From: Tridacna crocea
Taxonomy: Eukaryota; Mollusca; Bivalvia; Cardiida; Cardiidae
Reading direction: 5' to 3'
DNA: 64,000 nt
Assembly: GCA_943736015.1 (NCBI GenBank)
Contig: OX031065.1
Coordinates: 54,290,992-54,354,991 of the forward strand
Below the pieces are notes generated by a model, which saw nothing but the letters and a program-made list of their open reading frames with translations, was not told where the DNA came from and did no database searches. The number at the start of each line of letters is the position of its first letter. Positions within the stretch are counted from its first letter, which is position 1. This document shows positions 1-64,000 of this stretch, piece by piece. Both the position numbers and the translations under genes were made by a program.

Positions 1-1039
1 TGTCTGCAATTTGTTTTAATTTTGGCCTGCCTAAACTTTGTTCTGTGGTACAAGGTGTGCCTATAGAACAGAATTTCTCATTCTCAAGCCATTGTGAATG
101 TGAGGTGAATTGTAAAATCTATCATCAGCTGGACCTTTCTATACAACAGTAATAGCATACAACTGATTGTTGCCAACCAAGTCTTCATTGATTAGTTTTC
201 AGCTGAGAAAACTAGAGCAGTCACTGAATGTGACTTAATACCCCCGCCAGTCCTTTGACAGAAACAGGCAATTGCTGGTACTCTGTACACAGATGGACAC
301 ACAGACACATGGACAGACACGCTGATTCCAGTATACCCCTGAAAACATTTGTTTTGCGGGGGTATAATGAGAACAACACTTGATGTAAAGTTTACATTTA
401 ATTTCAAATACATGTATATGTAAATAGTTCAGAATAGTGCTAGATGAATAGATGTAAAAATATTTTAACAGACTATGAGACATACAAGAGATAAAGATAG
501 GAGAAAGTGTATCAACTGATTTCATAAATTTCATGAAGAACAAGCAATTTTGTTGAAATGATATCCCTCCACTGAAAAACACCTTTTCAAAAATTTACGT
601 GACTGTATAATTGAAAAATCACCCGTAGTCGGCCAGTACGTATTGAATAAAAAAATATACACTGTATTAGCAGAGGTTATTGTACACATGTAAAAAGTTT
701 CGCTACATTCTGTCCTATGGTGCTGGAGATATTGTCCCGTATGAACAGACAACGCTAAAACCATATCCTGCAGCTTATGTTGGGGGATAATAAAGCTCTC
801 TGCTAATGGTTTCTGTTTACTCAAGTCATTACGAACTTCTTTGCCATCTTTGTGAGCAGTTTTTGTGTTCAACACATGACTCTTTGCCAGATGTAAAATT
901 TAGACTCGCCCATTATGAAAACATTGCAGACTACATGTACAAAGAAATGTGATGTCTGTGATTGTGAGCCCTGAGTTTGATAATCTGGAGTGGGTGTCAA
1001 ACTTGGGATTTTTCACGGTCCATACACTGGACGAGAGTA
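1..1039. other. Unassigned flank downstream of anillin
   Basis: AT-rich. Contains a short inverted pair (ACCCCCGC near 240 and GCGGGGGTAT near 356) enclosing GGACACACAGACACATGG-like simple sequence, possibly a decayed element. No exon seen. Confidence 0.4.
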
Positions 1040-1241
1040 CAGGGCCTGTATTCACCAACCATTCTTAAGAACGTTCTTTGTCTTGTTCTCCAGAATTTTC
1101 TATATTTGTAAGTAACACAACTTCTGATTGGCTAAACCATTTGGTTTAGCCAATCAGAAGTTGTGTTACTTACAAATTTAGAAAACCTTGGAGAATAAGA
1201 CTGAGAATATTCTCAAGAATAGTTGGTGAATACAGGCCCTG
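1040..1241. mobile_element. Foldback MITE family 2, full copy
   Basis: A nearly complete palindrome: ends CAGGGCCTGTATTCACCAAC and its inverse, centre GGCTAAACCATTTGGTTTAGCC flanked by ATTGG/CCAAT. Related copies at 37625-37784 and 63806-64000. Confidence 0.85.
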
Positions 1242-1249
1242 GTGTAGTT

Positions 1250-1330
1250 TCCAGGAAGCAGAATTGAGAAAGATTAGCATAAGTTGTAAGAACTTGTTTC
1301 TCAAGTTTGATGTAAAATATGTTAAATTTA
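1250..1330 (+). repeat. SINE 3' tail fragment
   Basis: GGAAGCAGAATTGAGAAAGA followed by TTAGCATAAGTTGTAAGAAC matches the tail of the SINE at 4640-4830 in the opposite orientation; it lacks the tRNA head. Confidence 0.65.
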
Positions 1331-1589
1331 AGAAATGTGGAAACACGTGGCATATCATCTATCAAAACCATGAGGTACGTTTAACAACTGCTCATTCAGG
1401 CAGAGATGATCCAGCTTCAAAAACTTTTGATTACATGACTCAACATCTTACTTAAGACAAATTGACTTAGAATTGCAATTGGATAGGTGATTAATTGTTT
1501 AATGGACTAGCTATCTGAACTCTATTGATACATCTGATTTCTTTGCTTGATAGGCCCTCTTTTAGCCCATTAGTGCTTTCAAACTTGGT

Positions 1590-1819
1590 TTAACCCATTA
1601 CCACTCAATCCCAACTTTTGACACCCCTGAGAAAGAAGCCTTTTTGAAAACACTGTGGGAAAAGGAGAAAATGCTGGTAACCAGCATTTTCTTCTTTTCC
1701 CACAGTGTTTTCTACCCTTTCCAGAACAAATTTCTATTTTTCAGTCACCTTTATTTTGTCGTCTGCAAATGCTTTCAATTTGGACCAGTCCAAAATTGTC
1801 TCGTGTGGTAATGAGTTAA
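1590..1819. mobile_element. TTAA-MITE, full, A
   Basis: Both TTAA ends present; left end reads TTACCACTCAATCCC. The palindrome is in the ACTGTGGG form. Confidence 0.88.
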
Positions 1820-2106
1820 AACCTTCAAGCAGTAGATTTAATGAAATTGTTTGATACAATTAACCAATGTTAGATTGACTAAACACTTCCATCCCTGGTT
1901 TAAGTGTTAAAAAGGGGTTTAATGCATCTCCAATCCGCTCAGGCTGACCTTAATTGTAACTTTTTTGCTATAGGTAAAATTTTCTGGATGTAAAAGAATT
2001 TATCTCCTTTATGCTTCAGACATTAGTTAAACAAAATAGATTTTAAGAATCACTTTATGTAGATTTTAAGAATCCCTTTATGTAATGACCTGCTACGAAT
2101 AATTAT

Positions 2107-2499
2107 AACAACAAAATTTCAGACGTGTCCAATTTGAAAGCATTTGCAGACAAAATAAATGTGATTTGAAAAAAAAAAGAAAGTTTTGGCAAGAGTAGAA
2201 AACATTGTGGGAAAAGGAGAAAATGCTGGTCACCAGCAATTTCTCTTTTTCCCCACAATGTTTTCATACAGATTCGTTCTCATGGTCATTAAAAGGCCTG
2301 TCCAATTTGAAAGCATTTGCAGACAAAATAAATGTGATTTGAAAAAAAAAAAAAAAAAAAAGTTTTGGCAAGAGTAGAAAACATTGTGGGAAAAGGAGAA
2401 AATGCTGGTCACCAGCAATTTCTCTTTTTCCCACCATGTTTTCATACAAATTCGTTCTCATGGTCATTAAAAGGCGGGAATCATGTGGTAATCGGTTAA
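2107..2499. mobile_element. TTAA-MITE with internal tandem duplication, B
   Basis: A segment of about 173 bp containing the palindrome occurs twice in tandem (GTCCAATTTGAAAGC at 2127 and 2300), each followed by a poly(A) tract of different length. The left terminus is lost; the right TTAA is at 2496-2499. Confidence 0.85.
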
Positions 2500-2868
2500 A
2501 TGAACTAGTTTACTCTACTTCAATTGAAATACACTTTTCCCACACAACTTTTTATACAATGATCTGCTGTCATGTTAAGAGTGAAAACAACCAGTTTTTA
2601 CTAAATTCATATATATTGTATTTCTTTCTATTTACAGTGGAAATGTATACAATTTGATTTTTCATCTATTTTTCATGAAAATCTAATTCCTAGGATTGTT
2701 TTCTTGTTCCCGATTACCATTATTCTCTCAGTCTGAAAAGCTTTTGAACATCTGGAAAAGGTAGCAAGCAACTGCTCCTTTCCATACAATGTTTTCCATA
2801 CTACTCAAAACATTTCCATTCCCTTCAAATATTATTCCTCTGAGCTACTTGTACTAATATTACTTAGC

Positions 2869-3093
2869 CCTTTACCACACAATCCCGCCTTACTAATGAC
2901 CCTGAAAAATAAGCCTTTTGAAAACATTGTGGGAAAAGGAGAAAATGCTGGTAACCAGCATTTCCTCCTTTTCCTACAATGTTTTCTACCTTTCCAAACC
3001 CAAGTTTAATTTTTTCAGTCACAATTATTTTGTTGTCTGCAAATGCTTTCAATTTGGACCTTTCTAAAATTTTGTCATTTGGTAAAGAGTTAA
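2869..3093. mobile_element. TTAA-MITE, full, A
   Basis: The left TTAA is mutated to TTAG. Left end has ACACAA but right end has CATTTGGTAA, so the two ends derive from different subfamilies. Confidence 0.86.
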
Positions 3094-3287
3094 ATAAGCT
3101 TGTATGACCATTGATTTCAACATTAGCAGTGCATCAATATCTTATACTTTGAGGAATTTGATTCAGCCATGCTATATGAAAAGGGGCATTAATACATCAA
3201 CAAAAATTATCAACCCAGGTCAGTCTGCACATTCATTTAAGGTTGACCTGGGTCAAAACTTTCTGCTATTGGTCAGTTTTCCACACA

Positions 3288-3517
3288 TTAACCCTTTCCC
3301 AACGACAAACTTTTGGACTAGACCAAATTGAAAGCATTTGCAGACGACAATTCAACTCTTGCTGTAAAGATGATTTCTGTCTATGATATAGGGTAGGAAA
3401 CATTGTGGAAAAAGGAGAAAATGCTGGAAACCAGCATTTTCTTCTTATCCCACAATGTTTTCAAAAGGCTACTATTCCAGACCCGTAAAAACCAGGGATT
3501 GTTTGGGAAAGGGTTAA
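3288..3517. mobile_element. TTAA-MITE, 'TTTCCCAA' subfamily, B
   Basis: Ends read TTAACCCTTTCCCAACGA and TTGTTTGGGAAAGGGTTAA. A close relative lies at 5729-5959, sharing an unusual 'ATTCAACTCTTGCTG' interior. Confidence 0.87.
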
Positions 3518-3659
3518 AGAACTAGTCTACTTCATGCTTCCATTAGTTGTAGAACAAAATAGATTTTATGGACCCATAATTATGCGATAACTTGCAAGGG
3601 TTTTCCCTGACACCCTGGTTCTTTGAACTCGAGCCACAAAATTTTCTGAAAGATCCCCA

Positions 3660-3890
3660 AAATTTAGATGTATACAGTTTTATCAGACAACAAAACTTTT
3701 AACTTGCCCATTTTGGAAGCTATTGTAGACAAAAAAAGAAAAAAAAAAAAAAGTCTCAAATGATGGGATTTGGATTTCTCTGTGAATGACAGAAAACAAT
3801 GTGGAAAAGGAGAAAATACTGGGTTGACAGTATTTTCTCCTTTTCCCACAATGTTTCCAAAAACCTCTTTCCCATAAGTTTGGTACAGGG
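3660..3890. mobile_element. TTAA-MITE, decayed, with altered palindrome core
   Basis: Core GAAAATACTG-GGTTGA-CAGTATTTTC: both arms differ from consensus at matching positions (TACTG/CAGTA instead of TGCTG/CAGCA). Confidence 0.75.
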
Positions 3891-4249
3891 TTTATATTGT
3901 AATTTAGGTATGAAGCCTATGTATGCAAAAGCCAAATACAGATACCAGTATATCTTTATGTCCTTCACCAGCTATCAAATTTAGCTTTATAAAAGTAATT
4001 CTATTTTTAGACATGATTACATTCCTACAACCTGTACATTAAATTAACCACATGTAGCTGTCTACTAATTGTAACTAAAAAGTGTAAAATATCACATTCA
4101 TGCATAACCACAGGCTCTCTCCCTTAAATAAACTGAATTTGTGGTGGCCCATCAAACACCTTTCCTACCAATTTGCTTTTATGTCACTCTAAGCCAGCTG
4201 ACAATATTTTAGACTGACTTCAGAGTCTGAGGTTATCTCAGGCAGTGCA

Positions 4250-4385
4250 GTAAACACTTTTGGAAACGGAGAAGATGCTGGTAACTAGCATCTTCTCTTT
4301 TCCCGAAAGTGTTTCAAAAGCCTTTTCCTTCAGATAGTGTTGATTCAGGATTGTTTGGTTATAGATTAAATTGTTTAGCAGAACC
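4250..4385. mobile_element. TTAA-MITE fragment with two compensated arm changes
   Basis: Palindrome ACACTTTTGG...CCGAAAGTGT with GAAGATGC/GCATCTTC inside, so two independent paired changes from consensus. Termini eroded. It is about 80 bp past the anillin stop. Confidence 0.75.
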
Positions 4386-4467
4386 AGTCCAGTTTAGGGT
4401 AGAATGTCAATTGTATCTGAGGAGCCATCACTCAGCATGTACTGAAGTCTTTCTAAGTTTGGCACTT

Positions 4468-4591
4468 TTATTTTGCAGATTTGATTGGCCTCATTGCATC
4501 TGCATTCCATGTTCTGATGTTAGCAAGTGATCTGTTGATCTTATTACACCATACAATTCTCTCTTCCTTTGTATCTGCTGACAGCATATGC
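4468..4591 (-). CDS. ANLN: Anillin exon 22, C-terminus and stop
   Basis: Encodes HMLSADTKEERIVWCNKINR then SLANIRTWNADAMRPIKSAK and TAA at 4470-4468. It aligns with vertebrate WLSADTKEERDLWMQKLNQ, the C-terminal PH helix. The acceptor is TTATTGTAG; an AATAAA overlaps the stop but is probably too close to be the poly(A) signal. Confidence 0.96.
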
Positions 4592-7500
4592 CTACAATAA
4601 AATAAAGTACAATCAAAGTTAGTTTAAACATATTTATTTTACATTGATTGAGAAACAAGTTCTGACAACTTATGCTAATCTCTCTCGATTCTGCTTCCAG
4701 TACTTGCGCCGAAAATGTGGGCCAATGAAAAATCCCAAAGTTCACACCCGCTCCCGGGAATCAAACTCAGGACCTTTTGGTTACGAGGCCGACGCTCTAC
4801 CTCACGACCACGGACACCACTCAATCAAAGTTGAGAGATACAGTATATTTAATTCTTTACCAAACAACAATTTTGGACTTGTCCAAATTGAAGCATGTGC
4901 CAACAACAAAATAAATCTGAATCAAACATTGAAATTTGATTTGGAAAGGATAGAAACATTGTGGGAAAAGGAGAAAATGTTGCTTACCAGCATTTTCTCC
5001 TTTTCCCACATTGCTTTCATTCCCAGGGTCGTTAGAAGTCGATATTGTGTGGTTAAGAGATAAGGGCCATTTGTCAGTTTCTATACTATACAAGAATGGC
5101 ACTCAACAATAACATGTTGGTGATCTCATGAATGGAAATGTTATTTACCACACTTGCATGTGAAAAGAAATATAGGATCTGACATGAGTGGGCTTTTGAG
5201 ATAAGATTTTATCAAACAAGTTGAGGGAAATGTTATTAAGCGCGCCTTTGGCGAGGTTTATAACATTTTACCTTGACAAGTTTAATAAAATTTTATCTCA
5301 AACATCCATGAATGTCAGATTCTTTTTATCACATAACAACATTTCACAAAATATAGATTAGGTGATGTAAAAACATTCATACATGCACCCATGGTAATAT
5401 CTGTAAGACCTATGCACTTCTATGAAATATGTACAAAATAACGTAAAAAATGACGTCACACAAATTTGGTATCAAATGTGTATAAGATAAGAAAATTTGT
5501 AATGGGTATATTACACTGAAAAGAAGGGAGATTATGTGATAAAACCACATCATCCATATAAGATCAGCTCCACAAACAACATTTCAAAATCACTTTTTAA
5601 GACGAGACACCAGTTAACCCTTTACCACACAATCCCGAGTTTTAATGATCCTGAGAAAGAAAGCTTTGAAAACATAACAGTGTTGGCTCACAAAACAGGA
5701 TTTGTCTTTGAAAAGGCAGAATCTTTTTTTAACCCTTTCCCAAACGACAAACTTGTGGACTAGACCAAATTGAAAGCATTTGCAGACAACAATTCAACTC
5801 TTGCTGAAAAGATGATTTCTGTCTATGATAGGGTAGAAAACATTGTGGTAAAAGGAGAAAAATGCTGGTAACACAGCATTTTTTCCTTTTCCCACAATGT
5901 TTTCAAAAGGCTACTATTCCAGACCCGTAAAAACCAGGGATTGTTTGGGAAAGGGTTAAAGAAAATGTGGGGTATTGGCGTTTTCTTTGTTTCTCACCAT
6001 ATTTCAAAGAGCTTTCTTCCTTAAAGTTGTAACAACATGAGATCATTGTACAAGTCTAAATTACAAACCTGTGTGTAGTCATTGTGTTGTATGTTTTTGT
6101 AACCAATGTGTCTTGCTCCCCTCTTCTGGGTGGTCGAACAGCATTCAGCTCAAAAGTGTGGGGTCTAGCACAAATATCTCTGGGAATTAAACCCACTTTC
6201 TCTGTAATGACACGCTTCAAGTCTACAAAGCCCATTGGATCCTGAAATGTCAATGATGTCTTGACAGTAAACAGTATTCTGTACAGAACAAACTATGATA
6301 CGTTACACAAAGGTATAACCTATAATAAAAGGTGTAACCAATTATACAAAGTGTAACCGATCATATTTGGCATAGCCTATTGCATATTGTATTTTTTTTT
6401 TCTAATTTAGAATTAGAATGTAACTTTTGAAATGTCTAGTGGATAAAACATTTTCCAAGTTTGCCCATTCAATTTAACTCTTTACCATACGAAAAATTTT
6501 TAGGCTGGTCCAAATCGAAAGCATTTGCAGACTACGAAATAAAGTGACTGAAAAATAGAAATTTGGTTTGGGAAGGTTAAAAAGTATTCAGGGAAAAGGA
6601 GAAAATGCTGGTTACCAGCATTTTCTCCTTTTCCCAGAATGTTTTATTTCGGCCTTTTCTTCAGGGTCGTCAAAAGTAGGGATTGTGTGGTACAGGGTTA
6701 AATCTAATTTTCCGTTGAAGAATAAAAAAAAAAGTGTTGGCTTATAACCCCAGCATAATCACATTTCTGTCTCTTGACTGATGAAGTCTTTGTTACAGGA
6801 TCCATTTCTCTCTTTCGCGTTAACATTGTTTCGGTATGGTCCATGGTGGAAAGTAGCCTGTGTGCTGGAAAATGTTTTGTAAACTACTGGTAACGAGACC
6901 TCAGGGATGCAAAGGTAGGGACACTGGTGGTCTTGATATGACTAAAATATTTTTGACAAATGAGTAGGACTACTGATTGCAGTTAGTTACATGTATTTGT
7001 TTTAATAAAGAACTTGCTGCTCATGGCCTATCAAGCCTAGTTTACATTCTTCCTTCAAAGACAAGCCACTTCATTAACCCAGTCAGAATGTCTAAATCAA
7101 TCAGATGGATAGTATTGGAATTAACGACTCCAACTAAATGTAAAGTGCATGTGGTGAATTTTTACCTTCCTGGTTTCATCATCAGGGTATTTCCAGTAAG
7201 CTAGTTTGTTGCCTGTCAACACACACCAGCGTCTGTGCCAAGATCCAAGACCACTGACGTCCTCAAACATCGTCAAAAACCCTCGCTCCTCCACATTCTG
7301 TTCCATCATACATTTTAGCCGCATGTATATCATTCCATGAAGGGGAGATAAAAATGGTATCTGAGAAGTAAAACACTTTGGATGTAAACTACTAGATTTA
7401 CTCTGAAAAGTCTATTTCAAAAGATAAGAGTCACAGACACACATGTAATTATTTTCTTATTCAGAACTATGTTGAGGGTTCTTATTAGCACGATCAGAAT

Positions 7501-10500
7501 GATATAATTTTTTAAGTAAAGCAACAACTGTTTTAGAGAATTCTTTATAAAAAAATAAATCTAAAGGACATTAATCTGGATAGAAATGGGAAATTTGCAC
7601 GTTTCAATCAGTGGTCCATTTCATTTTTTTTCCCCTCTCCCAAATGTTACTATACTGAAAAGCCATTACCTACAGTTGTGTTCTATGATCAAATTCTAGA
7701 ACTATCTTCTTTATTATTGCTCCCAGTTGCATCAAAACTTGAATACTAGACCAATTGTTTAAAAGAATATACATGTATGTTTGTTAGGAAGAGACATTAA
7801 TATTGTCAATATGTCATAAAGAATTTGATAGATATACAACCTGCGTAAACAGCATGAGTAAAATGTCTTATTTAGCCCATTACCACACAATCAATACTTT
7901 TGACGCCCCTGAGAAAGAAGCCTTTTGAAAACACTATGGGAAAAGGGGAAAATGCTGGTAACCAGCATTTTCTCCTTTTCCCACAGTGTTTTCTACCCTT
8001 CCCAGAACAAATATCTATTTTTCAGCTGTCTGCAAATGCTTTCAGTTTGACCAGTCTAAAATTTTCTCGTGTGGTAAAGAGTTAAAAAAAAATCGTACCA
8101 ATCTGACAGTGATACCTACCCTTTCTAGTGAAAAGCTACTTTTATCCAAACATTTCATTGTAATTCTAAGGGTTGTTATCAAAGTAAAACTTGTGGTTCT
8201 CACTGCTGTGGGGCCACCTGGGCTCTCCACTGTAATAAAAAGGAAAGATTCAAGGTTTTCAAAGTTTAAAGTTCCTGTTCATTAATCAAATGTATTATGT
8301 AATTGTCATGTTTCTTAGTTGAAAGATTTAGAAATCATTTCGGGTAAATCAGAAATGTTTGTAATTTATCAGCCTTTGCATCTGTCCTCATGTATTCCTT
8401 ATTGTACAGAAGCAATAGTTTTGTCCCAGGAGGATTCTATATGCAAAGAAATTCACAAAACAGTCAAAAAGAAACTTCAAATTAATACAAGTCAAAAGGA
8501 TATAGGATATAATTTTATTATACATTGTAGTTCAATGTAGAATCCCACCCCTCCTTTCTTATTCAAAAGAAACTGTGCAACAGCAGTCCTAATTGCTTTA
8601 GAGATCTATCTGACCTCTCCTACAAGTGCTATTTCCCCCTCCCCCCCAAGACCAAATGCTCTTGAAAATAGCCCCAGATTAGCTGCACTGGTATGTTTAC
8701 AAATGATAGCAAGTTTTCTCAAACTGAAAATAGAATAGAATCATTATGCAGTTGACATCATATTTATAAAACCTATTTTATAATTATGAAATAATACATG
8801 AAAATATAGTGACAGGCATTTGCTGTTGGGAGGCCTAATAAGCCTTCTTACTGTCATGATAATGTAGTTATGAAGGTATATCTTACTTGTCATAGACATG
8901 TGTTTATGTTTCTTTGGAGTCTTCTTCTTTTTATCCTTTAGCACTTCCCGGGAAACTGACTGAAATTAAGAACAAGTACGCTCTTTTTTCCTAAGTATGA
9001 GAAAATTGAATCAATTCTAACATATCAGGGCCTGTATTCAACAACCATTTATTACCTCTTTACCAATCAAGCCCTGTTTTAAATGACCCTGGGAAGGAAA
9101 GCTTTTGAAAACCTTGTGGGAAAGGAGATAACCAGCATTTTCTTCTTTTCCCGCAAGGTTTCCGAGACAAATTGAATAAATCAAGACACTTTTAACACCA
9201 TAATTGATTTCCTTTGTATTTGCTGGAAACGTTTTGTAAGAGGTGAATGTCATACAATGATTTCAAGCTTTATAGATAAAAAGGCTTAATATATGACTTT
9301 CGATACCTCTAATATCTTTTAAAAAAAGAACGTCCCAATCCCATAGAGGGCTATCTAGACTTTTAACAATCAACTTTGAAGAAATATTCATGAATGTTTT
9401 AAGTATGACCATAGCTAACTTACCATCAGTAAGTTACATGAACTTTGAAGAAATATTCATGAATGTTTTAAGTATGACCATAGCTAACTTACCATCAGTA
9501 AGTTACATGAAGAAGACTAATTTAAGACAAAACTTTTTTCAGTAGTATTTCCTAATGGGCAAGGTAATCTTGAGGTACAATTTTAAGATTCTGCAGCATA
9601 TTTTCACAAAGGCTTTTGAGCCTTGCATGTGATCAATAATGCATATAGATGATATGCAGTCATATTCATTTCAGCACAATAATGTCATATCTGAAAGCAA
9701 TTGCAGACTAATTATATGTGGCTCCAATAAGGGATTTTGTCTCTAAAAGAGAAGAAAACATGGTAGCCAGCATTTCTTCCTTTCTCACCATGTTTTCAAA
9801 AGTCTTTTCTTTCAGGGTTGTTGAAAATTGGGATTCAGTGATTAACTCTTTTCCACACGAGAAAATTTTAGACTGGTCCAAATTTGAAGCATTTGCAGAC
9901 AACAAAATTAAATGTGACTCAAAAGATGAAATTTGGTCTGGGAAGGATAGATAACATAGAAAAAGGAGAAAATGCTGGGTACCAGCATTTTCTTCTTTTC
10001 CAACAGTGCTTTCTAAAGGCTTCTTTCTTGGGCGTCAAAAGTAGGGATTGTGTGGTAATGGGTTAATTAAGATTAAAACGGGGATGATAAACATAAAGGT
10101 TGACACATGAAAAAAATTACAACAAAAGAAAATATTGCCATTAATAAATCGTCAAAGCCATAACCATTCCAGCAAACAATCCATATTTACAGATATTTTA
10201 CATTAACATAAATTCCTATGAAGAAGATTCAATGTATTGTAAGTTCATAGCACTATACCATGCTGTAGATTTCCAAGTCCAGCTTGAACCCTGAGCAAAT
10301 GCCATGAATTTTGATGAGGTTTGGAAAGTCCAGACTTCCTCTCATCATAGGGTCATGTGTTGATAACATCTGGGTAAATATCACCTGTGGTCCGTTTCTG
10401 ATCAGCAGTATAAAGTAGTGAACTGTATTGTCTGTAAAGGAAGAAGTTTGTACACTATCAACTCTGGTAGCTAGCCACATCTAATTTATCTGCAAATGTG

Positions 10501-13500
10501 TTCTACATGAATGAATTGCCTTGTCTTGCATTTTTTTATTAAACTATGTTTTCAGGGATAATTTAGATTTGTCTGCTATTAAGTCATTACAAGACAACAA
10601 AACCTTTGCACAGGACAAATTTAGCTCAAATGAAAGAATTCTATCCAAAAATAGCCAAGAAAATTGTCTGAAAAGTAGAAATTTGTAACAAGTGTTTAAA
10701 ATGCCCATGATTTTCTTTTTAAAATTCCTACTTTTCTTCAGGACCATAAAACCAAGTAACAACTATCTTTCCAATCTGCTGATTTCTGTTTATTGCCGTG
10801 CTCTGATACGTGAAGTCTAGATTGATAAATAATTAAGGTACTTCAGTAACAAATTTTCTGACAATTTGTTTTGTGCAAATCAGCTATTGTTAAAAAGGAA
10901 AGCAATTACACTTAGGTTAGAGTGACAGTTACTTAACCCTTTACCAAACAATCCCTGGTTTTTACGACCCTGAGATAAGAGCATAAGAGCCTTTTGAAAA
11001 CATTGTGGGAAAAGGAAAAAATGCTGGTAACCATCATTTTCTCCTTTTCCCACAATGTTTTCTTCCCTGCTGGAAACAAATGTCAATTTTTGAGTTGCGT
11101 TTATTTTGTCGTCAACAAGTGCTTTCAAATTGGACCAGTCTAAAATGTGTGAGAAAAGGTTAAAAGCTGTAAAATTAACTAATTTTTGACAAACCGGAAG
11201 CACTTCCAATTTTGGTAACAAAGTCCTTTTTCAGTGGAAGTCTGATATCACTAATGGTAAGTGATCCTTTGGGTCCCTGCTGGTTCTCAGATTCTAATTG
11301 TCCTGTTTCCTTCAGCCTTTGTATCTCTGTTAGATAGGCCTGCCTTCTCTGACCTGCAATAGTGATGAAAATACATCATATTCATGTACACCAATTCTGA
11401 GGTAAATATATCAAGTAATGACAGAGTTATAAGATTTCAAAGTTTTCCCATGACAAGAAAAACACCATTATACCAGTCATATCTGATGTTCTTTAAAAAA
11501 CAAGTAAAGTCAAAAATGCTATTAACCAGCTTTGCCTTCAGTTTTGGAATGCTTCCTTTGAAAGACAAACCTGGAGATCATCTCAGCCACAATTAGATCG
11601 TGATCTTTGAATGTTTTCAATAGTTACAAGTGTTTAAATACCCATTTACTTACAAGATACAAGAAGCAGTCTGTTACATTCCACTTGCTCTGCCGACCCA
11701 GCAAACAGGGAGTCACCTGAACAACACTTGTTTAATGCATTGCTTGTCTGCATGATGATATTTTGTTCCTGACTTACAAGTTCATGTAGTTCCTGAAATA
11801 AAAATGAACAAATAACCCTTTACTCCATAGATACTCATTTTGACGTATCACCAACAGACAGCTTTTGAAAACATGGTGGGAAAAGGAGAAATTGCTCGTA
11901 AGGAGCAATTTCTCCTTTTCCCACAATGTTTTCCACTCAATCAGATATTTATATCCTCTTTTGTTCACATTTTTGACATCATATCTTTATTTGCTGCTGA
12001 AACAGAAGAGCCTCAAATTGGCATATCAGGTAAAGGGTTAAAAGCCATATGTTTAACTCTTTACTAAATAACATATCTTTATACTTGTCAAAAGTTGAAG
12101 CATTAGCAGGCAACAAATTGAATATAGCCAAGATGGATTTCTCTTTTAGTGGGCAGAAAATATTTTCTTTTCCCAAAATGTTTACCCATGCAAACTATTT
12201 TGGTCTTTTAACTGATCAGGCTATATAAACGTTTCAAGTCTTTACAATATGAAAAATTTTGGACTTGCCCAAATTCAAAGCTTTTGCAGACTGAAAAATG
12301 ATTGTGACTCAAAATTGAGATCTCCCTTTGGGAAAGTAGAAAATATAGTTACCCTTGGCTTCAAGCCATTTTTAATACAAGGCTAATTCAGCCAGTCACT
12401 GTAATCATTGTGTCAACCAGCATTGTCAGATCAAAGAACAACTTAGACAATTCTGACACATACAAAAAAGATCTCATAGCTGGAGAGTCAAACTGACTAA
12501 GGCATTCAACACTTCATCAGAAATGCTTTAAACTTGGCAAGTATACCCACAACAGCACCCAATTTCAAAATCAATACCCACAACAGCGCCCAATTTCAAA
12601 ATCAATAGGATTGAAGGTATTGATAAGATAAACAAAGTGTGCAAGTTTCATGGAAATCTGACCACAAATGCAGACTTTATTGCGTAAACAAGAAAAAGAC
12701 TAACGGACTGACAGACGGATAGACGGGCAGACAGACAGACAACGGAAACCATGCCATGACATAAGCTCTGCTGGCATTGAGCCAGTAGAGCTAAGAATTG
12801 TCTGAGAACTGGTAGAAAATATTGTGGGAAATGGAGAAAATGCTAGTTACCAGCATTTAGGCAAGATGCAATTGTTTTCTTTGAAAACCGCCAAATCAAT
12901 AAAACCATGCACAGTCAATACTGGTGCAAACAGAGGAGTTCAGTATCACTCTTTACTAGTACAGATGAAGATAGTGTCTGTATTATGAGTTTTGCCTGCC
13001 TCACCTTTATTCTCTCTTTGATAGTTTTTCTTTGTACATCTGGTGGGAGTTGTCTGGGCATCTCTATATCCTCCTCTACGACATTCTCATGTACATAGTG
13101 ACTGTTACGTGAGTATCTCTGGCTCACCTCCGGGATTTCCTGACTTTGCCTGCAATAAGGATTTGTTATCCATGGCCTTTTGAAAACTTATCAATAGGGC
13201 TCCGTATCGGTCAGTTTGATCGATACGATATTTGTATCGATACAAAATGATCGATATTCGATATATCATATGATATTTCAATTTTCAATAAAAGAAAGAA
13301 AAAAATGCGAAAATTGTGTTTGTTCTTTTTTCAGCATACCTGAAAAACAAAATACCGCAAATTTAACACTTCTAGATTGTATTGAAATTTCATAATTATG
13401 TAGGCCTAAAGTAATATGAATTCTAACTAGATCTACATTTACTACTCATTAAAAAGCTGAAAAGACAGTCTAAGAGGACTCTGATCGGACAATGTCAAGG

Positions 13501-16500
13501 AGACATTTTGTTGTGTCATGGGTTTCCGTGTTTTTTTTTTTTTTCACCGAACAATTTTTCATGCGTGTTAATTTCTGGATAGGTATGTTCGCATGATTCG
13601 AGATAGATTTCTCAATAAGGATAAGAACTACATGTAGCATCAAAACCTGTTATTTTATTCACGATAAACAGATAATGGCCTTTTTTGTCCATGTTTTTTC
13701 TTACGTGAGGTCTCGCATGTGATTAACATTTGTTATGCAAATTTCAAGTCTATAAAATGATTTACACAATAATTTACGCGAGTCGGAACACTGATTTCAG
13801 ATAATCTAACGGAAAAAGAGATTTGATTTTCGAGCCACATTTTTCGGCAATATTAAAAGATCGACCAAATAAAATCTTAGGAAGGTTGAAAGGTCACGGC
13901 TTCAATTATTTCCATCGCTACCTCTCGATCACATCACGAGATGTTCATTACCTTTCTTTAATCAACTATATTGACCAATTATCAGCGTAAATTTGTCTGC
14001 AATCTGCTGATTGATGCATAATTTGCAGATTTCAAACAACATGACGGGGGAACGAAAATAGGGGTATTAGCTAATTGTCATCCATTGTGTAACGGGTACA
14101 GGGCGAGTAATAAAGAATGACGCATTTCGATTGGTTGTAAGTTTCCCAGGTAGCCACACCTACCTCTACGACTACTCAACTTTAGAGATTACCCAAAGTA
14201 AACTCGTAATGAATTTCGCCGTTAAAAACAACTAAATTGGGTATTTATATGCTTTACTTTTATTTTCTTTTGATGACCGATATTTTGTTCGATACAGAAA
14301 CGTTCGATCCGATATATCTATCGAACGTAAAATACCGGTTTTCGATATATATCGAGTACCGGTACGGAGCCCTACTTATCAATCACGGAAAATCCGGAAG
14401 TATTACTCAAACCTGTCAGGTTTCAAAAAGAAGAAAAACGATCAGAATAGATCTAATGTGAAAATGTACTGGAAGACTCCAATGATCTTGTCTTTAACTC
14501 TTCACCACAAAATCCCGACTTTTAACAACCCTGAGAAAGAAAGCTTTTGAAAACATTGTGGAAAAAGGCGAAAATGCTGGTAGCCAGCACTTTCTCCTTT
14601 TCCAAATCAAAGTTCAAGATTTGATCCACATTTATTTTGTCGTCTGCAGATGCAGATGCTTTCAGTTTGGACACGTCCAAAATTTTGTCGTTTGGTACAG
14701 AGTTAATGCATCTGTATTGACCGAGGGTCCAGTCTAATCTCATTATCTGGTTGGCTGTTGGACAAAATGGGATTTATTTATGAAAAATTATATGGCGACT
14801 TACTTGATACAATGCATAAGAAAGATGTAGAAAAAAAATCTTTTTTGCCAAAGCTTGGCTAAAAAATATTATTAGTTGTACGGTCAGGTGGCAGGGGACT
14901 TGGAAACTTGTTCACAGCTGTGGTTAATCATGTCGCCCTGAGCCGAAGGCAAGGTGGTTACATGATTCACCACAGCCATGAACAAGTTTCCAAGTCCCCT
15001 GCCACCTGACCTACAACAAATTTATTATTCTGCAAAGTTTTACCCTTTCAAAGCATGCTAAGCGAAATTTTCCTGTTTTATAATTTCATGAATCGAGTAT
15101 GCTGACAAAATAGAAATTCCCTTCTGTGTGCCCCAATTCAATGAAAACTGACGTCACAAAAACGTGCAGTTTGGTGCATAAACGTACAGTCTGGTGATCG
15201 ATCGACGCCGCCATTTTGGATGTTGTGTTGCAAGCGTAGTGATGTTTACGGGGCACTCAAAAGGGAAACTGGTTTTATGTGGTATTTGCCAGGCCAGGGA
15301 ACATGATATATGTTCCCGGGATGTTAATCAATCAGATCAAGAGAAATTTCTTTGCAGTATAATAAACATGCATATTAGTTACAAAAATCATTTGAGCAAG
15401 GGGGTAAATTAAGCCAGCATAAGTACATAATGAACAGAAAAATTATGCCAGATGTGAATGACAGGTTCAACAGCATACACCAAATATGTAACAATTATGT
15501 TAATGTTATATTGATGTGACATTTGGCCTCATTAACCCTTTAACACACAATGACGACTTTGAACGAACCTCAGAAAAACTACTTTTAAAAACATTGTGGG
15601 GAAAGGAGAAAATGCTGGTTACCAGCATTTTCTCCTTTCCCCCATGTTTCCTAACCTTTCATATACAAAAATCATCATTTCAGACATTTTTAATTTGTTG
15701 TCAGCATTGAGCAAGTGCTTTCAATCAAGAATCTCCTAAATACTGTTGTGTGGTGAAGGGTTAAATATGACACTAGTTTTAGGCTCTACATTTACAAAAA
15801 GGAATTAATTCGCAAAGCATAACAGAGTTAATGTGCACACATAAGACATGCAATTTACCTTTTTACCAACCAACAAATTTTAGACCTGTCCAAATCGGAA
15901 GTATTGGACAGGCAACAAACTAAAAGCTGCTAAAATGATAGGATTGTCCTTGAGGGAATAGAAAATATTGCGAGAAAAGGAAAAAATGCTGGTCATCAGT
16001 ATTTTCTCCCTTTTCCACAATATTTTCATCAGCTCTAATCTCCAGGGTTGTTAAAACTCAAGATTGTGTGGTAAAGAGTTCATGCCAAACATTCAATATA
16101 ATCTCCTTATAACATTACCAGCTGCAGAATGTTTTTTTTTTTTTTTTTTTTAATTTCACCTTGCAGTGACCACTTTTGAAAACAGTGTGGCAAAAAACAG
16201 AATATGCTTGTTACAAGCAGTTTCTGCCTTTATCCCAAACTTTTCATTTGTATAAGAATTATCTAAATCATACCTATCAAGGAAAAAATCCATTTTTTAA
16301 ACCACACTGCTTTAACTCTTTACCACACAATCCCGACTTTTAATGACCCTGAGAAAGAAGCCGTTTGAAAACATTGTAGAAAAGGAGAAAAAGCTGGTAA
16401 CCAACATTTTCTCCTTTTCCCATGTTTTTTACCCTTCTTGAAACAATTTTCATTTTTTGAGCCATATTTTCTTTGTTGTCTGCAAATGCTTTCAATTTGG

Positions 16501-19500
16501 ACTGGTCTTCAATTTTGTCGTTTGTTACAGAGTTAAAATACTTTTGGATCAGTCTACAATTTTGTCAGCTGGTAAAGAGTGAATAGATACTGTATATGTG
16601 GATATACTTGCTTTCCAAAAAAAAAAAATGCAATTTTCAAATACTGTCATTTTGCATATGGAAATGTTTAAAAATTCAATATTCCCTATCTGTTGGTATA
16701 CTTATAGTAAAATACCAAAACATGAAAAATTGGAATTTTTCAAATGTGCTAAATCACAAAGTTTTCCACATCGCAAAAATTTTCATTTATACCTCATACA
16801 ACTCTTTAGAGTTCTTTTTGTTGACAACAATACCTGTGCTGTGCCTATATTATAAGCTGAATAAGTTTAAATAAATTCACATTCAAGCATTCCACACATA
16901 TGCATAAATGTTTTAACCCTTACCCAAGCAATCCCTGGTCTTTAAGACCTTTAAAAAGAAGACTTGAAAACATTGTGGGAAAAGGAGGAAATGCTGGTAA
17001 AGGCATTTTCTCCTTTTCAGACAATGTTTTCTAACCCTCCAAGAACAAATTTCAATTCTTAAGTCACATTAAATTTTGTCATCTGAAATTGCTTTCAATT
17101 TGGATCATTCTAAAAAATTTTCATTGGGTAAATAACTTTTAAATAGGAATTATTTTGAATTTGTAGGAAAAACAAGCAAGCATGAACCATCAACCAAAGC
17201 GTAGCAGCTATAGCAAAAACTAGTATGCATACACATCAAAACAGCTTACTCTACTCACACTGTCATGAATACAATGCAATGTACTTTTCCTTTCCTTCCT
17301 TCCTTTTTTTTTTTATCTTTAATCTTATAAAGAGGAAAAATATATTTGAAAACATTGTGGGAAAACTATGAAATGCTAGTAAACAGCAATTTTTCCTTTT
17401 TCCACAGTGTTTTTGTAGGTGTTTTATGAAAAATTTGACACTCTAAGTAACGTAATTTGATATCTGCAACCTATTTACTTGGAGAAATCTTGTATGCAAA
17501 AGCACTAATGTATTCTTACAAATTAGCCTCAATCCATGTTACTAAGCCTTTTTAACTCAGTGTTTTGTTGTCATCTGCCTGAATTTGTTGTAAATGGTAG
17601 TGTGACAAGCATATATACAATCATTTTGATTTAAACCAGTAAAATCCAAATTTTATTGGGACAAGTACAATCTTTGTTCATAAGTTTATAAACATATAAA
17701 AAATAAATTTTTCATAAAAAATATCTCTTTTCATTTTTTAAGAGATAAAATGCATATGAAAGTGTTATTTACTTTTGTGAATTTGAAAAAGTCTAATATA
17801 ACGGGGTCTGGGAACAAATTTAGATAAAACAAAATCTTGTATCTTACGGTCTAAATTTCACAGTGGTCTGTATTGTTGTTGATCTGCAAGTAATTGAAAT
17901 GACAGAATTACTTGCAATCATGTATCAAAGCTCAAGATAAGAGGGAGTGACGGAATTGTGAATCCATTATTTCTCTTCCAAACCCTATGTTGTGGGTACT
18001 CATTAGAATCGTCTCAATGAGACAATTCTAATCAGTTCTCATAACATAGGGTTTATTGGAGAGTAATTAATATTTTCAATTTTGTAATCAAAATCACTCC
18101 AACTATCTGGCGCTCTGATGTATGTAAACACTTGGAAGCAAATGAATTATGCCTAATCAATGAAATAGCTATCTGTTGTTCCCCAGTACATAATTAAACA
18201 TTGCCTTTCAGAATTGAAATTACACATATAAAAAATTATACATTTTGCTCCTAAAATTTCAAGAGTTGAAAAGTCAGTTTGATACATAATATCTCTATAC
18301 AAATGAGTACATGTATGCTAAATCATTGGGTCACCTGATTTCAGATGTTTTATTTTGATTAGGGATTAGTCAGTTATTTAAATTAATGAGCTCTACAAAA
18401 GATTCTGTCAGCTTATCTCAAAGCTAGAAGACCTAGCCTTGACAAAAAAGAAGTCTGCCTAAGAAAGACTAAGCAGGGAGCTATAAATATTACTTAACAT
18501 TAAAATCGTTGTAGAAAGAGACAGTATCCAATACATAATAATACTTTTTTCTAGAAGTAAAAATGATGCTTTTTGTATGAAAGTTGTTTTGAAATCATGC
18601 ATGAACATTTCATATTTAACCAAAATATTTGAAGAAACAAACTAAAACTGAACAAATAACACTACATGAACCAATAAATGCAAAATTTCAGGTAATCATC
18701 AAAAATGCAATGAAAACATGCACTACTTTATTCATGCTACTGTTTTGAGGTTCTAGACTCATTCTAACCAGAAGTACCCTATGAACTGAAAGGATGGAAA
18801 CCTACTGAAAAACTATATACACTAAGAAGAGGCTTTTGTGTATCATGAGACATGTTTGTTTGATAAAACAATTTCTCCTTGGGCTACAATATTGTGATAC
18901 CTGGCATAAAAATGTATTGATTTGTATGAAAGTCTGAAAACATGCCTTCATTGTGTTGGTTGTATTGGGGTTTAATGCCACTTTAACAGCTATTAAAGGT
19001 CATATCATGGCAGTCGATGACGCACATGTGTTTCCTGGCTTTCTCATACCAGTGCTAACACAACTTTCTTTCCAAAGCCACTGACTACTTTTCTCACATA
19101 CTTCAGCAGAGGTGAGAGGTGAAAATACGCTCGATAGAATGTTCGCCTCAACTGGGTAACAAACTCATAACCACCAGGTAATGAGTCCGACAAGCTCACC
19201 ACTGAGCCACCCAGGCCCTTCATTGTGATATTGATACAACTACTGATGATTACATGCTGTTTTATATAAAATCATATGTACTAATTATAAATATATAAAT
19301 GCCAATTTTGTTCTACTGTTATCTTTAAGCAATATCAATATGAGTGAAGTTACATCATACATGTAATCTATGTTACTGCTTTACAGGAAAATAATGAAGC
19401 CCTTATTTAACTCTTAATGACACAATTGCCAGTTTTAATGACCTTGATGCAAAGGACTCTTGAAAAATTAAAAATTGAGGATAAAGAAGAAAATGTCTGT

Positions 19501-22500
19501 AAACAGCATTTTGTTCCCTGGTATCTTAAGAGTTTTCTACTCTTCAACAGACAAATATTTCCACTTAGGCTAAATGTGTCATAAGAATATGTTTTGGGTT
19601 GGATAATTCCAAACTTTTATGTAAATAGTTAAAAATGAAAGTTTGGGTTAATATTCACCAAACATTCTTAATGTTGTTCTGATTCAACACTAAAAGACCA
19701 GACATCTAATTGGCCGAGACATTCCATTTCAGCCATTAGAGATTGTAGTTATCTTGGGCTTTAACCCTTTCCTAAACAAGCCCTGATTTTTACGTGTCTA
19801 CAGTAAAAAACTTTTGAAAACACAGTGGGAAAAGGAGAAATTGCTCGTAACGAGCAATTTCTCCTTTTCTCACAGTGTTTTCTACCCTTTTTTAGAACTA
19901 TCTACCATTTTCTCCAAATCTAAAATTGTCGTCTACAAACTCTTTTGGTTTGGAAGAGTCCAAAATTTGTCGTTTGGGAAAGGGTTAAAATCAGAATTGA
20001 ATTCAGGCTTGGAAAATATGCCTTGGTCGGTAACTATGGAATACTGTATATTATCATACTGCACAAGTTTTGAGTTCTTTTGATTATGCTGATCATACTT
20101 ACATTATTAGATGAAAAATAAATGAATGATGGCCCTCACCTTATGGAAAAGCATCTAGTCTAACTGATACATAATCGATTTTCAAGTTTATCAATAAATT
20201 AATCATAAATTATTTTACATAGTTACATGCAGTTAAACGTGCATGTAGGTCATTAACAGGAAACTTATGTCAGTACATAATTTATCTTTATTCCTTTTAT
20301 AGAACTTATCTTATTGCCAGAAAAAAGCAGTTCACCTTTCAAGACAAAATCAAATTTTTTGACTCATCAACAATGTTAGGAATTGCTGAGGAGAAACTAA
20401 ACATGGCTATTGCTGAGGAGAAACTAAACATGGCTCCAATGATGAGATTTGTTTTTGAAAGAAAACGTTGGTACCAAGTTTTTTCTTCTTTTTTCATGTT
20501 TTCCACAGTCTTCTTCCTCAAGGTCAATACAAGTTGGGATTATGTGGTTTAGGGTTACGGAGTGAAAATCCATGAAAAGAAAAGTAAAGAAGAGAGGACA
20601 GGAGAAGAAGAGGAGAGGAGAGGGAGTTATGAATTGTGTCACGTACAACTAGCAATCTGCCATTCATTACAATAAAGAAAATTTATACAGTCAACCCCTT
20701 AATGGTATTAACATTCATCCATTTGATGTACTGCAGATTGACTGAACCTATCAATCATGGATCAATATTGCTTGTAACACCATTTCTCTTTAAGATACTA
20801 CATCAACCACAAATATTGTACCTTTCACTTCTGTACATGGATACACTGTATGCAAGCCCATCTGACACCGCCAAAGGTCTAGCTGACTGTTTGGGTAGAT
20901 TCATCTCCCCCTCAGTAGTAGCTACCATGTGACTTCTTCTCTTACGCTGTTTAATTAAAAAAAAATAGTTTCATTGAAAGCATAGATAGCTATAATTCGA
21001 TAGAAGTAAGCAGGTTGTTTCAAGATCATTCTTTTTAATCTTGGCATAAGATAGATCTATCAAGTTGGCTGAATACATGCCACCAGTCACATTTACTATA
21101 TTGCCTCTCTGGTAAAAAAAAAACCACTGAGGGAAGAGGAAAGAATGTTGGTTATCATCATCTTCTCCCTATCCCACAAGGATTTCATATGCCTCCCATG
21201 ATAGGATCAGGTAAACATGGGATTGAATGGGCTAAATAGCAAAAATCCAATGCCAAAAAAAGAAGTGTCAAATGACAAAAATTCAATGGAAATGTACATA
21301 TCAATATCAGTGTCCTATTGATTCATCTTTCTAATAAAAAACAAGAGGGCCATGATGGCCCTGAAATCGCTCACCTGAGTTTATTGACCAAACATGCACC
21401 ATCTAGTTTCCCAGTGACCTAGTTTTTTATCAGACATTACCCATCATCAAACACTTTTGAGATATCAATAAGACAAACATTCTGGCCAAGTTTCATGAGT
21501 ATTTGACTGAAAATGTGGCCTCTACAGTGTACAAAAGGTTTTTCTAAGATTTCATCAAGTGACCTAGTTTTGGACCCGACAAATACCCATTATCAAACTC
21601 TTTTGAGACATCACCAAAACAAACATTCTGACCAAGTCTGAAGAGTATCAGGCAGAAAATGTAGCCTCTGGAGTGTACACAAGGTTTTTCTAATATTTGA
21701 CCCATTGACCTAGTTTTTGACTCCACATGACCCATTTTCAAACTCATTCAAGGTATCACCAGGACAAATATTATGAACAAGTTTTAGGAGTATCAAACTA
21801 AAAATGTGTCCTCCAGAGCATACAAAAGGTGTTAATAACATTTGACCTATTGACCCAGTTTTTGACCCAACATGACCCATTTTCAAACTCATCCAAGATA
21901 TTATAAAGGCAAACATTCTGACTAATTTTCAAGAGTGTTGGACTGAAAATGTGGCATCCAGAGCATATACAAGGTTTTTTTAACATTTGACCTGGTGACC
22001 TAGTTTTTAACTCCCAATGACCCATTTTCGAACTCGTCCGAGATATCATCCAGACAAACATCCTGACCAACTTTCATGAGTATCCGACTGAAAATGTGGC
22101 CTCTACAGCGTACAAAAGGTTTTTCTAAGATTTGACCTGGTGACCTAGTTTTTGACCCCACGTGACCCATTTTCAAACTCGTCCGAGATATCATCCAGAC
22201 AAACATCCTGACCAACTTTCATGAGTATCCGACTGAAAATGTGGCCTCTACAGCGTACAAAAGGTTTTTCTAAGATTTGACATAGTGACCTAGTTTTTGA
22301 CCCCACGTGACCCATTTTCAAACTCGTCCGAGATATCATCCAGACAAACATCCTGACCAACTTTCATGAGTATCCGACTGAAAATGTGGCCTCTAGAGCG
22401 TACAAAAGGTTTTTCTAAGATTTGACCTGGTGACCTAGTTTTTGACCCCACATGACATATTTTCGAACTCGTCCGAGATATCATCCAGACAAACATCCTG

Positions 22501-25500
22501 ACCAACTTTCATGAGTATCCGACTGAAAATGTGGCCTCTAGAGCGTACAAAAGGTTTTTCTAAGATTTGACCTGGTGACCTAGTTTTTGACCCCACGTGA
22601 CATATTTTCGAACTCGTCCGAGATATCATCCAGACAAACATCCTGACCAACTTTCATGAGTATCCGACTGAAAATGTGGCCTCTAGAGCGTACAAAAGGT
22701 TTTTCTAAGATCTGACCTGGTGACCTAGTTTTTGACCCCACGTGACATATTTTCGAACTCGTCCGAGATATCATCCAGACAAACATCCTGACCAACTTTC
22801 ATGAGTATCCGACTGAAAATGTGGCCTCTAGAGCGTACACAAGGTTTTTCTAAGATTTGACCTGGTGACCTAGTTTTTGACCCCACGTGACCCACTTTCG
22901 AACATCCTGACCAACTTTCATGAGTATCCGACTGAAAATGTGGCCTCTAGAGCGTACACAAGGTTTTTCTAAGATTTGACCTGGTGACCTAGTTTTTGAC
23001 CTCACGTGACCCATTTTCGAACTTGTCCGAGATATCATCCAGACAAACATCCTGACCAACTTTCATGAGTATCCGACTCAAAATGTGGCCTCTAGAGCGT
23101 ACACAAGGTTTTTCTAAGATTTGACCTAGTGACCTAGTTTTTGACCCCACGTGACCCATTTTCGAACTCGTCCGAGATATCATCGAGACAAACATCCTGA
23201 CCAACTTTCATGAGTATCCGACTGAAAATGTGGCCTCTAGAGCGTACACAAGGTTTTTCTAAGATTTGACCTAGTGACCTAGTTTTTGACCCCACATGAC
23301 CCATTTTCGAACTCGTCCGAGATTTCATCAAGACAAACATCCTGACCAACTTTCATGAGTATCCGACCAAAACTGTGGCCTCTAGAGCGTACACAAGGTA
23401 AAAAGTTGACTACGGACGACAGACACAGCACGATCACAATAGCTCACCATGAGCACTTCGTGCTCAGGTGAGCTAAAAAAAGGTGTCTAAGAAATTAATA
23501 ACTATAACATAAATGTTTCAACCCATTACCACACAATCCCTACTTTTGACAACTCTGAAAAAGAAGCCTATAGAAAACGTGAGAAAAGGAGAAAATGCTG
23601 GTAACCAGCATTTTCTCCTTTTCCCACAATGTTTTTTACCCTTCACAAAACAAATTTCGAATTTTGAGTCACTTTTATTTTTTATTTAATAATTTTGAGT
23701 CACTTTTATTGTCTTCTGCAAATGCTTGCGATTGGGAAAACCTAAAATTTTGTTGTTTGGTATTGAGTTAAAAAACAATTTACAGAAAGAAATGGGATAT
23801 TTTTCTGTTTCTGTGGACTTACTGGTACAGGTTGGGGTTCTTTCCTTCTCATTTCCACCTGGGAAATGTCATCTAAAGCTTCATCCAGTAAATCATCAAT
23901 ATCTTCCTTGTTGTTGTCTTCATCACTCTCATCATCTGTCTCAAGTCTTTGCTTTTTGTATACATAATCAGGCTCACTTTCCTGTGACGAGGAGGAGGAT
24001 GGATGGTATGGTGCTCCACGGTCAAGTTCATCCATTTGATAACTGTTTCCTTCTGTCATGTGGGCCTTGGGCATGATGCTCTCCCTCCGTACAGAGTCAG
24101 GAACAAATGCACTCATGCTAACATCATCATCATCATCGTCAAATTGAGGGTTTCTGATGGAAGAAGGTTGTATATTTGGTCCTCTGTAAGAATCAGGGAT
24201 ACTGGAATCCGTCATACTATCAAAGGAGTCATCAAAAGATTCTTGGGTTTCAGACTGAAGTTCCTCTGACTGGGGGTCATAATCTGTCTCCTCCATGTCT
24301 GTAGGTTCTGTCTCTGTAGTGTAATGGTCCTTTCCAGTGCTGCTGTCACTTTCTGTGCTGGTGTTGTGATCTTTAAATGTCACTTGTTTCAATGATGATG
24401 AAGATGGCTGGCGATTTCTCTCCATGCTTGGCTGTTTGTTGCACATCTGAGACACAAGTTTATACATGCTCGAAGGCTTTTTACTGGCACTTGATGGTTG
24501 TCTGTCTAATACCTTCTGCACTGTAGATTTTTCTTCTCTGTGGTTCAAGTCATAAGCAGCATCACCATCATCTGAAATTTCAAATCCAAGGGCTTGCAGC
24601 TTGCTGTTAAACTCTGGTGAATGAATGTAGAAGCAAATGATGATGAGCACATGCAGTGAAGAAATGATAAACTGAAATGTGATGTTAGATTAGACATGCA
24701 AAGATGATTTTTCATTGTTATCATTATAGTGATGGGTGCATGGATTAGACATTTGTGACCTGTCACTGGAAAAAGAGACAATCTGGGAATTCCATAAATC
24801 AATTAATTGAAAATAGATCAAAGATAGTGCATGTAAATTTAAGTTGATAGTTCAAAAATGATTGTATAATAAGGCAAAATGATAACTTTTCAAACAGAAA
24901 ATATCAAAGTGAAAAGTGTCTACCCTGGTCAGCCTGCGCTATATGCGCAGTCTGAACAAAGTCTATCTTTACTTGTCACAGTTCCCAGATGGTCCCTTTT
25001 TGCATGACAGGTCATATTTATATCTATATTGCAGACCTCAAGTTTAAATGACCCTTGTGGAAAAGGGCTATTGAAAACAGTGTGGGAAAAGGTGAATATG
25101 CTGCTAACAAATATCCTTTGCTTTTCCCAAAACAATTTCTGTAGTTTCATCCAAAGTCTGATCGAAGGTTTTAACAGCCTTAAGACATATGGCTTTTGTA
25201 AGCATTGTAGGAAAAGGAGAAACATGCTGACAACTAGCATTTTCTCCTTTTCCAACAATGGTTTTCTTCTTCTAATATTTAGGATTATCAGTTCAGTAAT
25301 AGTCAATGCTTTCAGTTTGGACATTTCTTAAGTTTTTGTTGAAGTAGTAAACCCGTAATAGAAAACAACTATTTCCGCTATATTATTATCCTACAAAATT
25401 TGCTAAGATTAAAAAAGAGTATTATTGTACTACTTTCATCGAGCCACTTTTTCATTTTTGCCCTTCCTGGAATTATCATTCATATATCTAAAACCACTAT

Positions 25501-28500
25501 ATTTTCATTACAAAGAGATATGATAATTACCTCCCTTTTCTAGAAACTAACACAAGTATCGACAAATAATTTAAAGATAGACATCAAAGGCATTTCTTGT
25601 TGGTTAAAAATTTGCAAAGGTATTATATCTATAAATCTGTCTTTATCAACTGTCAAGAAATTTATGCCATGCTACACTAGAAGTGTTACGGGTCTACTAC
25701 CCTAAATGGTACAGAGTTAATCAGTATACAATTTACAAATAGTGTCTACAAAGGCTTTTAATATGGATGGAAAAAATTTGAGCCATGATTATGGATCCAT
25801 AGCAGCTACTCATGACTTTTTTCAATGACTGTCTTATGAGAAAGATTGGTCCTTTGACAAACAGAAAATAGACCAATAATAAGAAATTTTGGCCCAGGTC
25901 AGCCTGCCTATGTTTCACATCTTAGCAAGCCAAGGGTGATGATCCACTAGGCTATCTAAACACCCTTGGCAGATGGAGCTTGATTTCGACACTCCCATGA
26001 TACGCATAGCCATTGTCATTGGTTGAAGCTAGCTCTAATTGCACGTATCAAATCACTTGTAGCATTTCATCTTTGATAGAAATAGGACAGGGTTACACCC
26101 TTTCGAATAAAAATAGGATACCTCCATGGATGTGTGCAGGATCTGTATTGATTTATTACCGAAATAAACATAGACAAACAATATTTACAGAAAGTTTCAG
26201 TGTGACCAATCAATTATCGGAGGTTTTAGGCTATATTCCAGCACCTGACAATAGAATGTCGAAGTACATCTGTGGTTATTGCTTAATGTTGAATTCTTGA
26301 TGTGGTTTTTAAAATGATATTTCATAGGCTTTAAAAGATGTAAAAGAGAATAATGACCAGCATCTAATGGGGGCATATCTCAGAAATTTCCAAACTGGGC
26401 TTGATCTGCCATGGTAAGATCCAGGTAACTTGGCTTGGAAGATGCCTTTTCGGAGCACGGCTAATTTTTATACTACAGAATTGACTAACTGTTCGTATGT
26501 GTAGCAAATATAAGCGCCCCTTTTTTGCTTATGGTTCTTACACAGTTTTAAAGAAATCTGTTAACTGACCATTGAAAATAACAAAATGACCCAAACCGCA
26601 TGTATAGCAGATGTTTTCATAAGCCAGTTTTTTTTTTTTAAATATTGGGATAGTTATAGAAAAATCTTAAACTAAGAAAATTTTCATTAGTCTCAGTTCT
26701 CTTGCTACCTACCGCAATTGTCTAGATTCTTTTAACTCTTTACCACACAATCTCGACTTTTAAAGATCCTCAGAAGGCAAGCTTCTGAAAACATTGTGGG
26801 AAAAGGAGAAAATGCTGGTAACCAGCATTTTCTCCTTTTACCACAATGTTTTCTACCCTCCCAAAATCAAAATTCCATGTTCATTTCACATTTATTTTGT
26901 AGTTTGCAAGTGCTTTCTATTTAAACAAACCCAAAATGTTGTTGTTTGGTAAAGAGTTAAAACATGATATGGATGGTTTTACAACTACATGGTATTTATA
27001 TACACAAATTTCATAAACAAAGTGACAAAAATTAAATGACATGAGCTTTGATGAGTTTTGATGAGCGTCATATGTTTTCATCAGTATGGTGGGGACAACC
27101 ATAAAACATTAACACATTTGTGAGTTTCTACTGATCCTATAATGAACAACAGACAAAGGTAATGATATTTTGTCATTATGCCTTGTGCAGTTCTTTCATT
27201 ACATGTGCACTTAGATCAGACATGCGCACTTACCCTACAACTACATTAGTATGTATATCTAAACAAGAGGCAGTAGAGTGAAGAAAGTTTTTTGAAGAAA
27301 ATCAAAAACTTTGATGGGAGAGGTTTCATCTAAATAAATGTTCCATTTCATCAGGAATACTATTTACAGGAGAAGAAAAGTGAGATATAGAGTAAATGGA
27401 GAAAATGAGTATAAATCAGTGAATAAAAAATGTAAGTGACCCATTATCATACATATATATGGGTAATTTTCAAAAAAATGAAGTTTTTTTTCTTATTCAA
27501 GCTCAGCTGAATAGCGTTATACTTTTTAAGTTTAATTTTAGCCTAAATTATGTGTTATATTGGCTTAAACCATGATGCAAAGTTTCATGAAAATTGAAGC
27601 ATTCATTCTGAAGTAATGCCGTAAAATATACCCAAATTTGTCCCAAGTGCAAGTTTTAGTGTGACATTTGAAACGTTTTGTCATTTTCAAATTCTTTCCA
27701 AAAGGTACATGTTCCAGTATATCCAAAAACAAACCTTGGGGGTTAAATACTATTATGTAACTCAGAGTTTACAATATAATTTATGTGTTTTTTGTACTGT
27801 TTACCTGTTCTAGGATGGCAATTTATGACCACACCCCTAATAAAAAAACTTGAATGAAAATAACTTGTTTTGAATTTGAATGAATAATATTTCTCACATT
27901 ATTAGCGCCAGATCCATTGCATGTTGTTAATGACAAAGTATAATGTTGCTGGGTTAATTATCAGCTGTTATGTAGCTAGAGCTTTTACTAACATTTTAGA
28001 AATCAGCTTCTCTAATCTGTTACCAAGGTTTGTCCCAAGTGCAACATTTTGTAGTTTTGTTTCCACCATATAATCATACACTGTACAATATGTTATTTTG
28101 ATTTATTTTTCGGATCAGCAAGTCAGGGCAAAGCCATTTGAAGCAATCTTTTACATGCAGTGATGCATGGGCTTCCAACAGGTGGCCAAAACTGATGTCC
28201 CAAGTGCAACACAGTTTTCCATGTTTAATCAGTGCACTATAATTGTCTAACAATACACTTTAACTCCAATGTTATCATTTGTCATTTTTGTTAAAGCATA
28301 TATCTTTAAAATTAATACCTTTTTAATACTGTGAGTAACCATTTTTGCATAAATATTTGAAAATATATGTTTTTTTTGCTAATTGAAATGTTCAGAAGAG
28401 CTTTTTACAGAATGTGAACTTTTTAAGGCAATTATGTTTTCCTGCATTTATTACTTATTGAAAGCAAATGCTAAAACTTTCAAAACTTGAACTTAAACTG

Positions 28501-31500
28501 TCTACTTGTAGACATAAACAGTCATTTTCCAACCAACCTTAAAACGTTGCACTTGGGACACAACAATTGAGAAATGAATAGTGTAAATGCAAGAGCTATT
28601 TTTTTCAGAAACTGAATTATATGTAAAACAAATATGGTTAGATTTGTTATAAAACTACCATTTAAAGGGAAGTCTGGGCCACCTACTGGGGAAAAGGCAT
28701 CATCTAGGACAAGATCTGCAGCAGCTTTTACCGATAGATAAAGATAGCATAAAATAACTAGAATAAAAATCAGAGGTATTGATCAGAATCTGTATATTGT
28801 ACAATCTGTTCTATTCTATTGTTCTCACATCACGAAACCAGGTTTTGTCTTGGCATAGATAATTATCATATTATTTTTCTGGTGCTAAAATTATGTTAGT
28901 AAAATTGTTGCACTTGGGCCATAGTAATTCTTTATGTGTGCAATATGCAATACTTCACTTTTAATAAACTTGGAGACTTCAGATTTGAATTGAACATTAT
29001 TTTTTCTTAGAAAGCAATAAACAACAAGAAGAAACAATGATATTAACATCAAATTTTTTTGAAACCTTGGGAAAAAAAATCTTTTTTTTTAATGGTGCTA
29101 AAATCTATACAACTTTCATTTTGTTTTGAATTTACATTTATCAACTTAAATTTTAATGTTTAACATCACTGATTGTGGTTATAAGTTATCTCACAATGTG
29201 AAATTGGTATAAATCCTTTCGTGGTAGAAAAGAAAGCATGGGGCTGATTTTGTCCCAAGTGCAACATTTTGCATACATATGTACATCTGATAAAAACTTC
29301 ATTGAAAACCACCTTACCTTAGCTCAAAATGATTGAAACTTTTTGGTCTCAATTTTTTTTGTGGAAAAAACACTAGCTTACTGTAAGTATGATGTCCTAT
29401 AGCATCAATACTCTTATCATTACAGAAAATGCTTAATGTTCGTTAAAAGAAATTTGTTATTTTTGTAATTCTTTTTGTTCAAAATTCTTGATGTTTCTTA
29501 GTTCTGTGAAATAAAAATGGCACAGCAAATGCTAAAATAAGCAATATCTTGACACATTATTAGAAATCCACAAAAGAAGACTGTTTGTGTCCCAAGTGCA
29601 ACATCTTTGAAAAACAGACCATTTTTTATCGGCCCACTTCTACATGAAATAATGTTTCGATTAAAAAGAAATTGATAGGATGTTTCAAGAATGCCTTGAA
29701 ATTGATCAGAAAAAACTTATGAATAAATTGTTGAATAATTCAGCTGACTAGAAGAACTTTTGTAGGTAGAGAAAGTAATTTCAGTGACAAATTTAACAAA
29801 AAAAGGCAAAAAAAATTTTTTTTTCACAGAAACTATTCAAACCAGTGGCATAGAGTTGTGTCTTAATATACGTCTTGTCAAACAATACCAATATATTAAT
29901 TTAGAAATGTCTGAAATAAGTGTAATACTACTTATATGGTCTATACCATGTTTTAAAAATAAACAACAAATATTTCCTGAAATATACAAATTATATAACT
30001 TTGGATGTTTTCATACAGTGTTTAATGTTAATTCCTGACACTTTGACATCTTATGAAGAAACTGACATGAAAATTATTCAGCTCAATTGCCATTTAAATT
30101 TTGACCTCTATGTCACACTTTGACTTCATTTTTTTGAAAATCATCCTATATATAGGAAGGTTATAAATTGAGAAACTACACTGATCTTCTTTTGTGAATT
30201 GCATCATGGGAAAAGAAGCTGTTTTCTGGGTACTTGTTAAGCCCCATTATCTTAGAGCCATTTTACAAAACTGGTGATTTAGGGGATGCAAGTTCTACTA
30301 ACCTGGTTTAGCAAAATCTCTTTAGGATTGGTGAGTCATTGTGACCAGATCTATTTCTCTCTCTTTGTTCAACATTTTTTAAACTTTTAGCAATCAGGAG
30401 TAAGCAGCCGTAAGTTTAGCATAGGTACAAGTTTCAAGAATACATAAACAGGTTGCCTGGCTGCCTGACTATTTACTGTTAAACATGGCCTTATACTAAA
30501 CAAACAAGTGGCATATAATACAATACCTTGTCTGGCTTTCTCTCGGATAGATTCCTTGACTTCATTAGCCTTGTTCATCTGAGTTGGCTGGCTTGACACT
30601 TGTTTTATGGTCTAAGATAAAGGAATTATTTCATTGTAAATAATAAATTCTTTTAACTCTTTACCAGACGACAAAACTGAAAGCATTTGCAGATGACAAA
30701 ATAAATGTGTATCAAAAATTGAAATATGATTTGGAAAGGGTAGAAAACATTGTGGGAAAAGGAGAAAATGCTGGTTACCAGCATTTTCTCCTTTTCCCAC
30801 AATGTTTTCAAAGGTTTTCTTTCTTTCTCTGGGTCGTTAAAAGTCAGGATTGTGTGGTAAAGAGTTAAAACTATAAGATCATACAAACATAAACAAGTCA
30901 TATGGGTGGGCAGTATAATGTTTGGGTTGGGATGAAAAAAGTCACTTGAAATTCATTTTTTAATTCAAACACTGATTAGTTGAGACAGAATTTCTGATAC
31001 ACGTAAGGCTCATATATATGTATAGGACAAAATTTGATTACTTAATGCAAGCTCCACCCCCCCCCCCCCCCTTTATGTTCAGCCTTATGAGTATTGGATA
31101 ATAACTAAATGTAAGTCAGGTCTTTTAGTCCACTCTGTCCAGAGAAGTTCTTTGTGTTTATCTATCATACTCACAGATACACAGCTAGTTTTCCAGAATA
31201 AAATTACTGCAAATTACATGTTATTAAGTCTTAACCAAATTACAAAAGTTAACACTTGTCCAATCTGAAAGCATTTGCATACAATGAAATAAATGTGACT
31301 CAAAAATTGAAACCTGACGATAGAAGATTAGAAAACATTGTGGGAAAAGGAGAAAATGCTGCTTACCAGCATTTTCTCCTTTTCCCACAATATTTTCAGA
31401 AGGCATCTTCTTTTGGCTTGTAAAAACCAGGGATTGTTTGGTAAAGGTTTAAAATACCTCCTGGTCACTGCTACTCTCATCCCTCAAAATACCATTGTGA

Positions 31501-34500
31501 AATCTATTGTTCAATGCATCAACCTCTGCCATTCGCTCCTGTCGAATTCTCTCAGCATGTTTGTCTGTTTTGCTGTACTGAACTTGCTGAAGGATTTTCT
31601 GTTGAAGGGTTTTTGTAGCACTTCCAACACTTGAGGGTGAAATAGGTTTGTTTGGACTTAACTGATCATTTCTCCTGGGAGAGTTAGCTGTCTTTGATGG
31701 AGATTTGTTGGGCGAATTTCTGCTGCAATAACGGATGTAAAACTATGGCATATTTCATTTTATGCTTCACCGTTCATATTTATAAACAGTATCACTGCAA
31801 CAGACAGGTTCTGATACTTGTACTACTGCACTAGACAGGCTCTGAAACTTTTCAAAAGCCAGAGGACTTTCTATGCTCTAAAGTAAAATTTTTATTTATC
31901 TTAACTCATACTAATATAAATGTATATATTATATATTCATTCTATTTTGGACCCCTTTTTTTCTTTAAATTCTAACAAACTTTTTTCAAATTTCAAAAGG
32001 GTTGTGGTATTCCTCCGCTTTATTACTCTTTACCAAATGACGAAATTGAAACGTAATTCAAAAATTGTGTGTTTGTTTTCAGCAGGGTAGAAAACATTGT
32101 GGGAATATTTTTTCTCCTTTTCCCAGTTTTTTTAAAAGGCTACTATCTCAGGGTTGTAAAAAACCGGAGATTGTTTGGTAAAGGGTTAGTGGACAATTTA
32201 TTAGACATATATTTTAATTACTTCCTTGGAATGTAATTTTACTGATTCCGCACCTTAGACTGAACTATGTACATCTCAGTTTTTTTCTTCAGTATTTATC
32301 ATTGCTCATTCATTGCACAAACCTTACAAATGGTTGTAAATGACATTATTTCACATACTTTCGTATCAAAGTAAAAACCAAATCGCATGCTTTCAGATGC
32401 TGCAATTACTTTCAATACATGATATAATCAAATAGTTATATGCATGAATGATAAAGATATCTTTGAAGTTTGCTAATACCTTAACTAACTTCCCAACTAC
32501 ATTACCTGACAGTGGTTGTGCTTGGTGGTTTAGGGGGTAGCCCTTCTTCCCCTTTACTTGATCCCTTTCTACCCATTTGGGCTGCTCTCTCTTCGATGGT
32601 CTCTTTAAAACTTTTCTGTGGTGTCAGACCTTTGTTTGGTGTGTTAGAGGGTTTCCACGATGCAACTTTACTTGGTGTTATTCCAGGTTTTACAGAAGAA
32701 ACTGGTTTGGAAGGTGTTGACTTGGGAGAGGAGCTTGGATCAACTTTCTTTGTATAACTAACCTGAATGAATTAATTCAAAATCATAATGCTTCACTTTT
32801 TGCACTTGGCAAATGGAGAACTTATAGAGAACAATGCAGAAGTAGGAGTGGTTAATTGTAATAGGTCATTCATTTCCCTTTTTTAATTCCTGGTTTTTAC
32901 AACACCGAGAAAGAAGCCTTTCAAAAACATTGTGGAAACAGGAGAAAATGCTGGTAACCAGCATTTTCTCCTTTTCCCACAATGTTTTCTACCATATTGG
33001 AAACAAAATTTTAATTTTGAGTTACGTTAATTTTATCATCCGCAAGTGCTTCCAGTTAGGACCAGTCTAAAATGTTGTCATTTGGTAAAGAGTTAAGAGA
33101 AAGATAGAAATTCATGTTATAAATATTACAGCAGGTAGATACTAATCTTCTCAAAAAAGCTGAAATGATTGGAATATTTGTTTTGTTGAGTAACATAGCA
33201 CATTTCCCCTTGCAGACCATTCATTGTCTTTTGTATTGCAGCTTAATCCTTTCCACAAAATTCAGAGTTTTCAAGATGCTGAAGAAAAAAGGTTATTGAG
33301 AACATTGTGGGAAAAAGGAGAAAATGCTAGCAACCAGCATTTTTCTCCTTTTCCCACTATGTTTTCTACTTAATCAAAGACAGAAATTATCATTTGAGCT
33401 TTATTTGTCACCTGCAAATACTTTCAATATGATTGTATCATTTTTTTTTTTTTTTTGTTTGATAAAAGAGTTAAGAGAGAAATGTTGTAAAACAAGAAAA
33501 AATGTGACAAGCAAGGCTACAATGAAAACTAAAGCTGTTACAAAAATTTATCCTTGAAAAAGGATGTAAAACCAAATTTGAATTTGGCACATGAGTGTCA
33601 AAGAAAGATAGTAATTTACTACAAAAGGAGATGTCTAAAAATATTTTAATGAACAAAGATCTTCAGTTTCTATGTTTATAGTACTAGTATATCTTGATAT
33701 TGTTCCTGTGAATTTGCATAGGATGAAAGTGTGCTATGTTGTTTCATATTGCATACATACTTTGATACTGATATTTTTTTCATATGCAGCTAAGGATCAA
33801 AGTATTTAAGAACAATCTGTTAAAATGCCACTACAAGAAAACCCTAAAATACTGAGAAATCCATCCTAAGACATCTTTCTAAGAGCTTTACCAGGCAGTA
33901 TTCCAATATAGAGATAAAGAATAAAACAGGGGAGGGCATTCTGGTAACCAAAATTCTCTCCTTTTCCCACAATGTTATCTCACCTTTGATGGCCAAATCC
34001 CATTACTTCAGTCACATTTACTATAATGAAGGGAAAAGACAAAATGCTGGCAACATGCATTACTTCCTTTTTCCACGATGTCCACCTTTCCAGAAGCTAA
34101 ATTTCAACATACTTAACTTGTCTGCAAATGTTTAATTTTTGGACTAGTCTGGAAGTCAATGTTATAATGCATTAAAAATATACAACTAAAATTTTCTTTA
34201 AAAATTCTTTCTTTAAAATATTTCTAATATCTACTAACAGACAAACTTTACCTTATTACTTGATGAGAGTGTTTCCCAGGCAGACATACGGTCAGACACA
34301 GAATAGGCAGTGGGTTCATCACTCTTTGGAGGATTGTTCTTCAAATCCTGTTCTTTCCAACTGGCTCGTATATCTGATACTGGTTTAATAGTGGGATCAT
34401 TGGAATCTGTGCTGTCATCTGTATTAAAGTAAAATACAAATCCTCAGCAGAATCAACAAAATAGACAATTTCAGAGGTAGATATGGACTGACCTGGGTCA

Positions 34501-37500
34501 AAAAAATGCACTTACGACACAAATGCTTACATGATGAATGACCATTATCTCCCGCTAGATGGCATTCTATAAATACTCATCTATCTAATTTGGGCATCCT
34601 GGGTACAGAACCGAACCACTTTCCTACATGACAACTGTTACTTTGAATTTAAAAACTAAAATAAACGTTTACTCAATAAAACACTACCTCGTGCAATTCA
34701 CTCAGCTATGATCACAAGTTTAGAGAAATCTGGACCTAATGCAGGTCTCATTTCTCCTCAAACATATTGATAAGAAAAAAAAAAAAAAACTTGTTCTGTG
34801 GGGAAATAATGAGGGTCCTCTTAACCTTAATGTTCTATGCACAACTTACAATGCATAATGCAGACACTGCAGATCAACATCAGATTATAAAACACGGAGT
34901 CTCATCATGCATCTGGACTGCCATCTATTTTGCAAATATTTAGGCAAGTTTTGAAAATATCCTTGAACTTAGAGCCATGTCTCTTTTTCAGGAGAAATTT
35001 CTTTACTCTTGATAAGCACTCATACAGGTTGAAATTCAATAAGTTATCTGAATCATCGCTGGGTGATGTCAAGTCATTTTATACTCGAAAGTAATTGCAG
35101 TGTCAATTAACTCTTTACCACACAGCAGAATTTAAGACCTATCCAAATTGAAAGCAGGCGTTAATTTCACAGTGGTTCAAATGATGGATTTTTTTCTTTG
35201 AAAGAGTAGAAAACTTTGTGGGAAAAGAACAAAATGCTGGTTTATTTTAGATCAGGTAGAAAACAAAGTGAATACCATCATTTTCTCTTTTTCCTACGTT
35301 GTTTTCAAGCTTTCTCTTACAGGGTCGTTAAAACTTGGGATTGTGTGGTAATGGGCTAAGAGGTGTATTACATTGGAGTAGTATTGATTTATGAAAGAGA
35401 TCTTTGTTAGGTAATGGAAAATCCCAACTGGCCATGTAAGAATTCCTGTGGTGCTTGCATTATGAAAGCATACAAAGCTTACCATTGTTGTGTTCCTTTG
35501 AAGCTATGAGCCTGGCTGGTGTTTGTTTCTCAATTTTACCTGAGGACTGAGATTTTGGTGTTTGAGACACCCTCTGTTCCCAGCCTGGAAAGATACAAGA
35601 TATGGAAACTGTAGGAGTTGTCCACACAAGCAATTGCTAACACACAGAGGACCATGGTCATAACTTAACACAACCCTTCATGTGTATAAAAATGTAAAAA
35701 ATGAAAATAATAAAAAAAAATTAAAAAGTTACGCAAGATCACATGTTTATCTTTCCCATTTAATCATTCATTCTCTACAAAGATAAACCTATAATGTTCT
35801 ACAATTTTTTCCAGGTATCTTTTAAATTCAACTCAAGAGTCTGAAATGCCTCTTAAAAAAAATGACAAAAATAAATCAAACCATACCAGCGAATCTTTCA
35901 GATAAAGGCAATTCTGTTGGATCTATAGATTTAGATTTGCTTGGTGTATTCACAGTATTCTTCCATGTAGCCAATCTCTCTGTCACTGGCTTAGTAGTTG
36001 GCTCATCCTCAGATTTGTTTGTGCTGGATGCATTTACTGGTGTATTGCTAGTTACTTGTCGAATCTGAAATTTGTGATCTGAATTTGTAGTCTTTTATAA
36101 TATTGTCAATTTCCTCTTTTTTGGAGCTTCTGGCAGATATTCCATAGCTGTGTGGAATATTGTAATGCTTGACACCTCAGTTCAAAAGCTTTTAACTCTT
36201 TACCACACAATACCCACTTTTAATGACCCTGAGAAAGAAAGCCTTTGAAAACATTGTGTTTTCTACCCTTCCATAATCAAATTTCTGTTTTTGATTCCCG
36301 GTTATTTTGTCGTCTGCAAATGCTTTCAATCTGGGCTAGTCAAAATTCTGTCGTTTGGTAAAGAGTAAACTTACTTAATATACCTGACTCCACCACCTCC
36401 ACATCCTCAAAATTATATTAGCATGGTATAGTAGTAAAAAACTGTAGATCAACACAGATTTGTTTGCTAATGACAAGAAGACATTCTTGTGAGATGAGCT
36501 ATATAAATAGAAATTATGCCACATTCATTTTTATGTAATACATATAGTATCACAAAATTTATGTGTTCACCTGTAACATGGTCATAAAAATTTCACTGTA
36601 ATTCAGTTGAACTTTCAGATAATATTCAACCTTTTACCACACAAATTGACACAATCCTAAATTTTAACGACCCTGAAGGTAAAATGAGTTCTAGAACGAC
36701 TACAGAGATTCAAATTTTAAGTAACATGCACTACACATCATAGAGATTTGTTGTGATAAGTTTGAAGTTATTCCAATCAGCACTGTAGGAGGAGTTGTAC
36801 ACATAAGATATTGTTTACAGGCAGATGAACTGAGCTATAACATAATACTGCCATTCGTGTGTATAGTATAAAAAGGAGAATTTTATTTTACCCAATATCT
36901 AGTAGATGACAAAATATTTTGAGAGAAAACGCTGTTACCAGGATGCTGTTACCTGCATTTTTTTCCTTTTCCCAAATTTTCTTCAAAAGATTTTTACCTC
37001 TGTGCCATTTAAACACAAGATCTTTTAGTAAAGGGTGAAAAGTAGACAATGTCTATACCTGATGTGAGTACTTTGGAGTGCCATAAAGCTGTGGCTGTTG
37101 AAGCTCAATGACACGACTGCTAGTCTTTGGGGAGACAGGTGCTGTTGTTTTGACTGGTGAATTTAGTGGTGAAGCACCTCGAACTGGAGATGACACCCTA
37201 GGAGGTTTAGCAGGAGCAATCACACTTGGCACAGGTGGTACTGGGGGTGGGGCAGGAGCCTCTTTCTTTTTGGGTGAGGGTGCTAGGGGTTTATCATTAG
37301 TGTTGGTCTGTCTCTTTGGACCTTGGTAGAGTTCATACTCCTTTCTTGGTGATGAAACATGTCTATCCCTGGCATCTCTATAAGGGGGCTGGTCATCATC
37401 TGCTGGGCGTGGTGGCTGCCATCTTGGCTTCTTCTCTTCTGCTTTCCTTTTAGAATCAAAATGATACAAGTATTAGCACCCTCTCTCACCTGTTTTCGCA

Positions 37501-40500
37501 GTGTCAATAAAACAAAAATGTGCAATATTAAATACTACAATGAATAATCAAATAATTATTTTCATTCAACATTGCACTTTGCTTGGTCACATATGCAACT
37601 TAAAATAATTCAAGAATTATGAACCAGGGTCTGTATTCATTTCATCAACTGCCGTAAGAACATCCCGTCTTATTTTTTAAGATTTTCTAAATTTGAAAGT
37701 AACACACTTTCTGATTGGCTACACCAAATGGTTTAGCCAATCAGAAGGTGTGCTACTTTCAAAATGGTTGGTGAGTACAGACCTATGTTTACCCCACAGT
37801 TCTACCATATACAATAGGTATCCATGATACCTGGATGTGTATGATTCGACAGAAAAAGTAAATAATTATTTGCACTAAAGCATAATCTAGGGTCACTATG
37901 GCAATATAAGGGTAATGTCGAGCAGTGCAACTTATTTATTGAACACACCTCGTAGGTTTGTACATTGTTTTTTTTTCTCAAGGGAGAAAATTGGGGTTGT
38001 AGTTACAGTAAAGATAACCTAAAGATTACAGTATGACAGCAAAGACAGCTATGCCTCATCATACTAATAAAAACATTATAGAACTTTGTTACATACCAAC
38101 TGAGAAACTCTAGACAAATGCAAAAAAATATGACAAACCTTAACCCTTTACCAAACAATCCCTGGTTTTTACGACCCTGAGATAGATGCCTTTTGAAAAC
38201 ATTTTGGGAAAAGGAGAAAATGCTGGTAATCAGCATTTTCTCCTTTTCTCACAATGTTTTCTGCCCTGCTGGAAAAAATTCAAATTTTTTAGTTTCGTTT
38301 ATTTTGTCTTCTGCAAATTTGAACAGTTTAAAATTTGTCGTTTGGTAAAGAGTTGATCATGCATTCCTGGGTCTGTTTTCCCCAGTCATTGGAATTCTTT
38401 TTCCACTGCTTCATTCCTTGGCTAACAATCTGATTGGTAGAACATCCCTACCAGTAAGATGACAATACTTAAACTTTGATATCAGAAAAATGCAAGCATT
38501 TTTTGTTTAAGCTGACCACAGTTTGAGTTTTTATGACATGTCACTCTCTATTCAAAGGCCCAAGCCACTTTTCCCCATTTACACAACTACAGTGTGAGAA
38601 AAGTAATCTTTTTTATCATAGTTTTTTTCTCATTCTCGGCACAGGATTTACCCCTTATATAGGCATGAACAGATGACTTTTTACAGTACTGTGGCATTGA
38701 AGACGAATTACTCAGAATTCAAAAGATACGTCAGAATAACCATGCCTGATATTCTTTGCAAGTCATGGACCGATGCAGAAAATTAAAAAATAGCTAAAGG
38801 TTTAGACATGTATCAGAAAGAACATACTGCACAGTCTGACATGGGTCTATACTATTTTGCTGATATACAGCATGGGTCACATGCATATAAATAACTACAA
38901 ATTCACTTACTTTACAGTAGGGTGCGACATGTCACACTCAAAATCATCCAAGCTTTGTGCAAGTTTTGCAAATCTGCTTTTCCTATTTAAAGGCGATGAA
39001 GCAGGGCTTGATCTTGTTTCAACTGTAGCAGGTTCATTCTTTTGAAGAATTTCATCTGTCTTGATATCTAAAAGTAGAATAAAAAACTCCATACTTTACA
39101 ATGTGGAAAAGGCTGGAACAGACAAGTGTATTGACAAGCTGCAGTAGACTAGAACAAGTACAGCTGCTATGCAGTGAGCAAATTTTGCAGTCTGGGTCAA
39201 GGTATGGGGCTAGAAAAATTTTGGATAGAAACTGTGGAAAATATCTGGTGTAATAAAAAAAAAACACTTTCACAGGGTCCCAAAAAAGCATGTTTGGTAA
39301 TGGGTTTCTAAAGTGAGGGAACATGCCTTGACCTCCCTCTTATACTTTAGTAAATACATCAGATCTCAGCAGATCCTTCTGAGCACCACAATGAGAAAAC
39401 CCTCTAAAAGGAGGAAATATCAAACACCATGATTTTTTCATTCATCTCTCTATACAGTCTGACTTTATCTATAGTATCTGCTATTAAAGCAACTGGATAT
39501 ATTGGTCAGCACTGTAATGGCTATGAGTAAAATAATATCTTCACCTGACCAATTCATCCTCTCTTCTGCCATTGCATTCAGTCTGGACTTCACACCATGC
39601 ATTCCTGTATTTGTCTGTCCATCTTTCTCTCTCATACACTGACGTTTTGGAGAATCTGTAACACAAAAATATTCTGCAGCTTATTAATTCTTTCCGAGAT
39701 AAGCCCTGGTTTTTATAGCTCTGAGCTTGAAGGAGCTGAAAATTCTGCAGAAAAAGGAGAAAATGCTTGTAGTAAGTATTTCATCCATTTTCCTCATTGT
39801 TTTCTTCCTTCACAGATAAATATACCACCTTTTCAGCCACTCTGAATTTGTCGTCTGCCAATTCTGTCATTTTCAGCAGACCAACATTATCTCATCTGGT
39901 AAAGAGTTAACTCATTACCAAACGGCAAAATTTTAGGCTTGTCCAAATCAAAAGCATTTGCAGATGACAACATAAAAGTGACTGGAAATCTGATATATGC
40001 TTTGTGAAGGGTAGAAAACATTGTGGAACAAGAGCTTCGCAAAGCGGCGCATATACGCCCGAAGGGGCTTGTCAGTGAAATGAGTTGAAATGACTGAAGG
40101 GCCATGAATAAAGAGTAGTTAATCTCCATGATATGTGAAAAATATTAAAGGGCAATAGCTAAACAAGAGGACCATGATGGTCCTATATCGCTCACCTGAG
40201 TACCAGGCAGCAAAGGTCTACAATAAAGATAAATACCAAATATCAAGGTTCAAGGCTAAATGATAATGAAACAAGAGCAGCAATTTGTCGCAATTTGACT
40301 TGAGACTTTGAAGTTCCATGTCAGACAAGCAAGTAATACTGTAAGAATGAAGATCAATGTGGAATTACATAAAGTTCGCACTAGGTAGAGTTATTGTTCT
40401 TGCACATTGTACTCTGTAATACTGCAACAAACATGCATACCAAGTTTGAAGTCGTTTTGACTTGAGATGAGGCACTAAATGCTGTAAAAATGACATTCAA

Positions 40501-43500
40501 AGGGAAATAACTCAAAGACAGCACAAATTAGAGTTACAATTCTTGTGCACTGCACTTCCAAATATTGCACCAAATAATCATACCCAATTTCAAGTCATTC
40601 CTACTTAAGATGACAAAGTTTTGCTCCGGACAAGCAAGAAATGCTATGAAAATGAAGTTCAAAGGGGAATAACTCAAAATTCAAGCTAGAAGAAGTTATG
40701 GTTCTTGTGCACTGCACTCCATAAATATACAACGATGATGCATATCAAATTTGAAGATGTTCAGACTATAGATGACAAAGTTATATTCCAGACGAGCAGA
40801 AAATGCTGTAAAAATGACAATCAAAGGGAAATAACTTACAGACAGTATAAGGTAGAGTTATGGATCTTTCAGATTGCACTCTGCATTATTGCAACAAACA
40901 CAAATGTCAAGTTTCAAGTCAATCAGACTGGAGATGACAAAGTTATGCTCTGGATTAAGAACTATTATAAAGAACTTTCTAATTCAAGGGCAAATAACTC
41001 CAGTTGTTTGCATCCGATTACACCCATAATTCAACTCATCCAAGATCTTATGGTTATATTTGTATTGGCCAAGTTTACAGCTGATTGGTTAAAAATTGTA
41101 GATGCTAGAGTGTAAACAAAGTGCAGTATAGCAATTTTTCTAATTCAAGGGCAAATAACTCCAGTCATTCTGGTCAGATTAGACCCATAATCAAACTCAT
41201 CGGAGATCTTATGATCATATATACTTTGACCAAGTTTGGTCCTGATTGGTTGATATTTGTAGATGCTAGAGTGTAAACAAAGTGAAATACTGCAATTTTT
41301 CCAATTCAAGGGCAAATAACTCCAGATGTTCTGGTCCAATAAGACCCAAAATCGAACTCGTCCGAGATCTTATGGTCATATATACTTTGACCAAGTTTGG
41401 TGCTGATTGGTTGATATTTGTAGATGCTAGAGTGTAAACAAAGTGAAATACAGCAATTTTTCTAATTCAAGGGCAAATAACTCCAGATGTTCTAGTCCGA
41501 TAAGACCCAAAATCGAACTCATCCAAGATCTTATGGTCATATATACTTTGACCAAGTTTGGTGCTGATTGGTTGATATTTGTAGATGCTAGAGTGTAAAC
41601 AAAGTGAAATACAGCAATTTTTCTAATTCAAGGGCAAATAACTCTAGACGTTCTGGTCCGATTAGACCCAAACTCAAACTCATCCGAGATCTTAGGGTCA
41701 TATATACTTTGACCGAGTTTGGTCCTGATTGGTTGATATTTGTAGATGCTAGAGTGTAAACAAAGTGAAATACAGCAATTTTTCTAATTCAAGGGCAAAT
41801 AACTCCAGACATTCTGGTCCGATTAGACCCAAAATCAAACTCATCCGAGATCTTATGGTCATATATACTTTGACCAAGTTTGGTCCTGATTGGTTGATAT
41901 TTGTAGATGCTAGAGTGTAAACAAAGTGAAATACAGCAATTTTTCTAATTCAAGGGCAAATAACTCCAGAAGTTCTGGTCCGATTAGACCCAAAATCGAA
42001 CTCATCCGAGATCTTATAATCATATATACTTTGACCAAGTTTGGTGCTGATTGGTTGATATTTGTAGATGCTAGAGTGTAAACAAAGTGAAATACAGCAA
42101 TTTTTCTAATTCAAGGGCAAATAACTCCAGAAGTTCTGGTCCGATTAGACCCAAAATCGAACTCATCTGAGATCTTATGGTCATATATACTTTGACCAAG
42201 TTTGGTCCTGATTGGTTGATATTTGTAGATGCTAGAGTGTAAACAAGAAAATGTGAACGGACGGACGGACGACGGACGGACGACGGACGCCGACGGACGG
42301 TGAGTGATCACAATAGCTCACTCTGAGCACTTCGTGCTCAGGTGAGCTAAAAAAGATGGGTGGCACAGTTACAAATTTTGTGAATTGCTGTTCTCCACAA
42401 GGTGTTCTATCAGTCTTGAAAGGTTTAAATAAGATCATAGCTTTTATATTTTAGAAATTATGGCCCTGTCGAAAATTCAAAGAGAAAACTAACAAAGGGC
42501 AATAACTAAAAAAGAAGGATGGCAGAGTTATGGTTCTTATGCAGTGCACTTCTTCATAATGTGTTCTTTTAGTCTTTGAAGTTTCAAGATGATAGGTTTT
42601 AAAGTTTGGGAGTTATGGCCTGGACAAAAATTCAAACTGAAAATTAACAAAGGGCAATAACTAAAAAAATAAAGGTTGCAGAGTTATGGTTCATGTGCAC
42701 TGCACTTCTCCATAATGGGTTCTATCAGTGTATGAAGTTCCAAGTTATTAGCTTTTACAGTTTGGAAGTTATGGCCTGGACAAAAATTCAAACTGAAAAT
42801 TAACGAAGGGCAATAACTCAAAAAATAAAAGTGGCACAGTTATGGTTCATGTGCGATGCACTTTTCCACAATGTGTTCTATCAGTGTATGAAGTTCCAAG
42901 TTAATAGCTTTTATAGTTTAGAAGTTATGGCCTGGACAAAAATTCAAACTGAAAATTAACAAACGGGTAAGACACAATATAGGGAACAGTAGTGTTGCAC
43001 TTGGGGGTGAAAAATGAAAGTCCCTAAATTCACAAAAGAAGTAGTTTTTCATTTAGTACTATGCTTTAAGTTCAAGAAACCAAAATATCTTGTAGATTGC
43101 TGCGCACGAAATACATTTTTTGTTAGCAGACAAATTGACCTTCTAGAGCTTGTTACGGACACTACACAGGGATATAACATCAATAAAATACTTGAAATTA
43201 TGTTTTTCTTTTTTTTTTATGTCATACAGTTCAAATTTCCTCATATTTTTAACTGGTATAAAACAAAAAATACAACCCAAAATGATAATTACATCTCATA
43301 ATCCTTACAAGAAATCTTGCAAAAAATATTGCTGAAAAATTGCCATGTTTCAACCCTGCTCAAAAATAAAGTTCTCACCTTTAGACACTATTATTACACA
43401 AAACTTGAAGTTTAACTTATAATCAACATACAGAAATAAAAAAAGTTTTATCAGACTCTGTCTATATCAATTCAAATATTGAAAACGAAAAAGCTGTAAA

Positions 43501-46500
43501 TTTGGTTACGGACTCTACATGAATATGACAAAGGCAAATCTGTCTATTATCTTGAAATTTGCATTGAACTGTGCTTATTTCAATACTTTATGATGTAATT
43601 TATGATTTAATTAAAAAAAATCCCTGTATATCAGTAATTTTTGCGAATACAAATATGAACAATGCAGAAAAAAGAAATGAACTCTTTGACAACAGTTACT
43701 GTTTTCGTATGAATGATATCATATGTTCTCATATACCTATTTCTGTAGGAATAAACATGAAAACTATTAGTAAAGGTTCTTTTTTTGGGCACATGATAGT
43801 TCTAATATAGATAAAAATCTGTTCATGGTCTAGTTACAGACACTACGCTTTTTCCTTTAATGGAAATAAACATATTTATAGTCTTTCATCAACTTTTTGG
43901 AAATGTCTGTTATTTCTTTGGGCTCAAAAACGAAGTGTAAAATGTTCAATTTCACCTCCCGCCTCTGTATCAAGTGGGAAAGTTGTCAGCGAATGGAAAG
44001 AAGGTTGTGTAAGTACTGGTGTGAGTAAGCCAGGAAAACATGGGATGCACTGACTGCCGTGATATAACATAGATGTTGAAAGGGGCATTAAACTCCAATC
44101 AACCAGCAAATGAACACCAGACAAAGTAAGTAAAATAGAACATTTCGAGTGCAAAACTGTTGTAACTCAAAACCAATCTAACAACCCAAGTTTAGGGGCA
44201 CAACTGACTCCTTTATAGGGGTTATAAGATGTTTTCTTCAGTAAACAATGTAAATTTAGGTGCCATTGCTCATCATGAGCAATGGCACCTAAATTTACAT
44301 TGTTTATTAAGGAGTCAAATTTTCCTCTAAACTTGGGTGTTTAAAATGGGTTTTTAATTACAATAGTTTTGCACTTAGCCCTCGATTTGTAGGCGTCAAA
44401 ATTATGTTTGTGTTAAACAGTATATTGTAATTGATTTTGGCCTTAACTCATTACCACACGAGAAAATTTTAGACTGGTCCAAATTGAAAGCATTTGCAGA
44501 CGAAAAAATAAAGGTGACTGAAACATAGAAATTTGTTCTGAAAAGGGTAGAAAACACTGTGGGAAAAGGAGAAAATGCTGGTTACCAGCATTTTCTCCTT
44601 TTCCCACTGTTTTCAAAAGGCTTCTTTCTCAGGGGCATCAAAATCAGGGATTGAGTGGTAATGGGTTAAAGTAAGTTTCAACGTCTGGCTTGTAAGTGTT
44701 ATCAAAATCAATTAAAGAGGCAATAATACTCATTTTAAGCCAGTTTTAACTCATTTTTATACGCCCGTCGAAGACGGGACGTATTATGGGATCACCCGTG
44801 ACGGGCGGGCGGGCGGGCGGCGTCCAGTTCTTTGTCCGGAGCATATCTCCAAAACTATTCTACCTAGGGTTATGAAATTTCATGGGTGGATAGATCTCAT
44901 CAAGGGGGAGTGCAGTGCACAGGAACCATAACTCTTGCTTGCTTAATTTTTGAGTTATTGCCCTTTGTCGTTTTTCATACTTGAATTTTGTCCGGAGCAT
45001 ATCTCCAAAACTATACTACCTAGGGTTATGAAATTTCTTGGGTGGATAGATCTCACCAAGGGGGAGTGCAGTGCCCAGGAACCATAACTCTTGCTTGCTT
45101 AATTTTTGAGTTATTGCCCTTTGTCGTTTTTCATACTTGAATTTTGTCCGGAGCATATCTCCAAAACTATACTAGCTAGGGTTATGAAATTTCTTGGGTG
45201 AATAGATCTCACTAAGGGCGAGTGCAGTGCACAGGAACCATAACTCTTGCTTGCTTAATTTTTGAGTTATTGCCCTTTGTCGTTTTTCATACTTGATTTT
45301 TGTCCGGAGCATATCTCCAAAACTATACTAGCTAGGGTTATGAAATTTCATATGTGGATAGATCTCATCAAGGGAGAGTGCAGTGCATAAGAACCATAAC
45401 TCTTACTTGCTTAATTTTTGAGTTATTGCCCTTTGTCTTTTTTCATACTTGATTTTTGTCCGGAGCATATCTCCAAAACTATACTAGCTAGGGTTATGAA
45501 ATTTCTTGGGTGAATAGATCTCACTAAGGGGGAGTGCAGTGCCCAGGAACCATAACTCTTGCTTGCTTAATTTTTGAGTTATTGCCCTTTGTCCTTTTTT
45601 CATACTTGAATTTTGTCCGGTGAATATATCCAAAACTTTACTACCTAGGGTTATGAAATTTCATGGGTGGATAGATCTTATCAAGGGGGAGTGCAGTGCA
45701 CAGAAATCATAACTCTTGCTTGCTTAATTTTTTAGTTATTGCCCTTTGTCGTTTTTCATACTTGAATTTTGTCCGGTGAATATCTCCAAAACTATACTAG
45801 CTAGGGTTATGAAATTTCATATGTGGATAGATCTCATCAAGGGAGAGTGCAGTGCATAAGAACCATAACTCTTGCTTGCTTAATTTTTGAGTTATTGCCC
45901 TTTGTTGTTTTTCATACTTAATTTTTGTCCGGAGCATATCTCCAAAACTATACTAGCTAGGGTTATGAAATTTCATGGGTGGATAGATCTCATCAAGGGG
46001 GAATGCAATGCATAGAAATCATAACTCTTGCTTGCTTAGTTTTTTAGTTATTGCCCTTTGTTGTTTTTCATACTTGATTTTTGTCTGGTGAATATCTCCA
46101 AAACTATACTAGCTAGGGTTATGAAATTTCATGGGTGGATAGATCTCATCAAGGGGGAGTGCAGTGCGCAGGAAGCATAACTCTTGCTCGCTTAATTTTT
46201 CAGTTACTGCCCTTTGTCGTTTTTCATACTTGAATTTAGTCTGGTGCATGCCCCAGCTTTACAACTTGGGGTAAGACGGGCGTATCTTGCGACAGTTTGC
46301 CGCTCTTTTTTTTTTTATCAAAATATAGTCATTCTTATATATCTATGCCAAATATTGCGCCTGACGGTTGCAAGGTTGCTTAGATTACGCCTGATAGAAA
46401 ATGCATTTCGCGGACTAGTGGCCTTCAATGTAGACAGACTGGTTGTTTCCGGATTTTGAATCGAAGATTTTCGATATCCGTTATACACTCGGGTAGATTG

Positions 46501-49500
46501 GTATGATGATCATGCATTCTGTAATGTGACTATATTTTACCTTGGCCTTGATGCGGTAAATAAAGGAAAATGGATGTTTCTCTGTTGCAGCCTCTAGTTT
46601 TGGACGGAGATCGAGGCCTATATGTAAGTTACACCGTATCCGACTCTGGGCGGAAACCAACGATAAATTTCCGTGAGTCACCGCCATTGTTTACAGCTTC
46701 GATCGTCAGCCAGTTTTCTTCTGGCCAATTTTCGGTTTTTCACACAAACCCCCGTGTTTCTTTTTTCATTTACACGATATATGTCAGTAATTTATCCTTG
46801 TATACACAAAGGACAGATTTCTGTACCATTCTATTTTTCTTTTCGAAATTAACAGCGTTTCTGATCACTGGCTGTAGATAGGCATCTTTAACAAAAGCTA
46901 TGTTATTGTTATTTCTGTGTAACTTAATGTCAAAATATTTGATATATACTATGTATTAAATCATGTAGTGTCCGTAACTTTCACACCATTCTTTATTATG
47001 ATCTGTGTAAAGAACATGTTCTGGTATTTTATTTGGAATTGTATCCTGTCTGAATAATGGATATTTAAGCTTTGGAAATATGTCTGCCTTTAAGTTACTG
47101 ACGCTTATAAAATACTGCAATTATATCTCGATGAATGATATTAAGGGAGAAAACTACCATTTCAACAAAATGTATCTTGAAAATACAAATTGTGCCAATA
47201 AAGCTTTTTCAATTAGTAATGTTACCTGCAGAATGTAAAAGACAGCTAAATTTTGTTTTTTTTGTGCAGCAAAAGTATAATTTTAGTTTTATAATAATTT
47301 GGTTACGGACACTACACAATTATTGGTAAAGAAAGATGGGAAATAAACTTAACCTTTATTAACTTATTAGCTGGAAAACTTTGGTGTTTTCTAATGTTGG
47401 AACCATATTAAGCTGATAAAACAAACTGATTTATAATGAATCATTTGAATAGATTTTCTATGACTAAACTATTTACAGTGATGCCACAGTGGAAAAAATG
47501 GTGTTTATAGATATGATGCAATCAAGGAGATTTACTGTATTACATCACCAATCATGATCCTCAAAATATACAAGGGATGCTATATTTGATGAAAATAATA
47601 CATTAGAACATAATTTGTGATTTTAAGTGAGGTAAAAAAATTGAGGAAAACTGGGGTTTTTTTTAAGGTTACGGACACTACACATTTTTTGTAAAGTCCG
47701 TAACCATTAAAGTTGGTTAACCGCTTTGTCTTAGGGGAAAGATGTTGTCGAATGTATTTACTGAAATCTGTGTAGGTCATGAGTGAATAATGAATTGTTG
47801 TGAAGTATCTTTAGAGACTTATATCCACTGAATTTTACATGGTTACGGACTCTACTATTTTTCTGAATAGGCATTTTGTACATTTGAAAAAATCATGAAA
47901 ATTTTTTTTTGTTACTAACACTTCCAAATGCTTTTCCATGTTGATCAACCTTATCATAGTTGTAATTCTATAACAAAAAGTACTTAAAAAAGTTGTATTA
48001 AGAAGGTTTTTTCATCCTATAACAAACAAGAGATATTCAAGATTAAATTTGCATAACATGCTACTACATTTACAGTTTTCGTCATATTTTTCATGTTCTT
48101 TAACCAATTTTAACAAATCAAACATCAAATTAATCCTTGATAATTTTACTAACTGTTGAATATACCTAATGAGCACTTACCAGAATATTTAACAAGTAGT
48201 ACAAATTGAAAAAAGAGTGAATTTCTAAGTGCAACAACATAATGCAAAAAAAGCACCATTTTGGGGGTATGTTTCATGTTATATCTCGGAGGCCTTTTGA
48301 TCTTAGGTGCTCAAATTTTGGCTGAGACTTGAACATACACTAACAAATGATTACACATAGGTTTCACTGATGTAGGACTGGTGTAAATATAAAATAACTT
48401 GACATAACAACCAATTTTTTCAAATGATCCCTATATTGTGTCTTACCCGAAAGGGCTGTAACTCAAAAAATAACAGTGGCAGAGTTATAGTTCATGTGCA
48501 CTGCACTTCTCCATAATGTGTTCTATCAGTGTATGAAGTTGCAAGTTATTAGCTTTTATACTTTGGAAGTTATGGCCTGAACAAAAATTCAAACTGAAAA
48601 TTAACAAAGGGCAATAACTCAAAAAATAAAAGTGGCAGAGTTATGTTTCATGTGCACTGCACTTCTCCATAATGTGTTCTATCAGCGTATGTAGTTTCAA
48701 TTTGATACCTTTTATGGTATGGAAATTATGGCCTGAACAAAAATTCAAAGTGAAAAGTTGGTTATTTCAGAAATCAAGGGCAGATAATTTTGGAACGCAA
48801 ACAGCAATCCAAATTCTAAGACCCAGGTGCACAACTAGACATCATGGAGATTCATTGTGGCAAGTTTCAAATAATTCCGATGAAAACTGTAGGAGGAGTT
48901 GCACACACAAGAAATTGCTAACGGACGGACGGACAGACGACCGGGGGTATAACATAATACGACCCTTCGGGCGTATAATAAAAAGGAGAAAATGCTGGTT
49001 ACAAACATTTTCTCCTTTTCCCACAATGTTTTCTAAAGGCTTCTTTCTCAGGAGTGTCAAAAGTAGGGATTGTGTGGTAATGGGTTAAACTAACACCATA
49101 CTACAATCAAACAAATCATAAAAGATTTAAACAAACTGAAACAATGTTAAACTTTTTTTTACTACATCCGAAATATTTTAGAAAGGTCTTTTTTTTAAAC
49201 TCTTTACCGCACAACAAAATTTTAGACCTGTCCAGATTGAAAGCATTTGCAGACAACAAAATAAATGTGACTGAGAAATTGAAACTTGTTTTGAAAAAGG
49301 TAGAAAACATTGTGGGAAAAAGGAGAAAATGCTGGTTACCAGCATTTCTCCTTTTCCCACAGTGTTTTTAATAGGCTTCTTTCTCAGGGTCATTAAAATT
49401 GTGATTGTGTGGTAATTACCAAATGACAAAATTTTAGGTTTGTCCAAATCGAAAGCATTTGCAGACGACAAAACAAAAGTGACTGAAAATTTGAATTTTT

Positions 49501-52500
49501 TTCAGAAGGGAAGAAAACACTGTGGGAAAAAGAGAAAATGCTGGTTACCAGCATTTTCCCCTTTTCCCACAATGTTTTCTAAAGGCTTCTTTCTCAGGGT
49601 CGTTAAAAGTCGGGATTGTGTGGTAATGGGTTAAAGCACTAGCAGATGACAAAATTTATATTGCACAAATGATGGGATTTGAATCAGATAGTCAAGAAAA
49701 AAAATGGGGGAAAAAGGAAAAATTGCTGGTAATCAGCATTTTCTCCTTTACTACAATGTTTTCAAAAGGGCTGCTTCCAAGTGTTGTTTGAATTGTGAGG
49801 TAAAGAGTTAGGAAAATTTCAAAGTATTTGTCTAACATGCCACTAACTATTTACTTAGCAATAAGGATTAACCCATACAGACAACTGGTTGTTTGCATTT
49901 GTCGAAATCAAAAACACTATCACTGTCACATGTTGAATGTCTCAAATGATTGCAATTGTTCTTAGAATAGTAAAAAACATTGTGAGGAAAGAAGATGTTT
50001 GCTGCTAGCAATTTCTCCTTTTCCCAATGTCTTTTTATAAAATACATGTTCCTCTTGCTTGTAGAAACATGGGATTATTGGGTAAAAGTTTAAATGGGTC
50101 GTACAAAAGTATATGAAGGAACGTTTGGGGAGAATGAACTCTTCAACAGTAACTGTTGTTGTACACTGTAGTGGAATAGAACTTTATATTCATATGGTGT
50201 CTGAATTAATGGAGAATGCACAGTTTCAAAAATAAACAAAAAAATTTATGCCCACCATCATCTATGACTGATGACTGAACTTGTATATTAGTGGTGTCTT
50301 CTAGGACTCTTTTACGTGGTGCAGGGTCTGGAGTTTTTCCAAGCTTCTGGTTCAGCATCTCTCTCCTCTGTCTTGTACGCTGCAACAACCTCTGTAAAAT
50401 GTAAATAAACTTGAAATCAGAGAAATTGCGAGACAGTATTTACTGAGTAGTTGCAAAATTTTCTCGCATAGAGCCGTTTGAAAAGATGTGGGTAAAATTG
50501 TATGTATTCCAGACATGTTTAATGAGGGCTGATATGAAGGCATCTGTGAAGAAGTCACAAAAATAGCATCGAGGCAGACCCTTCAGACTGAAGGTAAGAT
50601 TGTCCCAGAATCAGAAATAAGACGAAATCAACCAAAGATAAATTCCAGATACTGTTATATAAGGGCTGCTGTGAAGGGGTTTGGAGACACATTCACAAAA
50701 ATAACTAGTCAAAAAGAACATCAGAACAATACAGATTAAGTAAAGGTAAATTTCCAAGTTCTTTGAGGGTGAATCTGCAATGAATTACTATTAATAGAAC
50801 AATATCAACACAGGGTTCCCTCTGGCTGCTTTTTTTCTTGCGCCATCACTTTCGCCAAATGAGAAAAGTTTGCGCCAAATTGAAATAATCGGAGCCAGTT
50901 GGTGCCAATCTTAAAATCAATCAATCAGTATCTTTATTCAAGTATTTAGGCCTCTGGCCCATATACACTTACAAAATATTCAATTTTTGTACAGTGAGTG
51001 ACATTCTTATAATGAATGAAAACAGTTTAGTTTTCTTTTTGTTTGCCTATCATTAATTGTGTGTTTGAGTACATATTTGTAACATGATTGACAGTTGGAA
51101 CAGATCTAGATCAGAAGAGAACAATATGCAGTCCTATCTAGGTCTGTTCAAATTGTCAATGAGAATTTTACTCTATGGAAAAACACAATCACAAAGGATT
51201 GGTCAATAAGTTACCTTTGCATGGTTGTGTCAGGAGCAATAATATAAACATGAGAACATTTTTTTTTCATCTGATTTAATTACTTGTATCTATGTTGATT
51301 GTAGGAATATATTCCGAAATTCCGAAACTTAGTAATTTTGTTAACATTGAAAAATCATTATGTACAAAGTTTAAGTACTGGTAGATTGAAAAATCATTAT
51401 GTAATAAGTTTAAGTACTGGTAGATCTGTCATTAAAATTTGAAAAACCACTATGACAAAAGCAGAACTAGGTCATTGATAACCATTTCTCCTGTTGTAAC
51501 AAAGTTTTAAAGAGAGATTTTCATGAAACAGATAGAGGTCTAAATGGTACAAACCAGACAACAAATTCAACATGAGAAAAAATGTTACAAAAGTAGAAAT
51601 TGTTCATTTAGAGAAATTTCTAGATCTAGAAAAAATGTTCACGAGGAAACTTTTTACATTTTTAAACATTCATATGTTAAAATGTTTAAAACCAAACAAG
51701 TTTTTCGAAAGGTGGGCGATTAATGCAGGAAAAACGACAAAGAAAACTTCGAGGACGAAGATAACATAACTGTTCAGGTTTTATTCGGTGCTGACCGGGT
51801 CGGCATTTCGGAAACCGCTGTATATTAATTAAATACAGAATCTATCGATTCTACCTGCGATTATGATTAATTTTGACGTTGAGTAATATTCACCATCTAT
51901 ATGGGACTCTGGTCTTCGATACTTTCATTTTCTTACAATTTTACCAAATTAACTGACAACGACCGGAAGTTATATTATCCGAAGTGTACGTATATTCGGA
52001 TAGTCGGGTGTACCGTAAATTTTAACGATCTGTAAAGTAATTTGCATTACGTCAATGCCGTAATTTATACCTGCTAACTTCAACTTTATCGATGAATTAG
52101 CGGTCATTCATCCATGCATTGCGGTGAAGGGGACCAATATCAAAATGTACGGCACCCCGATGTAGGAGAAATATCGGCGCCAGTCAATTTCGCCAATCAG
52201 CATTTTCTTGCGCCAGATTTAAAAATGTATCGCAAATGGCGCCAAATGCGAAGCCCAGCGGGAACCCTGCAACAAAATGAACATAATCTTGGATTGGGAA
52301 CGAATTTTCGAAACTGGACCGATCTCTCCAACGGTACCCCTCTCCAATGAAGGACCAATCCTTGTGGGTTTGAATTTTCTCCACTAATAGTTTCATTGGG
52401 TCGAATCATCTTGGGTCCGAATTTTCCCGGCCGATCAAATGATGTTTCTATAGTAAACTGGATGTGTGACACTCAGCACTGATCACGATATTTAGATATC

Positions 52501-52720
52501 ATTCAGCTGAACGTTTGACTCAGTTGATTAGCATAGTGAGTAATATCAATTTTGAAAACTACCAACCAGCAATTTCTCTTGCCGCCCGTCTATTCTCAAA
52601 CTTTTCCGACTTCGGCAGTCATCAATGATCAAAGTCAAAGGTATTCACAGACTCTTTATCGAGCGAAAAAAGCTATTGATAAACGTAAGAACTTCTCACC
52701 TCTGTTTCAGGGTCCATCAT
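4468..52720 (-). CDS. ANLN: Anillin, complete 22-exon coding gene
   Basis: Anillin is the scaffold of the cytokinetic contractile ring, linking RhoA, actin, myosin II, septins and the membrane. Coding exons, 5' to 3': 52720-52700, 50391-50256, 39655-39545, 39067-38911, 37446-37059, 36064-35887, 35584-35483, 34418-34252, 32762-32506, 31722-31458, 30611-30527, 24613-23823, 20946-20822, 13149-13005, 11792-11654, 11353-11195, 10470-10259, 8959-8887, 8229-8120, 7360-7166, 6241-6069, 4591-4468. All introns are GT-AG, phases match, and the sum is 4113 nt (1370 aa plus stop; human anillin is about 1124 aa). Order: N-terminal motif MMDPETERLLQRTRQRR, proline- and Ser/Pro-rich middle, acidic exon 12, anillin homology domain (about 928-1207), PH domain (about 1217-1357). 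The 16/17 junction is the least certain. It spans 48 kb because introns are full of transposons. Confidence 0.95.
4640..4830 (-). repeat. tRNA-derived SINE, minus strand
   Basis: Read on minus from 4828: a tRNA-like head with A-box-like GTGAGGTAGAGCG, CTCGTAACC anticodon arm and B-box-like GAGTTTGATTCCCGGG, then a body ending AGATTAGCATAAGTTGT. The same tail occurs at 1254-1320. Just downstream of the anillin last exon (transcription sense). Confidence 0.75.
4853..5062. mobile_element. TTAA-MITE, B
   Basis: Left end ATTCTTTACCAAACAACAA, right end GTGTGGTTAAGAGATAAG. Palindrome with ATTGTGGG / CCCACATTG. In the intron between anillin exons 22 and 21. Confidence 0.83.
5195..5310. repeat. Inverted repeat with CG-rich loop
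   Basis: TTTGAGATAAGATTTTATCA and the inverse TAAAATTTTATCTCAAA enclose GCGCGCCTTTGGCGAGG. A foldback repeat of unknown family, conspicuously GC-rich at its centre. Confidence 0.6.
5614..5672. mobile_element. TTAA-MITE left-end fragment, A
   Basis: TTAACCCTTTACCACACAA through GAAAACATAAC; truncated before the palindrome. Confidence 0.7.
5729..5959. mobile_element. TTAA-MITE, 'TTTCCCAA' subfamily, B
   Basis: Full, TTAA at both ends; loop extended to GCTGGTAACACAGC. Confidence 0.87.
6069..6241 (-). CDS. ANLN: Anillin exon 21, PH domain second half
   Basis: Encodes DPMGFVDLKRVITE, PRDICARPHTFELNAVRPPR and TLVTKTYNTMTTHR, matching vertebrate REFCARRNTFELITVRP. Residues about 1273-1330. Confidence 0.97.
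6474..6701. mobile_element. TTAA-MITE, full, B
   Basis: TTAA at both ends. The palindrome has ATTCAGGG / CCCAGAAT where the consensus is ATTGTGGG / CCCACAAT. It sits between anillin exons 21 and 20. Confidence 0.87.
7166..7360 (-). CDS. ANLN: Anillin exon 20, PH domain first half
   Basis: Encodes [54 protein letters not shown]. The RRWCVL.GN..(A/S)YW core is diagnostic of the anillin PH domain, which binds phosphoinositides and septins. Phase 0 on both sides. Confidence 0.98.
7872..8085. mobile_element. TTAA-MITE, near-full, A
   Basis: Right end TTAA 8082-8085, only 34 bp from the end of anillin exon 19. Part of the right interior (CACTTTTATTTTG) is deleted. Confidence 0.86.
8120..8229 (-). 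CDS. ANLN: Anillin exon 19, AHD end
   Basis: Encodes MESPGGPTAVRTTSFTLI and SSFSLER, matching vertebrate MASPGGLSAVRTSNFALV and TKFVLDK. One of the most conserved parts of the protein. Confidence 0.96.
8887..8959 (-). CDS. ANLN: Anillin exon 18, AHD
   Basis: Encodes SVSREVLKDKKKKTPKKHKH, equivalent to the vertebrate lysine-rich LDKKKKTSKSK loop. Ends with a single A that makes an ATG codon with exon 19. Confidence 0.9.
9027..9175. mobile_element. TTAA-MITE inside a foldback family 2 remnant
   Basis: CAGGGCCTGTATTCAACAAC at 9027 is a family 2 end; it is interrupted at about 9050 by a truncated TTAA-MITE (TTACCTCTTTACCAATCAA...). Confidence 0.65.
9372..9509. repeat. Perfect 69 bp tandem duplication
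   Basis: Units 9372-9440 and 9441-9509 are identical, starting AACTTTGAAGAAATATTCAT and ending AGTTACATG. Recent duplication or assembly artefact. Confidence 0.9.
9688..9845. mobile_element. TTAA-MITE, shortened, B
   Basis: Left half lost. Palindrome reduced to AACATGGTAGCCAGC-like form. Its right TTAA (9842-9845) is also the left TTAA of the next copy. Confidence 0.7.
9842..10066. mobile_element. TTAA-MITE, full, B
   Basis: TTAACTCTTTTCCACACGA to GTGTGGTAATGGGTTAA; shares its left TTAA with the preceding copy. Confidence 0.88.
10259..10470 (-). CDS. ANLN: Anillin exon 17, C2-like part of AHD
   Basis: Encodes VHYFILLIRNGPQVIFTQ and ends LDLEIYSM, aligning with YYYLIILKAGAENMVAT and INIEVYSL of vertebrates. 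The 3' donor GTATAG is clear. The 5' boundary is inferred (CTAG|CT); an alternative acceptor at 10481 would add residues but breaks the phase. Confidence 0.85.
10933..11163. mobile_element. TTAA-MITE, full, A
   Basis: Left TTACCAAACAATCCCTGG; right terminus eroded to GTGTGAGAAAAGGTTAA. Ends 32 bp from the anillin exon 16 donor. Confidence 0.86.
11195..11353 (-). CDS. ANLN: Anillin exon 16, AHD
   Basis: Encodes CQRRQAYLTEIQRLK and KGSLTISDIRLPLKKDFV, matching vertebrate LIDELNKLK and KGSVTLSEIRLPLKADFV. The acceptor is secure. The 3' end is inferred (TCCG|GTTTGT, phase 1; an alternative donor lies about 8 bases earlier). Confidence 0.88.
11654..11792 (-). CDS. ANLN: Anillin exon 15, AHD helical hairpin
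   Basis: Encodes ELHELVSQEQNIIMQTSNAL then CNRLLLVS, aligning with vertebrate [22 protein letters not shown] and AERLLLIATGK. Residues about 977-1023. Phase 1 donor GTAAGT. Confidence 0.95.
11814..12041. mobile_element. TTAA-MITE, 'GCTC' core and 'CCATAGATACTCATT' end
   Basis: A distinct subfamily: palindrome core GAAATTGCTCGTAAGGAGC and an end with CTCCATAGATACTCATTTT. Its closest relative in the window is 63333-63561. It starts 22 bp upstream of anillin exon 15. Confidence 0.82.
12054..12350. mobile_element. Two decayed TTAA-MITE B fragments
   Basis: At 12054 (TTAACTCTTTACTAAATAAC) and at about 12236 (TCTTTACAATATGAAAAATTTT), each losing the palindrome. Confidence 0.5.
12380..12870. repeat. 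Decayed tandem-repeat/Helitron-like tail plus MITE fragment
   Basis: CAAGTATACCCACAACAGC / CAATACCCACAACAGCGCC short tandem copies, then GACGGATAGACGGGCAGACAG at 12713 as found near 3' ends of the other tandem-repeat elements, then a piece of MITE palindrome at 12800-12858. Confidence 0.5.
13005..13149 (-). CDS. ANLN: Anillin exon 14, start of AHD/Rho-binding region
   Basis: Encodes QSQEIPEVSQRYSR and ends DVQRKTIKERIK, the first half of the helical Rho-binding segment (vertebrate [14 protein letters not shown]). Residues about 928-976. A 1178 bp transposon sits 46 bp from its acceptor side (13196-14373). Confidence 0.93.
13196..14373. mobile_element. 1178 bp TIR element with 10 bp target duplication
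   Basis: Ends AGGGCTCCGTATCGGT and ACCGGTACGGAGCCCT, flanked by identical ACTTATCAAT at 13186-13195 and 14374-14383. Subterminal regions are loaded with CGATA/TATCG palindromes. No transposase frame. The TSD length suggests a Mutator-like superfamily (inference). It lies in the anillin intron, 47 bp from exon 14. Confidence 0.88.
14494..14706. mobile_element. TTAA-MITE, A
   Basis: TTAA at both ends. The right arm of the palindrome is partly lost, and there is a duplicated GCAGAT in the right interior. Confidence 0.84.
14878..15015. repeat. Long perfect-arm foldback
   Basis: GGTCAGGTGGCAGGGGACTT and its inverse AAGTCCCCTGCCACCTGACC bound about 135 bp; the arms extend through AACTTGTTCA and CTGTGGT. 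GC-rich compared with the neighbourhood. Confidence 0.8.
15532..15764. mobile_element. TTAA-MITE, full, A
   Basis: TTAACCCTTTAACACACAA to GTGTGGTGAAGGGTTAA, palindrome GGGGAAAGGAGAAAATGC. Confidence 0.86.
15857..16082. mobile_element. TTAA-MITE, B, eroded ends
   Basis: TTACCTTTTTACCAACCAAC left, GTGTGGTAAAGAGTTCA right; palindrome degenerate. Confidence 0.75.
16312..16536. mobile_element. TTAA-MITE, full, A
   Basis: TTAACTCTTTACCACACAA left but TCGTTTGTTACAGAGTTAA right. A decayed relative lies just before it at about 16160-16260. Confidence 0.86.
16913..17143. mobile_element. TTAA-MITE, A, decayed right end
   Basis: TTAACCCTTACCCAAGCAATC left; palindrome loop shortened to GCTGGTAAAGGC. 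A further palindrome fragment is at about 17345-17420. Confidence 0.78.
17985..18062. repeat. Foldback, AACCCTATGTT arms
   Basis: AAACCCTATGTT...ATTAGAAT and its inverse ATTCTAAT...AACATAGGGTTT, centre TCTCAATGAGA. Unknown family. Confidence 0.7.
18070..18955. other. Intronic sequence with no recognised feature
   Basis: AT-rich, no exon-like frame, no MITE copy: a rare repeat-poor stretch. Confidence 0.6.
18958..19222 (-). repeat. tRNA-derived SINE, minus strand
   Basis: Read from 19221: GGGCCTGGGTGGCTCAGTGG (A-box TGGCTCAGTGG), tRNA-like arms, then a body ending GCATTAAACCCCAATACAAC. The body matches 43936-44100 (plus strand). Confidence 0.8.
19408..19640. mobile_element. TTAA-MITE, strongly decayed, A
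   Basis: TTAACTCTTAATGACACAATT left; palindrome no longer pairs well. Confidence 0.5.
19761..19988. mobile_element. TTAA-MITE, 'GCTCGTAACGAGC' subfamily, A
   Basis: TTAACCCTTTCCTAAACAAG and CGTTTGGGAAAGGGTTAA; core GAAATTGCTCGTAACGAGC. Interior TACGTGTCTAC...TCTCCAAATCTAAAATTG matches the copy at 60498-60726. Confidence 0.9.
20340..20565. mobile_element. Decayed TTAA-MITE with 26 bp duplication
   Basis: ATTGCTGAGGAGAAACTAAA is repeated head to tail inside a B-orientation MITE remnant ending ATGTGGTTTAGGGTTA. Confidence 0.5.
20822..20946 (-). CDS. ANLN: Anillin exon 13 (residues 887-928)
   Basis: Starts RKRRSHM, a candidate nuclear localisation signal, and ends GLAYSVSMYRSER, matching vertebrate DLLYSIDAYRSQR immediately before the AHD. 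The donor GTACAA leaves phase 2, matching exon 14. Confidence 0.92.
21341..23476 (+). mobile_element. Helitron-like element with 145 bp tandem array
   Basis: 5' end AACAAGAGGGCCATGATGGC (hairpin GGGCCAT/ATGGCCC) then ATCGCTCACCTGAG. The 3' end is GAGCACTTCGTGCTC hairpin, then AGGTGAGCTAA. The 5' GCTCACCTGAG is the inverse of the 3' CTCAGGTGAGC. In between lies the tandem array. No Rep/helicase frame, so non-autonomous. In an anillin intron. Confidence 0.85.
21400..23398 (+). repeat. 145 bp tandem repeat, about 14 units
   Basis: Unit begins GACCTAGTTTTTGACCCCAC and includes CGAACTCGTCCGAGATATCA and CTGACCAACTTTCATGAG. Left units are diverged, central units from about 22000 nearly identical; one unit near 22890 is internally deleted. 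The step is exactly 145 across 22000-22580. Confidence 0.95.
23518..23770. mobile_element. TTAA-MITE, A, with internal 40 bp duplication
   Basis: TTTTGAGTCACTTTTATT occurs twice. The right end reaches 52 bp from the anillin exon 12 donor. Confidence 0.83.
23823..24613 (-). CDS. ANLN: Anillin exon 12, large acidic exon (residues 623-886)
   Basis: 791 bp of uninterrupted frame. Rich in Ser, Asp and Glu, with a run of six Asp, SSSSSQESEPDY, and DESDEDNNKEDIDDLLDEAL. Human anillin has a shorter acidic stretch (DINDLFSDVLEEGE) in the equivalent place. Low-complexity disordered linker before the AHD. Confidence 0.9.
24615..25030. other. Intronic sequence, no recognised feature
   Basis: Contains a GGTCAGCCTGCGCTATATGC-type repeat start near 24926 shared loosely with 3230 and 25895. 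No exon. Confidence 0.4.
25030..25345. mobile_element. Two decayed TTAA-MITEs
   Basis: Palindrome remnants at about 25075-25140 and 25195-25265 (GGAAAAGGAGAAACATGC / GCATTTTCTCC). Confidence 0.55.
25345..26730. other. Intronic sequence, no recognised exon
   Basis: Contains an open stretch near 26013-26300 without similarity I recognise and with no splice context in the anillin frame. Otherwise AT-rich. Confidence 0.4.
26732..26960. mobile_element. TTAA-MITE, full, A
   Basis: Palindrome near-perfect over about 60 bases. Left CCACACAATC, right GTTGTTTGGTAAAG (mixed subfamily ends). Confidence 0.9.
27461..30146. mobile_element. 2686 bp TIR element carrying repeated TGTCCCAAGTGCAAC motif
   Basis: Ends GGGTAATTTTCAAAAAAATG and the inverse of GGATGATTTTCAAAAAAATG, flanked by TATATAT (27454-27460, 30147-30153). 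Inside, the 15-base motif occurs at 27639, 28031, 28196, 28546(-), 28907(-), 29251 and 29588; five are exact and two have one mismatch, in otherwise non-repetitive AT-rich DNA. No coding frame of note. Superfamily unknown. Confidence 0.75.
30527..30611 (-). CDS. ANLN: Anillin exon 11 (residues 595-623)
   Basis: Encodes TIKQVSSQPTQMNKANEVKE and on to REKARQ. Short and charged, phase 0 in and 1 out. Support is mainly splice-frame continuity plus good TTATCTTAG and GTATTG sites. Confidence 0.85.
30653..30867. mobile_element. TTAA-MITE, full, B
   Basis: TTAACTCTTTACCAGACGACA left; a small deletion removes TTTTAGACTGGTCC. Palindrome perfect over about 60 bases. It starts 42 bp upstream of anillin exon 11. 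Confidence 0.9.
31226..31452. mobile_element. TTAA-MITE abutting the exon 10 splice donor, B
   Basis: TTAACCAAATTACAAAAG left, GTTTGGTAAAGGTTTAA right (TTAA 31449-31452). The anillin intron begins at 31457, so the donor's extended sequence includes the element's target site. Confidence 0.9.
31458..31722 (-). CDS. ANLN: Anillin exon 10 (residues 506-594)
   Basis: Contains TLQQKILQQVQ and ERIRQERMAEVDALNNRF, resembling vertebrate QERLFKQ and LKQERQKELACLRGRF, the helical actin-binding region. The splice donor at 31457-31456 lies five bases from the end of a MITE at 31226-31452. Confidence 0.92.
32022..32188. mobile_element. TTAA-MITE, truncated, B
   Basis: The left palindrome arm is deleted (ACATTGTGGGAATATTTTTTC) and the left interior shortened. 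Confidence 0.7.
32506..32762 (-). CDS. ANLN: Anillin exon 9 (residues 421-506)
   Basis: Ser/Pro/Lys-rich, with KVASWKPSNTPNKGLTP and SFKETIEERAAQMGRKG, again the A-S-W and E-R-A themes. The donor falls after AG, joined to C AGA of exon 10. Confidence 0.88.
32882..33096. mobile_element. TTAA-MITE, A
   Basis: The left end has lost CCCTTTACCAAACA; the right CATTTGGTAAAGAGTTAA is intact. Confidence 0.82.
33242..33474. mobile_element. TTAA-MITE, A
   Basis: Left TTAATCCTTTCCACAAAATTC; the right interior is interrupted by a T16 tract. Confidence 0.78.
33920..34170. mobile_element. Decayed TTAA-MITE pair
   Basis: Two palindrome remnants (about 33935-33985 and 34028-34080) followed by one right interior (CTGCAAATGTTTAATTTTTG). 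Confidence 0.5.
34252..34418 (-). CDS. ANLN: Anillin exon 8 (residues 365-420)
   Basis: Encodes a disordered segment with VSDIRASWKEQ and VSDRMSAWETLSSSNK, two more copies of the R.(S/A)W motif seen in exons 6 and 7. Confidence 0.87.
35107..35358. mobile_element. TTAA-MITE with rearranged centre, B
   Basis: The palindrome centre is replaced by a partial repeat of the left interior (GGTAGAAAACAAAGTG). Confidence 0.72.
35483..35584 (-). CDS. ANLN: Anillin exon 7 (residues 331-365)
   Basis: Encodes WEQRVSQTPKSQSSGKIE and onward, Ser/Thr/Gln-rich. Phase 1 in (G|GC) and phase 1 out (G|AT). Confidence 0.85.
35887..36064 (-). CDS. ANLN: Anillin exon 6 (residues 272-331)
   Basis: Contains VTERLATWKNTVNTPSKSK and ends LSERFAG, which joins WEQRVSQTP of exon 7. 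Repeated RLA.W / RFA.W units occur across exons 6-8, in the region where vertebrate anillin binds myosin and actin. Confidence 0.88.
36192..36368. mobile_element. TTAA-MITE lacking its whole palindrome, A
   Basis: Reads GAAAACATTGTGTTTTCTAC across the centre: the outer parts are intact and the hairpin is removed down to its outermost bases. Confidence 0.85.
37059..37446 (-). CDS. ANLN: Anillin exon 5, proline-rich (residues 142-271)
   Basis: Starts KAEEKKPRWQPPRP and carries the polyproline run APAPPPVPPVPS plus repeated SP/TP sites, typical of disordered, CDK-phosphorylated, SH3- or formin-binding sequence. The acceptor CTAAAAG is unusual, but the phase (2 to 0) fits both neighbours. Confidence 0.87.
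37625..37784. mobile_element. Foldback family 2 copy, asymmetric deletion
   Basis: CAGGGTCTGTATTCAT left; centre GGCTACACCAAATGGTTTAG; the right arm lacks the AAGAATATTCTC segment. Confidence 0.8.
38140..38355. mobile_element. TTAA-MITE, A
   Basis: TTAACCCTTTACCAAACAATC to CGTTTGGTAAAGAGTTGA; the right TTAA is mutated. Between anillin exons 5 and 4. Confidence 0.85.
38911..39067 (-). CDS. ANLN: Anillin exon 4 (residues 90-142)
   Basis: Contains SPLNRKSRFAKLAQSLDDFE, comparable to the vertebrate GRRGRLANLAATICSWEDD region. The acceptor is CTTTTAG; the donor GTAAGT falls after two bases of a Lys codon. Confidence 0.88.
39545..39655 (-). CDS. ANLN: Anillin exon 3 (residues 53-90)
   Basis: Contains GVKSRLNAMAEERMNW, resembling the anillin N-terminal stretch with SRL...LAE(Q/R)RRRW. 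Phase 1 in and phase 1 out. It borders the intron that carries the nested transposon stack. Confidence 0.88.
39684..39909. mobile_element. TTAA-MITE, decayed, A, sharing TTAA with next copy
   Basis: TTAATTCTTTCCGAGATAAG to ATCTGGTAAAGAGTTAA. The 39906-39909 TTAA is also the left end of the copy split by the large insertion. Confidence 0.75.
40270..40985 (+). repeat. About 160 bp diverged tandem repeats
   Basis: Units with AAAGGGAAATAACTCAAAGA, TTCTTGTGCACTGCACT and GATGACAAAGTT; related to E1's own repeat. Confidence 0.75.
40985..42245 (+). repeat. 161 bp tandem repeat, about 8 units
   Basis: GGGCAAATAACTC starts at about 40990, 41150, 41310, 41471, 41631, 41793, 41954 and 42115. Unit includes CGAACTCATCCGAGATCTTA and TTTGACCAAGTTTGGTCCTG, sharing the CGAACTC-TCCGAGAT block with the 145 bp repeat. 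Confidence 0.92.
43936..44115 (+). repeat. SINE body fragment
   Basis: Matches the 3' portion of the SINE at 18958-19222 (CACTGACTGCCGTGATATAA, then GGCATTAAACTCCAATCAAC). The tRNA head is absent. Confidence 0.72.
44146..44380. mobile_element. Foldback MITE family 3
   Basis: TIRs CGAGTGCAAAACT / AGTTTTGCACTTAG with a perfect central palindrome around AGGTGCCATTGCTCATCATG (arms of about 30 bases). Confidence 0.8.
44443..44669. mobile_element. TTAA-MITE, full, B, inside nested stack
   Basis: TTAACTCATTACCACACGA to GAGTGGTAATGGGTTAA. Well preserved, so probably a late arrival. Confidence 0.9.
44757..46295 (-). mobile_element. Helitron-like element with 156 bp array, reversed relative to E1
   Basis: Its 3' end (at 44757) reads on minus ATACGTCCCGTCTTCGACGG then GCGTATAAAAA, homologous to E1's 3' end; its 5' region holds ATACGCCCGTCTTACCCC. 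A GGGCGGGCGGGCGGCG tract lies at 44803. Confidence 0.78.
44830..46250 (-). repeat. 156 bp tandem repeat, about 9 units
   Basis: GTCCGGAGCATATCTCCAAA recurs about every 156 bp (near 44836, 44991, 45147, 45302, 45460, 45927). On minus it reads AAAGGGCAATAACTCAAAAA...AGAGTTATGGTTC, homologous to E1's repeat. Confidence 0.93.
46296..46960. other. GC-richer unexplained segment
   Basis: Contains GCGCCTGACGGTTGC and a possible open frame at 46570-46880 without recognisable similarity. It may be the unique part of the reversed Helitron-like element or of the TIR element. Confidence 0.35.
49197..49415. mobile_element. TTAA-MITE, B, fused to next copy
   Basis: Starts TTAAACTCTTTACCGCACAAC and ends GTGTGGTAATTACC, running directly into the next copy. 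Confidence 0.87.
49412..49634. mobile_element. TTAA-MITE, B
   Basis: ATTACCAAATGACAAAATTTTA left, GTGTGGTAATGGGTTAA right. The left TTAA is lost at the fusion. Confidence 0.87.
49635..50095. mobile_element. Two decayed TTAA-MITEs
   Basis: First 49640-49811 (ends GTGAGGTAAAGAGTTAG), second 49868-50094 (ATTAACCCATACAGACAAC to GGGTAAAAGTTTAA). Confidence 0.6.
50256..50391 (-). CDS. ANLN: Anillin exon 2 (residues 8-53)
   Basis: Reads RLLQRTRQRREMLNQKLGK and continues to a basic PRKRVLED segment, a candidate N-terminal nuclear localisation signal. The acceptor is TTTTACAG and the donor GTGGGC; it ends in phase 1, matching exon 3. Confidence 0.93.
50811..52269. mobile_element. 1459 bp hAT-like non-autonomous element
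   Basis: Ends CAGGGTTCCCTCTGGC and GCCCAGCGGGAACCCTG with CAACA duplicated at 50806-50810 and 52270-52274. Subterminal TTGCGCCA / TCGCCAAAT copies cluster at both ends. The interior contains a 39 bp tandem duplication (about 51345-51425). CAGGG ends and subterminal repeats are hAT-like; the 5 bp TSD is atypical. In anillin intron 1. Confidence 0.78.
52700..52720 (-). CDS. ANLN: Anillin exon 1, start codon
   Basis: Seven codons reading MMDPETE, followed by donor GTGAGA. Joined to exon 2 this gives MMDPETERLLQRTRQRR, closely matching the vertebrate anillin N-terminus (MDPFTEKLLERTRARR). The second of two tandem ATGs aligns with the vertebrate start. The 5'UTR length is unknown. Confidence 0.88.
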
Positions 52721-52830
52721 GCAATTGGAAAACACAATACATAAGCAGGAACCAATATAAATTTTGTGAAGCCCCTAACGGTATTTTTGTTCGATTTCGA
52801 GTCGGCAATTTTGAAAGTGGCGGTTGACAT

Positions 52831-52840
52831 TCTCGCGAGA
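52831..52840. promoter_or_regulatory. TCTCGCGAGA palindromic motif
   Basis: A perfect 10-base match to the CGCG element known from CpG-type and bidirectional promoters in vertebrates. It lies 111-120 bp upstream of the anillin ATG and 144-153 bp upstream of the saposin ATG. Function in this animal is inference. Confidence 0.55.
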
Positions 52841-52921
52841 TTTGAGCAGGTGCGACCTCACAGAAGTATGTCAAGCGCTTTGCCGTTTAAGATCAAGCGT
52901 CTTCACAACATGTTATCTTAG

Positions 52922-52929
52922 TCACATGA
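52922..52929. promoter_or_regulatory. M-box-like TCACATGA
   Basis: Matches the MiT/TFE (MITF/TFEB) binding consensus TCAYRTGA, 55 bp upstream of the saposin-like ATG. Lysosomal genes are common targets of these factors. A single 8-mer, so chance is possible. Confidence 0.35.
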
Positions 52930-52983
52930 TATCTAAATTTATCCAACTTTTTCTCTCCCGAAGTTACGAATGAAACTCGTAAA

Positions 52984-53074
52984 ATGCACAGTAAATTATT
53001 TTTAGGTATATTTCTTATTACTTTGATGCCTGCAAAGATAGCCGGGTCTTCAAACGGAGGAGTTGCATGTGCAG
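52984..53074 (+). CDS. Saposin-like exon 1: signal peptide
   Basis: MHSKLFLGIFLITLMPAKIA then GSSNGGVACA. Donor GTAACT, phase 1. The first ATG fits a signal-peptide start; the first saposin cysteine is encoded at its end. Confidence 0.88.
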
Positions 53075-56000
53075 GTAACTTTTTTTTTTAATATATACAT
53101 CTAGATAATTTAAAAAAAAAAAACCCAAAAATTCCAATTTAAAATCTTTCAGACACGAAAACTTTCTTGAAGGTAGAGAAGTCCTCTGCCTAGAAAGTGT
53201 AGTAGTCCTGTTATACATATAAATTGTGCTCTTATGTGATGAAACTTAAGAATACAATTAAGGTGAGAAATCATCTCTTTCATTTCATTCAGGACAGACC
53301 AGTCATGTTCTTTACTGACTAATTTTAACAGTAATATAGATCTATATTTTATGCAAAGAGTGGCAATGTGGTACTTAGGGGTATGCCATATTCTAGAACA
53401 CTAAGCTGATGATGTGCTTTATAAACTCTTTACCAAATGACAAACTTTTAGACCGGTCCATATTGAAACTGTTTGCAGACCGTAAAATTTATGTGAATGA
53501 AAAAAAACTGAAATTTGTCTTGGGAACAGTAGGAAACATGATGGGAATGAGAGAAAATACTGGTTACCAGTATTTTCTCTTTTATCCACAATGATTTCTA
53601 AGACACATTTCTCAGCCATAAAAACCCAAGATTGTTTGAAAGGGTTAATTATGTATACTGGTATATGTAAAAGGCATAATCATTCAGATCTAATGATTGA
53701 ATAAAAGTGTGAAATGGAAAAAAAAAAGATAAAGGGAGGGGACAAGCAATTGTAAACTCTTTTGGCCATATTAATGTCTAAAGTGAAGTGATCTGTTTAA
53801 CCCTTTCCCAAACAATCCCTGGTTTTTACGGGTCAGGAATAGAAGCTTTTTGAAAACATTGTGGGAAAAGGAGAAAATGCTGGTTACCAGCATTTTCTCC
53901 TTTTCCAACAATATTTTCTACCCCTCAAAAAACAAATTTCAGATTTTCAGTCACTTTTATTTTGTCGTCTGCAAATTCTTTCAATTTGAACCAGTCTAAA
54001 ATTTTGTCGTCTGGTAATGAGTTAAAGGGAAAAAATATGGTCAGCATGGGTCAGTAAGAAAACCCTTTACCAGACAAACACATGTTTTACCCACACTGGG
54101 GAAGAAAATTGTGGTCAAGGGAATTTTTTTTAGTGACGGGGATTTTATCTTTTTCTCATCTTCATAGAAAAGTATTTCACAGATTTTTCGTGCCACATTT
54201 TATATGTTAACTGCAAATGTTGAATATTTTGAAAAATACAGAATTTGGTTTACTTGTAAAGAGTTATGGACTTACCTGATTTATATCATACATGCATTAC
54301 TTGTTCAATTATTGACCATTTACATGTACATCCCAAAATTTAATGACCCTGAGGAGTTAGAAAGTAGCCTGTTTAACCCTTTACCACACGACAAAATTTT
54401 AGACTGGTTCAAATTGAAAGCATTTGCAGACGACAACATAAAGGTGACTGAAAAATTGAAATTTGTTCTGGGAAGGTTAGAAAACGCTGTGGGAAAAGGA
54501 GAAAATGCTGGTTACCAGCATTTTCTCCTTTTCCTACAGTGTTTTCAAAAGGCTTCTTTCTCAGGGGCATCAAAACCAGGGATTGTTTGGTAAAGGGTTA
54601 ACTAAAACATTCTGGGAAAAGGAGAAAATGTTGGTAACCTGCATTTTTTCCTTTCCCCACAATGTTTTCTACCCTATCACGGACAAAATTCATCATCTGT
54701 GTCATAGTTTAACTTTCTTCTACAAATGCTTTCGATTGTAACAAGTTTACTTTTTTCACATGTCCTGAAAAGTCTTTATTTGACTGACAGTTTAGTGACA
54801 AAACCTGTAACATTTGTTGTCAAAGGTTTAATTACTGTTATACATAGATCTATCAAGTTTCACAAATTAACCCATTACCACGCAATCCCTACTTTTGACG
54901 CCCCTGAGAAAGAAGCCTTTTGAAAACACTGTGGGAAAAGGAGAAAATGCTGGTAACCAGCATTTTCTCCTTTTCCCACAGTGTTTTCTACCCTTCCCAG
55001 AACAAATTTCAAATTTTCAGTCACCTTTATTTTGTCGTCTGCAAATGCTTTCAACTTGGGCTAGTCTAAAATTTTCTCGTGTGGTAAAGAGTTAACTACC
55101 TACTGGTTTACAAACATAGGGACTTATTTTGGACTATAAAAACAATTGTTGTAATAACCTTGTTTGATTCTGTTACGTGAAACAGCCTGTTCCAGGTGCT
55201 AACCCAACAAATGTTACTTTTAAACTACATGTATCATGGAGTGAAATACACTAAATCACATTGCTATAAAACCAAACTCAACAGCGAGGCAGGTTTGAAG
55301 TGCATTTACATCTAAACCTCTCTCTCTGACAGTTCCTTGTTATGAGTATTATACGATCCCAGATTGACTCGAAATATTGCATGGATTCTTTCATTACCAT
55401 TGATTACACACAAAGAATTTTTGTGGACAATGTAGATTTAAGATCAGACTGCAAAGAATGTACAGTCTGAATTCTTATTTACGCTGTCCACTTCTTTATT
55501 CTTGAGTACATGTATTTCTTAACTGCATCATCATGTTGCAGTAGATAGTAAAAGCTAATTTATTCATTCGATTGTCTACCTCAAAACAGGATTGTAGACT
55601 TGACCAGATTGTAAACTACATGTATAATTTGCAGTCAACAACTTACTACAGCTAAAATGGTGGGATTTATTCATAAATGGATAGAAAACATTGTAGAAAA
55701 AAGAAAAGATAATTTTGGTCTTCACTCTTCAACGTTTTTTCTTTTTTCCACAATGTTTGCAAAGGCCTGTTTTCACAAGAGAATTAAAACTCAGAATTGT
55801 ATGGTAAAGGGTTGATAGTGCTTTGTTTATTGAAGATAGAGCTGCGTTTTCTGTGTAACATGTTCTTGATCTTTTACTGTTCACATAAACTTATCTTTAT
55901 ACTTATAGCATGCTTAACCCATTACCACACAATCCCTACTTTTGACGCCCCTGAGAAAGAAGAGAAGCCATTTGAAAACACTGTAGGAAAAGGAAAAAAT

Positions 56001-59000
56001 GCTGGTTACCAGCATTTTCTCCTTTTCCCACAGTGTTTTCCACCCTTCCCAGAACAAATTTCAATTTTTCAGTTACCTTTATTTTGTCATCTGCAAATGC
56101 TTTCAATTTGAACCAGTCTAAAATTTTGTTGTGTGGTAAAGAGTTAAATCTTAAATTAGAGTAAATCTGTTTCAGCATGTGCAGCAGTATTAGGGCTCGT
56201 GGAACAAACATCCGTTATTCATGAAGAAAACATAGTTCAAGCCTTTGAGAGAGTATGTGGCTATCTCCCCAAAGATTTTCAGAGTCCATGTAAAACTTTA
56301 CTGGAGTATTTGGGACCTCTCCTTATTGAAATGTATGTAATCTTAAATAGGCATTATATTGTCCCTTTTTATACTCTTGCATGTTTACAAAAGTAACGAA
56401 GGCTTGTGTTGGAAAAGTAGAAATGCCAGGTTCCATCATTTCCCTTTTTTCAAAAAAATTTTAATCTCTTTTGTTATAAACATATTTTGAAAAATTCTGG
56501 AAAAAGGAGAAAATGCTGGTTACCAGCATTTCCTCCTTTTTCTATTATGTTTTCTACTGAGTTAAAGGAAAATTGCATCATTTTAGCCACATTGAAATTG
56601 TCGTCTGCAATTTGAGCAAGGCTATAATTTTGTCATCTGTTAAAGTATTAACACTTTCCCAAATGACAAATTTTAGACTGTCCCAAACTCAAAGTGTTTG
56701 CAGATGACAATTTTGAATTTGATGAGAATGGCAGAGAGTTTTCCGATAGGCTAGAAAACACAGTGGGAAAAGAAGAAATTGCTCCTTATGAGCAATTTCT
56801 CCTTTTCCCACAGAGTTTCCTAAATACTTGTAGTACAGACACATAAAAACCAGGGCTTGTTTGGGAAAGAGTTTAGGCACATCCAAGCAGTTTTTCTGTA
56901 CCTTCATTCAGTATTGAAGAGTCACATGTACTGGTACTCTTGATCATACAACAAAGTTCTAGACTTGTCCAAAGCATTTGTATATTGAATATGACTCAAA
57001 TATAGAGATTTGTCTTGGAAAGCATAGAAAATACTGAGAATAAACGGGGAAATGGTGGTCACAAGAATTTTTCTCTTTCCCACAAATGATTTCAAAAGCT
57101 CTTAAAGGTGGCCCTTCAGATTTTAGGACGAAAATTTTACAAAAATGCGAAAAAATCATCCGTATACTCCTATGGCCTTTTAATTTGCATACATAAAACC
57201 TCAGTTGTCGAAAACCATCCGATAACAAGAGAAATTAGAGATTTATTACGGACCAGGATGACACCAACGGGAGACACGTTCTATTTTTAGATCATCAATT
57301 CTCTCATCTAAATAAAGGAAAACACAGACAAAGTTTCAAACATCCGTCCGAAGAAGGCATAATTGAAAATAATTATTACATGTTTGTTTTGTAATGGAAT
57401 TTAAGCGTTAATAGTCATGTGCCAGCCATTTGACATTCCCTTAAGGCTTTATTGATTTTTGGCGCGAAATCTAAAAATAGCTTAAGAGGCTACGTAGCCT
57501 TTTAAGGGGATACCATAAAAAAAATTTTTTTTTGTAATTTTATGATTCTTAATATTGATGATTTGTATTGTTTTTTCATATGAATTTCAGTGATATATAT
57601 ATTTTTTAATTTGGTGCCATGTAAAAATTCTAAATACCCACCTTTAAAGCCCTGGTAAAAATTTTGAAGGTAAAGAAGAAATTGCTGATATATCAAGCAA
57701 TTTCTTATGGTTTCAAAATGTTTTCAGTGAACAATCACTGAACTTGGCTCACTTGTACCAAATTCTAATTCTATTGCATCAGCAGATGCTGTAAATTTAG
57801 GAGAATCCAATATTTGATGCTTGGTAAAGGAAGGTTTTAGTAAAGAGTCCAATTTCTGATGTTAATGAGATAGATGATTCATTGCAACAAAATTAATTTC
57901 TCTACAGAAGCTGGCTTTTGTCTTGTCTTTGTTCATGTGGGAAAGTAGCCAGTGGTTTCAAAATGATTTTGGATTGTAAGGAAAAACACCAGGAACATAT
58001 GGAAAGAAGGATTGGCCAGAGTAGGACATGTAAATGAAAGACTGTTGAAGCTGGGATTAATTACCAAACAAATTTTCTACCAGTCTCAAATATTTACCTG
58101 GTCTGAATAAGCACAAATATTAGCAAGTAGTTTAAACCTTTACCACACAATCCCGACTTTTAACGACCCTGAAAAAGAAGCCTTTTGAAAATATTGTTGG
58201 AAAAGGAGAAAATGCTGGTAACCAGCATTTTCTCCTTTTCCCACAATATTTTCTAGCCTGTTAAAGTCAGAAATCATCATTTTACCAAGATTTAATATGT
58301 CGTCTGCAGATGCTCTGAAATTGGTCCAGTGCAAAATTTGTCGTTTGGTAAAGAGTTAAAAGGTCAAAATCTAGCACAGAGAATTACTTATAAAAGATTA
58401 GTAAGTTTATAAAAAGGTTTATGGTTCACTTTTTACCAATCGGACTAGAACAAAATGAAAGGATTTGCAGATGACAAATAAATTTTAACTCAGATGATGA
58501 TTTCTGTCTTTGATATGGTAAAGAAAACATTGTGGGAAAAGGAGAAAATGCAGGTGACTAGCATTTTCTCCTTTTCCTACAATGTTTTCATAGGCTTTTT
58601 GGTAGTGTCCCTGAAACTCTGGATTGTGTGGTAAAGGAAAGTTTTAATCTTTCCTTTAAGTCCACACCATAGAACACCCAAGGTTGCTTACAAGTGGTCC
58701 TGAAAACATTCTGGTGGTTTGGAAAATGTGTTACAAACAGTTTCAGTCATTTGATAATGGACAGGGTTTATCAAGATTAGATTGCACATTTTGAACAGTT
58801 TGATCTCGATCTACACTGTCAGCAAAAGGAACAGTAATTATACTAAGCAGTTCAAGGGCTTAGTACCAAGGCTATTTACTTTATGAAATCCTTAGGCAGA
58901 GTTTATATGAAATCATCTTGTCCAGTTTAGTCATAAGCTTTGATATTTGGTTTTGCATCTATATGGTTAACTCCTTACCACACAATCCCTATTTTTAACG

Positions 59001-60153
59001 ACCCTGAGACTGAAGCCTTTTGAAAACATTGTGGGAAAAGGAGAAAATGCTGGTTATCAGTATTTTCTCCTTTTGCCACAATGTTTTCTACCCTATAAAA
59101 TGCTGGCTATCAGTATTTTCTCCTTTTGCCACAATGTTTTCTACCCTATCAAAGAGAAAAGTTATCATTTGAGGTACTTTTGTTTTGTTGTCTGCAAATG
59201 CTTTGAATAAGGACTGGTCTAAAATTGCCTTGTGTGGTAAAGAGTTAATCTTAGAGAGCTTCCTCTTGGACTATTAGTCTTGGTTAGTTTAACCCATTAC
59301 CACACAATCCCTACTTTTGAACACCCTGAGAAAGAAGCCTTTGGAAAACATTGTGGAAAAAGGAGAAAATGCTGGTTACCAGCATTTTCTCCTTTTCCCA
59401 CAATGTTTTCTACCCTTCACGAAACAAATTTCAAAATTTCCGTCACTTTTATTTTGTCGTCTGCAAATGCTTTCGATTTGGACAAACCTGAAATTTTGTC
59501 GTTTGGTAATGAGTTAATCCTTTATGACACAATTTTGTGTTTTGGTGTCCTGGAGGAAGAGGGTTTTTGAAAATATACATGTACTGTAGAAAATTCAGGT
59601 TACCAGCATTTTCTTTGTTTTTCATGAATGTGTAGCATACACCAGAATTTTGCTATTTCAAAGGAATTTTACTAGTTTTGTGGAAAAGATATCTCGGACA
59701 ATTGGACAGTGAAGATTTACGATCAGACTGCACAAAGGTCTTTAGTTGTGCTTAGTGGCATACAGGTTAACCCATACCACACAATCCCCACTTTTGACGA
59801 CCCCGAGAAAGAAGTCTTTAGAAAACATTGTGGGAAAAGGAGAAAATGCTGGTGACCAGCATTTTCTCCTTTTCCCACAGTGTTTTCTACCCTTTACTAA
59901 ACAAATTTCAAATTTTCAGTCACTTTTATTTTGTTGTCTGCAAATGCTTTCGACTCGGTCAAGCCTAAAATATTGTCGTTTGGTAATGAGTTAAGGCTTA
60001 TAGACAATGAATATCAGATACCATGGTGACAATGATTATCTCATGTTTTTCAGAATTGAGAAAGATGACAGTCCTGATGTAATCTGTATGAGACTTGGAT
60101 TTTGCTTTGAAGAAAAGGGCCGAGTATGCACATTGTTCCCGATAAAGGATTCG
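52984..60153 (+). CDS. Secreted saposin-B-type protein, 3 exons seen, probably 3'-incomplete
   Basis: Exons 52984-53074, 56176-56332 and 60054-60153 join in frame to 116 residues. A signal peptide (about 1-21, core LFLGIFLITLMPA) precedes one saposin-B domain with six cysteines at about 29, 32, 58, 69, 94 and 100. The spacing (3, 26, 11, 25, 6) and the PDVIC motif are typical of saposins, which bind lipids in lysosomes or outside cells. The last exon ends in phase 0 at donor GTAAGA and no stop has been reached, so at least one more exon lies downstream. It could be a prosaposin-like polyprotein or a single-domain saposin-like protein; the window does not decide. Head to head with anillin. Confidence 0.9.
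53425..53648. mobile_element. TTAA-MITE with paired core change, B
   Basis: Core GAGAAAATACTGGTTACCAG then TATTTTCTC: A/T replaces G/C in both arms. Saposin intron 1. Confidence 0.84.
53797..54025. mobile_element. TTAA-MITE, full, A
   Basis: Left TTAACCCTTTCCCAAACAATC belongs to the TTTCCCAA type, right TCGTCTGGTAATGAGTTAA to the TTACC type: chimeric ends. Confidence 0.88.
54061..54266. mobile_element. TTAA-MITE, decayed, A
   Basis: AACCCTTTACCAGACAAAC left, CTTGTAAAGAGTTA right; palindrome missing. Confidence 0.6.
54373..54601. mobile_element. TTAA-MITE, full, B
   Basis: TTAACCCTTTACCACACGACA to TTGTTTGGTAAAGGGTTAA; shares TTAA 54598-54601 with an adjacent truncated copy. Confidence 0.9.
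54598..54755. mobile_element. TTAA-MITE, truncated, A
   Basis: Starts TTAACTAAAACATTCTGGG: the left terminal part is missing; right interior CTACAAATGCTTTCGATTG. Confidence 0.72.
54867..55095. mobile_element. TTAA-MITE reference copy
   Basis: Best-preserved copy of the dominant family. Both ends are TTAA followed by inverted repeats (TTAACCCATTACCACGCAA and its partner TCGTGTGGTAAAGAGTTAA). The middle (about 54922-54989) is a near-perfect palindrome with arms of about 32 bases, core GAAAATGCTGGTAACCAGC. The right interior has CAGTCACCTTTATTTTGTCG and CTGCAAATGC. No coding capacity. The TTAA target and CCC-type ends resemble piggyBac-mobilised elements (inference). Below, 'A' is this orientation and 'B' the reverse. 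Confidence 0.93.
55580..55815. mobile_element. TTAA-MITE, decayed, B
   Basis: ATTGTAGACTTGACCAGATTG through GTATGGTAAAGGGTTGA; palindrome core replaced. Confidence 0.6.
55914..56147. mobile_element. TTAA-MITE, full, A, next to saposin exon 2
   Basis: Ends 28 bp before the exon, so it lies against the branch-point/polypyrimidine region of the intron. Palindrome near-perfect. Confidence 0.92.
56176..56332 (+). CDS. Saposin-like exon 2: SapB N-terminal part
   Basis: Encodes ACAAVLGLVEQ, FERVCGYLPKDFQSPCKTLL, EYLGPLLIE. Acceptor GTTTCAG; donor GTATGT after AT. It contains cysteines 2, 3 and 4. A complete MITE ends 28 bp upstream of this exon. Confidence 0.93.
56400..56660. mobile_element. Decayed TTAA-MITE remnants
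   Basis: GGAAAAAGGAGAAAATGCTGG palindrome at about 56500-56555 plus a right interior with GTCGTCTGCAATTTG. Confidence 0.6.
56648..56873. mobile_element. TTAA-MITE, GCTC-core subfamily, B
   Basis: Core GAAATTGCTCCTTATGAGC. Right end GTTTGGGAAAGAGTTTA, TTTCCCAA type. Confidence 0.82.
57104..57650. mobile_element. AGGTGG/TTAA element, copy 1
   Basis: TTAA+AGGTGGCCCTTCAG at the left, AAATACCCACCT+TTAA at the right. Contains the GCTACGTAGCC palindrome at about 57490 and a highly T-rich right third. Shares most of its length, inverted, with 62642-63073. Confidence 0.8.
57655..57850. mobile_element. Decayed TTAA-MITE with novel core
   Basis: Core GAAATTGCTGATATATCAAG then CAATTTC: still paired although the sequence differs from both main cores. 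Confidence 0.55.
58132..58359. mobile_element. TTAA-MITE, full, A
   Basis: TTAAACCTTTACCACACAATC to TCGTTTGGTAAAGAGTTAA; outer arm ATATTG / CAATAT changed on both sides. Confidence 0.88.
58425..58640. mobile_element. TTAA-MITE, B, worn ends
   Basis: Left TTTTTACCAATCGGACTAG; right GTGTGGTAAAGGAAAG; palindrome mostly intact. Confidence 0.75.
58967..59248. mobile_element. TTAA-MITE with duplicated right palindrome arm, A
   Basis: A segment of about 58 bp (AAATGCTGGCTATCAGTATT...) is repeated, so one copy of the left arm faces two right arms. Confidence 0.85.
59289..59517. mobile_element. TTAA-MITE, full, A
   Basis: Left CCACACAATCCC, right TCGTTTGGTAATGAG (mixed ends). Right TTAA followed at once by a decayed left end (TTAATCCTTTATGACACAAT). 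Confidence 0.9.
59767..59994. mobile_element. TTAA-MITE, full, A
   Basis: Ends 59 bp before saposin exon 3. Palindrome with ATTGTGGG / CCCACAGT, one uncompensated mismatch. Confidence 0.9.
60054..60153 (+). CDS. Saposin-like exon 3: SapB C-terminal part
   Basis: Encodes IEKDDSPDVICMRLGFCFEE then KGRVCTLFPIKDS. It carries cysteines 5 and 6 in the usual SapB_2 context (PD.(I/V)C..L..C). Acceptor TTTTTCAG, donor GTAAGA. Confidence 0.93.
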
Positions 60154-60241
60154 GTAAGAGGCAGTCTTTCAAGATCCTGACTGGTTTGTTTGGTAACAAA
60201 CATGGATGTATATAATTTTTACAAGTTTGCTGATCCAAAAA

Positions 60242-60280
60242 GACCCCCCCCCCCCCACACACACACACACAAAAAAAAAT
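60242..60280. repeat. C14-(CA)n-A10 simple repeat
   Basis: Runs of C, then CACACA, then A, 90 bp after saposin exon 3. Confidence 0.9.
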
Positions 60281-60284
60281 GCAG

Positions 60285-60502
60285 GTTAATCCTTTTCTAA
60301 ACAATTCTGGATTTTAAGGACCTTAAGTAAGTAGCATTTTGAAACCACTGTGGGTAAAGGTGAAAATGCATGTAAGCAGAGTTTTTACTTTTTCCACAAT
60401 GTTTCTATCCTATCAAAGAACTTAATCTCTTTTGTATTAATTCAGAATTTGGCATTTGCAGATGTTGTGAATTTGAAAGAGTCTAAAATTTGTCATGTTA
60501 AA
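60285..60502. mobile_element. TTAA-MITE, decayed, A
   Basis: TTAATCCTTTTCTAAACAAT left; right end merges into the next copy near 60498. Confidence 0.65.
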
Positions 60503-60726
60503 CCCTTTCCCAAACAAGTCCTGGTTTTTACGTGTCTGCAGCAAAAGTCTTTTGAAAACACTGGGGGAAAAGGAGAAATTGCTCGTAACGAGCAATTTCT
60601 CCTTTTCCCACAGTTTTTTCTACCCTGTTTGAGATCTTTCTGGCATTTTCTCCAAATCTAAAATTGTTGTCTGCAAACTCTTTTGGTTTGGAAGAGTCCA
60701 AAATTTGTCGTTTGGGAAAGGGTTAA
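60498..60726. mobile_element. TTAA-MITE, GCTCGTAACGAGC subfamily, A
   Basis: Very similar to 19761-19988 over the full length; perfect core. Confidence 0.92.
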
Positions 60727-60830
60727 GAAAGAGCAGCGCACAAGTTATTACTAGTAGTTGCGTTGTGGATGAACAATATCTGAAGATATGACTGAGGCTG
60801 CATAGAACCTGCAGCCCAGAGATAAATTGA

Positions 60831-61064
60831 TTAACTCTTTACCAAACGATAAAACTTTAGTTTAGACTTGCCTAAATTGAAAGCATTTGCAGACGACAAC
60901 ATGAATATGATTTAAAAATTGAAATTTGTCTTTGAAGGGGTAGAAAACATTGTGAGAAAAGGAGAAAATGCTGGTTACCTGCATTTTCTCCTTTTCCCAC
61001 AATGCTTTCAAAAATCCTCTCCTTCATGGTCCTTAAAAGTCGGAATTGTTCGGTAAAAAGTTAA
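60831..61064. mobile_element. TTAA-MITE, full, B
   Basis: TTAACTCTTTACCAAACGATA to TTGTTCGGTAAAAAGTTAA; 6-base TTTAGT duplication in the left interior. A right-end piece recurs at 61205-61245. Confidence 0.87.
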
Positions 61065-61309
61065 TGTATATATCGGCAGTGAAATTTTTAGATCACATGA
61101 TGCCTTTTGAGATGTTTGCATTTTTTGTAGATTTAAGCCCCCTTTGTAGCACATCGGTCTATATTCGTAAAACTTGAATTCGCTTTTAGCCAAGCATCTT
61201 TTCAAATTGTACAAGACTAAAATTTTGTCGTCTGGTAAAGAGTCTAAGGCAAGTGGAGTACAAGACTTTCTTTCTGAGGCGGAGACTGTCTCCTGCTAAA
61301 AGGGGCTTT

Positions 61310-61530
61310 ATCCATTACCACACAATCCTTACTTTTGTCGACCCAGAGAAAGAAAACATTGTGGGAAAAGGACAAAATGCTGGTAACCAGCATTTTCTCC
61401 TTTTCCCACAATGTTTTCTATCCTTCACAAAACAAATTTCAAATTCAGTCACTTTCATTTTGTGATCTGCGAATGCTTTCGATTTGGACAAGCCTAAAAT
61501 ATTGTCGTTTAAAATTGTTATTGAGTTAAG
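61310..61530. mobile_element. TTAA-MITE, A
   Basis: Left CCATTACCACACAATCC; deletion of GCCTTTT before the palindrome; right end expanded (GTTTAAAATTGTTATTGAG). Confidence 0.83.
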
Positions 61531-61949
61531 CAACTGACAGAGAAAGTTTGACTTGAAAAGATAACTGGGAACTTGACTTACCCTTTACGAAAAGATTTCA
61601 GGTTCTGTAAAACATGAGAAAAAGTGAAAACACTAGTAGATCTCGGCATTTTTTCTTTTACTATGATATTTTATACCCCATGAAAGAAAAATCAAATCTC
61701 TGAAAGGCTAAAAATACAATTTCAGTGCAAGATCAAGTTAGAAAGAGTTAAGTCATTATTGAGACCAGAATGAGAGAGAGTGTAGATCAGAGATCTTCCT
61801 CACATTCTGTGAAGTCTGATCTTGATCTGCACTATCAGCAAAGCTTCTTTGCTTTGATTAACTGGTTTATGCCTGTCCATAAAATGAACTGATCAACCAT
61901 CCTTTTGATCATGCTCGATAATGTAAGCATTGCTGAAATGCACATTCTT

Positions 61950-62184
61950 TTAACCCATTACCGCACAGTCCCTACTTTTGACGCCCCTGAGAAAGAAGCC
62001 TTTAGAAAACATTGTGGGAAAAGGAGAAAATGCTGGTAACCAGCATGTTCTCCTTTTCCCACAATGTTTTCTTCTCTTCACAAAACAAATCTCAAATTTT
62101 CAGACACTTTTACCGGTATTTTGTCGTCTGCAAATGCTTTCAATTTGGACAAGTCTAAAATATTGTCGTTTGGTAATGGGTTAA
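61950..62184. mobile_element. TTAA-MITE, full, A
   Basis: Left CCGCACAGTCCC, right TCGTTTGGTAATGGG (mixed ends). Confidence 0.9.
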
Positions 62185-62277
62185 CTCTAAACTCTTGTCC
62201 TACAACCCTCAAAGGGGCAACTTATTCAGCTTACATCAATCACCTATCATTCTCCACTTCTGTTTGTTACATCATTC

Positions 62278-62495
62278 TTAACTCTTTACCAAACGACAAA
62301 ATTTTAGACTGGCCCAAATTGAAAGCATTGTCAGACTAAAAAATAGATGTGACTGAAAAATCAAAATTTGGGTAGAGAACATTGTGGGAAAAGGAGGAAA
62401 TGCTGTTTACCAGCAATTTCTCTTTTTCCAACAATTTTTTCAAAAGGCTTCTTTCTCAGGGTTGTTAAAGTCAGGATTGTGTTGTAAAGGGTTAA
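62278..62495. mobile_element. TTAA-MITE, full, B
   Basis: Right TTAA 62492-62495 is shared with the next copy. Confidence 0.88.
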
Positions 62496-62636
62496 CTCTT
62501 TATCCCACAATCATGAATTTTGATAACTCTAACATAGACGGCTTTTGAAGACATAGTTTGTAAAGAAGAAAGGAGAAAGTAACCAGCACTTTATTCTTTT
62601 CCCACCACATTTTCTGTTTGGTAAAGATCGAGTTAA
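62492..62636. mobile_element. TTAA-MITE, truncated, A
   Basis: TTAACTCTTTATCCCACAATC; palindrome and right interior largely lost; ends GTTTGGTAAAGATCGAGTTAA. Confidence 0.72.
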
Positions 62637-62641
62637 AACTT

Positions 62642-63073
62642 AAAGGTGGGTATTTAGAATTTTCACATCACACCAGCTACGTAGCCTCTTAAGCTATTTT
62701 TAGATTTCCCGCCAAAATAAAAAAAAACATTGTGGGAGCTTTAAGTGACTCGCACGTGACTAATGACTGTTAAATTCCATAGCATAACAAACATGTAATT
62801 ATTTTCCATAATGTCTAGAACCTCGGACGGTACGTTTGAAGCTTCGTCTGTATATTTCCGGTATGTAAATGAGCGAGTTGCTCATGTAAAAATAGACCGT
62901 GTTTCCCTTCAGTGTCGACCTGGGCTGTAGTAAATCTGTAATTTATCTAGTTGTTGGATGGTATTCGACTACTGGGGTTTAATGAATGAAATTACAAGGC
63001 TTTGGGAGTATAAGGATGATTTTTTTGTATTTTTGTAAAATTTTCGTCCCAATATCTGAAGGGCCACCTTTAA
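62642..63073. mobile_element. AGGTGG/TTAA element, copy 2 (inverted)
   Basis: TTAA+AGGTGGGTATTTAG at the left, GAAGGGCCACCT+TTAA at the right. GCTACGTAGCC is at about 62676. Confidence 0.8.
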
Positions 63074-63157
63074 GCCAGATAAATAAATGAAATAAAATGT
63101 GGAAGAGGGTTATGCTGAAATGGTTGATGAATATTAACCCTTATCCCATCTCACTGA

Positions 63158-63232
63158 CCTTTTGCAGACAATATAGATCAAGATCAGACTGCACAGAACA
63201 TGCAGTCTGATCTTGGATCTACACTGTACAAT
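63158..63232. repeat. Hairpin AGATCAGACTGCA
   Basis: GATCAGACTGCAC...TGCAGTCTGATC inverted pair, with variants at about 55440 and single arms near 59718 and 61808. Confidence 0.65.
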
Positions 63233-63332
63233 ATGGAGATATTACTACCTAAAACATAACCTTGAAATAACAATATCTGGGTTTTTACCATCGAATTAAA
63301 AATGTCTTTTTAGTTATTTAGCACGATAAGAG

Positions 63333-63561
63333 TTAACCCTTTACCCCATAAGGCATTTCTATGGTAGGTCTAATTGACCCTAAATAACAGCAATGATGAA
63401 GCCGTTTTTTATGGGTATATGACACCTTTAAATAGCATAGAAAACAATGTGAGTAAAGGTGAAATTGCTCGTCACAAGCAATTTCACCTTTTGCCACATT
63501 GTTTTCCAAAGGCTCTTACAAGCAATGCGTAGAAATGAGTATCTATGGAGTAAAGGGTTAA
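63333..63561. mobile_element. TTAA-MITE, 'CCATAGATACTCATT' subfamily with GGTGAAATTGC arms
   Basis: Palindrome GGTGAAATTGCTCGTCACAA then GCAATTTCACC: T replaces A opposite a matching change. End AATGAGTATCTATGGAGTAA. Confidence 0.85.
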
Positions 63562-63776
63562 GCAAATGTGTTCAGAAACCACTGACATGAAATATTGAAT
63601 CATTCTGTGAATAAGTTACATTTTCAAATGTTTATGAATGATTATTGACATGGTCCGGAGTCTTTTGTAGATCAGGTGAGACATTAAGTCACATGACTGA
63701 CTGTGGTAACTGACCGATTTTCTCATATGACCTACTTACCTGTGCACCCACCACTTACCTTTAGAATGCAGATATA

Positions 63777-64000
63777 ACTCTTTACTAAACAAGAAAAATT
63801 TGAACTGGGGCTGTAGTCACCAACCATTCTTAAGAATGTGCTTTGTCTTATTCTTTGAAATTTCCTGACTGTGAAAGTAACCAAATAATTCTGATTAGCA
63901 AAAGCATTTGGTTTCGCTAATCAGAAGTTCTTTTACTTTCACATTGACAAAATTTTGAAGAATAAGACTAAGGATGTTCTTTAGAATGGTTGGTGAATAA
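63777..64000. mobile_element. Foldback family 2 inserted in a TTAA-MITE end
   Basis: TAACTCTTTACTAAACAAG (MITE left end) is interrupted at about 63806 by GGGGCTGTAGTCACCAACC; the foldback reaches the window edge. Confidence 0.72.

Follow-up and report, generated by a model that had tools for sequence, protein, structure and literature searches.

Transposons with repeated short putative binding sites

Known transposases mostly recognize sites no further than about 200 bp from the transposon ends. The hAT element Hermes carries several short AAGT sites near both ends, recognized by the BED domains of the transposase N-terminus; each end has five copies within its outermost 55 bp, at least ~220 bp per end are needed, and a section heading of that paper deems auxiliary transposase binding inside the ends unlikely (PMC10368747). 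The account of Galileo (P superfamily) describes multiple THAP-binding sites, namely an 18-bp footprint near the end plus two more sites in the 1.2-kb terminal inverted repeat (TIR), the additional ones lying in long direct repeats, and suggests higher-order multimers (PMC3688188). In Arabidopsis, VANC proteins remove silencing from their own VANDAL transposons. A short motif, repeated in the non-coding parts of one VANDAL family and differing between related families, lies in dense, fast-changing tandem repeats, with variant motifs accumulating within a subfamily (PMC5735166, PMC10398659).

The transposons described here resemble each of these systems in part. As in Hermes and Galileo, several short sites are present near both ends; these, however, reach 1.2–1.5 kb inward and are solitary, and the TIRs are of ~22 bp. 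As in VANDAL elements, a motif repeated in non-coding DNA is lineage-specific, includes variants and changes in concert, but the sites are few, stand at fixed distances in non-repetitive DNA and do not form dense tandem repeats; no VANC-like protein was found for lineages A to D. Among the papers listed in literature searches for the terms used, none described such a fixed-distance array, as judged by titles and abstract openings.

Two multi-copy TIR transposons

The whole stretch of DNA analyzed (64 kb; hereafter the window) contains two non-autonomous TIR transposons. Family A occupies positions 42964..48449, on the (-) strand if oriented to match the plan of B, C and D (see below), with the TIR CGGGTAAGACACAATATAGGGA and the target site duplication (TSD) AAA at 42961-42963 and 48450-48452. 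A tandem-repeat element is nested within it at ~44750-46300, so the length of the A copy itself is ~3.93 kb. Family B occupies 27461..30146 on the (+) strand, with the TIR GGGTAATTTTCAAAAAAATGAAG. A sequence-only reading of the window had noted that both elements lack coding frames, and indeed no transposase frame was found in either. Inspection of the host genome (1.05 Gb) for the TIRs and motifs showed both families to be multi-copy and identified further lineages, named C and D. The A TIR, at three mismatches or fewer, gave 115 + 129 matches genome-wide, compared with 6 + 5 for the reversed control. The GGGTAA start noted earlier is common to both TIRs, but they have nothing further in common, and the TSD lengths differ (3 bp for A and 4 bp for B). 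Copies of A mostly begin with C.

A 3-bp TSD was read at 17 of 20 A loci, in addition to the window copy; loci L012 and L013 have common flanks. For B and C, a 4-bp TSD was present at 13 of the 15 loci with both ends located. The two exceptions were L042 and the window copy, which is flanked by a TA run and has an ambiguous TSD of its own. The one D copy read has the TSD CTAT. TIRs with short TSDs, as in class II transposons, were thus found in independent copies of A and B/C, and in one copy of D. The alignment of A omits L020, while that of B omits L032, L033, L034, L036 and L041, which are diverged or have one end absent. Of these, L034, L036 and L041 all represent the same larger repeat.

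The TSD of hAT elements is 8 bp, and the target duplication of PIF/Harbinger elements is the 3-bp TWA. Assignment of A to PIF/Harbinger was rejected, its duplications including CTT, TTT, AAT, TCT, AGT and TAG. Kolobok, which is TTAA-specific, was also rejected, as six other tetramers (ATAT, TAAA, ATCT, GAAT, ATAC and ATGT) were found for B/C beside one TTAA. The 3- or 4-bp TSDs described for AcademX (PMC10045372) fit both A (3 bp) and B/C/D (4 bp), and Academ elements are described as abundant in bivalves (PMC10294476), but no Academ protein was seen in A to D and no full coding relative was recovered. KolobokP, rich in bivalves, includes solo terminal repeats with TSDs of 3–4 or 4–5 bp, and its purine-start/pyrimidine-end termini are shared by B, C and D; in KolobokP, however, long terminal direct repeats surround an internal region (PMC9587614). 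No such repeats were found in B, the one family compared in this way, where extra matches to its own copies were at most 37 bp, and the usual initial C of A also departs from this pattern.

Motif arrays in families A and B

The sequence-only reading had listed seven sites of one short motif in each element. All 14 are real, and coordinates and steps agree to within 1–2 bp. For motif TGTCCCAAGTGCAAC, nine matches were found in the window (1.83 expected), seven of them with one mismatch at most and within 27461-30146. These are sites 1 to 7 of B, at 27639..27653 (+), 28031..28045 (+), 28196..28210 (+; 165 bp downstream of site 2), 28546..28560 (-), 28907..28921 (-), 29251..29265 (+) and 29588..29602 (+). 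For the A motif, GGTTACGGACACTACAC, eight matches with up to three mismatches were found in the 64 kb (0.05 expected), all of them within 42964-48449. The eighth, at 47689..47705 (-), had been overlooked; it forms an inverted pair with the site at 47667 and corresponds to the site at 745(-). The earlier observation that the core of the B motif also occurs near both ends of A was borne out as well: an exact 13-mer (in CCCAAGTGCAACA, 42994..43008 (-)) lies directly inside the left TIR, at consensus position 29 (-), and a match of 11/13 lies 212 bp from the right end.

A k-mer search of the window flagged the B motif, the steps of which were regular and the flanks near random in similarity (identity 0.28), while the other k-mer sets flagged had flank identities of 0.30–0.42 and irregular steps; since the A array went undetected, this search is an incomplete test. 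All seven sites are identical in the consensus of the gene-less B element. Among B copies, which were chosen by exact motif match, the substitution level was 1.4% in the motifs and 3.7% elsewhere (20 of 5000 random sets were as low). For A the values were 1.04% and 1.69%, a reduction that was not significant (700 of 5000 random sets).

Three lineages with concerted motif changes

The TIRs of lineages C (L032) and D (nested in L048) resemble those of B, while the spacers between sites are near saturation (ungapped identity among B, C and D of 0.35–0.37, versus 0.27–0.31 by chance). The D locus was retrieved as a long A copy, not via its motif, and its array was subsequently picked out by a k-mer script of general design. 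The C and D sequences are from one copy each, and their steps were checked by position in many copies. The motif is TGTCCCAAGTGCAAC in B, TGTCCCAAGTGTAAC in C and TGTCACAAGTGTAAC in D, with 136, 166 and 181 exact matches in the genome, respectively (0, 0 and 8 for the reversed patterns). The four neighboring sequences in which position 5 is G or T gave nine matches together (control, 0). In the 100 places listed for each motif, to which the position analyses refer, 99 (B), 95 (C) and 90 (D) belonged to clusters of at least three. The motif types are therefore discrete and lineage-specific, and shift in concert among B, C and D. In D, the first site has two mismatches and that at 892 from the right end has one.

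The core CAAGTG is common to B, C and D, and the core of A is quite different. We take CAAGTG to resemble NK-2 homeodomain sites, and a host transcription or chromatin protein might bind the sites and open or express the transposon ends, with the elements retaining its site. The shared core and a spacing at nucleosome scale would suit such a factor, but the concerted, lineage-specific changes outside the core, together with the different core of A, fit a co-evolving element protein better, making a host factor improbable.

Conserved distances

In each of the lineages B, C and D, the first 1.1 kb contains four sites and the last 1.2 kb contains two or three. In the order B/C/D, the sites lie at 179/179/179, 572/574/571, 737/739/736 and 1088/1102/1088 from the left end, and at 547/546/548 (site 7 of B) and 883/889/892 (site 6) from the right end. 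The single period of ~350 bp proposed earlier thus gives way to specific distances, i.e., 179, 393, 165 and 351 from one end, and 547 and 336–344 from the other. In 200000 random placements, no more than four of the six D sites ever coincided with those of B. Among the genome places listed, the 165-bp step measured 164.8 (sd 0.4, n = 13) in B and 164.8 (sd 0.5, n = 13) in C, and was exactly 165 in 23 of 23 steps in D. That related lineages diverge in motif while keeping their spacing, as the sequence-only reading had supposed, holds for B, C and D; A would join them through a rougher match in architecture and 8 of 15 motif bases. Unconserved motifs in other copies, or random spacing, which would speak against that idea, were not observed.

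In four of the six segments the lengths differ among B, C and D by 0–3 bp, well under the neutral drift predicted from indels among B copies (SD of ~8–24 bp). This estimate ignores large insertions, since 4 of 112 segment-copy rows with a net length change above 30 bp were removed. The looser segments are that between sites 3 and 4 (351/363/352) and that between the last two right-hand sites (336/343/344). The sites could be mere leftovers of a common ancestor, with spacing that survives unselected because indels are rare in master copies. Some faint homology does persist in the spacers (their alignments score between 0.7 sd below and 6.6 sd above those of shuffled sequences), which indicates that B, C and D have a common ancestry. 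Nevertheless, the motifs remain intact or change together while the spacers approach saturation, and drift predicts larger differences than those seen in the four tight segments; such inertia is very unlikely to account for the array.

The arrays had also been considered satellite-like. Steps near 165 and 350 bp might recall units of ~175 or 350 bp from a former tandem satellite, and single spacer pairs reach alignment z values of 5.2 (C) and 3.6 (B). On average, however, the spacers of one element are not mutually similar (mean z from -0.34 to 0.66 in all four lineages), and the spacer alignments in these lineages showed no tandem units of similar sequence. Satellite DNA or an array of CENP-B-box type was accordingly rejected, and an origin from satellite remnants appears extremely improbable.

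Gene remnants

In B, C and D, the distance from site 4 to a similar gene start is 88, 88 and 85 bp, respectively, and in the window copy of B a start codon is located at this distance of 88 bp. In the window the remnant of this gene start lies at 28634..28672 (+), and it reads MVRLVIKLPFKGK in the B consensus, MRKLVVKLPFRGK in C and MNFRLVVKLQYKGK in D. One open relative was found (C18:115322-115660), within a ~12-kb candidate coding member at ~C18:114-126 kb that has its open frame at 115322 and sites at 125214 and 125558. In the search for a DDE/D transposase in an autonomous relative, these remnants and one open 123-aa frame were recovered. Neither gave a credible Pfam match, and comparison of the remnant proteins with a large public protein set returned 22 and 2 candidates, all of them at E > 1. 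An open frame of 106 aa in L052 (C7:38946685) shows similarity over 58 residues only.

Autonomous relatives encoding a transposase, the existence of which had been raised as a question, were not recognizable in the host genome. The long A copies L047 and L048 owe their length to insertions in which the longest open frames are short (133 and 103 aa), that in L048 being lineage D. In the B copies L029 and L042, the longer centers resemble nested repeats, and an exon-like frame in A (MDVSLLQP...) had no credible Pfam match. A C-type cluster at C10:16470464-16479526 includes an open frame of 546 aa, presumably similar to a piggyBac transposase; it was taken as a separate insertion, with one TTAA-CCC end and no second end.

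Possible role of the arrays

The distances conserved despite spacer divergence suggest that a protein measures these elements and keeps their geometry constant. Lineages B, C and D, a sparse lineage E (see below) and probably A would form a group of cut-and-paste-type TIR transposons in which arrays of a putative 15-bp binding site sit in the non-coding regions flanking the gene. Our preferred explanation, to which we assign a probability of about 0.5, is that these are cis-acting sites for an element-encoded DNA-binding protein and that the array geometry is needed for mobilization. This protein, which might correspond to the transposase N-terminus, would recognize the site, and several bound copies would join both ends in one complex whose geometry is set by the distances; one step (~165 bp) and two steps (~340–395 bp) would be of nucleosome-like scale. 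As the sites would act in cis, gene-less copies would spread only if sites and distances were kept. If the preference of the protein drifted, the sites of the lineage would follow, and lineages would then cease to recognize one another.

Alternatively, the sites might recruit an element-encoded protein that lifts host silencing from its own lineage, without assembling the ends. Their position in non-coding DNA on either side of the gene start is compatible with this. The VANC motifs, however, are described as dense and located in tandem repeats that expand and contract (PMC5735166, PMC10398659), whereas six to eight sites without tandem units are present here, and recruitment alone would not require distances mostly fixed to a few bp. 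An anti-silencing array is therefore unlikely, though less so than a host factor.

Studies of transposase binding have mostly dealt with the terminal few hundred bp. It may be, though this is less likely than not, that the mobility of these elements depends on a long-range DNA ruler, that is, a candidate array of protein sites extending 1.2–1.5 kb into each end, with distances mostly kept to a few bp despite the near-complete loss of spacer similarity, and recognition drifting in concert so as to part lineages. If so, the array would be a transposition (or anti-silencing) complex at nucleosome scale. Compared with one another, the lineages point to selection acting on both the identity and the distance of sites over more than 1 kb per end, even in gene-less copies, so that small constructs could serve to test what long-range geometry contributes to transposition or anti-silencing in eukaryotes. 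The concerted shifts would be a natural record of possible co-evolution between a DNA-binding protein and its many sites in an animal genome.

Relationship of family A to lineages B, C and D

When A is reversed, five of its seven sites fall within 45 bp of a B site and share its orientation (0.007 under a period-keeping null and 0.0006 under a uniform one), in a comparison set up after the data were seen. The A list used here, as in the spacer comparisons, includes neither the B-type cores nor the site at 745(-). From the left end of A, the sites at 43504..43520 (+; ~540) and 43832..43848 (+; ~867) correspond to those of B/C/D at 546–548 and 883–892 from the right end; the site at 43832 is absent in 5 of 20 A copies, so not every site is indispensable. 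From the right end of A, the sites at 46963..46979 (-; ~1470), 47667..47683 (+; ~767) and 47841..47857 (+; ~593) correspond to 1449 (B), 736–739 and 571–574 (B/C/D), while that at 47301..47317 (+; ~1133) matches 1088–1102 in opposite orientation. The site at 43151..43167 (+; ~187 from the left end) has no counterpart.

The motif ends TGT...GTAAC of A are also common to C and D. Kinship of A with B, C and D is thus probable, as judged from motif and plan. Still, A might be unrelated, resembling them by convergence on a similar array or by chance; its core motif and TSD length differ (3 bp versus 4 bp for B/C), it has extra sites at 187 from one end and at 745 on the other strand, and the agreement with B holds only within ~45 bp, the period-keeping null reaching 0.074 if orientation is disregarded and 25 bp is allowed. 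The exact A motif is present in no other lineage (five matches, four of them beside listed A places). Lack of relationship is a possibility to be taken seriously, albeit the less probable one given the shared positions, orientations and motif ends. An A-like sequence, TGTAGTGATCGTAAC, in L039 and L040 was rejected as a relative of A, being part of another repeat.

A further motif type, TGTCTCAAGTGTAAC, had six matches in the genome and defines the sparse lineage E. None of the six had an upstream neighbor and three had no downstream one; in the other three, GTCNCAAGTG followed on the same strand ~326–356 bp further on (control, 0).

Motif arrays in the window and family A

The sequence-only reading had placed two arrays of short motifs, about 350 bp apart, in two transposon families with terminal inverted repeats (TIRs), namely A (window copy at 42964–48449) and B (window copy at 27461–30146). 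This placement holds, both sets lying above chance in the 64-kb window: the A motif matched eight times against 0.05 expected, and the B motif nine times against 1.83 expected, with at most one mismatch in seven of the nine. An additional A site, overlooked earlier, lies at 47689 (−). A k-mer script run over the window failed to flag A; the other recurring sets had flank identities of 0.30–0.42 and irregular steps, the value for B being 0.28.

Family A was found at 40 scored matching places, window copy included. Its TIR matched 115 + 129 times at up to three mismatches, against 6 + 5 for the reversed control. Both TIRs were present in all 20 copies read (3.58–4.14 kb, plus one of 5.11 kb), and a 3-bp duplication in 17. 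Site positions were similar across these copies, the third site being absent from five. For B, 17 copies were read in addition to the window copy, three of them lying inside one larger repeat. Neither A nor B showed a transposase frame. An open frame of 105 aa (MDVSLLQPLFLDGDRGLY...) occupies positions 2050–2364 of the A consensus (window about 46570–46880); it carries a donor-like GTAAGT site and is possibly a captured exon or A's own first exon. At window 44750–46300, a nested element that is not in the A consensus, with ACGCCCGTC/GACGGGCGT-like ends, sits at an A/T run within the A copy; counted by eye, it comprises some nine or ten tandem units, each about 155 bp long. Long near-perfect inverted repeats within family A (window 44190–44330 and 44545–44620) read like nested fold-back MITEs.

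Site distances in B, C and D

Two further lineages carry sites like those of B. Lineage C (L032) was picked up through one exact B motif, its remaining six sites being TGTCCCAAGTGTAAC; the D locus (L048) was originally retrieved as a long copy of A, in which a k-mer script then flagged the insertion, with motif TGTCACAAGTGTAAC. In B and C pooled, 4-bp duplications were seen in 13 of the 15 loci with both ends.

From the left end, the first site lies at 179 bp in B, C and D alike, the second at 572, 574 and 571, the third at 737, 739 and 736, and the fourth, on the reverse strand in all three, at 1088, 1102 and 1088. From the right end, sites lie at 547, 546 and 548, then at 883, 889 and 892; a further one, at 1227 in B and 1226 in C, is on opposite strands in the two. 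By position alone, among the places listed, the 165-bp step measured 164.8 in both B (sd 0.4, n = 13) and C (sd 0.5, n = 13), and 165 in 23 of 23 D steps.

B, C and D share ancestry, with spacers close to saturated, since ungapped spacer identity is 0.35–0.37 overall against 0.27–0.31 expected. The outermost spacer is more alike (0.41–0.55), and that preceding site 4 is near chance. The B copies gave a net length change per substitution of 0.67 bp squared (108 segment-copies), which predicts spacer-length differences with an SD of 8–24 bp at 0.7–1.5 substitutions per site, a divergence assumed from the identities, for lineages that are not independent. The differences observed in the six segments were 0, 0, 0; 2, 1, 3; 0, 0, 0; 12, 1, 11; 1, 1, 2; and 7, 8, 1. 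Spacing is conserved, beyond the motif alone.

Because copies lacking the gene retain their motif sites, we infer a cis role for these sites in propagation. An element protein would assemble both ends through multiple sites, a reading to which we give a probability of about one half. VANC-like anti-silencing seems unlikely by comparison: the fixed distances fit a complex with geometry more than simple recruitment. The steps resemble the nucleosome scale. Multi-site recognition by transposon proteins is already described for VANDAL (PMC5735166, PMC10398659), Hermes (PMC10368747) and Galileo (PMC3688188). The novel part would be a fixed-distance array that extends over 1 kb inward from either end and has a motif drifting in concert, of which no description was found in the literature searched.

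Concerted motif change and kinship of A

Exact motif matches numbered 136 (B), 166 (C) and 181 (D) genome-wide, against 0, 0 and 8 for the controls; among the 100 places listed for each, 99, 95 and 90 fell in clusters of three or more. The motif changes in concert within each lineage. The four variants carrying G or T in position 5 gave nine matches together in 1.05 Gb, six of these being TGTCTCAAGTGTAAC. In three of the six, a same-strand GTCNCAAGTG follows after about 326–356 bp; an upstream neighbour was found for none of the six. The TGTCTCAAGTGTAAC set is taken as a sparse lineage, E.

The A sites lie 593, 767, 1133 and 1470 (−) from the right end and 867, 540 and 187 from the left; one more, inverted, lies at 745. 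With that site and the B-type cores of A excluded, six of seven sites matched B in position within 45 bp (null 0.029 period-keeping, 0.0024 uniform), and five when orientation was included (0.007 and 0.0006). Within 25 bp, four of seven matched, the period-keeping and uniform nulls being 0.074 and 0.017 by position, and 0.007 and 0.001 once orientation was included. TGT...GTAAC is common to the A motif TGTAGTGTCCGTAAC, C and D, and two B-type cores occur within A. Family A is probably kin to B, C and D.

Gene remnants and a candidate coding member

A start codon lies 88 (B), 88 (C) and 85 bp (D) past site 4, followed by similar peptides (MVRLVIKLPFKGK, MRKLVVKLPFRGK and MNFRLVVKLQYKGK, respectively); several codon differences among them are synonymous. 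The broken gene remnant is longer in D and, as a six-frame query, gave 90 matches, one of them stop-free (C18:115331–115663; E 1.2e-16, with 39% of 111 residues identical). The open frame of this relative ends shortly downstream, perhaps through an insertion, an intron or decay. Used as query in turn, it gave 49 matches, only itself and C7:38946685 being stop-free. Downstream of the open relative by 10 kb, an E-type site pair (C18:125214 and 125558) occurs on the same strand, its right-hand step of 344 being the same as in D. Such proximity is unlikely by chance, given nine variant matches in 1.05 Gb (post hoc arithmetic puts it at about 2 in 10,000 for a single locus and a 10-kb range). The open relative (C18:115322–115660) and this pair are the best candidate for a coding member.

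An intact 546-aa frame, which we take to resemble a piggyBac transposase, lies between C-type motif sites at another locus (L049, 1946–3586, −). In the centres of L042 and L029, different repeats have entered at, or close to, one common TTTAA, shortly 3′ of the B gene start. Three places (L034, C4:59487500; L036, C5:28735000; L041, C8:13674000) share, at 99.9% identity, a repeat no shorter than 6.4 kb that includes a truncated B copy and is a larger, very recent repeated unit.
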